Below are positions 1-64,000 of a stretch of 64,000 nucleotides of DNA, one piece after another. The position numbers and the translations under genes are program-made. The notes beneath the pieces are model-generated. The model ran no database searches, was not told the origin of the DNA, and saw only the letters and a program-made list of their open reading frames with translations. The stretch's first letter is position 1, and each line of letters starts with the position of its first letter. This DNA is from Pseudomonadota bacterium (GTDB taxonomy: Bacteria > Pseudomonadota > Alphaproteobacteria > UBA9655). The stretch is taken from the NCBI GenBank assembly GCA_018242065.1, contig JAFECQ010000017.1:1-64000 (forward strand), written 5' to 3'.

Positions 1-162
1 AAAAAATGTGTCTACAGATTAGCTTATGGAGAGAGTTATATGGAAATTCAAAAATTCTTTGGGAAAGGCTCTTTGCGGGTAAAAGGTGAAAAAATGTCAC
101 TCGAGGATATAGATGATGCAATTGCAGAAGCTGTCTTAGAATCGAATCTGAAAGAAAAGTGA
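1..162 (+). CDS. C-terminal part of a possible AbrB/MazE-type antitoxin
   Basis: The frame is open from the first base to a TGA at 160-162. The window may cut off its start, or it may begin at the ATG at position 40. The tail is acidic and helical (SLEDIDDAIAEAVLE), like the toxin-binding tail of AbrB/MazE-family antitoxins, which bind and neutralise a co-encoded toxin. Another short frame starts five bases after the stop, the usual spacing of antitoxin and toxin genes. The DNA-binding swapped-hairpin domain would lie outside the window, so the assignment rests on the tail and on gene arrangement only. Confidence 0.4.
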   Translation, partial: KKCVYRLAYGESYMEIQKFFGKGSLRVKGEKMSLEDIDDAIAEAVLESNLKEK

Positions 163-167
163 GTTAC

Positions 168-263
168 ATGATTATCTCTGAAGGAGAGAGACAAGGGGTT
201 CATCATATCAAAACATTCGATCAGCAGCTTTTAGATGAATATGAGCATGCTTCTGCATCCTAA
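168..263 (+). pseudogene. 31-codon ORF after the antitoxin-like gene, possible toxin remnant
   Basis: A short frame begins with ATG five bases after the stop of the antitoxin-like gene and ends at TAA 261-263. The product would be 31 residues. It contains HIKTFDQQLL, which loosely resembles the C-terminal segment of PIN-domain toxins where a TFD motif precedes the last helix. If so, most of the toxin (N-terminal Asp, central Glu) has been deleted, leaving the first residues joined to the last. It may equally be a chance frame. There is no convincing ribosome binding site. Confidence 0.25.
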
Positions 264-275
264 AGAGAATTTAGC

Positions 276-701
276 TTAGTGCTCAAGCTTTAATGTGCAT
301 TTAGTAGAAATCTTATGTTTTTCTACCGTGCCTCCTCTTACTTCTAGAACTTGCATTGTATTGTTTACAGGACCAATCGACTTTAAGGAAAAAGGTACCG
401 CTTTTTCATAGATAGCTAATACTTGGCCTGCCTCATCACAAAAAATCATATCGAGTGACAGGGGGGTATTTTTCATCCACATCGATGAGGGCCTCGGTTG
501 AGGGAAAAGAAAAAGCATGCCTTCATCTTCCGACAAGTCTGTTCGAAACATAAGACCTTTTTGACATTCTTGCGGTGTTTGAGCGAGCTCGACTTGAAAG
601 GGAATTTTTCCATGAGGACAAGCGATGTTAAGCTTATGTGCTAAACTAGAGAGAGGCGTGCACACAATTAAAGTAGAAATTAGTTTTTTGATGATAGACA
701 T
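276..701 (-). CDS. DUF192 family secreted protein
   Basis: The 141-residue product has an N-terminal signal sequence (about residues 1-21, cleavage near SLAHK), so it is probably periplasmic. The DUF192 core is complete: GLMFR at 49-53, GMLFLF at 61-66 and MWMKNTPLSLDMIF at 74-87 are the family's conserved blocks, followed by the usual VLE/G-rich end. The biochemical role of DUF192 is not established, and I assign none. The gene is the last of a minus-strand group. Its stop lies 12 bases from the stop of the small plus-strand frame, so the two are convergent. Length and domain order are normal for the family. Confidence 0.9.
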   Translation of the reverse strand: MSIIKKLISTLIVCTPLSSLAHKLNIACPHGKIPFQVELAQTPQECQKGLMFRTDLSEDEGMLFLFPQPRPSSMWMKNTPLSLDMIFCDEAGQVLAIYEKAVPFSLKSIGPVNNTMQVLEVRGGTVEKHKISTKCTLKLEH

Positions 702-750
702 TTTATTTCCCTTTTAAAGATATTGTTTTTATGGTCACGCTGACCTGAAT

Positions 751-1092
751 CTATGCATCAGAATATTCCCAAGCGTTTTTAACCCGCTCATTTTTAATGA
801 TAAGTAAAGTAAGACCGTTGTAAACAAAATTTTTTGAAAGATCAGCCCCTTGCCAACGTACGGCGATTTTGTTTTCTGCGGCAACGACATCTTCTAATCT
901 GTATTGGATCTCTGGATATATTTTAAGCCACTCTTGCGCAACGTTTTTATACTGGTCCCTATTCTGAATCGCCGTTTTTGTTCCTTTGAGACAAAAATGA
1001 GGATCGAGAAGGGTGTCTATAAGATCAAATTGTCGATTGTTCCACATCTCAACATAAATTTTATGAGCTAAATCCTTTCCTTGGAAAGCCAT
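751..1092 (-). CDS. SnoaL-like (NTF2-fold) protein
   Basis: The 113-residue product has the layout of SnoaL/NTF2-like small proteins: an N-terminal helix (LAHKIYVEMWNNRQFDLIDTLL), a segment around HFCLKG, a middle RDQYKNVAQEWLKIYPEIQY helix, and a strand-rich C-terminal half with VRWQGAD. The fold is used by small cyclases, isomerases and ligand-binding proteins, so the substrate cannot be named. There is no signal peptide, so it should be cytoplasmic. It lies 15 bases downstream of rsmA on the same strand, with a TCTCCT-complement (AGGAGA) ribosome binding site ahead of the ATG. It probably belongs to the surA-rsmA transcript. Confidence 0.7.
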   Translation of the reverse strand: MAFQGKDLAHKIYVEMWNNRQFDLIDTLLDPHFCLKGTKTAIQNRDQYKNVAQEWLKIYPEIQYRLEDVVAAENKIAVRWQGADLSKNFVYNGLTLLIIKNERVKNAWEYSDA

Positions 1093-1107
1093 GTAATTTA
1101 TCTCCTG

Positions 1108-1914
1108 TTAATGTTTCTCCATTTGTTTTGCGAGACAGCAGAATTCTTCTATTGAAAGTGTTTCAGCACGTCTTTGAGGGTCTATATGACCAGCCTCAAG
1201 AAATTCTTGGGGAGATTCGACAAGACCCTTTAAACTTGATCGTAACATTTTTCGTCTTTGAGAAAAAGAAATCCGTGTGATTTTTTCTAGGCTCTCCCAT
1301 AAAACATCTTCTCTTGGACGTCGAGGTGTGAGCTGTAAAACAGTGGAAGTAACCTTTGGTGGGGGCAAGAAAGCACCCGGCGGTAAATCAAATAATTTTT
1401 TTACATAAGCCTTCCACTGGCACATCACGGAAAGACGACCATAATCGGAAGTATTTGGATCTGCAGTTAAACGCGCTGCGACTTCCTTTTGAAACATCAA
1501 CGTTAGGCTTTCAAAGCTATCAATATGTTTGAGGCATGCAAGAAGGAGAGGAACAGAAATGTTGTATGGCAGATTCGCAATTATTTTTCGGGGCGCTGTC
1601 CCAAGTGTATGCAAAGGAACAGAGAGAGCATCTTCATTTAAAAGTGTGAAGGTCCCTCCCAAAGAGTCTTTAAGGGGCTCTAAATAAGGAATACATCTTG
1701 CATCTTGTTCGATAAGAATCACTTCTTTACACGGGTGCTTTATAATCTCTCGGGTGAGTCCTCCAGGTCCAGGTCCAATTTCTATAATAGTACAATTTTC
1801 AAAGGGATCGGCGCTGTCCACAATTCTTTTGAGGATAGAAGGATCGCTGAGAAAATTCTGCCCAAGGCTTTTCTTAGCGCGAAGGGATCGAATGATCTCG
1901 CTTAGTGGTAGCAT
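1108..1914 (-). CDS. rsmA: 16S rRNA (adenine1518-N6/adenine1519-N6)-dimethyltransferase RsmA (KsgA)
   Basis: This SAM-dependent enzyme dimethylates two adjacent adenines in the 3' hairpin of 16S rRNA during late assembly of the 30S subunit. The N-terminal KKSLGQNFLSD (14-24) is the family signature. The SAM-binding loop EIGPGPGG is at about 45-52 and the catalytic NLPYNIS motif at 114-120. The 268-residue length is typical. Its ATG shares one base with the surA stop codon (surA ends at 1914), so the two are translationally coupled. In many proteobacteria pdxA sits between surA and ksgA; here it is absent. Confidence 0.97.
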   Translation of the reverse strand: MLPLSEIIRSLRAKKSLGQNFLSDPSILKRIVDSADPFENCTIIEIGPGPGGLTREIIKHPCKEVILIEQDARCIPYLEPLKDSLGGTFTLLNEDALSVPLHTLGTAPRKIIANLPYNISVPLLLACLKHIDSFESLTLMFQKEVAARLTADPNTSDYGRLSVMCQWKAYVKKLFDLPPGAFLPPPKVTSTVLQLTPRRPREDVLWESLEKITRISFSQRRKMLRSSLKGLVESPQEFLEAGHIDPQRRAETLSIEEFCCLAKQMEKH

Positions 1915-3203
1915 TACATTCGCAAATCAATAAATGCATGACGTTTTAAATCACGAAGTTCCCGTCTTGCGATAAGTGCATGTTTCCTACTTGTAATGAG
2001 TGATTCGGCATCCTCTCTTGTAAACTCTGGATCTTTCTGCGATTTTTTATCGCAAAGCATGACGATGAGACCACCTTCTTGGGTTAAAAGAGGTTCGCTA
2101 CCTTGATTTATATCTAGTTTAAGTAAGACTTCTTGAAGCGCTTCGGGAAATGTGCTTAAGAGCTCGTTTCGTGTTAAATGGAGAGAAGCAGAGGGGAACC
2201 TTTCCAGAGACATCTTTTCTAAGTCTTTACAGTTTTTTGCTGAATGCGAGAGGTCTTCTGCTAGTTTCATGATTTCTCGAGCCTTATCTTCAGTGACGTT
2301 ATTTGGAAAAGGAAGGAGAACTTGTTGCATTGTTAAGAGCGTACTTTCGCCGGTTCCGGGTAATTTTCGTTCAATAAATGCAATAAGATTATAGTTTTGA
2401 GATGTTCGAATAGGGGCGGAAAGCTGCCCGGGTTGAAGATGGGATAAAGCTTCTTTAATTTCAGGCTCTAACTGGTCTTCTGTGAGCCATCCCATATCTC
2501 CGCCTTGAGCAGAGGTAGCAGATTGTGAAAATTGCTGGGCAAGAGCTCCAAAATGTGCTCCTTTTTTTAGTTCTTCAGTAAGGTTGTTTAGATTTTGTTT
2601 GATCTCTGCTTCCTGATCAGAACTATCAAAAGGGAGAACAATTTCTGCAAGATGATATTGTGTCTTTGTTTCTTTATTCTTTTGAAGTTTTATTTCCTGA
2701 TCTATCTCCCAATCTGCTATCTGAAGAGAGGGTAAACCATCTTGCTGCTTTATTTCGAGGCTTTTGAGAGGATATTTTTCACGGATATAGACTAACCAGG
2801 TAAGTTGAGCTCTAATTTGATCCTCAAATGTTGAGAAAGGAATTCCGTTAGCTTCCATCATTCTGGTGATGGCTCCTTCTGGCATACCGTTACTTTCTTC
2901 AATATCTTTGATGGCAGCCTGTAAATGATCTTTTTTAATCTCGATTCCATATTTTTTGCCAATCTGTAATTGCAAGGCTTCGTCAATCATAATCCTTAAG
3001 ATTTGATCTTTAACACGGTCTAGATTTTCAGATGTTGGCTCAAGCCCAGAGCTGATTGCCGCAAATCGCAGCCGATTCATCAAATCAGCTTTAGTGATAA
3101 CCGTATTATTTACAACTGCGGCAATTCGACTTGAAGAAGATGAATCTGCTTTAAGGGCTGTTCCAACCATTAAAAAACTTAATAAGATGACAAAATAATG
3201 CAT
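1914..3203 (-). CDS. surA: Periplasmic chaperone/peptidyl-prolyl isomerase SurA
   Basis: SurA escorts unfolded outer-membrane proteins through the periplasm to the Bam complex. I place the start at the ATG at 3203, not the in-frame ATG at 3224: it has an AGGGGA ribosome binding site eight bases upstream and gives a clean signal peptide (MHYFVILLSFLMVGTALKADS), for 429 residues. After it come the SurA N-terminal domain (RIAAVVNNTVITKADL), a parvulin domain around 170-270 (EIVLPF ... AQGGDMGWLTEDQLEPE ... GQLSAPIRT) and a second, more diverged segment (TMQQVLLPF). It is divergent from lptF, while in relatives it usually follows lptD on the same strand. Confidence 0.93.
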   Translation of the reverse strand: MHYFVILLSFLMVGTALKADSSSSSRIAAVVNNTVITKADLMNRLRFAAISSGLEPTSENLDRVKDQILRIMIDEALQLQIGKKYGIEIKKDHLQAAIKDIEESNGMPEGAITRMMEANGIPFSTFEDQIRAQLTWLVYIREKYPLKSLEIKQQDGLPSLQIADWEIDQEIKLQKNKETKTQYHLAEIVLPFDSSDQEAEIKQNLNNLTEELKKGAHFGALAQQFSQSATSAQGGDMGWLTEDQLEPEIKEALSHLQPGQLSAPIRTSQNYNLIAFIERKLPGTGESTLLTMQQVLLPFPNNVTEDKAREIMKLAEDLSHSAKNCKDLEKMSLERFPSASLHLTRNELLSTFPEALQEVLLKLDINQGSEPLLTQEGGLIVMLCDKKSQKDPEFTREDAESLITSRKHALIARRELRDLKRHAFIDLRM

Positions 3204-3357
3204 GAGATCTTCCCCTTTAGCCATTTACAAAGTGGGGTTAATATAATCTCTCTTACCGTTTTAGGAAAGGTGTTTGGATGATCTTAAAAAAGCTCTCAGA
3301 AGTTACTTGAATTTTTTTCTAAACTGAAGGATTGTCACCTTATTCACATTTAAGCTT

Positions 3358-4488
3358 ATGAGTGTTATGCGTCAACTTTCACGTTACATATTTAGGCAGC
3401 TTTTTTTTGCAGTTATTGCCACCATTTTAGTGCTCACATCTATTATGTGGCTTGCACAATCTTTGCGGTACATTGAGTATATTGCGAATAAAGGTGTTCC
3501 TCTTCTATTGTTCTTAGAAATGATCCTCTATCTTTTGCCTAATCTTTTTGTGATCGTTGCTCCTATTGCCGTGCTTATCGGCGTGATTTTTATCTATAAT
3601 AAACTTATTGCTGACCACGAACTTGTTGTAATGCAAGCTTCAGGGTTAGATTATTGGAGACTTGCAAAACCGGCTATTATGATTGGCCTTCTAATAACCT
3701 TTGTCCTTTATCTCCTTAATATTTATTTTCTTCCTCTTTCTTTTAGAAAATATCGTGACATTACAGTTGCTTTGAGAGAAAAGTCCTTGGCGAGTCTTGT
3801 TCAGGTAGGACAATTTAATACATTTGGCAAGTATACAGTCTATGCTCGTAGTCAAGATGCCCAGGGAAATTTTTTGGGGCTTTTAATTTATGATAGTAAT
3901 CAAGAACATAAATCAACTTTATTCATGGCCGAAAAAGGTGTCGTTTTTAATAAGGAGGAAGGCGGTCGCCTTTATCTTATTAATGGTAATCGACAAGAGA
4001 CGGACCAAATTACAGGCAAGCCTTCAATACTTTATTTTGATCGATATACAATAGAGGCCAAAGATCAATCAGTTGATGATGAGAAAGGGGGGGGGCGTTT
4101 TTTAAGAGCTTATGAACGAACCGTAACTGATCTAATGGACCCAAAAGATGTTTCATCCTTATCAACTCGATTAGAGTTCATCTCTGCAGCTCACCAACGT
4201 CTAATTTCTCCACTCTATGCGCTTACTTTTGCACTGTTGGGTGTTTGTTTTATGATTTTGGGGTGCTTTAATCGCAAAGGTCGAACGGGAAAAATTTTAT
4301 CTGCTTGCGTTGTAGCAAGTTTTATTGAGGTCATCGCATTGGTCTTTTTACATACTCTCAAATACTCAACGTTAATGATTGGCTTATCCTACTCGCTGGT
4401 ACTTGGGACGATTATCATCTGCCTTTTCTTTCTTACGCCTTGGGCAAATGGACTCGTGAATTTTCCGGTGTTGTGGAGGCGTAAATGA
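3358..4488 (+). CDS. lptF: LPS export ABC transporter permease LptF
   Basis: LptF and LptG form the inner-membrane permease of the Lpt machine. With the ATPase LptB (not in this window), they extract LPS and pass it to LptC, LptA and LptD. The 376-residue product starts with RQLSRYIFRQLF, typical of the YjgP/YjgQ family. It has three N-terminal membrane segments, a periplasmic jelly-roll domain (about 130-270) and three C-terminal membrane segments. It overlaps lptG by four bases (ATGA). An oddity is a run of nine G at 4087-4095 encoding Gly244-Gly246 between the periplasmic domain and the fourth membrane segment; slippage there would break the reading frame. An alternative ATG lies at 3367. 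Confidence 0.93.
   Translation: MSVMRQLSRYIFRQLFFAVIATILVLTSIMWLAQSLRYIEYIANKGVPLLLFLEMILYLLPNLFVIVAPIAVLIGVIFIYNKLIADHELVVMQASGLDYWRLAKPAIMIGLLITFVLYLLNIYFLPLSFRKYRDITVALREKSLASLVQVGQFNTFGKYTVYARSQDAQGNFLGLLIYDSNQEHKSTLFMAEKGVVFNKEEGGRLYLINGNRQETDQITGKPSILYFDRYTIEAKDQSVDDEKGGGRFLRAYERTVTDLMDPKDVSSLSTRLEFISAAHQRLISPLYALTFALLGVCFMILGCFNRKGRTGKILSACVVASFIEVIALVFLHTLKYSTLMIGLSYSLVLGTIIICLFFLTPWANGLVNFPVLWRRK
4087..4095 (+). repeat. G9 homopolymer inside lptF
   Basis: Nine consecutive G form three in-frame glycine codons preceded by GAG AAA and followed by CGT. It is the longest G run I found in this AT-rich window. As written the frame is intact. Glycine could have been encoded by mixed codons, so the uninterrupted run stands out as a slippage-prone site. 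Confidence 0.9.
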
Positions 4489-5576
4489 GGCTATTTAACC
4501 TTCTTTCTCGCTATGCGAGTCGATCGTTTCTAATGAGTTTTGGAGTTACCCTATTATGTTTGTTTGTGATCGTTGTATTATTTGATTTTGCCGAACTTCA
4601 AAGGCGTGCAGGGTCAAAAGAAATTAGTCTTGGGTTGAAATTAAATATGGTTGCTCTTCATGTGCCATACTTTTTAGAGCAAATTCTCCCTTTCCTTGTA
4701 TTCGTGGCTGCCCTTTTTGTATTCTGGCGAATGAATAGAACGAATGAGCTTGTAATCTTTCGCTCAACAGGTATCTCTTTATGGCGGCTTATCTTACCAA
4801 TCAGCTTTACAGCGTTTATGATTGGTTTTGCAGACTTGACCGTATTTAATCCGCTTTCAAGCGCTATGCAAGCACGATACGAAAAATTAGAAAGGAGATA
4901 CTTTTCAAAAGTAAAAGATGACGTCAAAGTATCTTCAACAGGACTGTGGTTAAGTGAAAAAATAGGACCTAACCAAGTTATATATCGCGCTGATAAAATC
5001 GATCTTAAAAAATTAGAATTTCAAAATCTTAACATTGTCATAACATCTCCTCAAAATAAGTTTATTGAGAGAATAGATGCAAAAAGCGCCCAAATTCTAG
5101 AAAATCGTTTGATTCTTAAAGATGGTTGGGATTTACCTTTTGGGAAAACGGCCGAACCCTTTGCAGAAAAATCCGTTCAGACTGCGTTAGATCAGAGTAA
5201 AATTGAAAATATGAAAGTTAGTAAAGGCTTTTTTTCTTTTTGGAAGCTTCCCTCTTATATCACTCTTTTGGAAGCAGCTGGTTTACAGAGTTTAAAGTAT
5301 CAAATGCATTGGCATTCTATGCTTGCGGGCGCTTTTTGGGTAGGAATCATGGTTTTGTTGGCAGCGGCTTTTTCTTGTCGCCCTTTTCGTCAAGGAAAGA
5401 CCATTCTAATGATTTTAATAGGCCTTATTTCTGGATTTTTTCTATACTTTTTCAAAGACATGACCTTTGCCTTAGGGGCTTCCGGGGGGCTTCCCCCATG
5501 GATAGCGGCTTGGCTTCCGCCACTTGTTACGGCTATGGTAGGAGCCGTTATTGTGTTCAATCAAGAAGACGGCTAA
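4485..5576 (+). CDS. lptG: LPS export ABC transporter permease LptG
   Basis: This is the second permease half of the LPS extractor, partner of LptF. The 363-residue product opens with LLSRYASRSFLMSF and has three N-terminal hydrophobic segments, a periplasmic domain (about 125-250) and three C-terminal segments ending in WLPPLVTAMVGAVIVF. The charged cytoplasmic piece before the third segment (FWRMNRTNELVIFRSTGISLWRL) is the conserved coupling region facing LptB. The start overlaps the lptF stop, and the stop is one base before the lptD start, so the three form one operon. No fault is seen in the frame. Confidence 0.93.
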   Translation: MRLFNLLSRYASRSFLMSFGVTLLCLFVIVVLFDFAELQRRAGSKEISLGLKLNMVALHVPYFLEQILPFLVFVAALFVFWRMNRTNELVIFRSTGISLWRLILPISFTAFMIGFADLTVFNPLSSAMQARYEKLERRYFSKVKDDVKVSSTGLWLSEKIGPNQVIYRADKIDLKKLEFQNLNIVITSPQNKFIERIDAKSAQILENRLILKDGWDLPFGKTAEPFAEKSVQTALDQSKIENMKVSKGFFSFWKLPSYITLLEAAGLQSLKYQMHWHSMLAGAFWVGIMVLLAAAFSCRPFRQGKTILMILIGLISGFFLYFFKDMTFALGASGGLPPWIAAWLPPLVTAMVGAVIVFNQEDG

Positions 5577-5577
5577 A

Positions 5578-7857
5578 ATGAAAATAAAAACAATTACTTC
5601 ATATTTTTTCCTCAGTGGCATTTTATTTTCACCTCTTTATGGAGTGCAAAGCACTATAAATGAAGAGAAACCGGTTCTGTATTATGCAGATAGTCAAACC
5701 TATGACAAAGATTTGGGAATTCTAATTTTAAAGGGTCATGTAGAGTTTGATCACGAAGGAAATGTCCTAGAGGCTGATTACGTGACCTATAACGAGAATA
5801 CAGACGTTGTTACTGCTTCAGGGAACGTAAGATTAAGACAGCCCAATGGTGATATTAACTTTGCTGAGTATGTTGAGCTTACAGGAGATATGAAAGAAGG
5901 AATCGTTCTTCAGCTCCGTACACTTTTGCAAGATGATTCTAAATTAGCTGCTCTTGAAGGTCACAAATTTGAAAATCATGAAGAGCTTGATCAAGCTGTT
6001 TATACGCCTTGCGAAATATGTGGTGATGAGAAACCAACCTGGCAAATTAATGCGCGTCGAGCGCTTAAAGATAATGCTAACAAGGATATCCACTTCACAG
6101 ACGCACAACTTCGCATTTTAGATACACCTATACTTTATCTTCCATACGCAACCCAGCCTCTTGAGCGGAGAAGTGGGTTCCTAATTCCTCAGATTGGTGG
6201 TAATTCGACCCTGGGGCAAAGCATAAACGTCCCTTATTATCTTGTGCTTGATGATGATAAAGATATGACTGTAAGTGTTGTTCCTTTTACTCAACAAAAT
6301 CCATTGTTTTTAGGTCAATATCGTCAGGATTTTGGATATGGATTTCTGACAACTGAGGGAAGCTTTACCCAATATGAAAAAACATCGAAAGATAAAAAAG
6401 CTGAGAAGAAACAAAATTTTAAAATTCCTAAAGATCGAGGACACGTTTTTGCCAAGGGTAAATTTGATTTGACGGAGACCTGGCGCACGAGGTTTAGTGG
6501 TGGGTATGTAAGTGATAAAACTTATTTTCGTAAGTATGGATTTTCAGGATTTAAAAATGACCCTAATCTTACGTCGAAAGCTATTTTAGAAGGGTTTTTA
6601 AATCCTCGGGATTATGCCGCTGCAAAAGTTTATCATTTTCAAGGACTGAAAGATCAAGATAAGCAAAAGCATATATCATCACCGCTCCCCTATTTAGAAT
6701 ATAGTAGCTTTTCTGGCGTTGATCCTTTGGGTGGTCGATTTAACTTTGATAGTAATCTTTTAAATCTCTATCGTACGAGTGGTATTAAGATGCAACGTGG
6801 TATAGGGCAAGTTAGTTGGCAGCGTCCATGGATTGCCTCTTTTGGACAGATTTTTACGCCCATAGCTTTAATTCGAGGGGATTTGTATTCGGTTGAGAAT
6901 GGCAAGAAAGATAGACCGAAACCTATACAAAAAACAGGCGGTGGACGATTCTTCCCACAAGCAGGATTAAACTGGCGTTGGCCTTTTATCAATGCGACGT
7001 GTAATCAAAGTTATATTGTGCAGCCTGTGGCAGAATTAATAGGGGCTCCAAATAAAGCAATCGGTCTAGAACAGCGGCATGTTCCAGACGAAGATAGCGT
7101 GGATTTTGAATTTAACGATGCCAATCTTTTTAGTTTTGATCGTTTCCCAGGCTATGATCGTATTGACACAGGAAGTCGGGCTGTTTACGGCGGTGAATTT
7201 CTTACAACCGGAGAATCTTTCGGCGATATTGAGGTCTTCTTGGGGCAGAGTTATTCCTTATCAGGGCAGCATCGCCATGACAAATCTCAAGGGTTTGGCC
7301 GCCGACCTTCAGATTATGTTGGTCGTATTGAAGCAAGGCCCTTTGGCTGGTTAGATCTAAATTATCGCTTTCGATATGATCAAAAAACCTGGCAACCGCG
7401 TGTCTCTGAAGTTGGTGGGTCGATAGGTCCAGCTATTGCTAAACTTGCAGTGGATTATACATTTCTCAGTAAGCACCAAGTAATAAATGTTCCGCAGAAA
7501 GTAAAAAATAATAAAAAGGAAGATCCAAAAACAAAACGAGATTTCAATCAAATCAAGCTTTCTCTATCTTCTCAGCTTACAAAGACTTGGTCTTTGACAG
7601 CGATGCTGCGTCAAAATCTAAAAAAGAATGAAGATGCGCCTCGTACACTTGAGAAAGGAATAGGAGCTCTTTATCGTGATGATTGTTTTGGGTTAGGTTT
7701 TTCAATTAAACGTCAATACTATAAAGATAGAGATTTAGAGCCCGCTACAATTTTCCTTGTGACGTTATTCTTAAAAAATATTGGTGACTTTAATTATTCA
7801 TTTGATCAAGGCCTCTTTGGTGAAAAGAGCTCAAAAGATGACGACTCTTCTAGTTGA
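5578..7857 (+). CDS. lptD: Outer-membrane LPS assembly protein LptD
   Basis: LptD is the beta-barrel that inserts LPS into the outer leaflet, together with LptE. I prefer the ATG at 5578, one base after the lptG stop, over an in-frame ATG at 5551: it directly begins a signal peptide (MKIKTITSYFFLSGILFSPLYG). This gives 759 residues. The OstA/LptA-like domain follows (YYADSQTYDKDLGILILKG, repeated beta-jelly-roll strands to about 140), then the conserved YTPCEICGDEKPTWQI cysteine motif and a long barrel region rich in alternating aromatic and polar residues. The C-terminal acidic/serine tail (KSSKDDDSSS) is unusual, as barrels normally end with an aromatic residue. Confidence 0.93.
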   Translation: MKIKTITSYFFLSGILFSPLYGVQSTINEEKPVLYYADSQTYDKDLGILILKGHVEFDHEGNVLEADYVTYNENTDVVTASGNVRLRQPNGDINFAEYVELTGDMKEGIVLQLRTLLQDDSKLAALEGHKFENHEELDQAVYTPCEICGDEKPTWQINARRALKDNANKDIHFTDAQLRILDTPILYLPYATQPLERRSGFLIPQIGGNSTLGQSINVPYYLVLDDDKDMTVSVVPFTQQNPLFLGQYRQDFGYGFLTTEGSFTQYEKTSKDKKAEKKQNFKIPKDRGHVFAKGKFDLTETWRTRFSGGYVSDKTYFRKYGFSGFKNDPNLTSKAILEGFLNPRDYAAAKVYHFQGLKDQDKQKHISSPLPYLEYSSFSGVDPLGGRFNFDSNLLNLYRTSGIKMQRGIGQVSWQRPWIASFGQIFTPIALIRGDLYSVENGKKDRPKPIQKTGGGRFFPQAGLNWRWPFINATCNQSYIVQPVAELIGAPNKAIGLEQRHVPDEDSVDFEFNDANLFSFDRFPGYDRIDTGSRAVYGGEFLTTGESFGDIEVFLGQSYSLSGQHRHDKSQGFGRRPSDYVGRIEARPFGWLDLNYRFRYDQKTWQPRVSEVGGSIGPAIAKLAVDYTFLSKHQVINVPQKVKNNKKEDPKTKRDFNQIKLSLSSQLTKTWSLTAMLRQNLKKNEDAPRTLEKGIGALYRDDCFGLGFSIKRQYYKDRDLEPATIFLVTLFLKNIGDFNYSFDQGLFGEKSSKDDDSSS

Positions 7858-8088
7858 TTATCTTGAATAAGTCGTTCTTCTAAAAGATCTTTCGCGGAAA
7901 GGAGCTGACATTAAAAGCCTTTCCGTTCTTTTAGCGTTGCCTTCAACTTGTTCTACGAGGAGTTCTTGTCTACACTTTCTGAGTTTGTTAAGTTCTCGAG
8001 CGTCATCACGATCTTGAATTTGAAGTGCACTGACTTTAATTTCGATAAGATCTAGGAGGATCTCAAGTGATTGTCGCGATAAGGTCAT
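7858..8088 (-). CDS. Small conserved-looking protein of unknown function
   Basis: The ATG at 8088 has a GGGAG ribosome binding site five bases upstream and is preferred over the ATG at 8103; it gives 76 residues. The N-terminal half is predicted helical and highly charged (LLDLIEIKVSALQIQDRDDARELNKLRKCRQELL), which suggests a short coiled coil. The C-terminal end is Arg-rich. There is no signal peptide or membrane segment. It is convergent with lptD, the stop codons being adjacent, and divergent from ruvX. I do not recognise a characterised family. Confidence 0.6.
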   Translation of the reverse strand: MTLSRQSLEILLDLIEIKVSALQIQDRDDARELNKLRKCRQELLVEQVEGNAKRTERLLMSAPFRERSFRRTTYSR

Positions 8089-8155
8089 GGTAAACTCCCT
8101 CATTGAACGTGTGATTCTATAATACGTCCAGAGATATTAAAAAAAGATAAACAAA

Positions 8156-8635
8156 ATGGCACTTTTAGCTTTTAATGATTTTTTTCAGAGACGCTTTGAA
8201 AAAGGTGAGCGATTTTTAGGATGTGATGTGGGAGAAAAGACGATTGGTCTTGCTCTTTCAGATGTAAATCGAACAATTGCTAGTCCTTTTATGGTTATTC
8301 ATCGGACACAATGGAAACAGGATGGAAAAACTCTCTTAAAAACCATCTCTGACTATCGGATTGGGGGTGTTGTTGTTGGGCTCCCTTTGAATATGGATGG
8401 AAGTGAGGGCCCACGCTGTCAATCCGTGCGTCAATTTATCGCTAATCTTTTAGCTTTACTTGATATTCCAATTTGTTTATGGGATGAGCGCCTTTCCACC
8501 GTTGCAGTGACCCGAACTCTCCTTGAGGCTGATGTTTCTCGCGCGAAACGAAGTAAAGTTGTTGATAAAATGGCAGCGGCCTATATCCTACAAGGGTTTT
8601 TAGATGCATCTTTGTCTCAAAAAAAATTTTGTTGA
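8156..8635 (+). CDS. ruvX: RuvX/YqgF-type putative Holliday junction resolvase, pre-16S rRNA nuclease
   Basis: YqgF-family proteins have an RNase H fold. They are implicated in 16S rRNA 5' end maturation and, by fold, in Holliday junction cleavage. The 159-residue product shows the signature GCDVGEKTIGLALSD (first catalytic Asp), VVGLPLNMDGSEGPR in the middle, and DERLSTVAV with the later acidic residues. A short N-terminal extension (about 20 residues, NDFFQRRFEKGERFL) precedes the core, as in several alphaproteobacterial members. It is a single gene between the small minus-strand gene and the OPT transporter. Confidence 0.92.
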   Translation: MALLAFNDFFQRRFEKGERFLGCDVGEKTIGLALSDVNRTIASPFMVIHRTQWKQDGKTLLKTISDYRIGGVVVGLPLNMDGSEGPRCQSVRQFIANLLALLDIPICLWDERLSTVAVTRTLLEADVSRAKRSKVVDKMAAAYILQGFLDASLSQKKFC

Positions 8636-8723
8636 AATAAACATTTCTTTTTCTTGCATCCCTCCATTTGTTATGTAAGTCTTTTAATTAAGATTTTATC
8701 TATTTTAAATTCTAGGGAGCAAC

Positions 8724-10760
8724 ATGAAGTCAAATCCTGTGCAAAATGTTAAGCCTTATATATCTGCTACGACACGCTTGCCAGAAATAACGATTAAGGC
8801 GGTTATCCTCAGTATTATTTTAACTATTCTTATGGCCGGCTCTAATGCTTATCTCGTTCTTAAAATAGGTATGAGCGTTTCTGCTTGTATTCCTGCAGCA
8901 GTTATTTCTATGGCTGTTTTAAAGATGTTCCGCAAATCAAATATTCTTGAAAATAATATTGTACAGACAGCAGCCTCTGCAGGTGAAATTTTAGCATCTG
9001 CTCTTGCGTTTACTATTCCTGCTCTTGTGATGATTGGATATTGGAGCGCATTTCCTTATACAATTCTTGCTAGCCTTACATTGGTGGGTGGTCTTTTGGG
9101 TGTTTTTCTTTCTGTTCCTTTGCGTAGAACCATGATCATTGAAAGCGATCTAAAGTTTCCAGAAGGGATCGCAACAGCAGAAGTTTTAAAGGCAGGAAAT
9201 GAAAGCGCTGCTGCTAAGAGCATCTTCTTATCCGGTTTAGCGGCAGCAGTTATTAAATTCTGTCAGAGCGGTTTTCAATTTCTCGCAGATGGCATTAACA
9301 TTTGGGGAAGAGTAGGTAGCACAGTTTTTGGTGTGACGGCGGGTTTTTCCCTTGCTCTTCTGGGGGCAGGGTTTGTTGTTGGGTTGGAAATTGTCCTTGC
9401 AATTCTTTCAGGAGCCGTTTTAGCCTGGTTTGTTGCTGTGCCACTTTATGGGGCTTTATATGGCTTACCTCTTGATGCGACGGATGCTTATTCCGCTGCT
9501 GTAAGCATTTGGAATACAAAAATTCGTATTATCGGTGTTGGTATGATGGTTTTGGGGGGGCTTTGGATGATTTTAGAGCTGATTGCTCCTCTTCGTCGTG
9601 CGATGATTGCCTCACTTGAGGCCGTTCGAAAAATAAAAATAGAAGGACGAAGTAACATTATTCGAACAGAATTTGATATTCCTATAACCTATGTGGCTTT
9701 TGGTGTGGCCCTTCTTATTCTACCCATTTACATGGTCTTTAATGCAATCGTTACTTCAAGTGGAATTCAACTTTCTCCCTTTATGTTATTGATCTCAAGC
9801 CTGACCGTAACGTTGCTTGCCTATATTATCAGTGTTCTTGGGAGTACACTTGCTTCATATATGTGTGGTCTTCTAGGTTCTTCAAACACGCCCTTATCTG
9901 GGCTGATCCTTATGGCGATTTTACTCGTTTCCCTCTTTCTTTTAATGTTATTAGGAACTCAGGATAATTTCTTAGGTAATGCCGATGCCCTATTAGGAGC
10001 TGCAGGTATTACTATTCTTTTAGGCGCTTTAATCGGATGCGCTTTAGCGATTGCTGGAGACAATCTTCAAGACTTAAAATCAGGGCAACTTGTTGGAGCA
10101 ACTCCCTGGAAACAGCAAATTATGCTAATTGTTGGCGTTCTGGTATCTGCATTAACACTACCTTTTATCTTTCAGCTCTTATTTGAAGCTTATGGATTTG
10201 GAGATGTACTTCCTCGCGTAGGAATGGATCCTGCACAGGCTTTAAGTGCCCCAAAGGCAGCTTTAATGGCTGCAATTTCTCAAGCCATTTTTACCCAATC
10301 CATGGATTGGACAATGGTGGTTATTGGCATTCTTTTAGGAATGGTTGTGCTGATTATTGATTTGGCATTGAAAAAAAGAAATTTCAGATGGAGATTTCCT
10401 ATTATAGCTGTTGCTGTGGGTGTTTATATGCCTCTATCTATTACCGTTCCATTATTTCTAGGCGGTCTTCTTTCTTACTTCTCACAAAGAGCGTTAAAAA
10501 GGGCAAAAATGACTGTTGAAGAAAAAACTCTTACCGAACAGCGAAGTATTCTTTTCGCTTCGGGTCTCATCGCTGGTGAAGCTCTGGTTGGTATCGTTCT
10601 GGCTATCCCTTTTGTCGTTTATCAAAGCACAAGCGTTTTTAAGGTTGTACCAGAAGCGTTGGAAAATTCGACAGATGTTTTAGGGCTTCTCGTCTTTATT
10701 GCCGTTGTTTATTGGTTTTACCGTGTGGCTTCATGCCTTAAACCTTCCTTAAAAAAGTGA
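8724..10760 (+). CDS. OPT family oligopeptide transporter
   Basis: The 678-residue product is hydrophobic throughout, with roughly 14-16 predicted membrane segments, matching the OPT superfamily. That family imports small peptides or metal chelates by proton coupling. Recognisable family regions are LTILMAGSNAYLVLKIGMSVSACIPA near the start, a DLKFPEGIATAEVLKAG segment near 140-160 (the conserved Pro-Glu-Gly block) and GDNLQDLKSGQLVGATPWKQQ near 450. The substrate cannot be read from sequence; peptide uptake would suit a host-associated organism. The ribosome binding site AGGGAGC is seven bases upstream. A G7 run lies at 9554-9560. Confidence 0.9.
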   Translation: MKSNPVQNVKPYISATTRLPEITIKAVILSIILTILMAGSNAYLVLKIGMSVSACIPAAVISMAVLKMFRKSNILENNIVQTAASAGEILASALAFTIPALVMIGYWSAFPYTILASLTLVGGLLGVFLSVPLRRTMIIESDLKFPEGIATAEVLKAGNESAAAKSIFLSGLAAAVIKFCQSGFQFLADGINIWGRVGSTVFGVTAGFSLALLGAGFVVGLEIVLAILSGAVLAWFVAVPLYGALYGLPLDATDAYSAAVSIWNTKIRIIGVGMMVLGGLWMILELIAPLRRAMIASLEAVRKIKIEGRSNIIRTEFDIPITYVAFGVALLILPIYMVFNAIVTSSGIQLSPFMLLISSLTVTLLAYIISVLGSTLASYMCGLLGSSNTPLSGLILMAILLVSLFLLMLLGTQDNFLGNADALLGAAGITILLGALIGCALAIAGDNLQDLKSGQLVGATPWKQQIMLIVGVLVSALTLPFIFQLLFEAYGFGDVLPRVGMDPAQALSAPKAALMAAISQAIFTQSMDWTMVVIGILLGMVVLIIDLALKKRNFRWRFPIIAVAVGVYMPLSITVPLFLGGLLSYFSQRALKRAKMTVEEKTLTEQRSILFASGLIAGEALVGIVLAIPFVVYQSTSVFKVVPEALENSTDVLGLLVFIAVVYWFYRVASCLKPSLKK

Positions 10761-10796
10761 GGTTTAAATGCTAGGCTCCTTGGCAATAGGTGACGC

Positions 10797-12008
10797 TTAT
10801 TTAAATCGAGTTTGTCGTTTTGAAGACCATTGTTTTGTTGGAGTTCTTTTGGGTGAGGTTGAATTTTTATATGAACGTTGTTTTGTTTTTTTCCGAGGCA
10901 TATCTGAAGACATTCGAGAGCCATCAGATTTTCCTGGGTGCATAAGATGATGGATTTGTCGCCATTTATAATTATCTTCAGGCGAGATGAATGATAAAGC
11001 AGAACCTTCCATACCAGCTCTGCCCGTTCGGCCAATGCGGTGAATGTAATCTTCGGGGCATTGAGGAAGGTCATAATTAATAACATGCATGATGTGAGGA
11101 ATATCAAGCCCACGAGCCGCAATGTCTGTTGCAACCATAATTCGTTTTTTAAGGTTGCGAAAATCTCTAATGACGGCCTCTCGCTTACGTTGCTTTAAAT
11201 CGCCATGAATAGCGGAAGCGTGATGATTTTTATGGTTTAGCTTTTCAGCAAGACGATCAGCGCCATGCTTGGTTTTGACAAAAATAATAACTGAGCCTTC
11301 ACGAGCTTCAAGTTCTTGCAAAAGGTGGGGAAATTTGTCTGCTGATGCAGTGTTTCGTGTTTCCTGTTTGATTTTCAAAACAGGAGCTGTTGTAGATCCG
11401 ACTGAGATGTGCTCGGGGTTTGTAAGATAAGTTAGAGAGAGTTTTTTAATGCTCTCTGGCATTGTTGCTGAAAACATAAAGGTTTGTCGTTCTTTTGGAA
11501 GATAAGAGACTATTTTTTTCAAGGGCTCACTAAAACCCATATCCAACATACGATCAACTTCATCAAGAACAAGAAAACGACATTCATCGAGATAAAGGCT
11601 TTTCCTTTTAAGGTGATCAATAATGCGTCCTGGCGTTCCAATAATAAGGCGAGGCTTTCTTTTAAGTGATGATAACTGCTTGTACATGGAGTCTCCACCA
11701 ATTAAGAGAGCAAAGTTTAACTTTTGTCCCATAAGCGCACGAGCACTTTCCTGAATTTGAGCCGCAAGTTCTCGTGTAGGTGCTAAAATAAGGGCTGACG
11801 ATTGAGCATCCTTCATTAAGTTTGTAAGGAGAGGAATAAGGTATGCAATCGTTTTGCCCGTTCCTGTTTGTGCGGAAGCCAATATATCATGGCCTTCAAG
11901 CCCCGGGGGAATGGCTTTGTTTTGAATAGGTGTTGGCGTTGTAATATTCATCCGCTTGAGAGATTCCAGTAGAGCGGGCGAGAAATCAAAATTAGTAAAA
12001 GTTGTCAT
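10797..12008 (-). CDS. DEAD-box ATP-dependent RNA helicase, RhlE-like
   Basis: The 403-residue product carries all helicase motifs: a Q motif (TPTPIQ near 24-29), Walker A AQTGTGKT at 46-53, PTRELAAQ near 77-84, GTPGR, motif II at 149-152, SAT at 180-182, ATDIAARGLDIP and HRIGRTGRAG. Motif II reads DEVD instead of DEAD, a conservative change at the third position. The last 60 or so residues are basic (PRKKTKQRSYKN, RTPTKQWSSKRQTRFK), a typical RNA-binding tail of RhlE/DeaD proteins that act in ribosome assembly and RNA turnover. The exact subfamily is uncertain. It is convergent with the OPT gene. Confidence 0.92.
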   Translation of the reverse strand: MTTFTNFDFSPALLESLKRMNITTPTPIQNKAIPPGLEGHDILASAQTGTGKTIAYLIPLLTNLMKDAQSSALILAPTRELAAQIQESARALMGQKLNFALLIGGDSMYKQLSSLKRKPRLIIGTPGRIIDHLKRKSLYLDECRFLVLDEVDRMLDMGFSEPLKKIVSYLPKERQTFMFSATMPESIKKLSLTYLTNPEHISVGSTTAPVLKIKQETRNTASADKFPHLLQELEAREGSVIIFVKTKHGADRLAEKLNHKNHHASAIHGDLKQRKREAVIRDFRNLKKRIMVATDIAARGLDIPHIMHVINYDLPQCPEDYIHRIGRTGRAGMEGSALSFISPEDNYKWRQIHHLMHPGKSDGSRMSSDMPRKKTKQRSYKNSTSPKRTPTKQWSSKRQTRFK

Positions 12009-12316
12009 GAAGTACCAGTATGTATGTGAAGTAATTATGTGACCTATATGTAGGGGGTAATATCAAAAATAGCTAGTTAATTATTTTTTAAGAGGGTTGG
12101 AACCTAAAGTTCTTCGATGACTCAAGTCTTAAGGCATTGTCATTCTTGACAGACGGGACTCCTTCTTTAAACTGATCTTTATATAGGTCGCTGGAAATGG
12201 ATAAAAGAAATTTTTATGAATAGAAGCGTATAAATTAGAGATCAGATAAAATACAGGATTTTGGAGATTCTAGCACATTTAAATACAATATAAAAAATAA
12301 AAAGGGGTATAAAAAA
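12009..12316. other. 308-base intergenic region
   Basis: This AT-rich spacer lies between the divergently transcribed helicase and the secreted Cys-rich gene, so it should hold both promoters. A consensus -35 hexamer TTGACA occurs at 12146-12151, but no -10 element at proper spacing is convincing (TTTAAA at 12166-12171 is only 14 bases away). No RNA gene, long repeat or terminator was seen. An AAAAGGGG stretch 10-15 bases before the ATG at 12317 is the likely ribosome binding site. Confidence 0.5.
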
Positions 12317-12862
12317 ATGGGTCATATTCAAACTAAAATAAACAGAAAAATCGTCTTAGCTTTTCTTTCTCTTGCTATTCTTTTTCTTCCTAAAGAAGCT
12401 TTAGGTTCCACACCTTATCTTTGCGACAGTCAGTATGCTTTGTGTACGTCTGCAAAATGTTCTCCTATACCAGGGAAAGAAGAGATTTCTTTATGTTATT
12501 GTACTGTTGAGGCAGGATATTCTTTTGGGAATAAACCCTGTGAAAACGTAAGAACAAACAAGGACGGTTACCAATTGCTTAGATCACGGTATTACCCAAG
12601 TAAAAGTTATCGCAATTGTTCAAATGAACGTACGTGGGCAGACTGCTTAGATAAACCATGCATTGTCAATAAAGACAATCCTTCAGAAGCAGTCTGTACT
12701 TGTACAAACAAAAGGAATCAGGGAGATTACGTTGTGCAATGTAATGCGTCATGTGACTCTGACATATATTCCTCAGCTCTAACGAGTGTCGTTGTCGAAC
12801 AGAGCAAGCAGTTCCAAAACCAGGATAAATTACCCACCGCACCCCCTGTTTTTTGTAAATAA
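12317..12862 (+). CDS. Secreted cysteine-rich protein with a duplicated Cys module
   Basis: The 181-residue product has a hydrophobic signal segment at about 13-30 (IVLAFLSLAILFLPKEALG) and 14 cysteines in the exported part. Two copies of one spacing pattern are visible: C-x4-C-x11-C-x-C at LCTSAKC...CYC and again at DCLDKPC...CTC. This suggests an internal duplication of a disulfide-bonded unit. No enzyme motif is present. Similar C-x-C patterns occur in the small secreted proteins near lpxC in this window. Function is unknown; export and disulfides point to a periplasmic, surface or host-facing role. The next gene (antiporter) starts 21 bases downstream and may be co-transcribed. Confidence 0.75.
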   Translation: MGHIQTKINRKIVLAFLSLAILFLPKEALGSTPYLCDSQYALCTSAKCSPIPGKEEISLCYCTVEAGYSFGNKPCENVRTNKDGYQLLRSRYYPSKSYRNCSNERTWADCLDKPCIVNKDNPSEAVCTCTNKRNQGDYVVQCNASCDSDIYSSALTSVVVEQSKQFQNQDKLPTAPPVFCK

Positions 12863-12883
12863 GTTATAGGAGGAGGATGACAG

Positions 12884-14278
12884 ATGCGTTTTAAATATCT
12901 GTGGATTGGTTTGTCTATTCTTCTCCCAACTCCCCTTTTTGCAACAGGAATAGGGCTTACGGGAGAAAATTTAAGTTTGTGGTGGGGGCTCCCTTTTGTG
13001 GGGATGCTCGCTTCATTGGCTACCCTTCCTCTTTTTGCGCTTCACTTTTGGGAAGCTCATTATGGAAAAGTAGCGCTGGGTTGGTCTCTCTTGACGATTT
13101 TTTCTCTTCTGGCTTCCTTTGGAATATCGACATCTCAAGCTGCTATTCTTGAGACTTTTTTTCACCACTTTCTCCCTTTTGTGATTATGATTGGTGCGCT
13201 ATATACGATTTCAGGGGGAATACGAATTGACGTTGAAGCTCATGCAACGCCTTTACTGAATACTGGTGTCCTTGCCATAGGTACGTTTTTAGCTGGCTGG
13301 ATTGGAACAACAGGGGCATCCATGCTTCTCATACGGCCTCTTCTTCACATCAATCGTGATCGGCAACATCGTGTTCATCATATGATTTTTTTTATTTTTC
13401 TTGTTGCTAACATTGGGGGTGCCTTAACTCCTCTTGGTGATCCCCCTCTTTTTATTGGATTTTTAAATGGTGTGAGCTTTTTTTGGCCACTTGAGAATTT
13501 GCTTTTACCCATGCTTCCAATGATTTTCATTCTTCTCCTGCTTTTCTATGGGATGGATACTTTTTTTGTTAAGAAAGAAGGCCTTTCTTTTCGTCATACT
13601 CTGCCGCGTGTAAAAATTAAAGGCGGGTTAAATGGTTTTCTCTTTCTTGGTGTTATTGGATTTGTGCTTTTAAGTGGCTTATGGACGCCGGGTTTTTACG
13701 TGCATGTAGGGAGTGTGCCCCTTGAAATTCAGGATGTTTTGCGAGATGTAGGACTTGTGGTGCTTGCTTTGCTCTCATTCCTTCTAACGCCTCACTCTAT
13801 TTACCAAGCCAATCACTTTTCTTGGGAACCTTTTAAGGAAGTAGCTAAGCTATTCTTTGGGATTTTTATGACGGTAATTCCTGTCATTGCCATTCTTGAT
13901 GCGGGTCTGCAAGGAGCGATGGCGCCTTTGATTTCTCTTGTGACACATGAAGGTATCCCTCAAAATAGGATGTATTTTTGGTTGTCAGGGGGGCTTTCCT
14001 CTATCTTGGATAATGCACCTACTTACCTTGTCTTTTTTCATATGGCCGGAGGAGACGCGGGGGTACTTATGTCTTCTCTTTCTCGAACATTAGAAGCTAT
14101 CTCTCTCGGCGCTGTTTTTATGGGCGCTATGACTTATATTGGAAATGCGCCTAACTTTATGGTCAAGGCGATTGCAGAAGGTCAACACATACGTATGCCT
14201 AGCTTTTTTGGTTACTTAGCGTGGTCGTTCGGGATTCTTTTACCTCTTTTTATTCTTTTATCCTGGTGGAGGTTTTAA
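12884..14278 (+). CDS. Sodium:proton antiporter of the NhaD/ion transporter superfamily
   Basis: The 464-residue membrane protein has about 11-13 hydrophobic segments. It contains GTTGASMLLIRPLL and NIGGALTPLGDPPLFIGFL in the first half, and SSILDNAPTYLVFFHMAGGD with MGAMTYIGNAPNFMVKAIAE in the second. These paired hairpin motifs (asparagine/aspartate followed by proline) are typical of NhaD/ArsB/CitM-type ion transporters, and the whole pattern fits NhaD-like Na+/H+ exchangers. The first 21 residues look like a signal peptide or first membrane helix. A GGAGGAGG ribosome binding site lies about eight bases before the ATG. The transported ion is inferred from family resemblance. Confidence 0.8.
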   Translation: MRFKYLWIGLSILLPTPLFATGIGLTGENLSLWWGLPFVGMLASLATLPLFALHFWEAHYGKVALGWSLLTIFSLLASFGISTSQAAILETFFHHFLPFVIMIGALYTISGGIRIDVEAHATPLLNTGVLAIGTFLAGWIGTTGASMLLIRPLLHINRDRQHRVHHMIFFIFLVANIGGALTPLGDPPLFIGFLNGVSFFWPLENLLLPMLPMIFILLLLFYGMDTFFVKKEGLSFRHTLPRVKIKGGLNGFLFLGVIGFVLLSGLWTPGFYVHVGSVPLEIQDVLRDVGLVVLALLSFLLTPHSIYQANHFSWEPFKEVAKLFFGIFMTVIPVIAILDAGLQGAMAPLISLVTHEGIPQNRMYFWLSGGLSSILDNAPTYLVFFHMAGGDAGVLMSSLSRTLEAISLGAVFMGAMTYIGNAPNFMVKAIAEGQHIRMPSFFGYLAWSFGILLPLFILLSWWRF

Positions 14279-14327
14279 ATTAATACTCTAAATCAAATGT
14301 CGTAAAGGAAGTACGATAATGTGTTTC

Positions 14328-14346
14328 GTAATCATGTCATGATTTG
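14328..14346. repeat. Short inverted repeat between convergent genes
   Basis: ATCATG, one T, then CATGAT (14331-14343) form a near-perfect palindrome. One more mismatched pair extends it to CG at each end. It lies between the convergent antiporter and acetyltransferase genes and could fold in RNA on either strand. It has no T tract, so I do not call it an intrinsic terminator. Confidence 0.4.
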
Positions 14347-14369
14347 CGACACGCTTGTGTTAAGTTTTG

Positions 14370-14867
14370 CTAAACGCTCATCCGATATACACTTACATGA
14401 TCAAGAAAAGAAATGCCTAAGTTTTGATAAAATTGCTTTGCAGATTCGTTGTCTTTTGTACACCACAACTCAATTCTTTGGATATCATGTTGTTTTGCAA
14501 TAGATTTTACGACTTCGATGAGTTCTTGCCCCACTTTTTGCCGACGCCAAATTGGCTTAACATAAAGAACATCGATGTGGAGAAGAGGCGTAGGGTTCAC
14601 TTCACGATTGGTATTGGCACATGTGTAAAGGAGTATTCCCAAAATCTCAGACTCTCTTTTTTCTTCAGCGACAAGGCAGTGCCAGATTGGGTCTTTTTCA
14701 GCAATTTCTTCAAGAAGTTTTTCGGGTGTTAACCAAAAACGATGCTCCATTTTTTCTTCTACACACATGTTTTTTAGAAGATGAAAAACGATATCCTTTT
14801 CAGAGGGTCTCATGGAACGGATGGTGATGTGATTTCCTGAGGAAAGCTTTTGTTGTGTGTTATCCAT
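14370..14867 (-). CDS. GNAT family N-acetyltransferase
   Basis: The start is placed at the ATG at 14867, which has a TAGGA sequence about eight bases upstream and gives 165 residues; the longer open frame upstream lacks any family similarity. The GNAT fold is visible: ITIRSMRPSEKD (strand 1), LVAEEKRESEILGILLY (strands 2-3), HIDVLYVKPIWRRQKVGQELI (strand 4 and the acetyl-CoA loop Q/R-x-x-V-G), then a C-terminal IELWCTKDNESAKQFYQNLGI motif. The loop reads RRQKVGQ where R-G-x-G-x-G/A is usual, a modest deviation. The acceptor substrate is not predictable. Confidence 0.85.
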   Translation of the reverse strand: MDNTQQKLSSGNHITIRSMRPSEKDIVFHLLKNMCVEEKMEHRFWLTPEKLLEEIAEKDPIWHCLVAEEKRESEILGILLYTCANTNREVNPTPLLHIDVLYVKPIWRRQKVGQELIEVVKSIAKQHDIQRIELWCTKDNESAKQFYQNLGISFLDHVSVYRMSV

Positions 14868-14940
14868 ATTTCGAGTCCTATGGCTGTTATTTTTTCCTGT
14901 ACGGGGATTTAAGCTCCGTGAACTCATACATTTACAGAAC

Positions 14941-15753
14941 CTAATGATGACTTTGGTCAATGGATCTTTCAGATGGGTCAGACTTTCTTGAAAGATGGTC
15001 CCCAAACCAATTCTGTAATAAATCAGCAACTTGATCGATATGTCCCCAAAAACCGTGGTCTGCGCCGGGTAAAACTTTAATCTCAGATCCTTTTGGCAGA
15101 TAAAGAAGCCCAGATTGAGAAAGTTGATGTCCTGAGCGTTCTTCCTCATCACCATCTCCATGAATCATGAGAACGGGACATTTAACATTTTTTAAGAGCT
15201 GTTCTTGATTGACCCGTTCAAATTCTTGAAAAAAAATTTGATCAAGAAGAACTTGTTTTCGATGCATGTTATGGCAATCTTTGACAGTAATATGGCCTTT
15301 CTCTTCACGTTCTCTTTTTTGCTCCGGGCTCAAGAGCTTATCCCAGTCGAATTTCATGGGGCCTGTCAAACCACCTGTCATTGCAATTGTCACAATCTGG
15401 GGAGAGTAAGCCATGAGAGAAATAAGGCCCCCCAAGCTATTGCCGAAAAGACCGATCTTTTGATAACCTTTAGAATGAATAAAATGAATGGCTGACCTTA
15501 GGTCATCTACTTCCTTTTCAATAGTGAGGAAGTCGTCATCACTCTCTCCGCACCCGCTGAAATCAATGGCTAGGGTCGAAAGACCTATTTCATGGAGACC
15601 TCTTGCATAGAGGTCAAATCGACCTTGAGAAGATTTATCTGAGCACGAACCAGGAGCCATAAGAACAATGGCGTGAGGGTTCATCGAGCGTAAATTTCCG
15701 ACGATAGTTTTACCGCGCGTGTTTTTGAATGTGATGCGTTCTGCTGTATTCAT
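14941..15753 (-). CDS. Alpha/beta hydrolase
   Basis: The 270-residue product has the alpha/beta-hydrolase catalytic set: the nucleophile elbow GNSLGG at 104-109 (Ser106), the acid in HGDGD at 198-202 (Asp200 or Asp202) and His233 in GADHGF. The oxyanion-region motif MAPGSCSDKS occurs near 32-41. It resembles esterase/lipase-like or serine aminopeptidase S33 members with no lid domain, and the substrate is unknown. No signal peptide is seen. It lies upstream of the GNAT gene on the same strand with a 73-base gap, so the two may share a transcript. It is divergent from mraZ across a 363-base regulatory region. Confidence 0.88.
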   Translation of the reverse strand: MNTAERITFKNTRGKTIVGNLRSMNPHAIVLMAPGSCSDKSSQGRFDLYARGLHEIGLSTLAIDFSGCGESDDDFLTIEKEVDDLRSAIHFIHSKGYQKIGLFGNSLGGLISLMAYSPQIVTIAMTGGLTGPMKFDWDKLLSPEQKREREEKGHITVKDCHNMHRKQVLLDQIFFQEFERVNQEQLLKNVKCPVLMIHGDGDEEERSGHQLSQSGLLYLPKGSEIKVLPGADHGFWGHIDQVADLLQNWFGDHLSRKSDPSERSIDQSHH

Positions 15754-15862
15754 TTGATTCTCTTAATGATATGGAAAATGACTATTCAGTCTAAAGGTTT
15801 GTAATCTGGATTGCGAGCCCCATGAGAGAATTTATTAAATATTTTATTCATCATTTTATTTC

Positions 15863-16003
15863 AGTGGATAATTTTTGTTTTAAAGAAAATTTTCTTTCCC
15901 AATGAGTATCCATCATTTTTTAAAAATGTTTTAAAAACAATGAATTAAAAAGGTTTTTATCCAACAAGAATTCTCCTGAATATCATTTGTTTTCTGTGGA
16001 TAA
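15863..16003. promoter_or_regulatory. DnaA-box-like sites in an AT-rich spacer upstream of mraZ
   Basis: A perfect consensus DnaA box (TGTGGATAA) lies at 15995-16003. AGTGGATAA at 15863-15871 differs at one position, and TTATCCAAC at 15958-15966 matches seven of nine on the other strand. The DNA between and around them is strongly AT-rich with many A/T runs. DnaA binding here could regulate the hydrolase or dcw promoters, or the spacer could be part of a replication origin. Sequence alone cannot decide. The sites overlap the 363-base gap between the divergent hydrolase and mraZ genes. Confidence 0.4.
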
Positions 16004-16021
16004 CTTTGTGATCAATTTTCA

Positions 16022-16056
16022 TCCCAGATTATCCCATTGAATCCCAAAAATACCCA
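16022..16056 (-). promoter_or_regulatory. MraZ operator: four boxes at exact 10-base spacing
   Basis: Read on the minus strand, the boxes are TGGGT, TGGGA, TGGGA and TGGGA (plus-strand positions 16052-16056, 16042-16046, 16032-16036 and 16022-16026), each separated by five bases. MraZ is known to bind TGGG(N) direct repeats with five-base spacers ahead of its own operon. Further single copies lie at 16083-16087 (TCCCA) and 16090-16094 (TGGGA). The boxes overlap a weak promoter-like pair, TTGAAT at 16037-16042 and TATACC at 16060-16065, with 17 bases between. This is good evidence for autoregulation of the dcw operon by MraZ. Confidence 0.88.
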
Positions 16057-16116
16057 TGATATACCATTATTATAACCTCAACTCCCACATGGGATAGAAC
16101 AATGTAAAGAGTAGAA

Positions 16117-16575
16117 ATGACTTTGTTTTTGTCTACCTTCATCAATAAGCTTGATAAAAAAGGACGTGTTTCCGTTCCTGCATCTTTTCGTCTTGCTCTT
16201 TCAGGTCAGACCTTTCAAGGTATTGTTGCTTTCCGTTCTTATAAGTTGCCAACAATTGAAGGAATGGGAATGGATCGAATGCAGCGCTTAAGTGATAGTG
16301 TGGATCAATTAGATCTCTTTTCTGATGCGCAAGATGATTTGACTGCAACCATTTTTGCTGATTCTCAAATGCTAGCTTTTGATGGCGATGGGCGCGTCAT
16401 TCTTTCTCAACACTTACTTGATCATGCACACATTAAAGAGATGGTTGTGTTTGTTGGTCGTGGGACGACCTTTCAAATCTGGAATCCAGAAGCATTCGAG
16501 AGACATCAACAGGAAGCGCGCAAGCGTGTCCAAGAAAAACAAGCTACCTTAAAGTTGAGGGCTGATAATGCATAA
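16117..16575 (+). CDS. mraZ: Transcriptional regulator and division-cluster protein MraZ
   Basis: MraZ is an AbrB-like ring-forming DNA-binding protein that controls the dcw operon. The 152-residue product begins with FLSTFINKLDKKGRVSVPASFR, the first MraZ half-domain. A second half-domain (TIFADSQMLAFDGDGRVILSQHLLDHAHI) follows near 85-115, and the C-terminal FVGRGTTFQIWNPEAFERHQ block is also typical. It starts 61 bases after the last of four phased MraZ boxes. It overlaps rsmH by eight bases, so the two are translationally coupled. The ribosome binding site AAAGAG is weak. Confidence 0.96.
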   Translation: MTLFLSTFINKLDKKGRVSVPASFRLALSGQTFQGIVAFRSYKLPTIEGMGMDRMQRLSDSVDQLDLFSDAQDDLTATIFADSQMLAFDGDGRVILSQHLLDHAHIKEMVVFVGRGTTFQIWNPEAFERHQQEARKRVQEKQATLKLRADNA

Positions 16576-17473
16576 ATCAGTTATGTTGCATGAAGTTCTA
16601 GAAACGCTCGCTCCTTACGATAAAGCAACTTACATCGATGCGACTTTCGGGGCAGGCGGTTATTCACGTGCTATTTTAGAGAAAGCTGATTGTTCTGTTA
16701 TAGCTCTCGATCGAGATCCAGAGGCCAATAATCGGGCAAAAAAACTTGAAGAGAGTTTTCCCCACCGATTTTCTTTTTTCCAAGGAAAATTTGGAGAGAT
16801 GGCTCAGTTTATCCCAAATACATCTTATGATGGCGTTGTGTTTGATTTGGGTGTTTCTTCGCCTCAACTTGATGAGGCTGATCGCGGCTTTTCTTTCAAG
16901 CTAGAAGGCCCCCTTGATATGCGTATGGAAAAGAAAGGGTTAAGCGCTGCTGATGTTGTCAATTCTTTTGAAGAAAAGGAAATTGCTCGAATTCTGTGGG
17001 TTTACGGGGAAGAGCGTAAGTCTCGTGCTGTTGCACGAGCGATTGTTGAGAAGCGTCCTTTTGAATCCACGAAACAGCTTGCTGATGTGGTGCATGCCAT
17101 TGTTGGTTTTGAAAGACCAGGGTTTGATTCAGCAACGCGAACATTCCAAGCTTTACGTCTTTATGTAAATGATGAACTAGGAGAATTAGAGAGAGGTCTT
17201 GAAGCATCTGAAAAACTTTTAAAAGTAGGCGGAAGGCTTGTGGTTGTGAGTTTTCATTCACTCGAAGATCGAATTGTTAAAACATTTTTTAAAGAAAGAA
17301 GTGGGGGACAGCCGCACGGGTCACGCTATCTTCCTGAAGCGCCTCGTCGTCGTGCCACTTTTCTTCTTAAGAATCGCAAAGCACTTTTGCCACAAGAAGA
17401 AGAGATTAAGCTTAATCCAAGAGCCCGCTCTGCTCGGCTACGGTGGGCCACTCGAATAGAGGGGGAAGCTTAA
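16568..17473 (+). CDS. rsmH: 16S rRNA (cytosine1402-N4)-methyltransferase RsmH (MraW)
   Basis: RsmH methylates N4 of C1402 in the decoding centre of 16S rRNA. The 301-residue product starts with HKSVMLHEVLETL and has the SAM motif YIDATFGAGGYSRAIL (about 20-35), DRDPEANNRAK, the conserved FDLGVSSPQLDEADRGFSF block with PLDMRM, and GRLVVVSFHSLEDRIVK near the C-terminus; RARSARLR ends the protein as expected. It lies in its canonical place between mraZ and ftsL, overlapping mraZ and ending one base before ftsL. Confidence 0.97.
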   Translation: MHKSVMLHEVLETLAPYDKATYIDATFGAGGYSRAILEKADCSVIALDRDPEANNRAKKLEESFPHRFSFFQGKFGEMAQFIPNTSYDGVVFDLGVSSPQLDEADRGFSFKLEGPLDMRMEKKGLSAADVVNSFEEKEIARILWVYGEERKSRAVARAIVEKRPFESTKQLADVVHAIVGFERPGFDSATRTFQALRLYVNDELGELERGLEASEKLLKVGGRLVVVSFHSLEDRIVKTFFKERSGGQPHGSRYLPEAPRRRATFLLKNRKALLPQEEEIKLNPRARSARLRWATRIEGEA

Positions 17474-17474
17474 C

Positions 17475-17807
17475 ATGCGCCGTTATACGACTCTGTTTTT
17501 CTTTTTAGCGCTTGTTATTGGGTTTATCCTTTTCAAGGTAAAATATGAAGTTGTGGAGATTGAAGAAAAAATAAGTCAAACTTTACGTAAAATGAAACGT
17601 GAGAGAGAAACCATTCATATTTTAAAAGCTGAATGGAGTCATTTGAATGAACCTCAACGATTACAGAAGTTAGCTGAAAAGTTTTTAGATATTCGGCCTA
17701 TGAAAGCAGAACAAATTGCTAACATACGTCATAATTTGACTGATCAAGATCCTTTTAGGCAAATCATTCCACAAACCCATCTTGTGTCTATGAAAGGAGA
17801 AGAATGA
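17475..17807 (+). CDS. ftsL: Cell division protein FtsL-like
   Basis: The 110-residue bitopic protein has a short basic N-terminus, one membrane segment (TLFFFLALVIGFILFKVKY, about 5-23) and a heptad-like helix (VVEIEEKISQTLRKMKRERETIHILKAEW) followed by LNEPQRLQKLAEKFLDIRPM. This is the layout of alphaproteobacterial FtsL, which joins FtsQ and FtsB to activate FtsW-FtsI in the septum. Primary sequence identity in this family is low, so the call rests on topology and position between rsmH and ftsI. A GGGGGAAG ribosome binding site precedes the ATG, and the stop overlaps the ftsI start. Confidence 0.85.
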   Translation: MRRYTTLFFFLALVIGFILFKVKYEVVEIEEKISQTLRKMKRERETIHILKAEWSHLNEPQRLQKLAEKFLDIRPMKAEQIANIRHNLTDQDPFRQIIPQTHLVSMKGEE

Positions 17808-19531
17808 CTCAAAAAAAGTTATATGTTCCTCAAGGTTTTCACGGGACTGCCCAGTGGCATGAAGTAAGGTCACTTCGGCAAGTTCTCGATGTGGCCAAGA
17901 CTCGCCTTTTGGTTGTGTTTGGTGTGTTTATGCTCATCTTTTTAGTCATTACAGGTCGTCTTGTTGATGTGAGTCTTTTACGAGGGGATACTCAAGAAAA
18001 CATAGCTCAAACAAGGTCTTTGCGTGGTACAGGTTTTAGAGCTGATATTGTAGACAGAAACGGGGAGCTTTTAGCGACAAGTCTAGTCACCTCGTCTCTA
18101 TATGCAAATGCACAAGTCGTTTTGGATGCTAAGGAAGCAGCACAAAAGCTTGTCGATGTTTTACCTGAGCTTAATTATGACCAGGTTTTGCAACGCTTAG
18201 GGTCAGGGAAAGTATTTGTGTGGCTTGCTCGTCATTTAACTCCTCAAAAACAAGCTGAAGTTATGCGCTTAGGTATTCCCGGCATTTATTTTCAACAAGA
18301 CGAGCGGCGCGTATACCCACATGGTGAGCTTTTCTCGCATATATTGGGTTTTACAAATATTGATAACCAAGGGCTTAGCGGCATTGAGAAAAAATTTAAT
18401 GAGTCTCTTCTGTCAAAAGGAGAATCTCTTCGTTTAAGTTTAGATATTCGCGTACAGCATGTCTTAAGGGATGAACTGTTAGCTGGAATTGAGAAATTTA
18501 AAGCACAGGGCGGGGCGGGGATTGTAATGGATGTCCAAACAGGAGAGATCATTGCTACGGTTTCTTTACCTGACTTTGATCCGAATCAAGTTGGGAAAAT
18601 AGGGCCGCAAAAAGAGGCTCTTTTTAACCGGATCACTTTAGGGGCTTATGAGATGGGCTCCAGTTTTAAAATCTTTAATACGGCCCTTTATTTAGAAAGC
18701 GGAATATCAAGTCTTGCAACAAAATTTGATGTTTCTGGGCCTTTACGCGTAGGGCGATTTAAAATCACTGACTTTCATCCAGCACACTATCCTCTGACAG
18801 TTGCTGAAATTTTTACGGAGTCTTCGAACATTGGGGCCGCAAAGATGGCCATGCAAATGGGAAGCGCTCTTCAAAAAGCTTTTTTCGAAAAGCTGGGTTT
18901 TTTTCGACCTTCACCTTTAGAGCTTCCCGAGATTGGTTCTCCTTTACTTCCTAAGAAATGGAGTGAATCTACAACGATTACAACATCTTATGGATATGGA
19001 ATCTCAATTAGCCCTTTGCAGCTTGTCACAGCGATCGCTGGTATAGTAAACAATGGGGTTATGCATCAGCCAACACTCGTGAAAGCACGTGATTTTAAGG
19101 TTGGCGATGGAGTGCGCGTTGTTTCGGAAAAAACATCAGAAAGTATGCGTAAATTAATGTATATGATTGTCTCTCAAGGAAGAGGCAAAAAAGCTAGAGT
19201 TAAAGGGTATGAAGTAGGTGGTAAAACGGGTACAGCAAATCAGCTCTCGGGACGCTCTTACCAAAAGGGCACAAACATGACCTCATTTGTAGGCGCTTTC
19301 CCGATGAGCCATCCTCAATATATTGTTCTTATTATGGTGGATCGGCCTCAAGCCATAAAGGAAACTTATGGCTTTAATGCGGCCGGTTGGAATGCTGCCC
19401 CTATTGCAGGAAAAGTGATTGGACGAATAGCTCCTCTTCTTCACGTGATTCCAACAAGTGAAGGGAGGATGGATCCCACAGAAAAGTCTATGTTGATTCC
19501 CGCAAGTGCTTCATCAATGAGGAGGAATTAA
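17804..19531 (+). CDS. ftsI: Septal peptidoglycan transpeptidase FtsI (PBP3)
   Basis: FtsI crosslinks septal peptidoglycan together with the polymerase FtsW. The 575-residue product has a single N-terminal membrane segment (about 35-55), a pedestal domain beginning RSLRGTGFRADIVDRNGELLA, and a transpeptidase domain. Active-site motifs are SSFK at 286-289 (catalytic Ser286), SSN in TESSNIGAAK, and KTG at 474-476. Length and order are normal for class B PBPs. It overlaps ftsL by four bases and is followed four bases later by murE. Confidence 0.97.
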   Translation: MTQKKLYVPQGFHGTAQWHEVRSLRQVLDVAKTRLLVVFGVFMLIFLVITGRLVDVSLLRGDTQENIAQTRSLRGTGFRADIVDRNGELLATSLVTSSLYANAQVVLDAKEAAQKLVDVLPELNYDQVLQRLGSGKVFVWLARHLTPQKQAEVMRLGIPGIYFQQDERRVYPHGELFSHILGFTNIDNQGLSGIEKKFNESLLSKGESLRLSLDIRVQHVLRDELLAGIEKFKAQGGAGIVMDVQTGEIIATVSLPDFDPNQVGKIGPQKEALFNRITLGAYEMGSSFKIFNTALYLESGISSLATKFDVSGPLRVGRFKITDFHPAHYPLTVAEIFTESSNIGAAKMAMQMGSALQKAFFEKLGFFRPSPLELPEIGSPLLPKKWSESTTITTSYGYGISISPLQLVTAIAGIVNNGVMHQPTLVKARDFKVGDGVRVVSEKTSESMRKLMYMIVSQGRGKKARVKGYEVGGKTGTANQLSGRSYQKGTNMTSFVGAFPMSHPQYIVLIMVDRPQAIKETYGFNAAGWNAAPIAGKVIGRIAPLLHVIPTSEGRMDPTEKSMLIPASASSMRRN

Positions 19532-19535
19532 TCAT

Positions 19536-21005
19536 ATGAACCTTGCCTCCTTAATTAAAGAAAATTTTTTGATCCCTTTGGGAAATAATATAAACAAACC
19601 TACCTCTATCTCTCTTAATTCTAAAACAGTCCAAAATGGTGGCCTTTTTGTAGCCATTCCCGGATTGAAACATGATGGAGCGGCATATGTTGATGAGGCT
19701 TTACAACGAGGAGCAGTATGTATTGTCTCTCCTCAGGGGGTAGGTGAGAAATTACTTCCTCTCTTTAAGGATCGTTACCCCCATGTTTCATTCTTTGTGA
19801 CTCCAGAAATTCGTAAAACAGCGAGTTGTCTTGCTGCTTGTTTTTATCCGCTTCAACCTGATAATATTGTGGCTGTGACGGGAACGAATGGGAAAACCTC
19901 TGTTGCATCTTTTATACGTCAGATTTGGGGTTATTTAGGTGTTCCTGCAGCAAGTTTAGGAACTTTAGGACTCATTGTGGAGGGGCGATCACTACCGCCT
20001 CCAACGGGAACTGATGGGTTGAATTCTCCTGATCCTATAAAACTTCATCAGATTCTCCAATCTTTAAAAGAAGAGCAGATCAATCATTTGGCCTTTGAAG
20101 CTTCCAGCCATGGCCTACATCAACATCGCTTAGATTCTGTGAATATTAAGGCGGCTGTTTTTACGAATTTTACCAATGATCATTTGGACTATCATCATAC
20201 ATTGGAAGCTTATTTTGAGGCAAAATGTCGCTTATTCGATGAAATTATGTTTCATGGGACCCATGCCATTTTAAATGCAGATATGCCTGAGTATGAACAG
20301 TTATTAATACTCTGCCAGAAACGCAACCTTTCTCCTGTGACTTTTGGAAAAGCGGGGCAATCAATCCGTCTTGTTTCTGTTATTCCTGAGGCTGAGGGGC
20401 AAGATGTTATGTTATCTATCAAGAATGAAACGTATAACTTTTCATTTCCACTTGTTGGGGAGTTTCAGGTTTATAATATGATGGCTGCGTTAGGAGCGGT
20501 CATAGCTTGTGATGGAAACATTACACGTGCTATAGAAGCATGCATGAATCTTAAAGGTGTTCCTGGACGTCTTGAAGAAGCTTCTCATGGAGTTTATGTC
20601 GATTATGCGCATACACCTGATGGCCTTTATCGCGCTCTGAAAGCTTTACGACCTCATACAAAGGGTAATTTATGGGTTGTGTTTGGATGCGGTGGAAATC
20701 GCGATGCTTTAAAGAGATCTCTTATGGGAGAAGTAGCGGCAAAGCTTGCTGATAAAGTTATTATTACAGACGATAATCCTCGCCATGAAGACGCTAGCAG
20801 TATTCGACAGCAAATACTTGCAAGTTGCCCAGGTGCACAGGAGATTGGCTTACGGAGAGAAGCGATCAGTTATGTTCTTAAAGAAAAAAAATCTGATGAC
20901 GTGGTATTGATTGCGGGTAAGGGGCATGAAACTTATCAGCTTGTAGGAGATCAAGTTCTTCCCTTCAACGACGTGGAAGAAGTGCAAAAAGGTCCAAAGC
21001 AATGA
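19536..21005 (+). CDS. murE: UDP-N-acetylmuramoyl-L-alanyl-D-glutamate:meso-diaminopimelate ligase MurE
   Basis: MurE adds the third amino acid to the cytoplasmic peptidoglycan precursor. The 489-residue product has the Mur ligase ATP loop GTNGKTS at 116-122, the carbamylated-lysine region (YFEAKCRLFDE), and the substrate-selecting motif DNPR at 413-416, which in this family indicates meso-diaminopimelate and not lysine. A GGAGGA ribosome binding site lies about nine bases before the ATG, within the end of ftsI. It overlaps murF by four bases. Confidence 0.97.
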   Translation: MNLASLIKENFLIPLGNNINKPTSISLNSKTVQNGGLFVAIPGLKHDGAAYVDEALQRGAVCIVSPQGVGEKLLPLFKDRYPHVSFFVTPEIRKTASCLAACFYPLQPDNIVAVTGTNGKTSVASFIRQIWGYLGVPAASLGTLGLIVEGRSLPPPTGTDGLNSPDPIKLHQILQSLKEEQINHLAFEASSHGLHQHRLDSVNIKAAVFTNFTNDHLDYHHTLEAYFEAKCRLFDEIMFHGTHAILNADMPEYEQLLILCQKRNLSPVTFGKAGQSIRLVSVIPEAEGQDVMLSIKNETYNFSFPLVGEFQVYNMMAALGAVIACDGNITRAIEACMNLKGVPGRLEEASHGVYVDYAHTPDGLYRALKALRPHTKGNLWVVFGCGGNRDALKRSLMGEVAAKLADKVIITDDNPRHEDASSIRQQILASCPGAQEIGLRREAISYVLKEKKSDDVVLIAGKGHETYQLVGDQVLPFNDVEEVQKGPKQ

Positions 21006-22381
21006 CAGATCTATGGAATTCAAAGGACGCGATTGAATTTACTGGTGGTACTTCTTCTCAACCATGGGTATGTTCAGGCGTTTCTATCGATACACGAACA
21101 CTTGAAAAAGGTGATCTTTTTGTTGCTTTGATGGGCGAGACAGGTGATGGACATCTTTTCCTTCAAGAAGCGGCAGAAAAGGGCGCTGCAGCGGCTCTAA
21201 TTTCTAAAGAACTGCAAGTTCCACTTCCTGTCTTACGTGTCACAGATACACTACAAGCATTAGAAAAACTTGGTATTGCTGCGCGTCAGCGATGTGGTGC
21301 GACACGGATTGCTGTAACTGGAAGTGTTGGGAAAACAAGTACAAAAGATATGCTGGCTTGGGCCTTTAAGGATCAAGGCTTAACGCACGCCAGCACAGCA
21401 AGTTATAATAATCTTTGGGGTGTTCCGCTTACACTTGCGCGCATGCCTCAAACGACACAGTTTGGTATTTTTGAAGTAGGTATGAATCATCCGGGCGAAA
21501 TTCGACCATTGACACGGATGATTCAGCCCCAGATTGCAATCATTACGTCAATCGTAGAATGTCATATTGAATTTTTTAAATCTGAGGAAGACATTGCTCA
21601 CGCCAAAGCAGAGATATTTGAAGGAATGGATAAAGGGGGAGCTGTCCTTTTAAATCGCGATAATCCCCATTTTGACTTATTGGCTAATCTTGCGCGTGAA
21701 CGTGGGCTTCAAATCAAGGGATTTGGAAAATCTGAAAAAGCTGATTTTCGTTTGGTCTCTTGGCGAGGAGAAGCCGAAAGAAGCCATGTGGTAGCTGAGA
21801 TCCAAGGGGAGCGAATTTCCTACACGCTTCCTGTGCCAGGTGAACATTGGGTTCTTAATAGCCTTGCGGTGTTAGGAGCCATTTTCCTTGCAGGTGCGGA
21901 TGTGAAAAAAGCGGCTTCGAGTCTTGCAACAGTTGAAGCACCATCTGGGCGTGGAAAACGCTATCCAGGAGATTTTACGGTTATAGATGAAAGTTATAAT
22001 GCGAATCCAACATCTATTCGAGCTGCTCTTAGTGTCTTAGGGAAAAGTGGAGAAGGGCGAAAAATAGCTGTTCTCGGAGATATACGCGAGTTTGGAGGTC
22101 TTGCTCGAAAACGTCATGAAGAACTTCTCGATCCTCTTTTAGAACATAAGATCGACCTTGTTTTTTGCTGTGGACCTAATATGGCTTATTTATATGAACG
22201 TCTTCCTGAAGGTATGAAAGGAGCTTATGCCTTGACATCTCTTGATTTGATCCCTTCTGTTTTACAAGCAGTTAAACCGGGAGATGTAATTAGCGTTAAG
22301 GCTTCTTTGGGGACGCGCGTAAAACCTATCGTCGAGGCGCTTCTTGATCTTCAAAAAAATCCCTTGAACAGAGGGGCTTAA
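21002..22381 (+). CDS. murF: UDP-N-acetylmuramoyl-tripeptide:D-alanyl-D-alanine ligase MurF
   Basis: MurF attaches D-Ala-D-Ala (made by Ddl, encoded later in the same cluster) to complete the UDP-MurNAc-pentapeptide. The 459-residue product has the ATP-binding loop GSVGKTS at 107-113, ASYNNLWGVPLTLARM with the substrate-binding asparagines, FEVGMNHPGEI, and DESYNANPTSIRAAL near 335-350. The length matches the family. The ATG overlaps the murE stop by four bases, and mraY starts three bases after its stop. Confidence 0.97.
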   Translation: MTDLWNSKDAIEFTGGTSSQPWVCSGVSIDTRTLEKGDLFVALMGETGDGHLFLQEAAEKGAAAALISKELQVPLPVLRVTDTLQALEKLGIAARQRCGATRIAVTGSVGKTSTKDMLAWAFKDQGLTHASTASYNNLWGVPLTLARMPQTTQFGIFEVGMNHPGEIRPLTRMIQPQIAIITSIVECHIEFFKSEEDIAHAKAEIFEGMDKGGAVLLNRDNPHFDLLANLARERGLQIKGFGKSEKADFRLVSWRGEAERSHVVAEIQGERISYTLPVPGEHWVLNSLAVLGAIFLAGADVKKAASSLATVEAPSGRGKRYPGDFTVIDESYNANPTSIRAALSVLGKSGEGRKIAVLGDIREFGGLARKRHEELLDPLLEHKIDLVFCCGPNMAYLYERLPEGMKGAYALTSLDLIPSVLQAVKPGDVISVKASLGTRVKPIVEALLDLQKNPLNRGA

Positions 22382-22384
22382 TAG

Positions 22385-23476
22385 ATGTTTTATTATCTTT
22401 ATACACTTTGGGGTCAAGAAAACGTTCTTTTCAATTTATTTCGTTACATTACTTTTCGAACGACGGGCGCTTTATTAACAGCGCTGATCATTAGTTTTGT
22501 CAGTGGGCCTTATCTCATAAGATGGCTTAAAAGTCAGCAAGGTGACGGGCAACCCATTCGAGATGATGGCCCAGCTTCTCATCTTTTGACAAAACAAGGA
22601 ACGCCCACGATGGGTGGAAGTTTAATCCTTTTTGCTCTAACGTTGAGCACACTTTTATGGGCAAACTTAGCAAATGGTTATGTATGGGTTGTTCTTTTAC
22701 TTACGTTAGGGTTTGGGTGCATAGGTGCCTTTGATGATTATTTGAAACTCAAAAAACGCAACTCAAAGGGACTGTCAGGTAAAAAAAAGCTTCTTATTCA
22801 AATTCTTTTGAGTGCTTTGGCGACTTTTGCTGTTATGAAGCTCGGAGATTCTACCCTTGCGACAAGTACTTCCATTCCTTTCTTTAAGAATATTCTCATT
22901 AACTTGGGTTGGCTTTATATACCCTTTGGTGTTTTCGTTGTGGTTGGCTCATCCAATGCTGTTAATCTGACAGATGGTTTGGATGGCCTTGCTATAGGGC
23001 CTGTGATGATCGTGTCAGCGTGTTTTGTCCTGATTTCCTATTTAGTAGGTAATCATGTTTTTGCCAATTATCTCCAAATTGCTTTTGTTCCTGGAGCTGG
23101 GGAGCTTGCGATTTTTGCAGGTGCTTTAATTGGCGCGGGTTTGGGCTTTCTATGGTATAATGCTCCCCCAGCTATGGTATTTATGGGTGATACGGGATCT
23201 CTCGCTGCGGGGGCCGCTTTAGGTATGGTTTCTGTTATTACAAAGCATGAATTTATATTGGCAATAGTAGGCGGTCTTTTTGTGATGGAGGCCGTCTCTG
23301 TTATTCTGCAAGTCGGTTATTTTAAATTTACAGGAGGGAAACGGATTTTTCTAATGGCTCCTATTCATCATCACTTCGAGAAAAAAGGGTGGTCAGAGCC
23401 AACTATTGTTTTCCGTTTTTGGATTATTACAATTGTACTAGCTCTTCTTGGGCTCTCAACTTTAAAATTACGTTAA
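22385..23476 (+). CDS. mraY: Phospho-N-acetylmuramoyl-pentapeptide transferase MraY
   Basis: MraY transfers phospho-MurNAc-pentapeptide to undecaprenyl phosphate, forming lipid I in the inner membrane. The 363-residue protein has about ten membrane segments and all signature motifs: GTPTMGG near 70-76, the DD pair in [17 protein letters not shown] near 117-121, [13 protein letters not shown] near 198-210, GDTGSLAAG, and [11 protein letters not shown] near the C-terminus. It is an integral enzyme acting on the cytoplasmic face, at its usual place between murF and murD. Confidence 0.97.
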
Positions 23477-23480
23477 GAAG

Positions 23481-24878
23481 ATGATTATTCCAACACGCTA
23501 TAAAGATAAAAGAGTTGCCGTCTTAGGACTTGGTCGCTCAGGTAGATCTGTCGCGCACAGTTTGCTTAAGGCAAGTGCTCATGTTTTTGCGTGGGATGAC
23601 CAAGAAAGCGCTCGTATTTTGGCTCAAGCGCAAGGCATTCCTCTTAATGATTTAAATATGATTGACTGGACAGAGATAGATTTTCTGGTCTTAAGTCCCG
23701 GTATTCCCCATCGCTACCCTGCTCCTCACCCAGTTGTGGCGCGTGCTCAAACTTCCGGCTTGCGACCGATAAGTGATATTGAAATTTTATGCACGAGCCA
23801 ACCTCAAGCACATTATATCGGAATTACGGGTACAAATGGAAAGTCGACAACAACCACATTAATTGGCCATATACTCAAAGAAAGTGGGGCAATCGTTGAG
23901 GTAGGTGGGAACCTAGGAATTCCCGTTATGGAACTGAATCCGTTGGAAAAGAATGGTATATATGTATTGGAGGTTTCGTCCTATCAGCTTGAAATTTCGC
24001 CAAGTCTTCATTTTAATATAGGCATTTTATTGAACATTACGCCTGATCATTTAGAAAGACATGGGGGAATGGATGGGTATATTGCTGCAAAAAAATTAAT
24101 TTATAAGAATACAACATCTAAAGATACACTGGTAATCAGCGTTGACGATCTTCCATGTCTCAAAATTTATGAAAGTTTAAAGACCTTGGGTCAAACTAAT
24201 CTTTTGCCCATTTCTACCTGTAAGTTTCTTCCAGAAGGTATCTATGTGAAAGAAGGAATTCTTCATGAAAACTCTCATCCTGTCCTGAGCTTAAAAGATC
24301 TTCAGCGGTTAAAAGGACAACATAATTGGCAAAATGTGGCAGCAGCTTATGGTGCTCTTAGGTCAATGGGGATTTCAACCGAAACGATTGCTCAAGGGAT
24401 TATTTCTTTTCCCGGACTCAACCATCGTCAACAAGTCGTAGCTAGCTATAGAAATGTGATGTTTGTAAATGATAGCAAGGCCACCAATGCCGAAGCCACG
24501 GCAAAAGCTTTAGCCTGTTATCAAGACAGTCCTCTTTATTGCTTGTTAGGGGGGCGCTCAAAAGAAGGCGGAATTACGAATCTAAAGCCATATTTTCCAT
24601 TCATTGAACATGCCATTTTATATGGTGAGGCAGCTGCGAGTTTTGCGCTCACTTTAGAAGGTAGTGTGCCTTATACCATATGTAAAACACTTGAAGAAGC
24701 AACAAAAATGGCAGCAGAGCTAGCCTTTAAACATCACAGACCCGGTGCTGTTGTTTTGTTGTCTCCTGCGTGTGCAAGTTTTGACCAATTTCGGGATTTT
24801 GAAGAAAGAGGAGATGCTTTCTGTCAGTACGTTAAAGAACTCCAAGAAACATCGCAAAATAAAAGTGAAGTAGCATAA
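23481..24878 (+). CDS. murD: UDP-N-acetylmuramoyl-L-alanine:D-glutamate ligase MurD
   Basis: MurD adds D-Glu, the second residue of the stem peptide. The 465-residue product begins with a Rossmann-like N-terminal domain (RVAVLGLGRSGRSVAHSL), then the ATP loop GTNGKST at 117-123, EVSSYQLE near 160, NITPDHLERHG, and the C-terminal domain with NDSKATNAEATAKAL and LLGGRSKEGG. It starts four bases after mraY, and its stop is one base before the ftsW ATG, so it sits inside the same transcript. Confidence 0.96.
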   Translation: MIIPTRYKDKRVAVLGLGRSGRSVAHSLLKASAHVFAWDDQESARILAQAQGIPLNDLNMIDWTEIDFLVLSPGIPHRYPAPHPVVARAQTSGLRPISDIEILCTSQPQAHYIGITGTNGKSTTTTLIGHILKESGAIVEVGGNLGIPVMELNPLEKNGIYVLEVSSYQLEISPSLHFNIGILLNITPDHLERHGGMDGYIAAKKLIYKNTTSKDTLVISVDDLPCLKIYESLKTLGQTNLLPISTCKFLPEGIYVKEGILHENSHPVLSLKDLQRLKGQHNWQNVAAAYGALRSMGISTETIAQGIISFPGLNHRQQVVASYRNVMFVNDSKATNAEATAKALACYQDSPLYCLLGGRSKEGGITNLKPYFPFIEHAILYGEAAASFALTLEGSVPYTICKTLEEATKMAAELAFKHHRPGAVVLLSPACASFDQFRDFEERGDAFCQYVKELQETSQNKSEVA

Positions 24879-24879
24879 A

Positions 24880-26016
24880 ATGCTTTCGTTAGCGCGGACA
24901 AATACAACGTTAATTGGGCAGTGGTGGTGGACAGTAGACCGCTGGATCTTAGCGGCTTTAGTTCTCCTTATTTTTCTTGGTATTTTGCTTATTATGGCTG
25001 CAAGTCCTGCTGTTGCAGATCAACATCATTGGAGCTCCTTTCACTTTATTAAAAAGCATGTGGCCTTTTTGATCCCAACTTTTTTTATCCTTATAGGGGT
25101 TTCTTTCTTATCTCTTCAAAACGTTAAGTGGTTCGCCGTTGGTCTTCTGGGTATGAGTTTATTGGGACTTATCCTTACGCTTTTGGTAGGAACAGAAATT
25201 AAAGGAGCGACGCGTTGGCTTGAAGTGGGGGGATTTTCGCTTCAACCTTCCGAATTTGTTAAACCCTCTTTTTCAGTCGTGTGTGCCTGGCTGTTTTCTC
25301 AAAATCAAGAGAATTCATCTTTTCCGGGGAATTTAGCCTCGATTGGACTCTACCTATTGGTTATATCTTTATTGATTTTGCAACCTGACTTAGGAATGAC
25401 AGGGTTAATTTCAGTGATGTGGTTTTCTCAATTTTTTCTTGCAGGGCTTCCTCTTTTCTGGATTTTGTCTGCTGCTGGTTGTGGTGTGGGAGGGATTTTC
25501 GCTGCCTATTTTCTTTTTCCTCATGTGACACGTCGTGTTGATCATTTCTTCCATCCTGATAGTGGAGATAAATTTGGAGATCGATATCAAATTCATCAAT
25601 CTTTAGATGCCTTTATGAGCGGTGGATTTATCGGTAAAGGTCCTGGAGAAGGTACAATCAAAAAATATCTTCCTGATGCGCATGCAGACTTCATTTTTGC
25701 AGTTGCCGGAGAAGAATTTGGGATGATCTTGTGCCTTTTACTCATAGGAGTCTTTGCTTTTATTCTTATCCGTTCCTTCAGTCGTCTTTTTGATGAGAAT
25801 AATATGTTTGTTGTGTTGGCAGTCACTGGTCTTGTCGTCCAGTTTGGATTACAGGCTGTAATTAATATGGCGTCAACTTTGAATTTGATGCCTACCAAAG
25901 GTATGACACTTCCGTTTATTAGCTACGGGGGATCCTCCATGATTGCGCAAGCGATAGGAATGGGGATGGTGCTCGCTCTTACTCGAAGAAGGATTGGTGA
26001 TTATGACCGGTCTTGA
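24880..26016 (+). CDS. ftsW: Septal peptidoglycan glycosyltransferase FtsW
   Basis: FtsW is a SEDS-family polymerase that makes glycan strands at the septum with FtsI as its partner. The 378-residue product has about ten membrane segments. SEDS signatures are GATRWLEVGGFSLQPSEFVKP near 107-127, the extracellular loop with GKGPGEGTIKKYLPDAHADFIFAVAGEEFG, and PTKGMTLPFISYGGSSM near 337-353. The Asp of ALPDAHADF lies where the catalytic acid is expected. Its end overlaps the start of murG by 14 bases. Confidence 0.96.
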   Translation: MLSLARTNTTLIGQWWWTVDRWILAALVLLIFLGILLIMAASPAVADQHHWSSFHFIKKHVAFLIPTFFILIGVSFLSLQNVKWFAVGLLGMSLLGLILTLLVGTEIKGATRWLEVGGFSLQPSEFVKPSFSVVCAWLFSQNQENSSFPGNLASIGLYLLVISLLILQPDLGMTGLISVMWFSQFFLAGLPLFWILSAAGCGVGGIFAAYFLFPHVTRRVDHFFHPDSGDKFGDRYQIHQSLDAFMSGGFIGKGPGEGTIKKYLPDAHADFIFAVAGEEFGMILCLLLIGVFAFILIRSFSRLFDENNMFVVLAVTGLVVQFGLQAVINMASTLNLMPTKGMTLPFISYGGSSMIAQAIGMGMVLALTRRRIGDYDRS

Positions 26017-27085
26017 AAAACGCATTGTCTTAGCAGCAGGTGGAACAGGAGGGCATGTTTTTCCAGCTCAAGCGTTGGCACAAGAACTTGCATCACAAGG
26101 ATATAAAGTTTTTATCTTCAGTGATGGTCGCGGAAATCAGTTTAATAATTCCATGTATCACAAAGTATCTATCCCTGCTTCTTCACTTAGTGGTTCAATA
26201 GAACAAAAATTAAAGGGAAGTATTAAACTTATGACAGGTATAGGTGTAGCCCTATATCATTTGCGAAGGATAAAGCCGCATGCTGTTATTGGCTTTGGGG
26301 GCTATCCTTCTTTTCCAACGATGATGGCTGCAATTACACTTCGTCTCCCAACAATTATTCATCAAGCAGATGCATATTTTGGTCGTACGAATCGCTTTCT
26401 CGCGCCATATGTTACACGAATTGCCACCTCATTCCCGCATGTTGAAAATATACCTTCAACGTGTCAAAAGAAGGTGAGCTATACAGGATTACCGGTACGC
26501 CCCGACATTATTTCTGAGCCTTATGCATCTTCTGAAGAGAGCTCCCCCTTTCATATTCTTGTAACTGGAGGAAGCCAAGGAGCAAAGATATTTAGTGAAA
26601 TTATTCCACAAGCAGTCCATCAGCTTGATCTCACGCTTCAAAAACGCCTTCGTGTTACCCAACAATGCCGTTTCGAATTTTTAGACCTTACAAAAGCTCT
26701 CTATGATCGAACAAAAGCACGTGTTGAACTTTCTCCTTTTTTAGATGGGATGGGAGAGCGCTATAAAAAAGCACAACTTGTCATTTCCCGTGCTGGAGCT
26801 TCAAGTGTTTTAGAAGTCGCCTTGGTAGGGAGACCTGCTATCCTTGTTCCTTACCCTTACGCAACGGATGATCATCAATTCTATAATGCTCAACAAGCTG
26901 CTGTTGTTAAAGGTAGTTGGATGATACGAGAAAAAGATTTTACTTCTAAAGGGTTAGCAACTTATTTGTCTGAATTGATGACTTCCCCCTGGAAATTAAC
27001 GGAAGCAGCGGTCAATATACGATCCATTGCTGTTGCGGATGCTTCTTTAAGACTAGCACACCTTGTAAAACTGATTGCGATATAG
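26003..27085 (+). CDS. murG: UDP-N-acetylglucosamine:lipid I GlcNAc transferase MurG
   Basis: MurG converts lipid I to lipid II. I place the start at the ATG at 26003, which follows an AAGGA site by about nine bases; an upstream in-frame TTG at 25994 is less likely. The 360-residue product shows the GT-B glycosyltransferase motifs: GGTGGH at 13-18 near the N-terminus, GFGGYPSFP, VTGGSQGAKIFSE near 190, and SRAGASSVLEVALVGRPAILVPYP with DDHQFYNAQ. The start lies within ftsW and the stop is 13 bases before the murC ATG. Confidence 0.96.
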   Translation: MTGLEKRIVLAAGGTGGHVFPAQALAQELASQGYKVFIFSDGRGNQFNNSMYHKVSIPASSLSGSIEQKLKGSIKLMTGIGVALYHLRRIKPHAVIGFGGYPSFPTMMAAITLRLPTIIHQADAYFGRTNRFLAPYVTRIATSFPHVENIPSTCQKKVSYTGLPVRPDIISEPYASSEESSPFHILVTGGSQGAKIFSEIIPQAVHQLDLTLQKRLRVTQQCRFEFLDLTKALYDRTKARVELSPFLDGMGERYKKAQLVISRAGASSVLEVALVGRPAILVPYPYATDDHQFYNAQQAAVVKGSWMIREKDFTSKGLATYLSELMTSPWKLTEAAVNIRSIAVADASLRLAHLVKLIAI

Positions 27086-27098
27086 GAAAGATAATTTT

Positions 27099-28490
27099 AT
27101 GAATTTTAAGGATCTTAAGAACAAACGCATCCATTTTATTGGTGTAGGTGGAATTGGTATGAGTGGTATTGCCCAACTCCTTGCTCAACGCGGGTGCTCA
27201 ATTAGCGGAAGCGATCTTGCTTTAAATGCAAATACTGAAAGATTACAAAAACAAGGTGTTCCCATCGTTATAGGTCACGATCCGGTAACTCTTGAGGAAA
27301 AAGATATTGTTGTAATCTCGACGGATATTAAAGAAACTAACCCTGAATTAAAAGAAGCGTGTCTTCGTTCTCTTCCTATTTTACATCGTTCCGAAATGTT
27401 AGCGCTTCTTATGGAAGATTATCAAGGAATTGCTATTTCTGGAACTCATGGAAAAACAACCACGACAGCGTTGATGGGGTGGGTCTTAGAAACGGCCAAG
27501 CTCGATCCCACCATTATTAATGGGGGCGTAATGAATTCGTGGGGGTCTAATGTTAGACTTGGTCAAGGTCAATGGTGTGTGGTGGAAGCAGATGAATCTG
27601 ATGGGAGTTTTTTGAAGCTTCCTCGAAAGATGGCAATTGTCACAAACATGGATCTTGAGCATATGGATTATTATGGAAGTTCTGAAAGACTTTATGATGC
27701 TTTCGAAACTTTTGCGACTGACCTGCTTCCTGGTGGTGTTGCAATTTTAGGAATTGATCATCCTCAAGTTCATTCTCTCTGGCAAAAAATTAAAGAAAAA
27801 CAAAAATGTATTACATATGGACTATCGCTTGAGGCTGATGTACGAGCTGAAAATATTCGTATGACGCGAGAAGGAATTTTATTTGACCTCATCAAAGGAG
27901 ACCAACGTTCTGAAATATTTCTTCAGCTTTATGGCCATCATAATGTCTTGAATGCTCTTGGAGTTGCTGCGGCTGCCTTTGAATGTGGACTTGAGGTAGA
28001 TATTCTTAAGCGTGCTTTTGCGTCTTTTGAAGGTGTGCAACGTCGTTTTACGCGCGTTGGAGATTGGCATGGTATCACGATTATTGATGATTATGCTCAT
28101 CATCCTGTTGAGATCCAAGCAACTTTAAAAGCGGCAAAAGGAGCAACAGATGGGCGGATCATTGCGGTTTTACAACCACACCGTTATAGTCGTTTGACTC
28201 ATCACTTCAAAGAATTTGCAACTTGTTGTGAAGGGGCGGACTTGACGATTGTTTTGCCAGTTTACGCTGCACGGGAAATGCCCCAAGCAGGTATTAATCA
28301 TGAAAACCTAGTAAAAGCAATGAAGGGTGAAGTATATCAGTGTGATGAGGATGAAGAATTACCTCAACTGATTCAAACTCTTGCTCGAGCGGGAGATATG
28401 ATCATTTGTTTAGGAGCAGGATCAATTTCATCTCTTGCTCAAGCCTTACCAAAGCAATTAAATAAAACCAATTCATGGACATCTGTTTAA
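27099..28490 (+). CDS. murC: UDP-N-acetylmuramate:L-alanine ligase MurC
   Basis: MurC adds L-Ala to UDP-MurNAc, the first step of stem-peptide synthesis. The ATG at 27099 is chosen over 27075: it follows TAGGAAAG at the end of murG and begins directly at the conserved N-terminus (IHFIGVGGIGMSG, 11-23). The 463-residue product has the ATP loop GTHGKT at 115-120, EADESDGSFLKL, and IIDDYAHHPVEIQATL near 325-340. Length and architecture are typical. Confidence 0.97.
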   Translation: MNFKDLKNKRIHFIGVGGIGMSGIAQLLAQRGCSISGSDLALNANTERLQKQGVPIVIGHDPVTLEEKDIVVISTDIKETNPELKEACLRSLPILHRSEMLALLMEDYQGIAISGTHGKTTTTALMGWVLETAKLDPTIINGGVMNSWGSNVRLGQGQWCVVEADESDGSFLKLPRKMAIVTNMDLEHMDYYGSSERLYDAFETFATDLLPGGVAILGIDHPQVHSLWQKIKEKQKCITYGLSLEADVRAENIRMTREGILFDLIKGDQRSEIFLQLYGHHNVLNALGVAAAAFECGLEVDILKRAFASFEGVQRRFTRVGDWHGITIIDDYAHHPVEIQATLKAAKGATDGRIIAVLQPHRYSRLTHHFKEFATCCEGADLTIVLPVYAAREMPQAGINHENLVKAMKGEVYQCDEDEELPQLIQTLARAGDMIICLGAGSISSLAQALPKQLNKTNSWTSV

Positions 28491-28501
28491 GGAGAAGTCA
28501 G

Positions 28502-29434
28502 TTGATAACGAAAAAATTAAAGATGAGTTTACCAAAAACAAGAGGCCGTTATCTCTTTGATGTTCCCTTAGCCCCAACGACTTGGTTTCGGGTAGGAGGA
28601 GCTGCACAAGTTACTTTTAAACCTGCAGATATTCAGGATTTGTGTTTTTTCCTAAAAAATCGCCCCACTAATCTTCCTCTTCATACTATTGGTGTGGGTT
28701 CTAATATATTAGTTAGAGACGGAGGTGTTGAGGGTGTTGTTATTCGACTCGGTCAAGGTTTTAATAACGTCTACATCAATGGAACATCTCTTGATATTGG
28801 TGCGGCTGTTTTAGATCGAAATGTTGCTGACTTAGCTTGTGGTGCAGGGATTGCCGGATTGGAATTTTTATGCGGTATTCCGGGGACGATCGGGGGCGCT
28901 CTTCGTATGAATGCGGGAGCGTATGGTTCTGATATTTCTCAAGTTTTAGAATATGCTCTTGTGCTGGATCCGAAGGGGACACTCCATCGTTTAACTAATC
29001 AAGAATTAGGCCTCGCTTATCGCCATTGTGATTTACCGAAAGATTGGATTTTTGTTGGAGCGCGATTAAATGGACAAGTCGGAAACGAGAAAGAAATTCA
29101 AGAAAAAATATCTTCCTTCCTTAAAGAGCGGGAAAAAACGCAGCCTGTTAAATCACGAACAGGAGGAAGTACCTTTGCAAATCCGGAAGGAAAAAAAGCT
29201 TGGGAGCTTATTGATAGAGCAGGATGTCGTGGATTAAGAAAAGGTGGGGCGATGATGTCCGAGTTGCATTGTAATTTTATGATTAATGAAGGTGGGGCAA
29301 CAGCTGCCGATCTTGAAAATTTAGGAGAAGAGGTGAGACAGCGTGTTTTAGAAACATCAGGAGTAAGCTTACGGTGGGAGATTGAACGAATTGGTTTTAA
29401 GAGTATGCCTGCTATAGGAGAAAAGGCTGCATGA
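28502..29434 (+). CDS. murB: UDP-N-acetylenolpyruvoylglucosamine reductase MurB
   Basis: MurB is the FAD- and NADPH-dependent reductase that makes UDP-MurNAc. I favour a TTG start at 28502: it has an AAGGAGAAG ribosome binding site (28489-28497) seven bases upstream. The ATG at 28475 lies inside murC with no such site, and the ATG at 28523 is too far away. This gives 310 residues. The FAD-binding motif TIGVGSNILVRDGGVEGVVI, the CGIPGTIGGALRMNAGAYG block and the late TGGSTFANPEGKKAWELID with MSELHCNFMIN identify a type I MurB. It follows murC and overlaps ddl by four bases. Confidence 0.95.
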   Translation: MITKKLKMSLPKTRGRYLFDVPLAPTTWFRVGGAAQVTFKPADIQDLCFFLKNRPTNLPLHTIGVGSNILVRDGGVEGVVIRLGQGFNNVYINGTSLDIGAAVLDRNVADLACGAGIAGLEFLCGIPGTIGGALRMNAGAYGSDISQVLEYALVLDPKGTLHRLTNQELGLAYRHCDLPKDWIFVGARLNGQVGNEKEIQEKISSFLKEREKTQPVKSRTGGSTFANPEGKKAWELIDRAGCRGLRKGGAMMSELHCNFMINEGGATAADLENLGEEVRQRVLETSGVSLRWEIERIGFKSMPAIGEKAA

Positions 29435-30351
29435 AGAAAAGAGTTGCTGTTTTAATGGGTGGTTTTTCAGGAGAGAGAGATGTTTCTCTTTCAAGTGCTC
29501 AAGGTGTTTTGAAAGCTCTTCAAGAATTAGGTCATGAAGCTATTCCCATTGATGTTACACGAGATATGGAAAAATTGGTTCAAAATTTGCAAGTTCACAA
29601 ACCCGATGTCGTTTTGAATATTCTGCATGGACGTTGGGGTGAGGATGGCTGTATCCAAGGTCTTCTGGAAATGATGGATATCCCCTACTCTCATTCAGGT
29701 GTTCTAGGATCCTCTCTTTCCATGAATAAGGTTGTAGCAAGAAAAATGTGTCAAATCAATGATATTCGTGTTCCTGAAGGCCAGGTTGCAAAGCTTACGG
29801 ATATTTGTGCGGGGACTGTTATGAAACCCCCCTTTGTGATTAAACCTATTGGTGAGGGTTCAAGCCTGGGTGTTTATATTGTTTTGGATGAGAAAACACC
29901 TCTTCCTAGCCCTCACGATTGGCCGTTTGAAGATGAAGTTCTAATAGAACGCTATATTCCAGGACGAGAAATTCAAGTGGCTGTTTTGAGTGGAATCGCT
30001 TTTGGTGCAATTGAAATTTGTCCTAAGGGCACGTTTTATGATTATGAGGCTAAATATACCGATGGGAAAGCGGTTCACTTGATGCCGGCGCCAATCCACC
30101 CCGAAGCTTACACCCAAGTTTTGGAATGGGCAGTAAAAGCTCATGACATCCTTGGATGCCGTGGTGTGACCCGGTCAGATTTTCGGTATGATGATACACA
30201 AGGTGAACCCGGAAAATTGTATTATCTTGAGACAAATCCTCAACCCGGCTTAACCCCATTATCGTTAGTACCTGAAATTGTTGCTCATCAGGGGATGAGT
30301 TATGCTCAACTTGTCCAGTGGATGGTGGAGGATGCTTCATGCCGACGGTGA
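29431..30351 (+). CDS. ddl: D-alanine:D-alanine ligase Ddl
   Basis: Ddl makes the D-Ala-D-Ala dipeptide used by MurF. The 306-residue product is an ATP-grasp enzyme. It has the N-terminal VAVLMGGFSGERDVSLSSA, HGRWGEDGCIQGLLEM near 69-84, the glycine-rich loop KPIGEGSSLGV near 136-146, and the C-terminal GVTRSDFRYDD followed by ETNPQPGLTPLSLVP, which holds metal and D-Ala ligands. The ATG overlaps the murB stop, and its 3' end overlaps ftsQ by 13 bases. Confidence 0.96.
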   Translation: MKKRVAVLMGGFSGERDVSLSSAQGVLKALQELGHEAIPIDVTRDMEKLVQNLQVHKPDVVLNILHGRWGEDGCIQGLLEMMDIPYSHSGVLGSSLSMNKVVARKMCQINDIRVPEGQVAKLTDICAGTVMKPPFVIKPIGEGSSLGVYIVLDEKTPLPSPHDWPFEDEVLIERYIPGREIQVAVLSGIAFGAIEICPKGTFYDYEAKYTDGKAVHLMPAPIHPEAYTQVLEWAVKAHDILGCRGVTRSDFRYDDTQGEPGKLYYLETNPQPGLTPLSLVPEIVAHQGMSYAQLVQWMVEDASCRR

Positions 30352-31178
30352 AAACCTATCGGAACATACCTTCTAAGCGTCAAAAAGCTCAGCGAGCCCC
30401 TCATCAAACTTTTGGAGTTCGCCGTCTTTCTTCTGTCATTATTATTTTCAGTTTTTGTGGTTTGTTCTCCTGGAGTTATTTTTATGCGCCAACTCTGATG
30501 TCATTGGTCATGGAGAGCATTGAAACCTCGTTAGCACAGGTTGGATTTAAGCTTGAAGATGTTGTTGTAGAAGGGCGTATTCGTACAGATAAAGACCAAA
30601 TCTTAAAAATGGCGGGACTTGAGCGAGGGAAGCCACTCTTTTCAATACGCCTTTCTGAAACAAAAAATAGGCTTGAAGAAATTTCATGGATAAACGCTGT
30701 TCGAGTGGAAAGGCGCTTTCCCGATACGCTTTTTATCCGTATTTCAGAGAAGGAGCCTGTTGCTATTTGGCTGAACCAAGCTAAAACTTATCTTGTTGAT
30801 CGTGATGGAGAGCTTATGGAGACGGATCAAGGTCATCAGTATAAGGAATTGTTGCTCATAACAGGAGATGAGGCGCCGCATCATGTAGGGCAGCTCGTCA
30901 CCCTCCTTGAGAAGTTTCCTGAGCTTAAATATCGTGTGACGGGTGCAACTCATTTAAGATCAACGCGGTGGGATATTAGGCTTGATGGGAAGGTCGATGT
31001 CAAGCTTCCAGAAAAGGAAGCTGATAAGGCGTTAGCCTATCTTATGGATCTTGAAAAGCAGCATCGCTTAACCAATCGAGACATCGTAACGATTGATATG
31101 CGATTACCAAATCAGTTAATCCTCCGCTTAACTCCTGAAGCTGCTAAAAAGAAACATGATTCAGGAAAAGATGCGTAA
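30339..31178 (+). CDS. ftsQ: Cell division protein FtsQ
   Basis: FtsQ is a bitopic scaffold that recruits FtsL and FtsB to the divisome. The ATG at 30339 is chosen because GGAGG lies seven bases upstream; an in-frame ATG at 30318 lacks this. The 279-residue product has a basic cytoplasmic tail (about 1-30), one membrane segment (VIIIFSFCGLFSWSYFYAP), a POTRA domain (VEGRIRTDKDQILKMAGLERGKPLFSI ... INAVRVERRFPDTLFIRISEKEPVAIW) and a beta-rich FtsQ domain. It ends directly before ftsA. Confidence 0.93.
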   Translation: MPTVKTYRNIPSKRQKAQRAPHQTFGVRRLSSVIIIFSFCGLFSWSYFYAPTLMSLVMESIETSLAQVGFKLEDVVVEGRIRTDKDQILKMAGLERGKPLFSIRLSETKNRLEEISWINAVRVERRFPDTLFIRISEKEPVAIWLNQAKTYLVDRDGELMETDQGHQYKELLLITGDEAPHHVGQLVTLLEKFPELKYRVTGATHLRSTRWDIRLDGKVDVKLPEKEADKALAYLMDLEKQHRLTNRDIVTIDMRLPNQLILRLTPEAAKKKHDSGKDA

Positions 31179-32453
31179 ATGGAGTCGTTAAGAAGTATGT
31201 GGAATTGGGGGCGACGTCATCCAGGTATGCGAGGAGGATTAATTGCGGCATTAGATGTTGGATCATCTAAGGTTTGTTGCGCCATTGCTCAAGTCCATGG
31301 AGCAAAAGATTTTGAAATTCTGGGTGTGGGCCACCAACTTTCGAGTGGAGTTAAGGCGGGTGTTGTCATTGATATGGAAGAAGTGATCACCTCCATCGTC
31401 AATGCTGTCCATACGGCTGAAAAGATGGCAGGCGTCACTATTCGCGATATTATTGTAAGTGTTAACGGGACCCAACTTAAATCAGTCAATCTTGCTCTTG
31501 AGATGAGTGTTTCTGGCCATCCCATCAATGATTCCGATGTTCGGCGAATTCTCTTGCAAGCTAAGGCTTCTCAAGAAGACCCGTCTTTTCAAACGTTGCA
31601 TACAGTTCCAACAGGTTACGCTTTAGATGGCACCAAAGGAATAAGAGATCCTCGGGGGATGCATGGAGATCGATTGTGGGTATCGATTTATACTCTTTTT
31701 AGCAAAACAAGCCCGCTTTACAATTTAAGTACTTGTGTGGCGAGAAGTCACTTAGAAGTTGCAAGCCTTGTGGCGGCACCTTATGCGTCTGGTTTGGCTT
31801 GTCTTGTTGAAGATGAAATGGAGTTAGGGGTTATTCATATTGATATGGGAGGCAGCACGACATCTTTTGCTGTTTTTCACGAAGGACAATTAAGGTATGC
31901 TGAGTGTATTCCCATTGGAGGAAGCCATATTACGATGGATATCGCACGTGGTTTTTCTACGACTTTAATAAATGCTGAACGACTTAAGACTCTTTATGGA
32001 AGTGCTACCCCTTCAGTTGCAGATGAGCGAGAGATGATTGTTGTGCCTTTAGTGGGAGAAAAGAAGGGGGAGGGAACAAATCAAATGCCTCGTTCCGCTC
32101 TTGTCTCTATTATTAGACCGCGGGTTGAAGAAACCTTTGAGTACGTGCGCGATCGCCTCTTAAAAGCAGGCATTGATCAGTTTATGGGAGGGCGTGTCGT
32201 CTTAACAGGAGGGGCAAGCCAATTAGCTGGTGCACGAGAAGTTGCGTCTATGATTTTAGGAAGAAACATCCGACTTGGGAAACCCCTTCATCTTGTCTCT
32301 TCTGAGTTCTCTCAAGATCCTTCCTTTGCGACCTGTGCAGGATTATTATCCTACGGACAGGCGGAACATGCTGCTTACTTGCAGGCCTTTCCACAGAAAA
32401 AATCTAAACAAGTCTTCACTCATATTGGCTCTTTTATTAGACAAATTTGGTGA
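31179..32453 (+). CDS. ftsA: Cell division protein FtsA
   Basis: FtsA is the actin-like ATPase that anchors FtsZ filaments to the membrane and activates septal synthesis. The 424-residue product has the actin-fold phosphate loops LIAALDVGSSKVCCAI near 19-35 and IHIDMGGSTTSFAVF near 222-236, the 1C subdomain characteristic of FtsA, and GGRVVLTGGASQLAG near 337-350. It ends with FTHIGSFIRQIW, an amphipathic membrane-targeting helix as expected. It starts one base after ftsQ and is separated from ftsZ by 61 bases. Confidence 0.96.
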   Translation: MESLRSMWNWGRRHPGMRGGLIAALDVGSSKVCCAIAQVHGAKDFEILGVGHQLSSGVKAGVVIDMEEVITSIVNAVHTAEKMAGVTIRDIIVSVNGTQLKSVNLALEMSVSGHPINDSDVRRILLQAKASQEDPSFQTLHTVPTGYALDGTKGIRDPRGMHGDRLWVSIYTLFSKTSPLYNLSTCVARSHLEVASLVAAPYASGLACLVEDEMELGVIHIDMGGSTTSFAVFHEGQLRYAECIPIGGSHITMDIARGFSTTLINAERLKTLYGSATPSVADEREMIVVPLVGEKKGEGTNQMPRSALVSIIRPRVEETFEYVRDRLLKAGIDQFMGGRVVLTGGASQLAGAREVASMILGRNIRLGKPLHLVSSEFSQDPSFATCAGLLSYGQAEHAAYLQAFPQKKSKQVFTHIGSFIRQIW

Positions 32454-32514
32454 TGGTTTTTTGGATCTGAGTATGTGATTATGTACACATTAAAGAGATA
32501 ATGGAGATTTAGTA

Positions 32515-33924
32515 ATGACTCAGTCACAAAATGAAGAGAAAAAGGAACTCAAGCCTCGGATTACCGTAATTGGAGTAGGCGGTGCTGGGGGAAATGCGGT
32601 TAATAATATGATTCGTGGCGATTTGTTAGGCGTAAAATTCATTGCCTCCAATACAGACGCTCAAGCACTTTCTCTCTCTCTAGCTGAATCTAAAATTCAA
32701 CTTGGTTTTGAGGCAACGCAAGGATTAGGGGCGGGGTCTCATCCAGAAGTAGGACGCGCTTCCGCTGAAGAGAGTATTGAAGATGTCTTAAAAGATATTG
32801 AAAACAGTAACATGCTCTTTGTGACAGCTGGAATGGGCGGAGGAACAGGATCTGGAGCCGCGCCAGTTATTGCTAAAGCTGCACGTGAAAAAGGAATTCT
32901 TACGATTGGTGTTGTAACTAAACCTTTCCATTTTGAAGGTTCAAATCGTATGCGCACAGCAGAAAAGGCCATTGAAGAGTTGCAGCAATATGTTGATACA
33001 CTGATCATTATTCCAAACCAAAATCTTTTCCGTGTTGCTAATGAAAAAACCACATTTGCTGATGCCTTTAAAATGGCAGATGACGTGCTTTATTCTGGTG
33101 TTCGCAGTGTGACTGATTTGATGATGAAGCCGGGGCTTATTAACCTTGACTTTGCGGATGTGCGGGCCGTCATGGGTGAAATGATGGGCAAAGCCATGAT
33201 GGGAACTGGGGAAGCACAAGGAGAAGGACGAGCAATTGAAGCCGCAGAGGCCGCCATTTCAAGTCCGCTTTTAGAAGACGTTTCAATGCGTGGAGCTAAA
33301 GCCGTTCTTATCAATATCACAGGTGGTCTTGATATGACACTTTATGAAGTTGACGAAGCAGCTAATCGTATTCGTGAAGAGGTTGATCCTGAAGCACATA
33401 TTATCTTTGGTTCAACTTTTGATGAGAACCTTGAGGGGCGCATTCGTGTGTCATGTGTGGCAACAGGTATAGATGCTCAAGCCGCAAGCTTGTTAAGCAA
33501 GGCGCGTATTGCTGAACTTGAGCAAGAGATGCAGCTTGCAGCCCGCAAGGTTGAAGAAGAGCAGATTCATGAGCAAATGGCTTCGGAACCTGAGAAAGAG
33601 TTTGTTCCTGCCGAACTCGATTTTGAAGATCGTGTAATTAATTTAAGAGAAATTTCCTCAACAGATTCTTATTCCCAAGAGTTGCCAGGTAGTGAGCCTT
33701 CTAATTATCAAAACCCTACCCCTGCGTCTCAGCGTGAAGAAAGTCGTTCCTTTAGTTTATTTGATCGCCTTATGGGGAGAAAAAGTCAGCCTGCGCGTGC
33801 ACAAGAAGCTGCAAAACGATCTCTTCTTCCGCAAGCAACCTTACAAACAAATCCTGAGCCTGTCTCTGAAGAAGACGAATCCATGGACATTCCTGCTTTT
33901 TTGAGGCGGCAGTCGGGTCGTTAA
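32515..33924 (+). CDS. ftsZ: Cell division protein FtsZ
   Basis: FtsZ is the tubulin-like GTPase that forms the division ring. The 469-residue product has [17 protein letters not shown] at the N-terminus, the tubulin signature GGGTGSG at 108-114, and the T7 loop region [12 protein letters not shown] long variable linker, rich in Glu, Ser, Gln and Pro (about 340-450), precedes the conserved C-terminal peptide [12 protein letters not shown], which binds FtsA and other partners. GGAG lies about nine bases before the ATG. The 61-base gap after ftsA may hold an extra promoter, though I see none that is convincing. Confidence 0.97.
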
Positions 33925-34002
33925 GAAGGAATTGACCGCTAGATAGCATCAATTGCTTGATAGGATTTAAAAAACAAAATGTTCAAAAGCGAGGAGGCTT
34001 CA

Positions 34003-34284
34003 ATGAAAATCCAATTACATAAAATATTTTTCTTCCTGAGCATCGCTTTGTTTGCTTTAAATAGTGATCTCTTGGCGACTATAAATTGTCCTGCAACGGG
34101 AGGAGCAGGTATGATTCCCTGCTTATGTCAACTGGGCGGACCAGATCCTATGGGAGAGACAACAGTCTATGTTAAACTTGGAAATAAGACTCCTGAGGCT
34201 GCATGCAGTACCTGTAAAGGTACAGATGAAAATGGGCTAAAGTGGACTTGTAACTTTTCCTGTGGTGGTGGGGCGTCCAAGTAG
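34003..34284 (+). CDS. Small secreted cysteine-rich protein
   Basis: The ATG at 34003 has a GAGGAGG ribosome binding site six bases upstream and begins a clean signal peptide (MKIQLHKIFFFLSIALFALNSDLLA); it is preferred over the ATG at 33979. The 93-residue precursor has six cysteines in its mature part, with a C-x-C (PCLC) and a C-x2-C (CSTC) followed by TCNFSCGGG. No family or function is recognised. It lies directly after ftsZ but is not a division gene by content. It resembles neighbouring small secreted Cys-rich genes in layout more than in sequence. Confidence 0.65.
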   Translation: MKIQLHKIFFFLSIALFALNSDLLATINCPATGGAGMIPCLCQLGGPDPMGETTVYVKLGNKTPEAACSTCKGTDENGLKWTCNFSCGGGASK

Positions 34285-34417
34285 AGCGTCAACACGCTTT
34301 TCTTTGAAAGCAGAACGTTCAAGATTATGTTGCAGTAAAAAGGTTATTCTCTTTACCTGTGATGTTTTCAGAGTAATTAAAAGTTTACAAATTTTAAATT
34401 TTTGTAAGGAGGCTTTA

Positions 34418-34729
34418 ATGGGAAGTGCTTTTCTCTTTTTTTGTGGGAGCGTGATTTTTCTCTCTCTCTTGATGGCAGCAAATCAGGAAGTGGATTATCA
34501 CAATTTGGTTGCACATGTGCAGGGCTAATAGCTTTTGAAATAGCTCAATGTGCATTATCGTATTGAAAATGTGCTGCGGAAGAGAGTCAGTATGACGCGA
34601 TCTGTACCTGTCAAACGGGTTGGTTAATACGTCGCTGTACAAATTGGGATGAGATATTCAATGATCCAAGGGTGTAAGTGCCAAAACCAGATTTCCGAAA
34701 AATACGGTGAAAACTGCAATGCCGCCTAA
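34418..34729 (+). pseudogene. Degraded secreted cysteine-rich gene with frameshifts and a stop
   Basis: A perfect GGAGG site precedes the ATG at 34418, which begins a signal peptide (MGSAFLFFCGSVIFLSLLMAA). That frame closes after 36 codons (34526-34528). Cysteine-rich coding sequence continues in another frame: GCTCAGLIAFEIAQCALSY, a TGA stop, then KCAAEESQYDAICTC and QTGWLIRRCTNW, ending at TAA 34675-34677. A third frame gives GCKCQNQISEKYGENC, ending at TAA 34727-34729. The C-x-C motifs match the style of the intact Cys-rich gene at 12317. At least two frameshifts and one stop are needed to join the parts, so I call it a pseudogene. Confidence 0.6.
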
Positions 34730-34830
34730 ATGGTCTGAAAAGATAATAAAATAAAAATATAATATCCATAGAAAAAAGAAGGATAACTTTCTTTCTATGT
34801 TGAATTTTTTAAACAGAGTCGAGGATACTA

Positions 34831-35118
34831 ATGAAAAAATCTATTTTTTTATTAATGATATATTCTTTTACTCTTTTTCCTCTATTCGCTCAAAGTTCTG
34901 TAGATAAGGATAACATTGCTCAAATGGAGAAATTTCTCCATAAAAACAAGAACAAAATAAACAATCTTAAGGAAAACGGACAATATTTAGCTTGTTATAG
35001 AAATTGCATGGCGACTATGTGTACGGATTCTGATTATTGTCCTTACGTTTGCTTTTTTTATGCCCTTAGCTGTATAAAAGAAAAAGATAGAGATTTGAAG
35101 ATAAAAAAGAATAACTAA
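34831..35118 (+). CDS. Small secreted protein with six cysteines
   Basis: The 95-residue product starts with a signal peptide (MKKSIFLLMIYSFTLFPLFAQS). The mature part opens with a charged Lys/Asn-rich helix (about 25-50), followed by six closely spaced cysteines (ACYRNCMATMCTDSDYCPYVC and a final SC), and it ends in a Lys-rich tail. The spacing suggests a compact disulfide-stabilised helical hairpin. No family is recognised. The ribosome binding site (GAGGA) is about eight bases upstream. It lies between the degraded Cys-rich gene and lpxC. Confidence 0.65.
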   Translation: MKKSIFLLMIYSFTLFPLFAQSSVDKDNIAQMEKFLHKNKNKINNLKENGQYLACYRNCMATMCTDSDYCPYVCFFYALSCIKEKDRDLKIKKNN

Positions 35119-35256
35119 TCTCACTTTCTTTTGATATTTTTTGTTTAAATTGCTTGTTAAGCTTTCTTGTAACAAACCGTCATAATCAGTGATTTGTCTC
35201 AAGCTTTCCTGTGTTTTATCCTTTAAAATAGAAAACATAGGTAAAGGAACTACCAA

Positions 35257-36195
35257 GTGACCGGTCTTCATTCTATTTCTGTTGAACAAAGCCAACCTCA
35301 AGTTTGTGCTCTTATTCCTGACATTGAGCTACGTCTCCAACATCATCAAAAAACAATAGCAAACGTCGTTTCTTGTCAAGGTATTGGAGTTCACTCTGGG
35401 ATGCCAGTAACAGTAACGTTACATCCAGCAGTTTCCGGAAGTGGCGTTACGTTTATTCGTACAGATCTTGGAGGAGCAGAAGTAAAAGCTCAGTGGCAAA
35501 CGGTCGTTGATACGCGTTTTTGTACCACAGTTGGAAATGCACAGGGTGTAACTGTTTCTACGATTGAACATTTGATGGCAGCTCTTGCAGCAAGTGGCAT
35601 TGATAACGTTCGTGTTGAAATAGATGGACCAGAACTTCCTATTATGGATGGAAGCGCTCAGCCATTTGTGGCACTTGTTGAAGAAGCTGGTGTTAAGGAG
35701 CAACGAGCTCCTCGCAAAGTTATTCGTGTTTTAAAAACAGTGACCGTTGAAGAAGGGGACCGGAAAGTCTCTCTTGCACCTGCGCCTTATTATGAAATTG
35801 AGGTTGACTTTGATTTTGCCGGGCGAACAACTTTAGCCCCACAACATCGGGTGTTCTATCCTTTAGAAGAAGATTTTGCAGAAGAGATTTCTTCGGCTCG
35901 TACTTTTGGTCTTTTAGAAGATGCAGAGAAAATATGGGCTATGGGTCTTTCTAAAGGTGCTTCATTGGAAAATACACTTGTTTATGACGGTATGCACGTT
36001 ATGAATGAAGATGGCTTACGTTATGAAGATGAGTGTGTTCGGCATAAAGTACTGGATGCCCTTGGCGATCTTCACTTAGCAGGTGGATTGATTTTTGGTA
36101 AATTCCATGGTGTTCGTACCGGCCATGGTCTGCATCATAAGTTGTTGTTGGCTCTTTTTGCGGATCCAAGTGCTTACACCATAGAGATGCGATAA
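35257..36195 (+). CDS. lpxC: UDP-3-O-acyl-N-acetylglucosamine deacetylase LpxC
   Basis: LpxC is a zinc hydrolase catalysing the first committed step of lipid A synthesis. The 312-residue product uses a GTG start with AAAGGAAC eight bases upstream. Zinc and catalytic residues are in place: Glu104-His105 (STIEHLMAAL), His263 and Asp267 (RHKVLDALGDLHLAG) and His290 (TGHGLHHK). The N-terminus carries an extension of about 30 residues before the QKTIANVVSCQGIGVHSG core. LpxC often follows ftsZ directly; here small secreted genes separate them. Confidence 0.97.
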   Translation: MTGLHSISVEQSQPQVCALIPDIELRLQHHQKTIANVVSCQGIGVHSGMPVTVTLHPAVSGSGVTFIRTDLGGAEVKAQWQTVVDTRFCTTVGNAQGVTVSTIEHLMAALAASGIDNVRVEIDGPELPIMDGSAQPFVALVEEAGVKEQRAPRKVIRVLKTVTVEEGDRKVSLAPAPYYEIEVDFDFAGRTTLAPQHRVFYPLEEDFAEEISSARTFGLLEDAEKIWAMGLSKGASLENTLVYDGMHVMNEDGLRYEDECVRHKVLDALGDLHLAGGLIFGKFHGVRTGHGLHHKLLLALFADPSAYTIEMR

Positions 36196-36198
36196 AAA

Positions 36199-36465
36199 TT
36201 ACTTCGTATGTTTTATGGCTTGTTGTGAGCTACAGAAATTTTTACGATTTGTATCGTCATCTTTTTCTCTATTTGGTTTACACTGACAAGCAGCTGGTAT
36301 TCCTGGACATTTACATTGCCAGTAACCGTATGGACATGGTGCGCCTCCGGGATTGAGATTATTGGGACCAGGAGGGGTACAAGCTATAAACTGCGCATTA
36401 CATAAGGAAGTCATAGAGACGCTTAATATAAATACCCAGAGAAGTGTTGCTTTCAATAATTTCAT
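36199..36465 (-). CDS. Small secreted Cys/Pro-rich protein
   Basis: The 88-residue product has a signal peptide (MKLLKATLLWVFILSVSMTSLCNA). The mature part is rich in Cys, Pro and Gly, with two C-x-C motifs (QCKC and CQC) and PCPYGYW, then a charged tail ending in Lys. The ATG follows AAGGAAAAA on the minus strand. It is convergent with lpxC with only three bases between the stops. Function is unknown; layout and cysteine content group it with the other small secreted proteins of this region. Confidence 0.65.
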   Translation of the reverse strand: MKLLKATLLWVFILSVSMTSLCNAQFIACTPPGPNNLNPGGAPCPYGYWQCKCPGIPAACQCKPNREKDDDTNRKNFCSSQQAIKHTK

Positions 36466-36573
36466 GCTTTTTCCTTTCTTGTAACTCTAAGATAAAAAAT
36501 ATTTATTAAAAAAAATTACCTACTTAATATCTTTTTGTGAAAGTTTCTTTCGATACTCTCACAAACTCCCCCA

Positions 36574-36602
36574 TTGCTGAGAAAGCATAAAAACTTTATA
36601 AA
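36574..36602 (+). promoter_or_regulatory. Predicted promoter of bamD
   Basis: TTGCTG (36574-36579) and TATAAA (36597-36602) are separated by exactly 17 bases and lie 31 bases before the bamD ATG. The -10 matches five of six consensus bases, the -35 only three. No experimental data support it. Confidence 0.4.
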
Positions 36603-36633
36603 CAAGAATAGTTGATGGCAAAGGAAGGATAGA

Positions 36634-37452
36634 ATGCAAAAGCATCTGTTAAAATTGGGAGGGGCCCTCGCTCTTCTTTTAGTAGCGGCCTGTAGTGATA
36701 AGGAAAAACCTTACGTCGAAAAGCCTGCGACAGAGCTCTATTTAAAGGGATTTGAAGACCTTGTGAAAAATGATTATAAGGATGCTGCGGGATCCTTTGA
36801 TGAAGTTGAGCGACAACACCCATATTCAGAATGGGCGACGCGCGGACAGCTGATGTCGGCTTATACCAACTATTTAAATGGAGATTATGATAAAGCGATT
36901 GCAACTTTGGATGCTTTCATTCAATTGCATCCTGGTTATAAGCACATCGATTATGCTTATTATTTAAAAGCGTTGAACTATTATGATCGGATCTTAGCCG
37001 TAACGCGTGATCAGAAAAATACCTATGAAGGGCTTAATGCCTTGCAAGCCGTTGTTAAGAAGTTTCCTGATTCAAAGTATGGGCGGGATGCTCAACTTAA
37101 AATAGACCTTGTCTATGATCATTTGGCTGGAAAAGAAATGACAGTGGGTCGCTATTATATGAAAAAAGATCTTTATCTCGCGGCAATTAATCGTTTCCAA
37201 ACGGTTATTGATGCCTATCAAAGGTCTACGCACGTTCCTGAAGCTTTACATCGTCTTGTGGAATGCTATTTAGCAACGGGGCTTACAAAAGAAGCTCAAG
37301 CTGTAGCCGCTGTTTTAGGGCATAATTATCCAGGGAATGAGTGGTACGCAGATTGTTATATGCTTCTTAAAGGTGAAGATTTACGCCCTGAATGGATTAA
37401 GATGGAAGAAGGTTCTTGGCTTGAACGTCTAATGAATATTCAGATCTTTTAA
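36634..37452 (+). CDS. bamD: Outer-membrane assembly lipoprotein BamD
   Basis: BamD is the essential lipoprotein partner of BamA in the complex that inserts beta-barrels. The 272-residue product has a signal peptide with lipobox LVAAC (acylated Cys20), then TPR-like repeats: LYLKGFEDLVKNDYKDAAGSFDEVERQHPYS, MSAYTNYLNGDYDKAIATLDAFIQLHPG, and later EMTVGRYYMKKDLYLAAINRFQTVIDAYQ. It starts behind AAGGAAGGATAG and is followed by a strong terminator at 37485-37501. The length is normal for ComL/BamD. Confidence 0.95.
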   Translation: MQKHLLKLGGALALLLVAACSDKEKPYVEKPATELYLKGFEDLVKNDYKDAAGSFDEVERQHPYSEWATRGQLMSAYTNYLNGDYDKAIATLDAFIQLHPGYKHIDYAYYLKALNYYDRILAVTRDQKNTYEGLNALQAVVKKFPDSKYGRDAQLKIDLVYDHLAGKEMTVGRYYMKKDLYLAAINRFQTVIDAYQRSTHVPEALHRLVECYLATGLTKEAQAVAAVLGHNYPGNEWYADCYMLLKGEDLRPEWIKMEEGSWLERLMNIQIF

Positions 37453-37480
37453 TCTACCCTTATTCTTAAATCTTCAATAA

Positions 37481-37510
37481 AAAACCCCGCCTAGAGCGGG
37501 GTTTTTTTTA
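37481..37510. terminator. Bidirectional rho-independent terminator
   Basis: The stem CCCCGC pairs with GCGGGG around the loop CTAGA (37485-37501). It is flanked by an A run on the left and a T run on the right. It ends bamD on the plus strand and the Pro/Ala lipoprotein gene on the minus strand. Confidence 0.9.
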
Positions 37511-37523
37511 AAACTCCAAAGTA

Positions 37524-37727
37524 TTATTTTGGTGCCTCAGGCGCTGGAGCTGGTGCAGCTTCCGGAGCTGGTGCTGGAGCTGGAGTTGGCTCAGGAGCTG
37601 GCGCTGGCGCTGGTGCTTCAGCAGCTGGAGGTGGTGGAGGAGGAGTCTCTTCCGCTTTCTTCTCTCCGCAAGCTGTAAGGGTTAAAGCACAAGCCGCAAA
37701 TAAGGCTGTATACACTGTTGATTTCAT
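37524..37727 (-). CDS. Small Pro/Ala-rich lipoprotein
   Basis: The 67-residue product has a signal peptide ending in the lipobox LTAC (Cys20). After a short charged stretch (GEKKAEET), six prolines and a PAPAPAPEP-like low-complexity tract run to the end (30 or so residues of Pro, Ala and Glu). Such extended tracts span periplasm or cell wall in TonB- and lipoprotein-type proteins; here there is no folded domain after it. The gene is bounded by the terminator at 37485-37501 on its 3' side. The function is unknown, and it may act as a spacer or wall-spanning tether. Confidence 0.7.
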   Translation of the reverse strand: MKSTVYTALFAACALTLTACGEKKAEETPPPPPPAAEAPAPAPAPEPTPAPAPAPEAAPAPAPEAPK

Positions 37728-37818
37728 TTTTATTCCTCATAAGTTTGAGTTGCCGGATACTCATTCATCGTTATCTTTCATTGGGTTTCAACCGGACATT
37801 AAAACTCTGCCATAAAAT

Positions 37819-38511
37819 TCAGATAATTGCAATCGCTGAAAGGTTATCAGAACGAATCTCATGATGGCCTTCGGATAAAAAACGTCTTCGACTCGAAAAA
37901 TTATCTGTAAATGTATTGCGCTTAATATCGTGAATAGAAAGAAGCCCTTCATTATGGAGTTGTTGGCATATATAACCTGGTAAATTGAAATAATGGTGTC
38001 CCGGCTTGTCTGAAGGATAAAAAAAGTTTTCGTAAGGTTCACCAATGAGATCAGGAAATTCAGGGCCTACTTCATAATTGTTTTGTTGGATTGTTGGACC
38101 CAAAGTTGCATATATGTTTGAACGAGTTGCCCCTAGTTTTTCCATCGCAGAAACAGTGGCCTTCAGAATGCCATCTTTTGCGCCACGCCAACCTGCATGG
38201 CAAGCTCCAATAATTTGGGTTTTAGGATCATAAAAAAGAACAGGGCCGCAATCAGCCGTTAATATCCCTAAGGCAAGTCTAGGGATGTCTGTAACCATAC
38301 CGTCTCCTTCTACTTCTTCTGTCCAGACTCCAGTGACTTCTATAACCTTGTTGCCGTGAACTTGTTTAAGGGTGAGGAGAGGAATAGGGTGACTGGTCAT
38401 CAACTTCATTGCTTGATTGCGATGAGTTGATAAAATATGGGGGTCTGATTCAAAAAAGCCATGTTTAACTCTGGGAAATTTAGAAAAATAAGAGCAGGTA
38501 TGTAAAATCAT
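37819..38511 (-). CDS. pgeF: Peptidoglycan editing factor PgeF (YfiH, laccase-domain family)
   Basis: YfiH/PgeF proteins are multicopper-oxidase-unlike enzymes that in E. coli keep L-Ser out of the peptidoglycan stem peptide; some homologues act on nucleosides. The 230-residue product has the family's metal/catalytic set: His52 in KQVHGN, Cys88 in LTADCGP, His105 in ACHAGWRG. The spacings of 36 and 17 residues equal those of the E. coli protein. It overlaps midA by four bases (ATGA) and is the last gene of the lgt-midA-pgeF block. Confidence 0.92.
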   Translation of the reverse strand: MILHTCSYFSKFPRVKHGFFESDPHILSTHRNQAMKLMTSHPIPLLTLKQVHGNKVIEVTGVWTEEVEGDGMVTDIPRLALGILTADCGPVLFYDPKTQIIGACHAGWRGAKDGILKATVSAMEKLGATRSNIYATLGPTIQQNNYEVGPEFPDLIGEPYENFFYPSDKPGHHYFNLPGYICQQLHNEGLLSIHDIKRNTFTDNFSSRRRFLSEGHHEIRSDNLSAIAII

Positions 38512-39539
38512 TGTTCGAATCCTGTCGGAAAAAGTGTTGGAGGTGAAAAAAGAGCCATTACCTTGAAAAGAGATCCCATTTGTTGCGGATGGACAAGACG
38601 TGTGACAGCTGCTTCTAGACTAGCTTGATGGGAGGGATTTTTTTTCTTTAATGTCTCAACTCTTATATCGATGCCCAGATTCTTTAAAAATTGGCCTTGT
38701 GGGATAGGTCCTAAAACGCCCACTCCATGGGAGAGGGCTATTTTTTTGACGCTGCCAAAATCAACATGACACGTTAGGTCGGATTTGCCAATATTTGAGA
38801 GAGGATCGGCATGGCTACCCTGAAATAGAGCTTGTAGGGTGTCTCCTTCTCCCTTTTCATACCCATAATCAATACATAAAAAGACACCATTTTGTTTTGA
38901 GAGGAGAGTGCAAATTTCATTAATAAGAGATTGTGTTTTTGGACTTTCTTCCCATGAAAGGTTGGGACCTACGTTGTCTCCTTGCTTGTGAAAGCTAAAA
39001 ACAAGTTTGTCATCTTGAATAGAAATACATCTTTCGTAAAGAACGTGCTCCCTGCGTGTATAATAATGGGTTGGAAACGTGTCTAAAAATTCATTGGCGA
39101 TGATTATGAGAGGGTTAGAGGGAAGAGGGAGATCTGAAAAGCGGTCGCTCCATATCAGAGATCCGTTGATGTTTTGACGTTGGAGTTTCTTTAAAAGAGG
39201 GTTTGTTTCAACAAGAAAAATGTGAAGCGCTTCAGAGAATGTTTTTGAGTGTTCGGAAATCCTCAAGAAATCCGAAAGTAATGTTCCTTTTCCAGGGCCA
39301 AGCTCGATAAGTGAAATTTTTTCTGGGAAACCTAGTTTTGCATAGTAGTCAAGGGCCCAAGCTGCAATAAGCTCGCCGAATACCTGGCAAACTTCAGGAG
39401 AGGTGATGAAATCTTGGGCGATTGCTGTTTGTGTTCGATAGTAACCATAAAGAGGATGTTCTAAGGCTAGTTCCATAAAATGAGCCTGAGAAAGAGGGCC
39501 ATTTTCTTGGATTTCTTGATAAACATAGGAGCTAAGCAT
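38508..39539 (-). CDS. SAM-dependent methyltransferase, MidA/NDUFAF7 family (DUF185)
   Basis: The 343-residue product matches the MidA/NDUFAF7 family. In mitochondria its member methylates an arginine of the NDUFS2 subunit of complex I. It has GPLSQAHFMELALEHPLYGYY at the start, FITSPEVCQVFGELIAAW near 44-61, the SAM loop LIELGPGKGTLLSDFL near 75-92, NEFLDTFP and CIDYGYEKGEGDTLQA. By analogy a bacterial target is a subunit of NADH dehydrogenase, but that is not proven. It overlaps lgt by eight bases and pgeF by four, an order frequent in alphaproteobacteria. Confidence 0.9.
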   Translation of the reverse strand: MLSSYVYQEIQENGPLSQAHFMELALEHPLYGYYRTQTAIAQDFITSPEVCQVFGELIAAWALDYYAKLGFPEKISLIELGPGKGTLLSDFLRISEHSKTFSEALHIFLVETNPLLKKLQRQNINGSLIWSDRFSDLPLPSNPLIIIANEFLDTFPTHYYTRREHVLYERCISIQDDKLVFSFHKQGDNVGPNLSWEESPKTQSLINEICTLLSKQNGVFLCIDYGYEKGEGDTLQALFQGSHADPLSNIGKSDLTCHVDFGSVKKIALSHGVGVLGPIPQGQFLKNLGIDIRVETLKKKNPSHQASLEAAVTRLVHPQQMGSLFKVMALFSPPTLFPTGFEQ

Positions 39540-40320
39540 TCTCTCCTCTTAAAAGGGCCCGTGTGCTCAAGAAAAAACCAAAAGCAAGGACGGGGAGAGA
39601 AAGGATTTGGCCCATTGTAATGCCCCCCGAAAAATAACCTAAGAAAGCATCTGGTTCGCGGAAACATTCAGCCAGAATACGTGCCACACCATAACCTGAT
39701 AAAAATACGCCCGTAAGGAGCCCTCGTTTATGCGACCAACGTGTTAAGGTTGCGCCGTATGTTAAGATGATGAACAGAATAATCCCTTCTAAAAAAGCTT
39801 CATAAAGTTGACTTGCATGCCGGGGCAAGGGGCCTCCTCGGGGGAAAAACATACCCCAAGCTGAATCTGTAACGCGACCATAAAGCTCTCCGTTAATAAA
39901 ATTCGCAATTCGTCCAAAGAAAAGACCAATGGGGACACCACAACAAGCGAGGTCAGAAAAAGTGAGAAAATAAATTCCGCGGCGATAGCAATAAATAGCT
40001 GTTGCAATCACAACGCCTAATAGACCACCGTGGAAGGCCATTCCTCCCTTCCAAACTTGAATAATTTCCAGGGGGTTAGCCATGTACTTTGAAGGATTAT
40101 AAAAAATAACGTAACCAAGGCGGCCACCTACAATGACACCCACAACAGCCCAAACCAGGTAGTCATCTACCATTTTACGGCTCACAAGCGGAAATTTTTG
40201 GGTAAGCCATAAACTATATTGCCACCACCCAAGAATTCCAACCACATAAGCAAGACCATACCAATGCACAGCAAAAGGGCCAATTTGAAAAGCCACGGGA
40301 TCTATATTGGGAAAGGGCAT
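39532..40320 (-). CDS. lgt: Prolipoprotein diacylglyceryl transferase Lgt
   Basis: Lgt attaches diacylglycerol to the lipobox cysteine of pre-lipoproteins such as BamD, Pal and the PqiC-like protein in this window. The start is set at the ATG at 40320 (GAGGAA about nine bases upstream); the 49 residues further upstream are not family sequence. The 262-residue product has seven membrane segments, with IGPFAVHWYGLAYVVG, the essential HGGLLGVV, and the signature RIANFINGELYGRVTDSAWGM followed by PRHASQLYEAFLEG. It overlaps midA. Confidence 0.96.
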   Translation of the reverse strand: MPFPNIDPVAFQIGPFAVHWYGLAYVVGILGWWQYSLWLTQKFPLVSRKMVDDYLVWAVVGVIVGGRLGYVIFYNPSKYMANPLEIIQVWKGGMAFHGGLLGVVIATAIYCYRRGIYFLTFSDLACCGVPIGLFFGRIANFINGELYGRVTDSAWGMFFPRGGPLPRHASQLYEAFLEGIILFIILTYGATLTRWSHKRGLLTGVFLSGYGVARILAECFREPDAFLGYFSGGITMGQILSLPVLAFGFFLSTRALLRGENA

Positions 40321-40465
40321 GCAATGTATTCCTCTTTTTATGTTGTTATAGATCGAAGCGTTCTTTGCATCAAGGTTCTTTAAAAGAGACGGAATTGCTT
40401 GGGGTAGTTTTAAAATTGTTGTATTCTTGAATGAGAGATAAATTTTTAAGAAACAGGGAAGCTTC

Positions 40466-41362
40466 ATGCCAATTAATTATATCAATCGGAATGAATTACA
40501 AAATACCTTGGCGCAACTTGAGCAAGCTCTTTATAACCATGTCCAATGGCATAATTTTATTATTCGCACGCTTATTTGCCGATTGCCTGGGAATAAGCAA
40601 GATACAAAGACAAGCGCGCATAAAGAATGTTTGTTTGGTCAATGGTATTATAATGATACTCCCAAAAAGCTACAAGATCATCCAGGTTTTGCTGCGATTG
40701 GAGAAGCTCACAAGCACATGCATCAGTTAACGGCGAACCTCCTTCTTACTGTAGCTGCTGGAAACCTAATTGATATCCATGATTATGATCGATTTGCAAA
40801 CGCTTTGGAACAATTGCGTCTTGAAATATTCTCCTTAAAGCATGAGCTCGAGCTTTCTCTTTACACCCACGATCCACTTACAGGGGCCATCAATCGAGCA
40901 GACATGTTGCCTGTCTTGCGTGAGCTCCATGAAATGGTTAAACGCGATTCTCAAGTTTGTGGTATTTCGATGATGGATTTGGATCATTTTAAGAAAATCA
41001 ATGATGAGTTTGGGCATCCTGCAGGAGATAAGGTTCTCGTTTCCCTTGTTCGTTATATCACTGAAAATCTTCGCCCCTACGATAAGTTGTTTCGTTATGG
41101 AGGGGAGGAATTTTTATTTTGTTTACAACAAACGACCTTAGAGACCTGTTCTGAAAGAATAGAAGAGCTACGCCGAGGAATTAAAGAACTTCCTTTTGAC
41201 ATTGGGCGCAGTGAGCCCATTCACATCACGGTTTCTTTTGGTGTTACGATGCTTGAACCAGACCTTACGATTGAACAGTGTATTGAGCGTGCCGATAAAG
41301 CTCTCTTTGAGGCGAAAAATAAAGGAAGAGATGTTGTTAAAATTTGGGATTCATCCATGTGA
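40466..41362 (+). CDS. Diguanylate cyclase with an N-terminal zinc-binding CZB domain, DgcZ-like
   Basis: The 298-residue product has the E. coli DgcZ architecture. The CZB domain carries His25, Cys55 (in KECLFGQWY), His82 and His86. These have the same spacing as DgcZ's zinc ligands H22, C52, H79 and H83, so zinc probably inhibits the enzyme. A linker helix leads to a GGDEF domain with THDPLTGAINRADM, DLDHFKKINDEFGHPAGD and the active GGEEF at 212-216. The inhibitory RxxD site is present at 203-206 (RPYD), so it should be active and feedback-controlled. No signal peptide or membrane segment is seen, so it is cytoplasmic. No phosphodiesterase or c-di-GMP receptor is recognised nearby. Confidence 0.92.
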   Translation: MPINYINRNELQNTLAQLEQALYNHVQWHNFIIRTLICRLPGNKQDTKTSAHKECLFGQWYYNDTPKKLQDHPGFAAIGEAHKHMHQLTANLLLTVAAGNLIDIHDYDRFANALEQLRLEIFSLKHELELSLYTHDPLTGAINRADMLPVLRELHEMVKRDSQVCGISMMDLDHFKKINDEFGHPAGDKVLVSLVRYITENLRPYDKLFRYGGEEFLFCLQQTTLETCSERIEELRRGIKELPFDIGRSEPIHITVSFGVTMLEPDLTIEQCIERADKALFEAKNKGRDVVKIWDSSM

Positions 41363-41452
41363 TAGATTGGATTTTATAGGGGGTTCTTACGATAGGGAGC
41401 TTAGGTGAGAAATCTTTCGTATTTCGAGTTACGTCAACGAATCAACCAAAAA

Positions 41453-42049
41453 TCACTTTTCGGTTCGAAGAACTTCCTCTATCCATGGGATTGTTTTTTC
41501 AATCATACAATAAAGTCCTTTATTAAAGGACTCAACAATTTCATTCATTGTGGGCGATGAACTTGGAATGATCTCTGTGAAAGTATGGGCTGCAATGGCC
41601 TGTCTGTTGCGTAAATTAATGAGCTTAAATGTAACCTTAAGATGAACCTCGGGAGCTCCTTCTTCTAAATGATAAACAGAAAAGTCTTTAATTTCAGGCT
41701 GCAATAGATATTTTGTTTCAAGTCCTGCTGCCATTCTATTCACGCGTACTTCACCCCATCGTTGACCCAGGCTTTCGATGAGGACTTCTTGTAAGATCTT
41801 TGGGAGACGGTCTGGCCATTCTCCATCTGCTAAGTAATTTCTTTGAAAAGGTGAGGGTGTTACGGCAATGCGAGAGGTATTTAAGCTGGCCTCACTTAAA
41901 GGAATGTCTATCGCAAGAGAAGCTGGAAGTTTCCCTTGGGGCTCAAATGTTCCGCTCTTTAACGTATACAAAGGAAGTGGTTCTTGCTGCCCTAAGAAGG
42001 CACAACCAGATAACAGACTTGCGAAAATTAAGAAGCTTGTTTTTTTCAT
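41453..42049 (-). CDS. ABC transport auxiliary lipoprotein, PqiC/YmbA-like
   Basis: The start at 42049 gives a lipoprotein signal (MKKTSFLIFASLLSGC, acylated Cys16) and 198 residues. An in-frame TTG at 42073 is a weaker alternative. The mature part fits the ABC_trans_aux family: LYTLKSGTFEP near the start, SLNTSRIAVTPSPFQRNYLADGEWPDRLPKILQEVLIESL, then a C-terminal domain with LLQPEIKDFSV and AAHTFTEIIP. Such proteins are outer-membrane partners of MCE-domain lipid transporters. The MCE and ATPase partners are not in the window. Adjacent genes are unrelated. Confidence 0.8.
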   Translation of the reverse strand: MKKTSFLIFASLLSGCAFLGQQEPLPLYTLKSGTFEPQGKLPASLAIDIPLSEASLNTSRIAVTPSPFQRNYLADGEWPDRLPKILQEVLIESLGQRWGEVRVNRMAAGLETKYLLQPEIKDFSVYHLEEGAPEVHLKVTFKLINLRNRQAIAAHTFTEIIPSSSPTMNEIVESFNKGLYCMIEKTIPWIEEVLRTEK

Positions 42050-42195
42050 GATCCTTTTACTCTTTTGTCTCAAGGCTATCAGAATTCATGATATGCGTCG
42101 AGGGAAAGAACAGTTTCAAGCCTATTTTTATCTTGTCATTAGGAGGAGAGGATTGTATTAAAAATAAGTGGCTAAAAAAACGTAGGAGGCGCTTT

Positions 42196-42762
42196 GTGTC
42201 AGAATCAACTTTCTCAAGGCGTAAATTTCTTATTTTAGCATCCTCATTCATGGCTGTTACTGCAACGCCTACATTAGCGGCATCTGTTCTCTCTAAGACG
42301 CGGCCACGATTCTCTACTCGTAAAATCTCGTTAAGTAATATTCATTCAGGTGAGGAATTTGAAGGTATTTATTGGCGTGAGGGATACTATGATGAAAAAG
42401 CACTTGCAAGGCTTGCACATCTTTTGAGAGATAGGCGAAATAATAAGCAGCACTCATTTGATGGGCGACTCTTTGATGTGCTCCATCGCCTTCAGGTTTC
42501 GCTTGGAACGCAGCAGCCTTATGAAGTAATCTGCGGATACCGCTCCTCTGCAACAAATGCAACGCTCCATAAAAAAAGCAAAAAAGTTGCTAAAAATAGT
42601 CTTCATATGCAAGGAAAAGCTATTGATCTTCGTCTCGAGCATACGCCTCTTAAAGAGCTGTGTGATGCAGCTCGTGCTCTTAAGGCTGGAGGCGTTGGCT
42701 ATTATCCTAAGTCTAATTTCATTCATGTTGATGTTCGGCCAAAGCCCACGTTTTGGACCTAG
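42196..42762 (+). CDS. Tat-exported DUF882/M15-like peptidoglycan-associated protein
   Basis: A GTG at 42196 is chosen because AGGAGG lies six bases upstream; it gives 188 residues. The N-terminus has a twin-arginine signal (STFSRRKFLILASSFMAV ... TLAAS), so export of a folded protein is likely. The rest matches the DUF882/YcbK family of M15-like metallo-hydrolases: FDGRLFDVLHRLQVSLG, EVICGYRSSATNATL, SLHMQGKAIDLRLEH and GGVGYYPKSNFIHVDVR. The His/Asp/His set of the zinc site is present (HMQGKAID and FIHVD). The substrate is probably a peptidoglycan stem peptide, as inferred from family. Confidence 0.88.
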   Translation: MSESTFSRRKFLILASSFMAVTATPTLAASVLSKTRPRFSTRKISLSNIHSGEEFEGIYWREGYYDEKALARLAHLLRDRRNNKQHSFDGRLFDVLHRLQVSLGTQQPYEVICGYRSSATNATLHKKSKKVAKNSLHMQGKAIDLRLEHTPLKELCDAARALKAGGVGYYPKSNFIHVDVRPKPTFWT

Positions 42763-42769
42763 GTAAAAA

Positions 42770-42785
42770 TTACCATATATGGTAA
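42770..42785. repeat. Perfect 16-base palindrome after the DUF882 gene
   Basis: TTACCATATATGGTAA is an exact inverted repeat with no loop, eight bases after the stop codon. It could be a protein-binding operator for the aldolase gene, or an RNA hairpin in a weak terminator. It is not followed by a proper T run. Confidence 0.5.
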
Positions 42786-42852
42786 AATAAAAAATTCGTT
42801 TTCTATTAAAATGATTGAATCATAAATCAGCGCAGCGTAAAGTTATAAAATT

Positions 42853-42870
42853 CATGACGCTAAAGTCATG
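42853..42870. promoter_or_regulatory. Inverted repeat upstream of the class II aldolase gene
   Basis: CATGAC and GTCATG are perfect arms around the six-base spacer GCTAAA, about 54 bases before the aldolase ATG. It may be an operator or an attenuator hairpin. No regulator gene is adjacent. Confidence 0.4.
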
Positions 42871-42923
42871 TGTAATTTTAAAATAAATGAAAAAACCTAC
42901 GTAACAGATAGAGGAGTATATTT

Positions 42924-43685
42924 ATGAAGTCTGTTTTACCCATTAATTCTAAAATAGAGCTTGTTACAGATCAACATGTTAGAATACAACTAGCCGCTGC
43001 TTATCGCATTTTGGCTACTTTCGGGATGGATGATTTAACGTATACCCACCTTTCAGCTAGAATTCCTGGAGCTGATGCCTATTTTATTTATCCTTTTGGG
43101 CTTTTGTTTGAGGAGGTCACAGCATCTTGTCTTCTCAAAGTTTCTTTAAACGGAGAAATTCTAGAAGGACAAGAAAATGAATACAATAGAACGGGATATG
43201 TCATTCACGGAAGTATTTATAAGAATAGACCCGACTTGAATGCGATTTTTCATCTACACACAACTTCGGGGGTAGCTGTTTCTTCCATGAATTGTGGCCT
43301 TCTTCCATTAAGTCAATTTTCTTTCCATTTTTATAATCGATTGGCGTATCATTCTTATGATTCACTGGCTTTAGATAACCATCGACAGGGGGAAAATCTG
43401 GCTCACGATTTGGGTCAAAAAAAGGCATTAATTTTGCAAAATCATGGGACTCTAACATGTGGTGCAACAATTCATGAAGCTTTTCTCTATGCCTATTTTT
43501 TGGAGCAGGCGTGTAAAGTTCAATGTGCAGCTTTAGCTGGAGGGCAGAAAATAATTATTCCTCCCAAGAAAATTTGTGAAAAAGCTGCCAATGATGTTCG
43601 AGAATTTGAATCCAATTTTGGAATTAGAGATTGGACAGCCTTGGTTAGAAAATTAGAGCGGACTGATCCGTCATACAGGGATTGA
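42924..43685 (+). CDS. Class II aldolase/adducin family protein
   Basis: The 253-residue product has the class II aldolase fold: an N-terminal [27 protein letters not shown] helix region, a FLIYPFG-like segment (YFIYPFG), the zinc-binding HLHTTSG block (His in [14 protein letters not shown], near 108-115) and [10 protein letters not shown] near 173-182. Known members include fuculose-1-phosphate aldolase and ribulose-5-phosphate 4-epimerase. Adducin-like forms also exist whose substrate is unknown, and the long form here (253 residues) is that type. A GAGGAG site is about eight bases before the ATG. The 3' end overlaps phhB by 41 bases on opposite strands. Confidence 0.88.
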
Positions 43686-62211: not shown

Positions 62212-63519
62212 CTACCATGTGACTTCATGCGCTTGATCAGGAATATTAAGTTTTCTCTTGTTAAACCCTACGATATCGATGCTACAAAGACCCTTTTTCC
62301 CTCTTGATGAATCTTGACAGACATATAAAACTTCACGTCCATTGGGCGACCAGGTGGGGCCTTCTACAAGATAGCCAGAATCGATCATACGTTCACCTGA
62401 TCCATCTGGACGCATCACGCCAATATAAAATGTCCCACCATTTTGTCGTGTGAAAGCAATCAAATCACCGCGGGGGGACCAGACGGGCGTATAATAGGCT
62501 CCTTGACCAAAACTAATGCGTGAACCTTCTCCACCTCCCGCTGGCTTTACATAGATTTGAGGTTTTCCGCCGCGATCTGAGCAATAAACAAGCTGTGTTC
62601 CTTCAGGATTATAACAAGGAGAGACATCGATCGCGGCTGTAGAGGATGTAAGTCTTTCAAGTTTTTTGCTACCTAAGTCCATTTTATAAAGCGAAGTTGC
62701 TCCTCCTTTACTGCTACTGAGGATAATATGGTCTCCATTTGGTGAAAATCGAGGAGACATTCTTTGACCATCAACGGTACCTATAGATTCTGAACGGCCA
62801 GAATTAAGGTCAAAAACACGTAAGCTGGGAAGATCTTTTTTATGCAGGCCATAGTCAACATAAGCAACTTTGGTTCCACATGGAGAAACGCGAGGCGTGC
62901 CAACATCCGTATTTCCACTTGAGAGATATTGATGGTTTTCTCCATCTTGATCCATAATAGCAAGGCGATACTTCACATTTGTGGCACTATCCGGATTGCT
63001 GACAGCTACATAGACAATGCGGGTATCGAAATATCCCTTGTCTCCTGTAATGCGTTCATAGATTTCATCTGCGATTTTATGAGCAACCCGTCGCCAATTT
63101 TCAGGCTCAGTTCCAAGAGAAAGGCCTGTCAATTGAGATTCAGTAAAAACGTCGAATAAACGGAAATCAACTTGGAAGTTACTTCCATTGCGTTTTAAAA
63201 GGCCTCCTACCAAGGCCTCTGCATTTAAAATTTTCCAATCAGGAAAACGAGGGTGGGTCATCACGTCACGTGCAGATTGAATATGAGCGTTAGGATCAAC
63301 GACTTTAAAAAGCCCACAACTTTCTAAATCATTCCGAACAACTTGAGTAATATCCTCAGCAACTTTAGCCAGGGCAGGGTCACCGCCACCATCAAAAGGT
63401 GTAATTGCAATGGGTACGGGCTTGAAGGTTCCTTCTGTAACATCGATGCGTAATTCCGCGGCGGCACCTAAAGTTAAACTTAAAAGGGCTAGAAAAGTAA
63501 AAACACATTTTTTTAGCAT
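62212..63519 (-). CDS. tolB: Tol-Pal system beta-propeller protein TolB
   Basis: TolB is periplasmic and binds Pal and TolA in the Tol-Pal envelope system. The start is at the ATG at 63519: it has AAGGGA eight bases upstream and begins a signal peptide (MLKKCVFTFLALLSLTLGAAA). The extra 61 residues of the longer frame are not family sequence. The 435-residue product has an N-terminal alpha/beta domain (ITPFDGGGDPALAKVAEDITQVV) and six propeller blades with repeated SPNG, SPRG, S-x-x-G motifs such as MSPRFSPNGDHI and WSPRGDLIAF. TolQ, TolR and TolA are not adjacent. Confidence 0.95.
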   Translation of the reverse strand: MLKKCVFTFLALLSLTLGAAAELRIDVTEGTFKPVPIAITPFDGGGDPALAKVAEDITQVVRNDLESCGLFKVVDPNAHIQSARDVMTHPRFPDWKILNAEALVGGLLKRNGSNFQVDFRLFDVFTESQLTGLSLGTEPENWRRVAHKIADEIYERITGDKGYFDTRIVYVAVSNPDSATNVKYRLAIMDQDGENHQYLSSGNTDVGTPRVSPCGTKVAYVDYGLHKKDLPSLRVFDLNSGRSESIGTVDGQRMSPRFSPNGDHIILSSSKGGATSLYKMDLGSKKLERLTSSTAAIDVSPCYNPEGTQLVYCSDRGGKPQIYVKPAGGGEGSRISFGQGAYYTPVWSPRGDLIAFTRQNGGTFYIGVMRPDGSGERMIDSGYLVEGPTWSPNGREVLYVCQDSSRGKKGLCSIDIVGFNKRKLNIPDQAHEVTW

Positions 63520-63728
63520 GAAATATATCCCTTCACTGTGCTCTTCAAAAGACTGGAAGGAAGAATACGATGTTTTGCAGTGAGAAACAAGAATAAGTAA
63601 GTGGGTGTTCTCATTTTCAATTAATGACTCAGACGCTTGTGAAGAGTTCAACGCGTTTCTCGACATCGATGATAGTATTATATGAGTACTATCATAATAC
63701 ACAAAGGATGCTTCATACCTTACATTCC

Positions 63729-64000
63729 CTAAAGTATTCGTCCCTGAATGGCAGCGGTTTTGACGGCTTTTTGAAGTTTTTCAAAAGCACGAATTTCGAT
63801 TTGACGAACCCGCTCACGAGAAATGCTTAAAGATTCAGAAAGGGTTTCAAGAGTCGCAGGTGGATCTTTTAAGCGCCGTTCTTGGATGATATAAAGTTCT
63901 CGTTCGTTAAGAGATTTCATCCCCTTTTCGAGGAGCACGTTCTTGTGCTGATTTTCATTTCTGTCCATGAGTTTTATTTCATGGCTTGAGTCTTCATCGA
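63729..64000 (-). CDS. rpoH: RNA polymerase sigma-32 factor RpoH, C-terminal part
   Basis: The frame runs off the window's end with no stop upstream, so only the last 90 or so residues are visible. They match sigma region 4 of RpoH: ALE-like KGMKSLNERELYIIQERRL, then DPPATLETLSESLSISRERVRQIEIRAFEKLQKAVK, the DNA-binding helix-turn-helix for the -35 element. The visible end (KTAAIQGRIL) is slightly longer than some homologues. Heat-shock sigma factors control chaperone and protease genes. It lies upstream of tolB on the same strand with a 209-base gap. Confidence 0.92.
   Translation of the reverse strand, partial: DEDSSHEIKLMDRNENQHKNVLLEKGMKSLNERELYIIQERRLKDPPATLETLSESLSISRERVRQIEIRAFEKLQKAVKTAAIQGRIL

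What the first reader, a model, noticed from the sequence alone, without database searches (positions are those of the whole stretch)
34003..36465. Island of small secreted Cys-rich genes between ftsZ, lpxC and bamD
Four small genes (one degraded), each with a signal peptide and clustered cysteines, interrupt the normally tight ftsZ-lpxC neighbourhood. Different sequences but a common style suggest a fast-evolving secretome, perhaps host-facing. Presence of a pseudogene indicates ongoing turnover.
Basis: partly seen in the sequence, partly recalled or inferred. Interest (0 to 1): 0.6.

Follow-up and report, generated by a model that had tools for sequence, protein, structure and literature searches.

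The report
Fast-changing small cysteine-rich secreted genes
Three small genes and one broken gene wedged between essential cell-division and envelope genes belong to a genome-wide, rapidly changing set of cysteine-rich exported proteins in a little-known bacterial genus; a role at the host interface is plausible but unproven.

Summary
Three intact small ORFs with Sec-type signal sequences and 6-7 mature cysteines (34003-34284 +, 34831-35118 +, 36199-36465 -) and one broken gene (about 34419-34730) interrupt ftsZ-lpxC-bamD. The pseudogene is real: intact relatives occur in two other species of the genus, at another place in the genome. Where ftsZ and lpxC are adjacent in alphaproteobacteria outside this genus, the gap is about 100-330 bp; four species of the genus have about 115 bp, so the 1.33 kb here is most likely a derived insertion. 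The intact genes have no detectable orthologue in the other genomes of the order.

The region is not a special island. The same kind of gene is scattered, often in rows, between housekeeping genes across this genome (16 in 622 kb; Markov null 0-3) and in some relatives. The ftsZ-lpxC gap is a permissive site: relatives carry an IS630 transposase or a HepT/nucleotidyltransferase pair there. Best reading: a lineage-specific exported Cys-rich repertoire with rapid gain and loss. Host-facing use is likeliest but only inferred; envelope or T6SS-immunity roles remain open. A similar lineage-specific secretome, not noted as cysteine-rich, was reported in the related endosymbiont Bodocaedibacter.

The parts
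32515..33924 (+). ftsZ (left anchor)
   Evidence: Pfam Tubulin/FtsZ 164.6 bits and FtsZ_C 130.5 bits
34003..34284 (+). sec1: 93-aa orphan, signal sequence (cut about residue 25), 7 mature Cys including a CLC motif
   Evidence: ORF; signal and Shine-Dalgarno-like site; no homologue in 16 other genomes of the order, none in Pfam, NCBIfam, plasmids, viral contigs or PDB
34419..34730 (+). pseudogene of a Cys-rich secreted family; frame broken, TGA at 34564-34566, TAA at 34675-34677; outer limits approximate
   Evidence: intact relatives G013:C13 (L265 1393-1731) and G009:C108 (L266 1438-1755 -); dN/dS about 0.28 over 55 codons, dS near saturation
34831..35118 (+). sec3: 95 aa, signal sequence, 6 mature Cys (ACYxxCM...C...C...C..C); possible distant paralogue of a gene on contig C16
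   Evidence: ORF; paralogue suggestion L174 6260-6640, Smith-Waterman 51, 0 of 1000 shuffles
35168..35196 (+). conserved 29-nt element upstream of lpxC, marking the right limit of the insertion
   Evidence: alignment of 13 genus genomes; found only upstream of lpxC in the sampled DNA
35257..36195 (+). lpxC
   Evidence: Pfam LpxC 327.3 bits
36199..36465 (-). sec4: 88-aa orphan, signal sequence, 7 mature Cys (QCKC, CQC)
   Evidence: ORF; signal; no homologue in the order, none in Pfam, NCBIfam, viral contigs or PDB
36634..37452 (+). bamD (right anchor)
   Evidence: Pfam YfiO 175.6 bits

Best explanation
The four genes are members of a genome-wide, lineage-specific repertoire of small Sec-exported, probably disulfide-stabilised proteins that are gained, relocated, diverge and decay quickly. 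They sit here because the end of the ftsZ transcription unit, just before lpxC's own conserved upstream element, tolerates insertions. Proposed mechanism (inferred): Sec export, oxidation in the periplasm by the Dsb pathway, then action at or beyond the cell surface against a changing partner, most likely a eukaryotic (protist) host. Shown: ORFs, export-type signals, Cys richness, genome-wide occurrence, turnover, pseudogene, DsbB presence. Not shown: disulfides, release from the cell, host, target.
For: 16 Cys-rich secreted ORFs in 622 kb of this genome against 0-3 in Markov nulls; 9 in 206 kb of G009, 4 in 199 kb of G015; 1 in 214 kb of G014; 0 in about 200 kb each of G011, G024 and G035. 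With at least 6 Cys: 30 seen against 0.9 expected, 27 of 30 even. Orphans. Pseudogene with intact relatives elsewhere. Different Cys-rich ORFs at the same borders in G001 (lpxC-bamD), G009 and G012 (after ftsZ; after lpxC in G012). The G009 gene after ftsZ carries a mannan-binding MVL lectin domain over Pfam's cut-off. DsbB in 18 of 20 genomes including this one. Gap used by IS630 and HepT/nucleotidyltransferase genes in G002 and G014. Precedent: Bodocaedibacter has 105 uncharacterised lineage-specific proteins with signal sequences (PMC8163844).
Against: Two of the three intact genes here have an odd number of cysteines. The even-Cys excess over all hits is modest against the Markov null (34/38 against 72%, p 0.01). 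No host is known for this genus; no full GspD-type secretin passes its cut-off in this genus, so release from the periplasm is unexplained. At least one secreted Cys protein family is conserved across the genus, so not all members are fast-evolving or need be host-facing.
Confidence: 0.5

Rival explanations
1. Envelope proteins: the small Cys-rich proteins stay in the periplasm or cross-link at the outer membrane, as chlamydial cysteine-rich envelope proteins do (analogy from general knowledge).
For: Sec signals, DsbB present; one family conserved across the genus with invariant Cys; no dedicated exit machinery identified.
Against: Rapid turnover and orphan status are unlike structural envelope proteins; the repertoire was not found in sampled DNA of some close relatives (G011 0 in 198 kb).
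Confidence: 0.2
2. Orphan periplasmic immunity proteins for T6SS or contact-dependent toxins: small, exported, often disulfide-bonded, lineage-specific, in rows.
For: Rows of unrelated small exported genes (C2 13.4-19.4 kb); T6SS is conserved in the related Holosporineae (PMC11909080).
Against: No toxin gene adjoins the four genes; Cys content (up to 24 per protein) is higher than usual for immunity proteins (general knowledge); T6SS was not tested in this genome.
Confidence: 0.15
3. Neutral: short-lived ORFs in permissive intergenic DNA without function.
For: Same gap holds a transposase, toxin-antitoxin-type genes and palindromic repeats in relatives.
Against: Signals, Shine-Dalgarno-like sites and Cys richness far above the Markov null; the pseudogene family diverged with dN/dS about 0.28.
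Confidence: 0.1

Closest known systems
Lineage-specific Sec secretome of Candidatus Bodocaedibacter vickermanii and UBA6184 (PMC8163844)
   Same: Related alphaproteobacteria, similar GC (40.6% against 40.7% here); about 100 uncharacterised proteins with signal sequences limited to the lineage
   Different: That paper's main text does not mention cysteine; no sequence comparison could be made here
Small secreted cysteine-rich effector candidates of fungi and oomycetes
   Same: Small, signal sequence, Cys-rich, orphan, fast turnover
   Different: Eukaryotic; no homology; effector function untested here
MVL (mannan-binding lectin) domain proteins, Pfam PF12151
   Same: One Cys-rich protein after ftsZ in relative G009 has this domain over the cut-off
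   Different: None of the window's genes match it
Chlamydial cysteine-rich envelope proteins
   Same: Exported Cys-rich proteins in an intracellular bacterium (general knowledge)
   Different: Those are conserved structural proteins; these turn over quickly; not compared by sequence

Membership tests
Small secreted cysteine-rich (effector-like) proteins | N-terminal Sec-type signal sequence | tested here: met
   crude rule-based predictor, all three intact ORFs; SignalP not available
Small secreted cysteine-rich (effector-like) proteins | Small size and Cys-rich mature part | tested here: met
   88-95 aa, 6-7 mature Cys
Small secreted cysteine-rich (effector-like) proteins | Lineage restriction and turnover | tested here: met
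   no homologue of sec1 or sec4 in 16 other genomes of the order; sec3 none by single sequence in 11 same-genus genomes; pseudogene
Small secreted cysteine-rich (effector-like) proteins | Disulfide pairing (even Cys) | tested here: inconclusive
   7, 6 and 7 Cys in the window genes; 27 of 30 repertoire members with 6 or more Cys are even
Small secreted cysteine-rich (effector-like) proteins | Acts on a host | not testable with these tools
   no host known, no expression data
MVL lectin (PF12151) | Pfam match over gathering score | tested here: not met
   window genes: no match; only G009 L039 passes
Genus-wide conserved secreted Cys family (A4) | sec3 scores above shuffled controls against the family profile | tested here: not met
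   0.7 bits, below many shuffles; only its suspected paralogue L174 scores (20.7 bits)

The most novel reading that the evidence does not exclude
An alphaproteobacterial genus has evolved a large, fungal-effector-like arsenal of small disulfide-rich exported proteins, including lectin-like members, with birth, relocation and loss at intergenic hot spots, used in contact with protist hosts.
Probability: 0.3. Interest if true: 0.65.

Novelty: new variant of a known kind. Interest (0 to 1): 0.4.

Why it matters
If exported to hosts, this would be a bacterial counterpart of the cysteine-rich secretomes of fungi and oomycetes, in a group of uncultured bacteria related to known protist endosymbionts, and it would give concrete candidates for host interaction where none are known. 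Even without that, it documents how orphan exported genes enter and decay between essential genes.

Tried and rejected
Pfam, NCBIfam and PDB sequence searches with the window genes: nothing significant. Plasmids with sec1 and viral contigs with all three: nothing. AlphaFold2 of sec1 alone: pLDDT 51, unusable. Fold of the conserved family A4 was moderate (pLDDT 75.5) but Foldseek found no match. sec3 as a member of family A4: rejected. sec1 related to a G012 protein also located after ftsZ: 2 of 200 shuffles, not significant after many comparisons. Secretin search: weak hits (48-133 bits) throughout the genus, none at the GspD cut-off, and no correlation with the repertoire. Rfam: nothing in the interval. 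Promoter scan no better than shuffles, no terminators. Papers on cysteine-rich secretomes in this group: none found. An ungapped dN/dS estimate was discarded for a gapped one.

Full report
What is there. The window is part of a 1.9 Mb, 45-contig alphaproteobacterial genome, in an order for which 17 genomes are held, 15 of them in one genus. Its closest ftsZ relatives are metagenome bins labelled only 'Alphaproteobacteria bacterium'; named genomes further down the list include Candidatus Paracaedibacter (about 58%). Between ftsZ (32515-33924) and lpxC (35257-36195) lie two intact small genes and a broken one; a third intact gene lies between lpxC and bamD on the opposite strand. All three intact genes start with ATG behind a Shine-Dalgarno-like site, have a plausible Sec signal sequence by a rule-based predictor that I wrote, and 6-7 cysteines in the mature part.

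The pseudogene is real. The stretch 34492-34674 reads as a Cys-rich peptide with one internal TGA, and the upstream start is out of frame with it. A search with this broken peptide, X at the stop, found an intact relative in G013 (54%, E 3e-13) and one in G009 (42%, E 6e-4). Both are small Cys-rich ORFs with hydrophobic N-termini, not placed beside ftsZ or lpxC; the G009 copy lies in a row with two other exported Cys-containing ORFs. Over 55 aligned codons dN is about 0.48 and dS about 1.7 (near saturation), which suggests that the gene was mostly under purifying selection before the break. G013 itself has the tight ftsZ-lpxC gap, so this family has changed place in the genome, or was gained separately.

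The intact genes are orphans. sec1 and sec4 have no match at E 0.05 in the 16 other genomes of the order, and sec3 has none below E 0.1 by single sequence in the other same-genus genomes searched. sec3 may be a distant paralogue of a 12-Cys protein on contig C16 (0 of 1000 shuffles reach its score, though several dozen proteins were compared), which in turn is a weak member of a conserved, genus-wide family of about 135-residue exported proteins. sec3 itself does not score against that family.

The place. Outside this genus, in the alphaproteobacteria among the fetched loci that keep ftsZ and lpxC adjacent, the gap is about 100-330 bp; in Paracaedibacter and most Holosporaceae loci no lpxC was found downstream within the fetched DNA. 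In this genus G003, G010, G011 and G013 have about 115 bp, G000 1,333, G002 about 3,070, G014 about 2,000 and G004 about 620; in G001, G005, G007, G009 and G012 the two genes lie on different contigs, and in G008 ftsZ was not found. A tree of FtsA, FtsZ, LpxC and BamD places the window's genome next to the tight clade, but several deep nodes are weakly supported and the exact count of insertions is not settled. The inserts differ: G014 has a HepT/nucleotidyltransferase pair, an AAA protein and a BON-domain protein; G002 an IS630-type transposase in pieces and a 418-aa exported protein; G004 only short palindromic repeats. All inserts end before a nearly invariant 29-nt element about 60 bp upstream of lpxC (window 35168-35196). 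So the gap is a permissive insertion site, not a dedicated secretome locus. Yet Cys-rich exported ORFs recur at these borders: between lpxC and bamD in G001, after ftsZ in G009 and G012, after lpxC in G012.

The repertoire. With one filter (signal sequence, Shine-Dalgarno-like site, at least 4 Cys and 4.5% Cys, no long overlapping ORF), 622 kb of this genome gave 16 hits against 0-3 in second-order Markov sequence; G009 gave 9 in 206 kb and G015 4 in 199 kb; G014 gave 1 in 214 kb; G011, G024 and G035 gave none in about 200 kb each. The samples are partial, so 'none' does not mean absent from those genomes; G011's own clade holds the conserved family (G010) and, in G013, the intact pseudogene relative. 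Of 30 hits with 6 or more Cys in 1.63 Mb (0.9 expected), 27 have an even number, as expected of disulfide proteins, although two of the three window genes are odd. A second row on contig C2 (13.4-19.4 kb) has at least seven such genes around an RNA helicase. One G009 protein, lying after ftsZ, has an MVL mannan-binding domain over Pfam's cut-off. DsbB, needed for periplasmic disulfide formation, is present in this genome and in 18 of 20 searched.

Reading. The data support a lineage-specific exported Cys-rich repertoire under rapid turnover. A host-facing role is the likeliest use, by the turnover, the lectin domain and the kinship to protist endosymbionts, of which Bodocaedibacter was reported to have 105 uncharacterised lineage-specific proteins with signal sequences (PMC8163844). 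It is inferred, not shown: no host, expression or release from the cell was demonstrated, and envelope or immunity roles remain open. The finding is a real and moderately interesting case of a known kind of phenomenon, with the Cys-rich character in this group apparently undescribed in the papers I could search.

Noticed in passing
window 35168-35196: 29-nt element (TGTAACAAACCGTCATAATCAGTGATTTG) upstream of lpxC, nearly invariant in 13 genus genomes and found only upstream of lpxC in the sampled DNA; contains the inverted repeat AATCA-G-TGATT; possible lpxC-specific promoter or operator.
   Followed up: partly
window 44701-45798 (-) and about 52131-52586 (-); also L161, L160, L165, L174, L257, L259, L138, L255: A repeat of about 60-65 aa (like EEIVDFLMTSNAYPEWDKVDPENKTWVV) shared by many large, often signal-bearing proteins of this genome; no Pfam or NCBIfam repeat family names it. 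One carrier (L257 11505-14873) also matches Ntox8 and Peptidase_S8.
   Followed up: partly
window 12317-12862 (+): A further 181-aa Cys-rich exported ORF (14 Cys) in the same window.
   Followed up: no
L176 13424-19385 (contig C2): Row of at least seven Cys-rich exported ORFs around an RNA helicase gene, two of them paralogues with a CxCxxGRxC motif shared with the G009 gene after ftsZ.
   Followed up: partly
L252 2057-2464 (-) and L244-L250: Conserved exported protein of about 135 aa with eight invariant Cys across the genus; no known family or fold match.
   Followed up: partly
window 37524-37727 (-): 67-aa proline/alanine-rich lipoprotein-like ORF next to bamD, with a counterpart at the same place in G002.
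   Followed up: no
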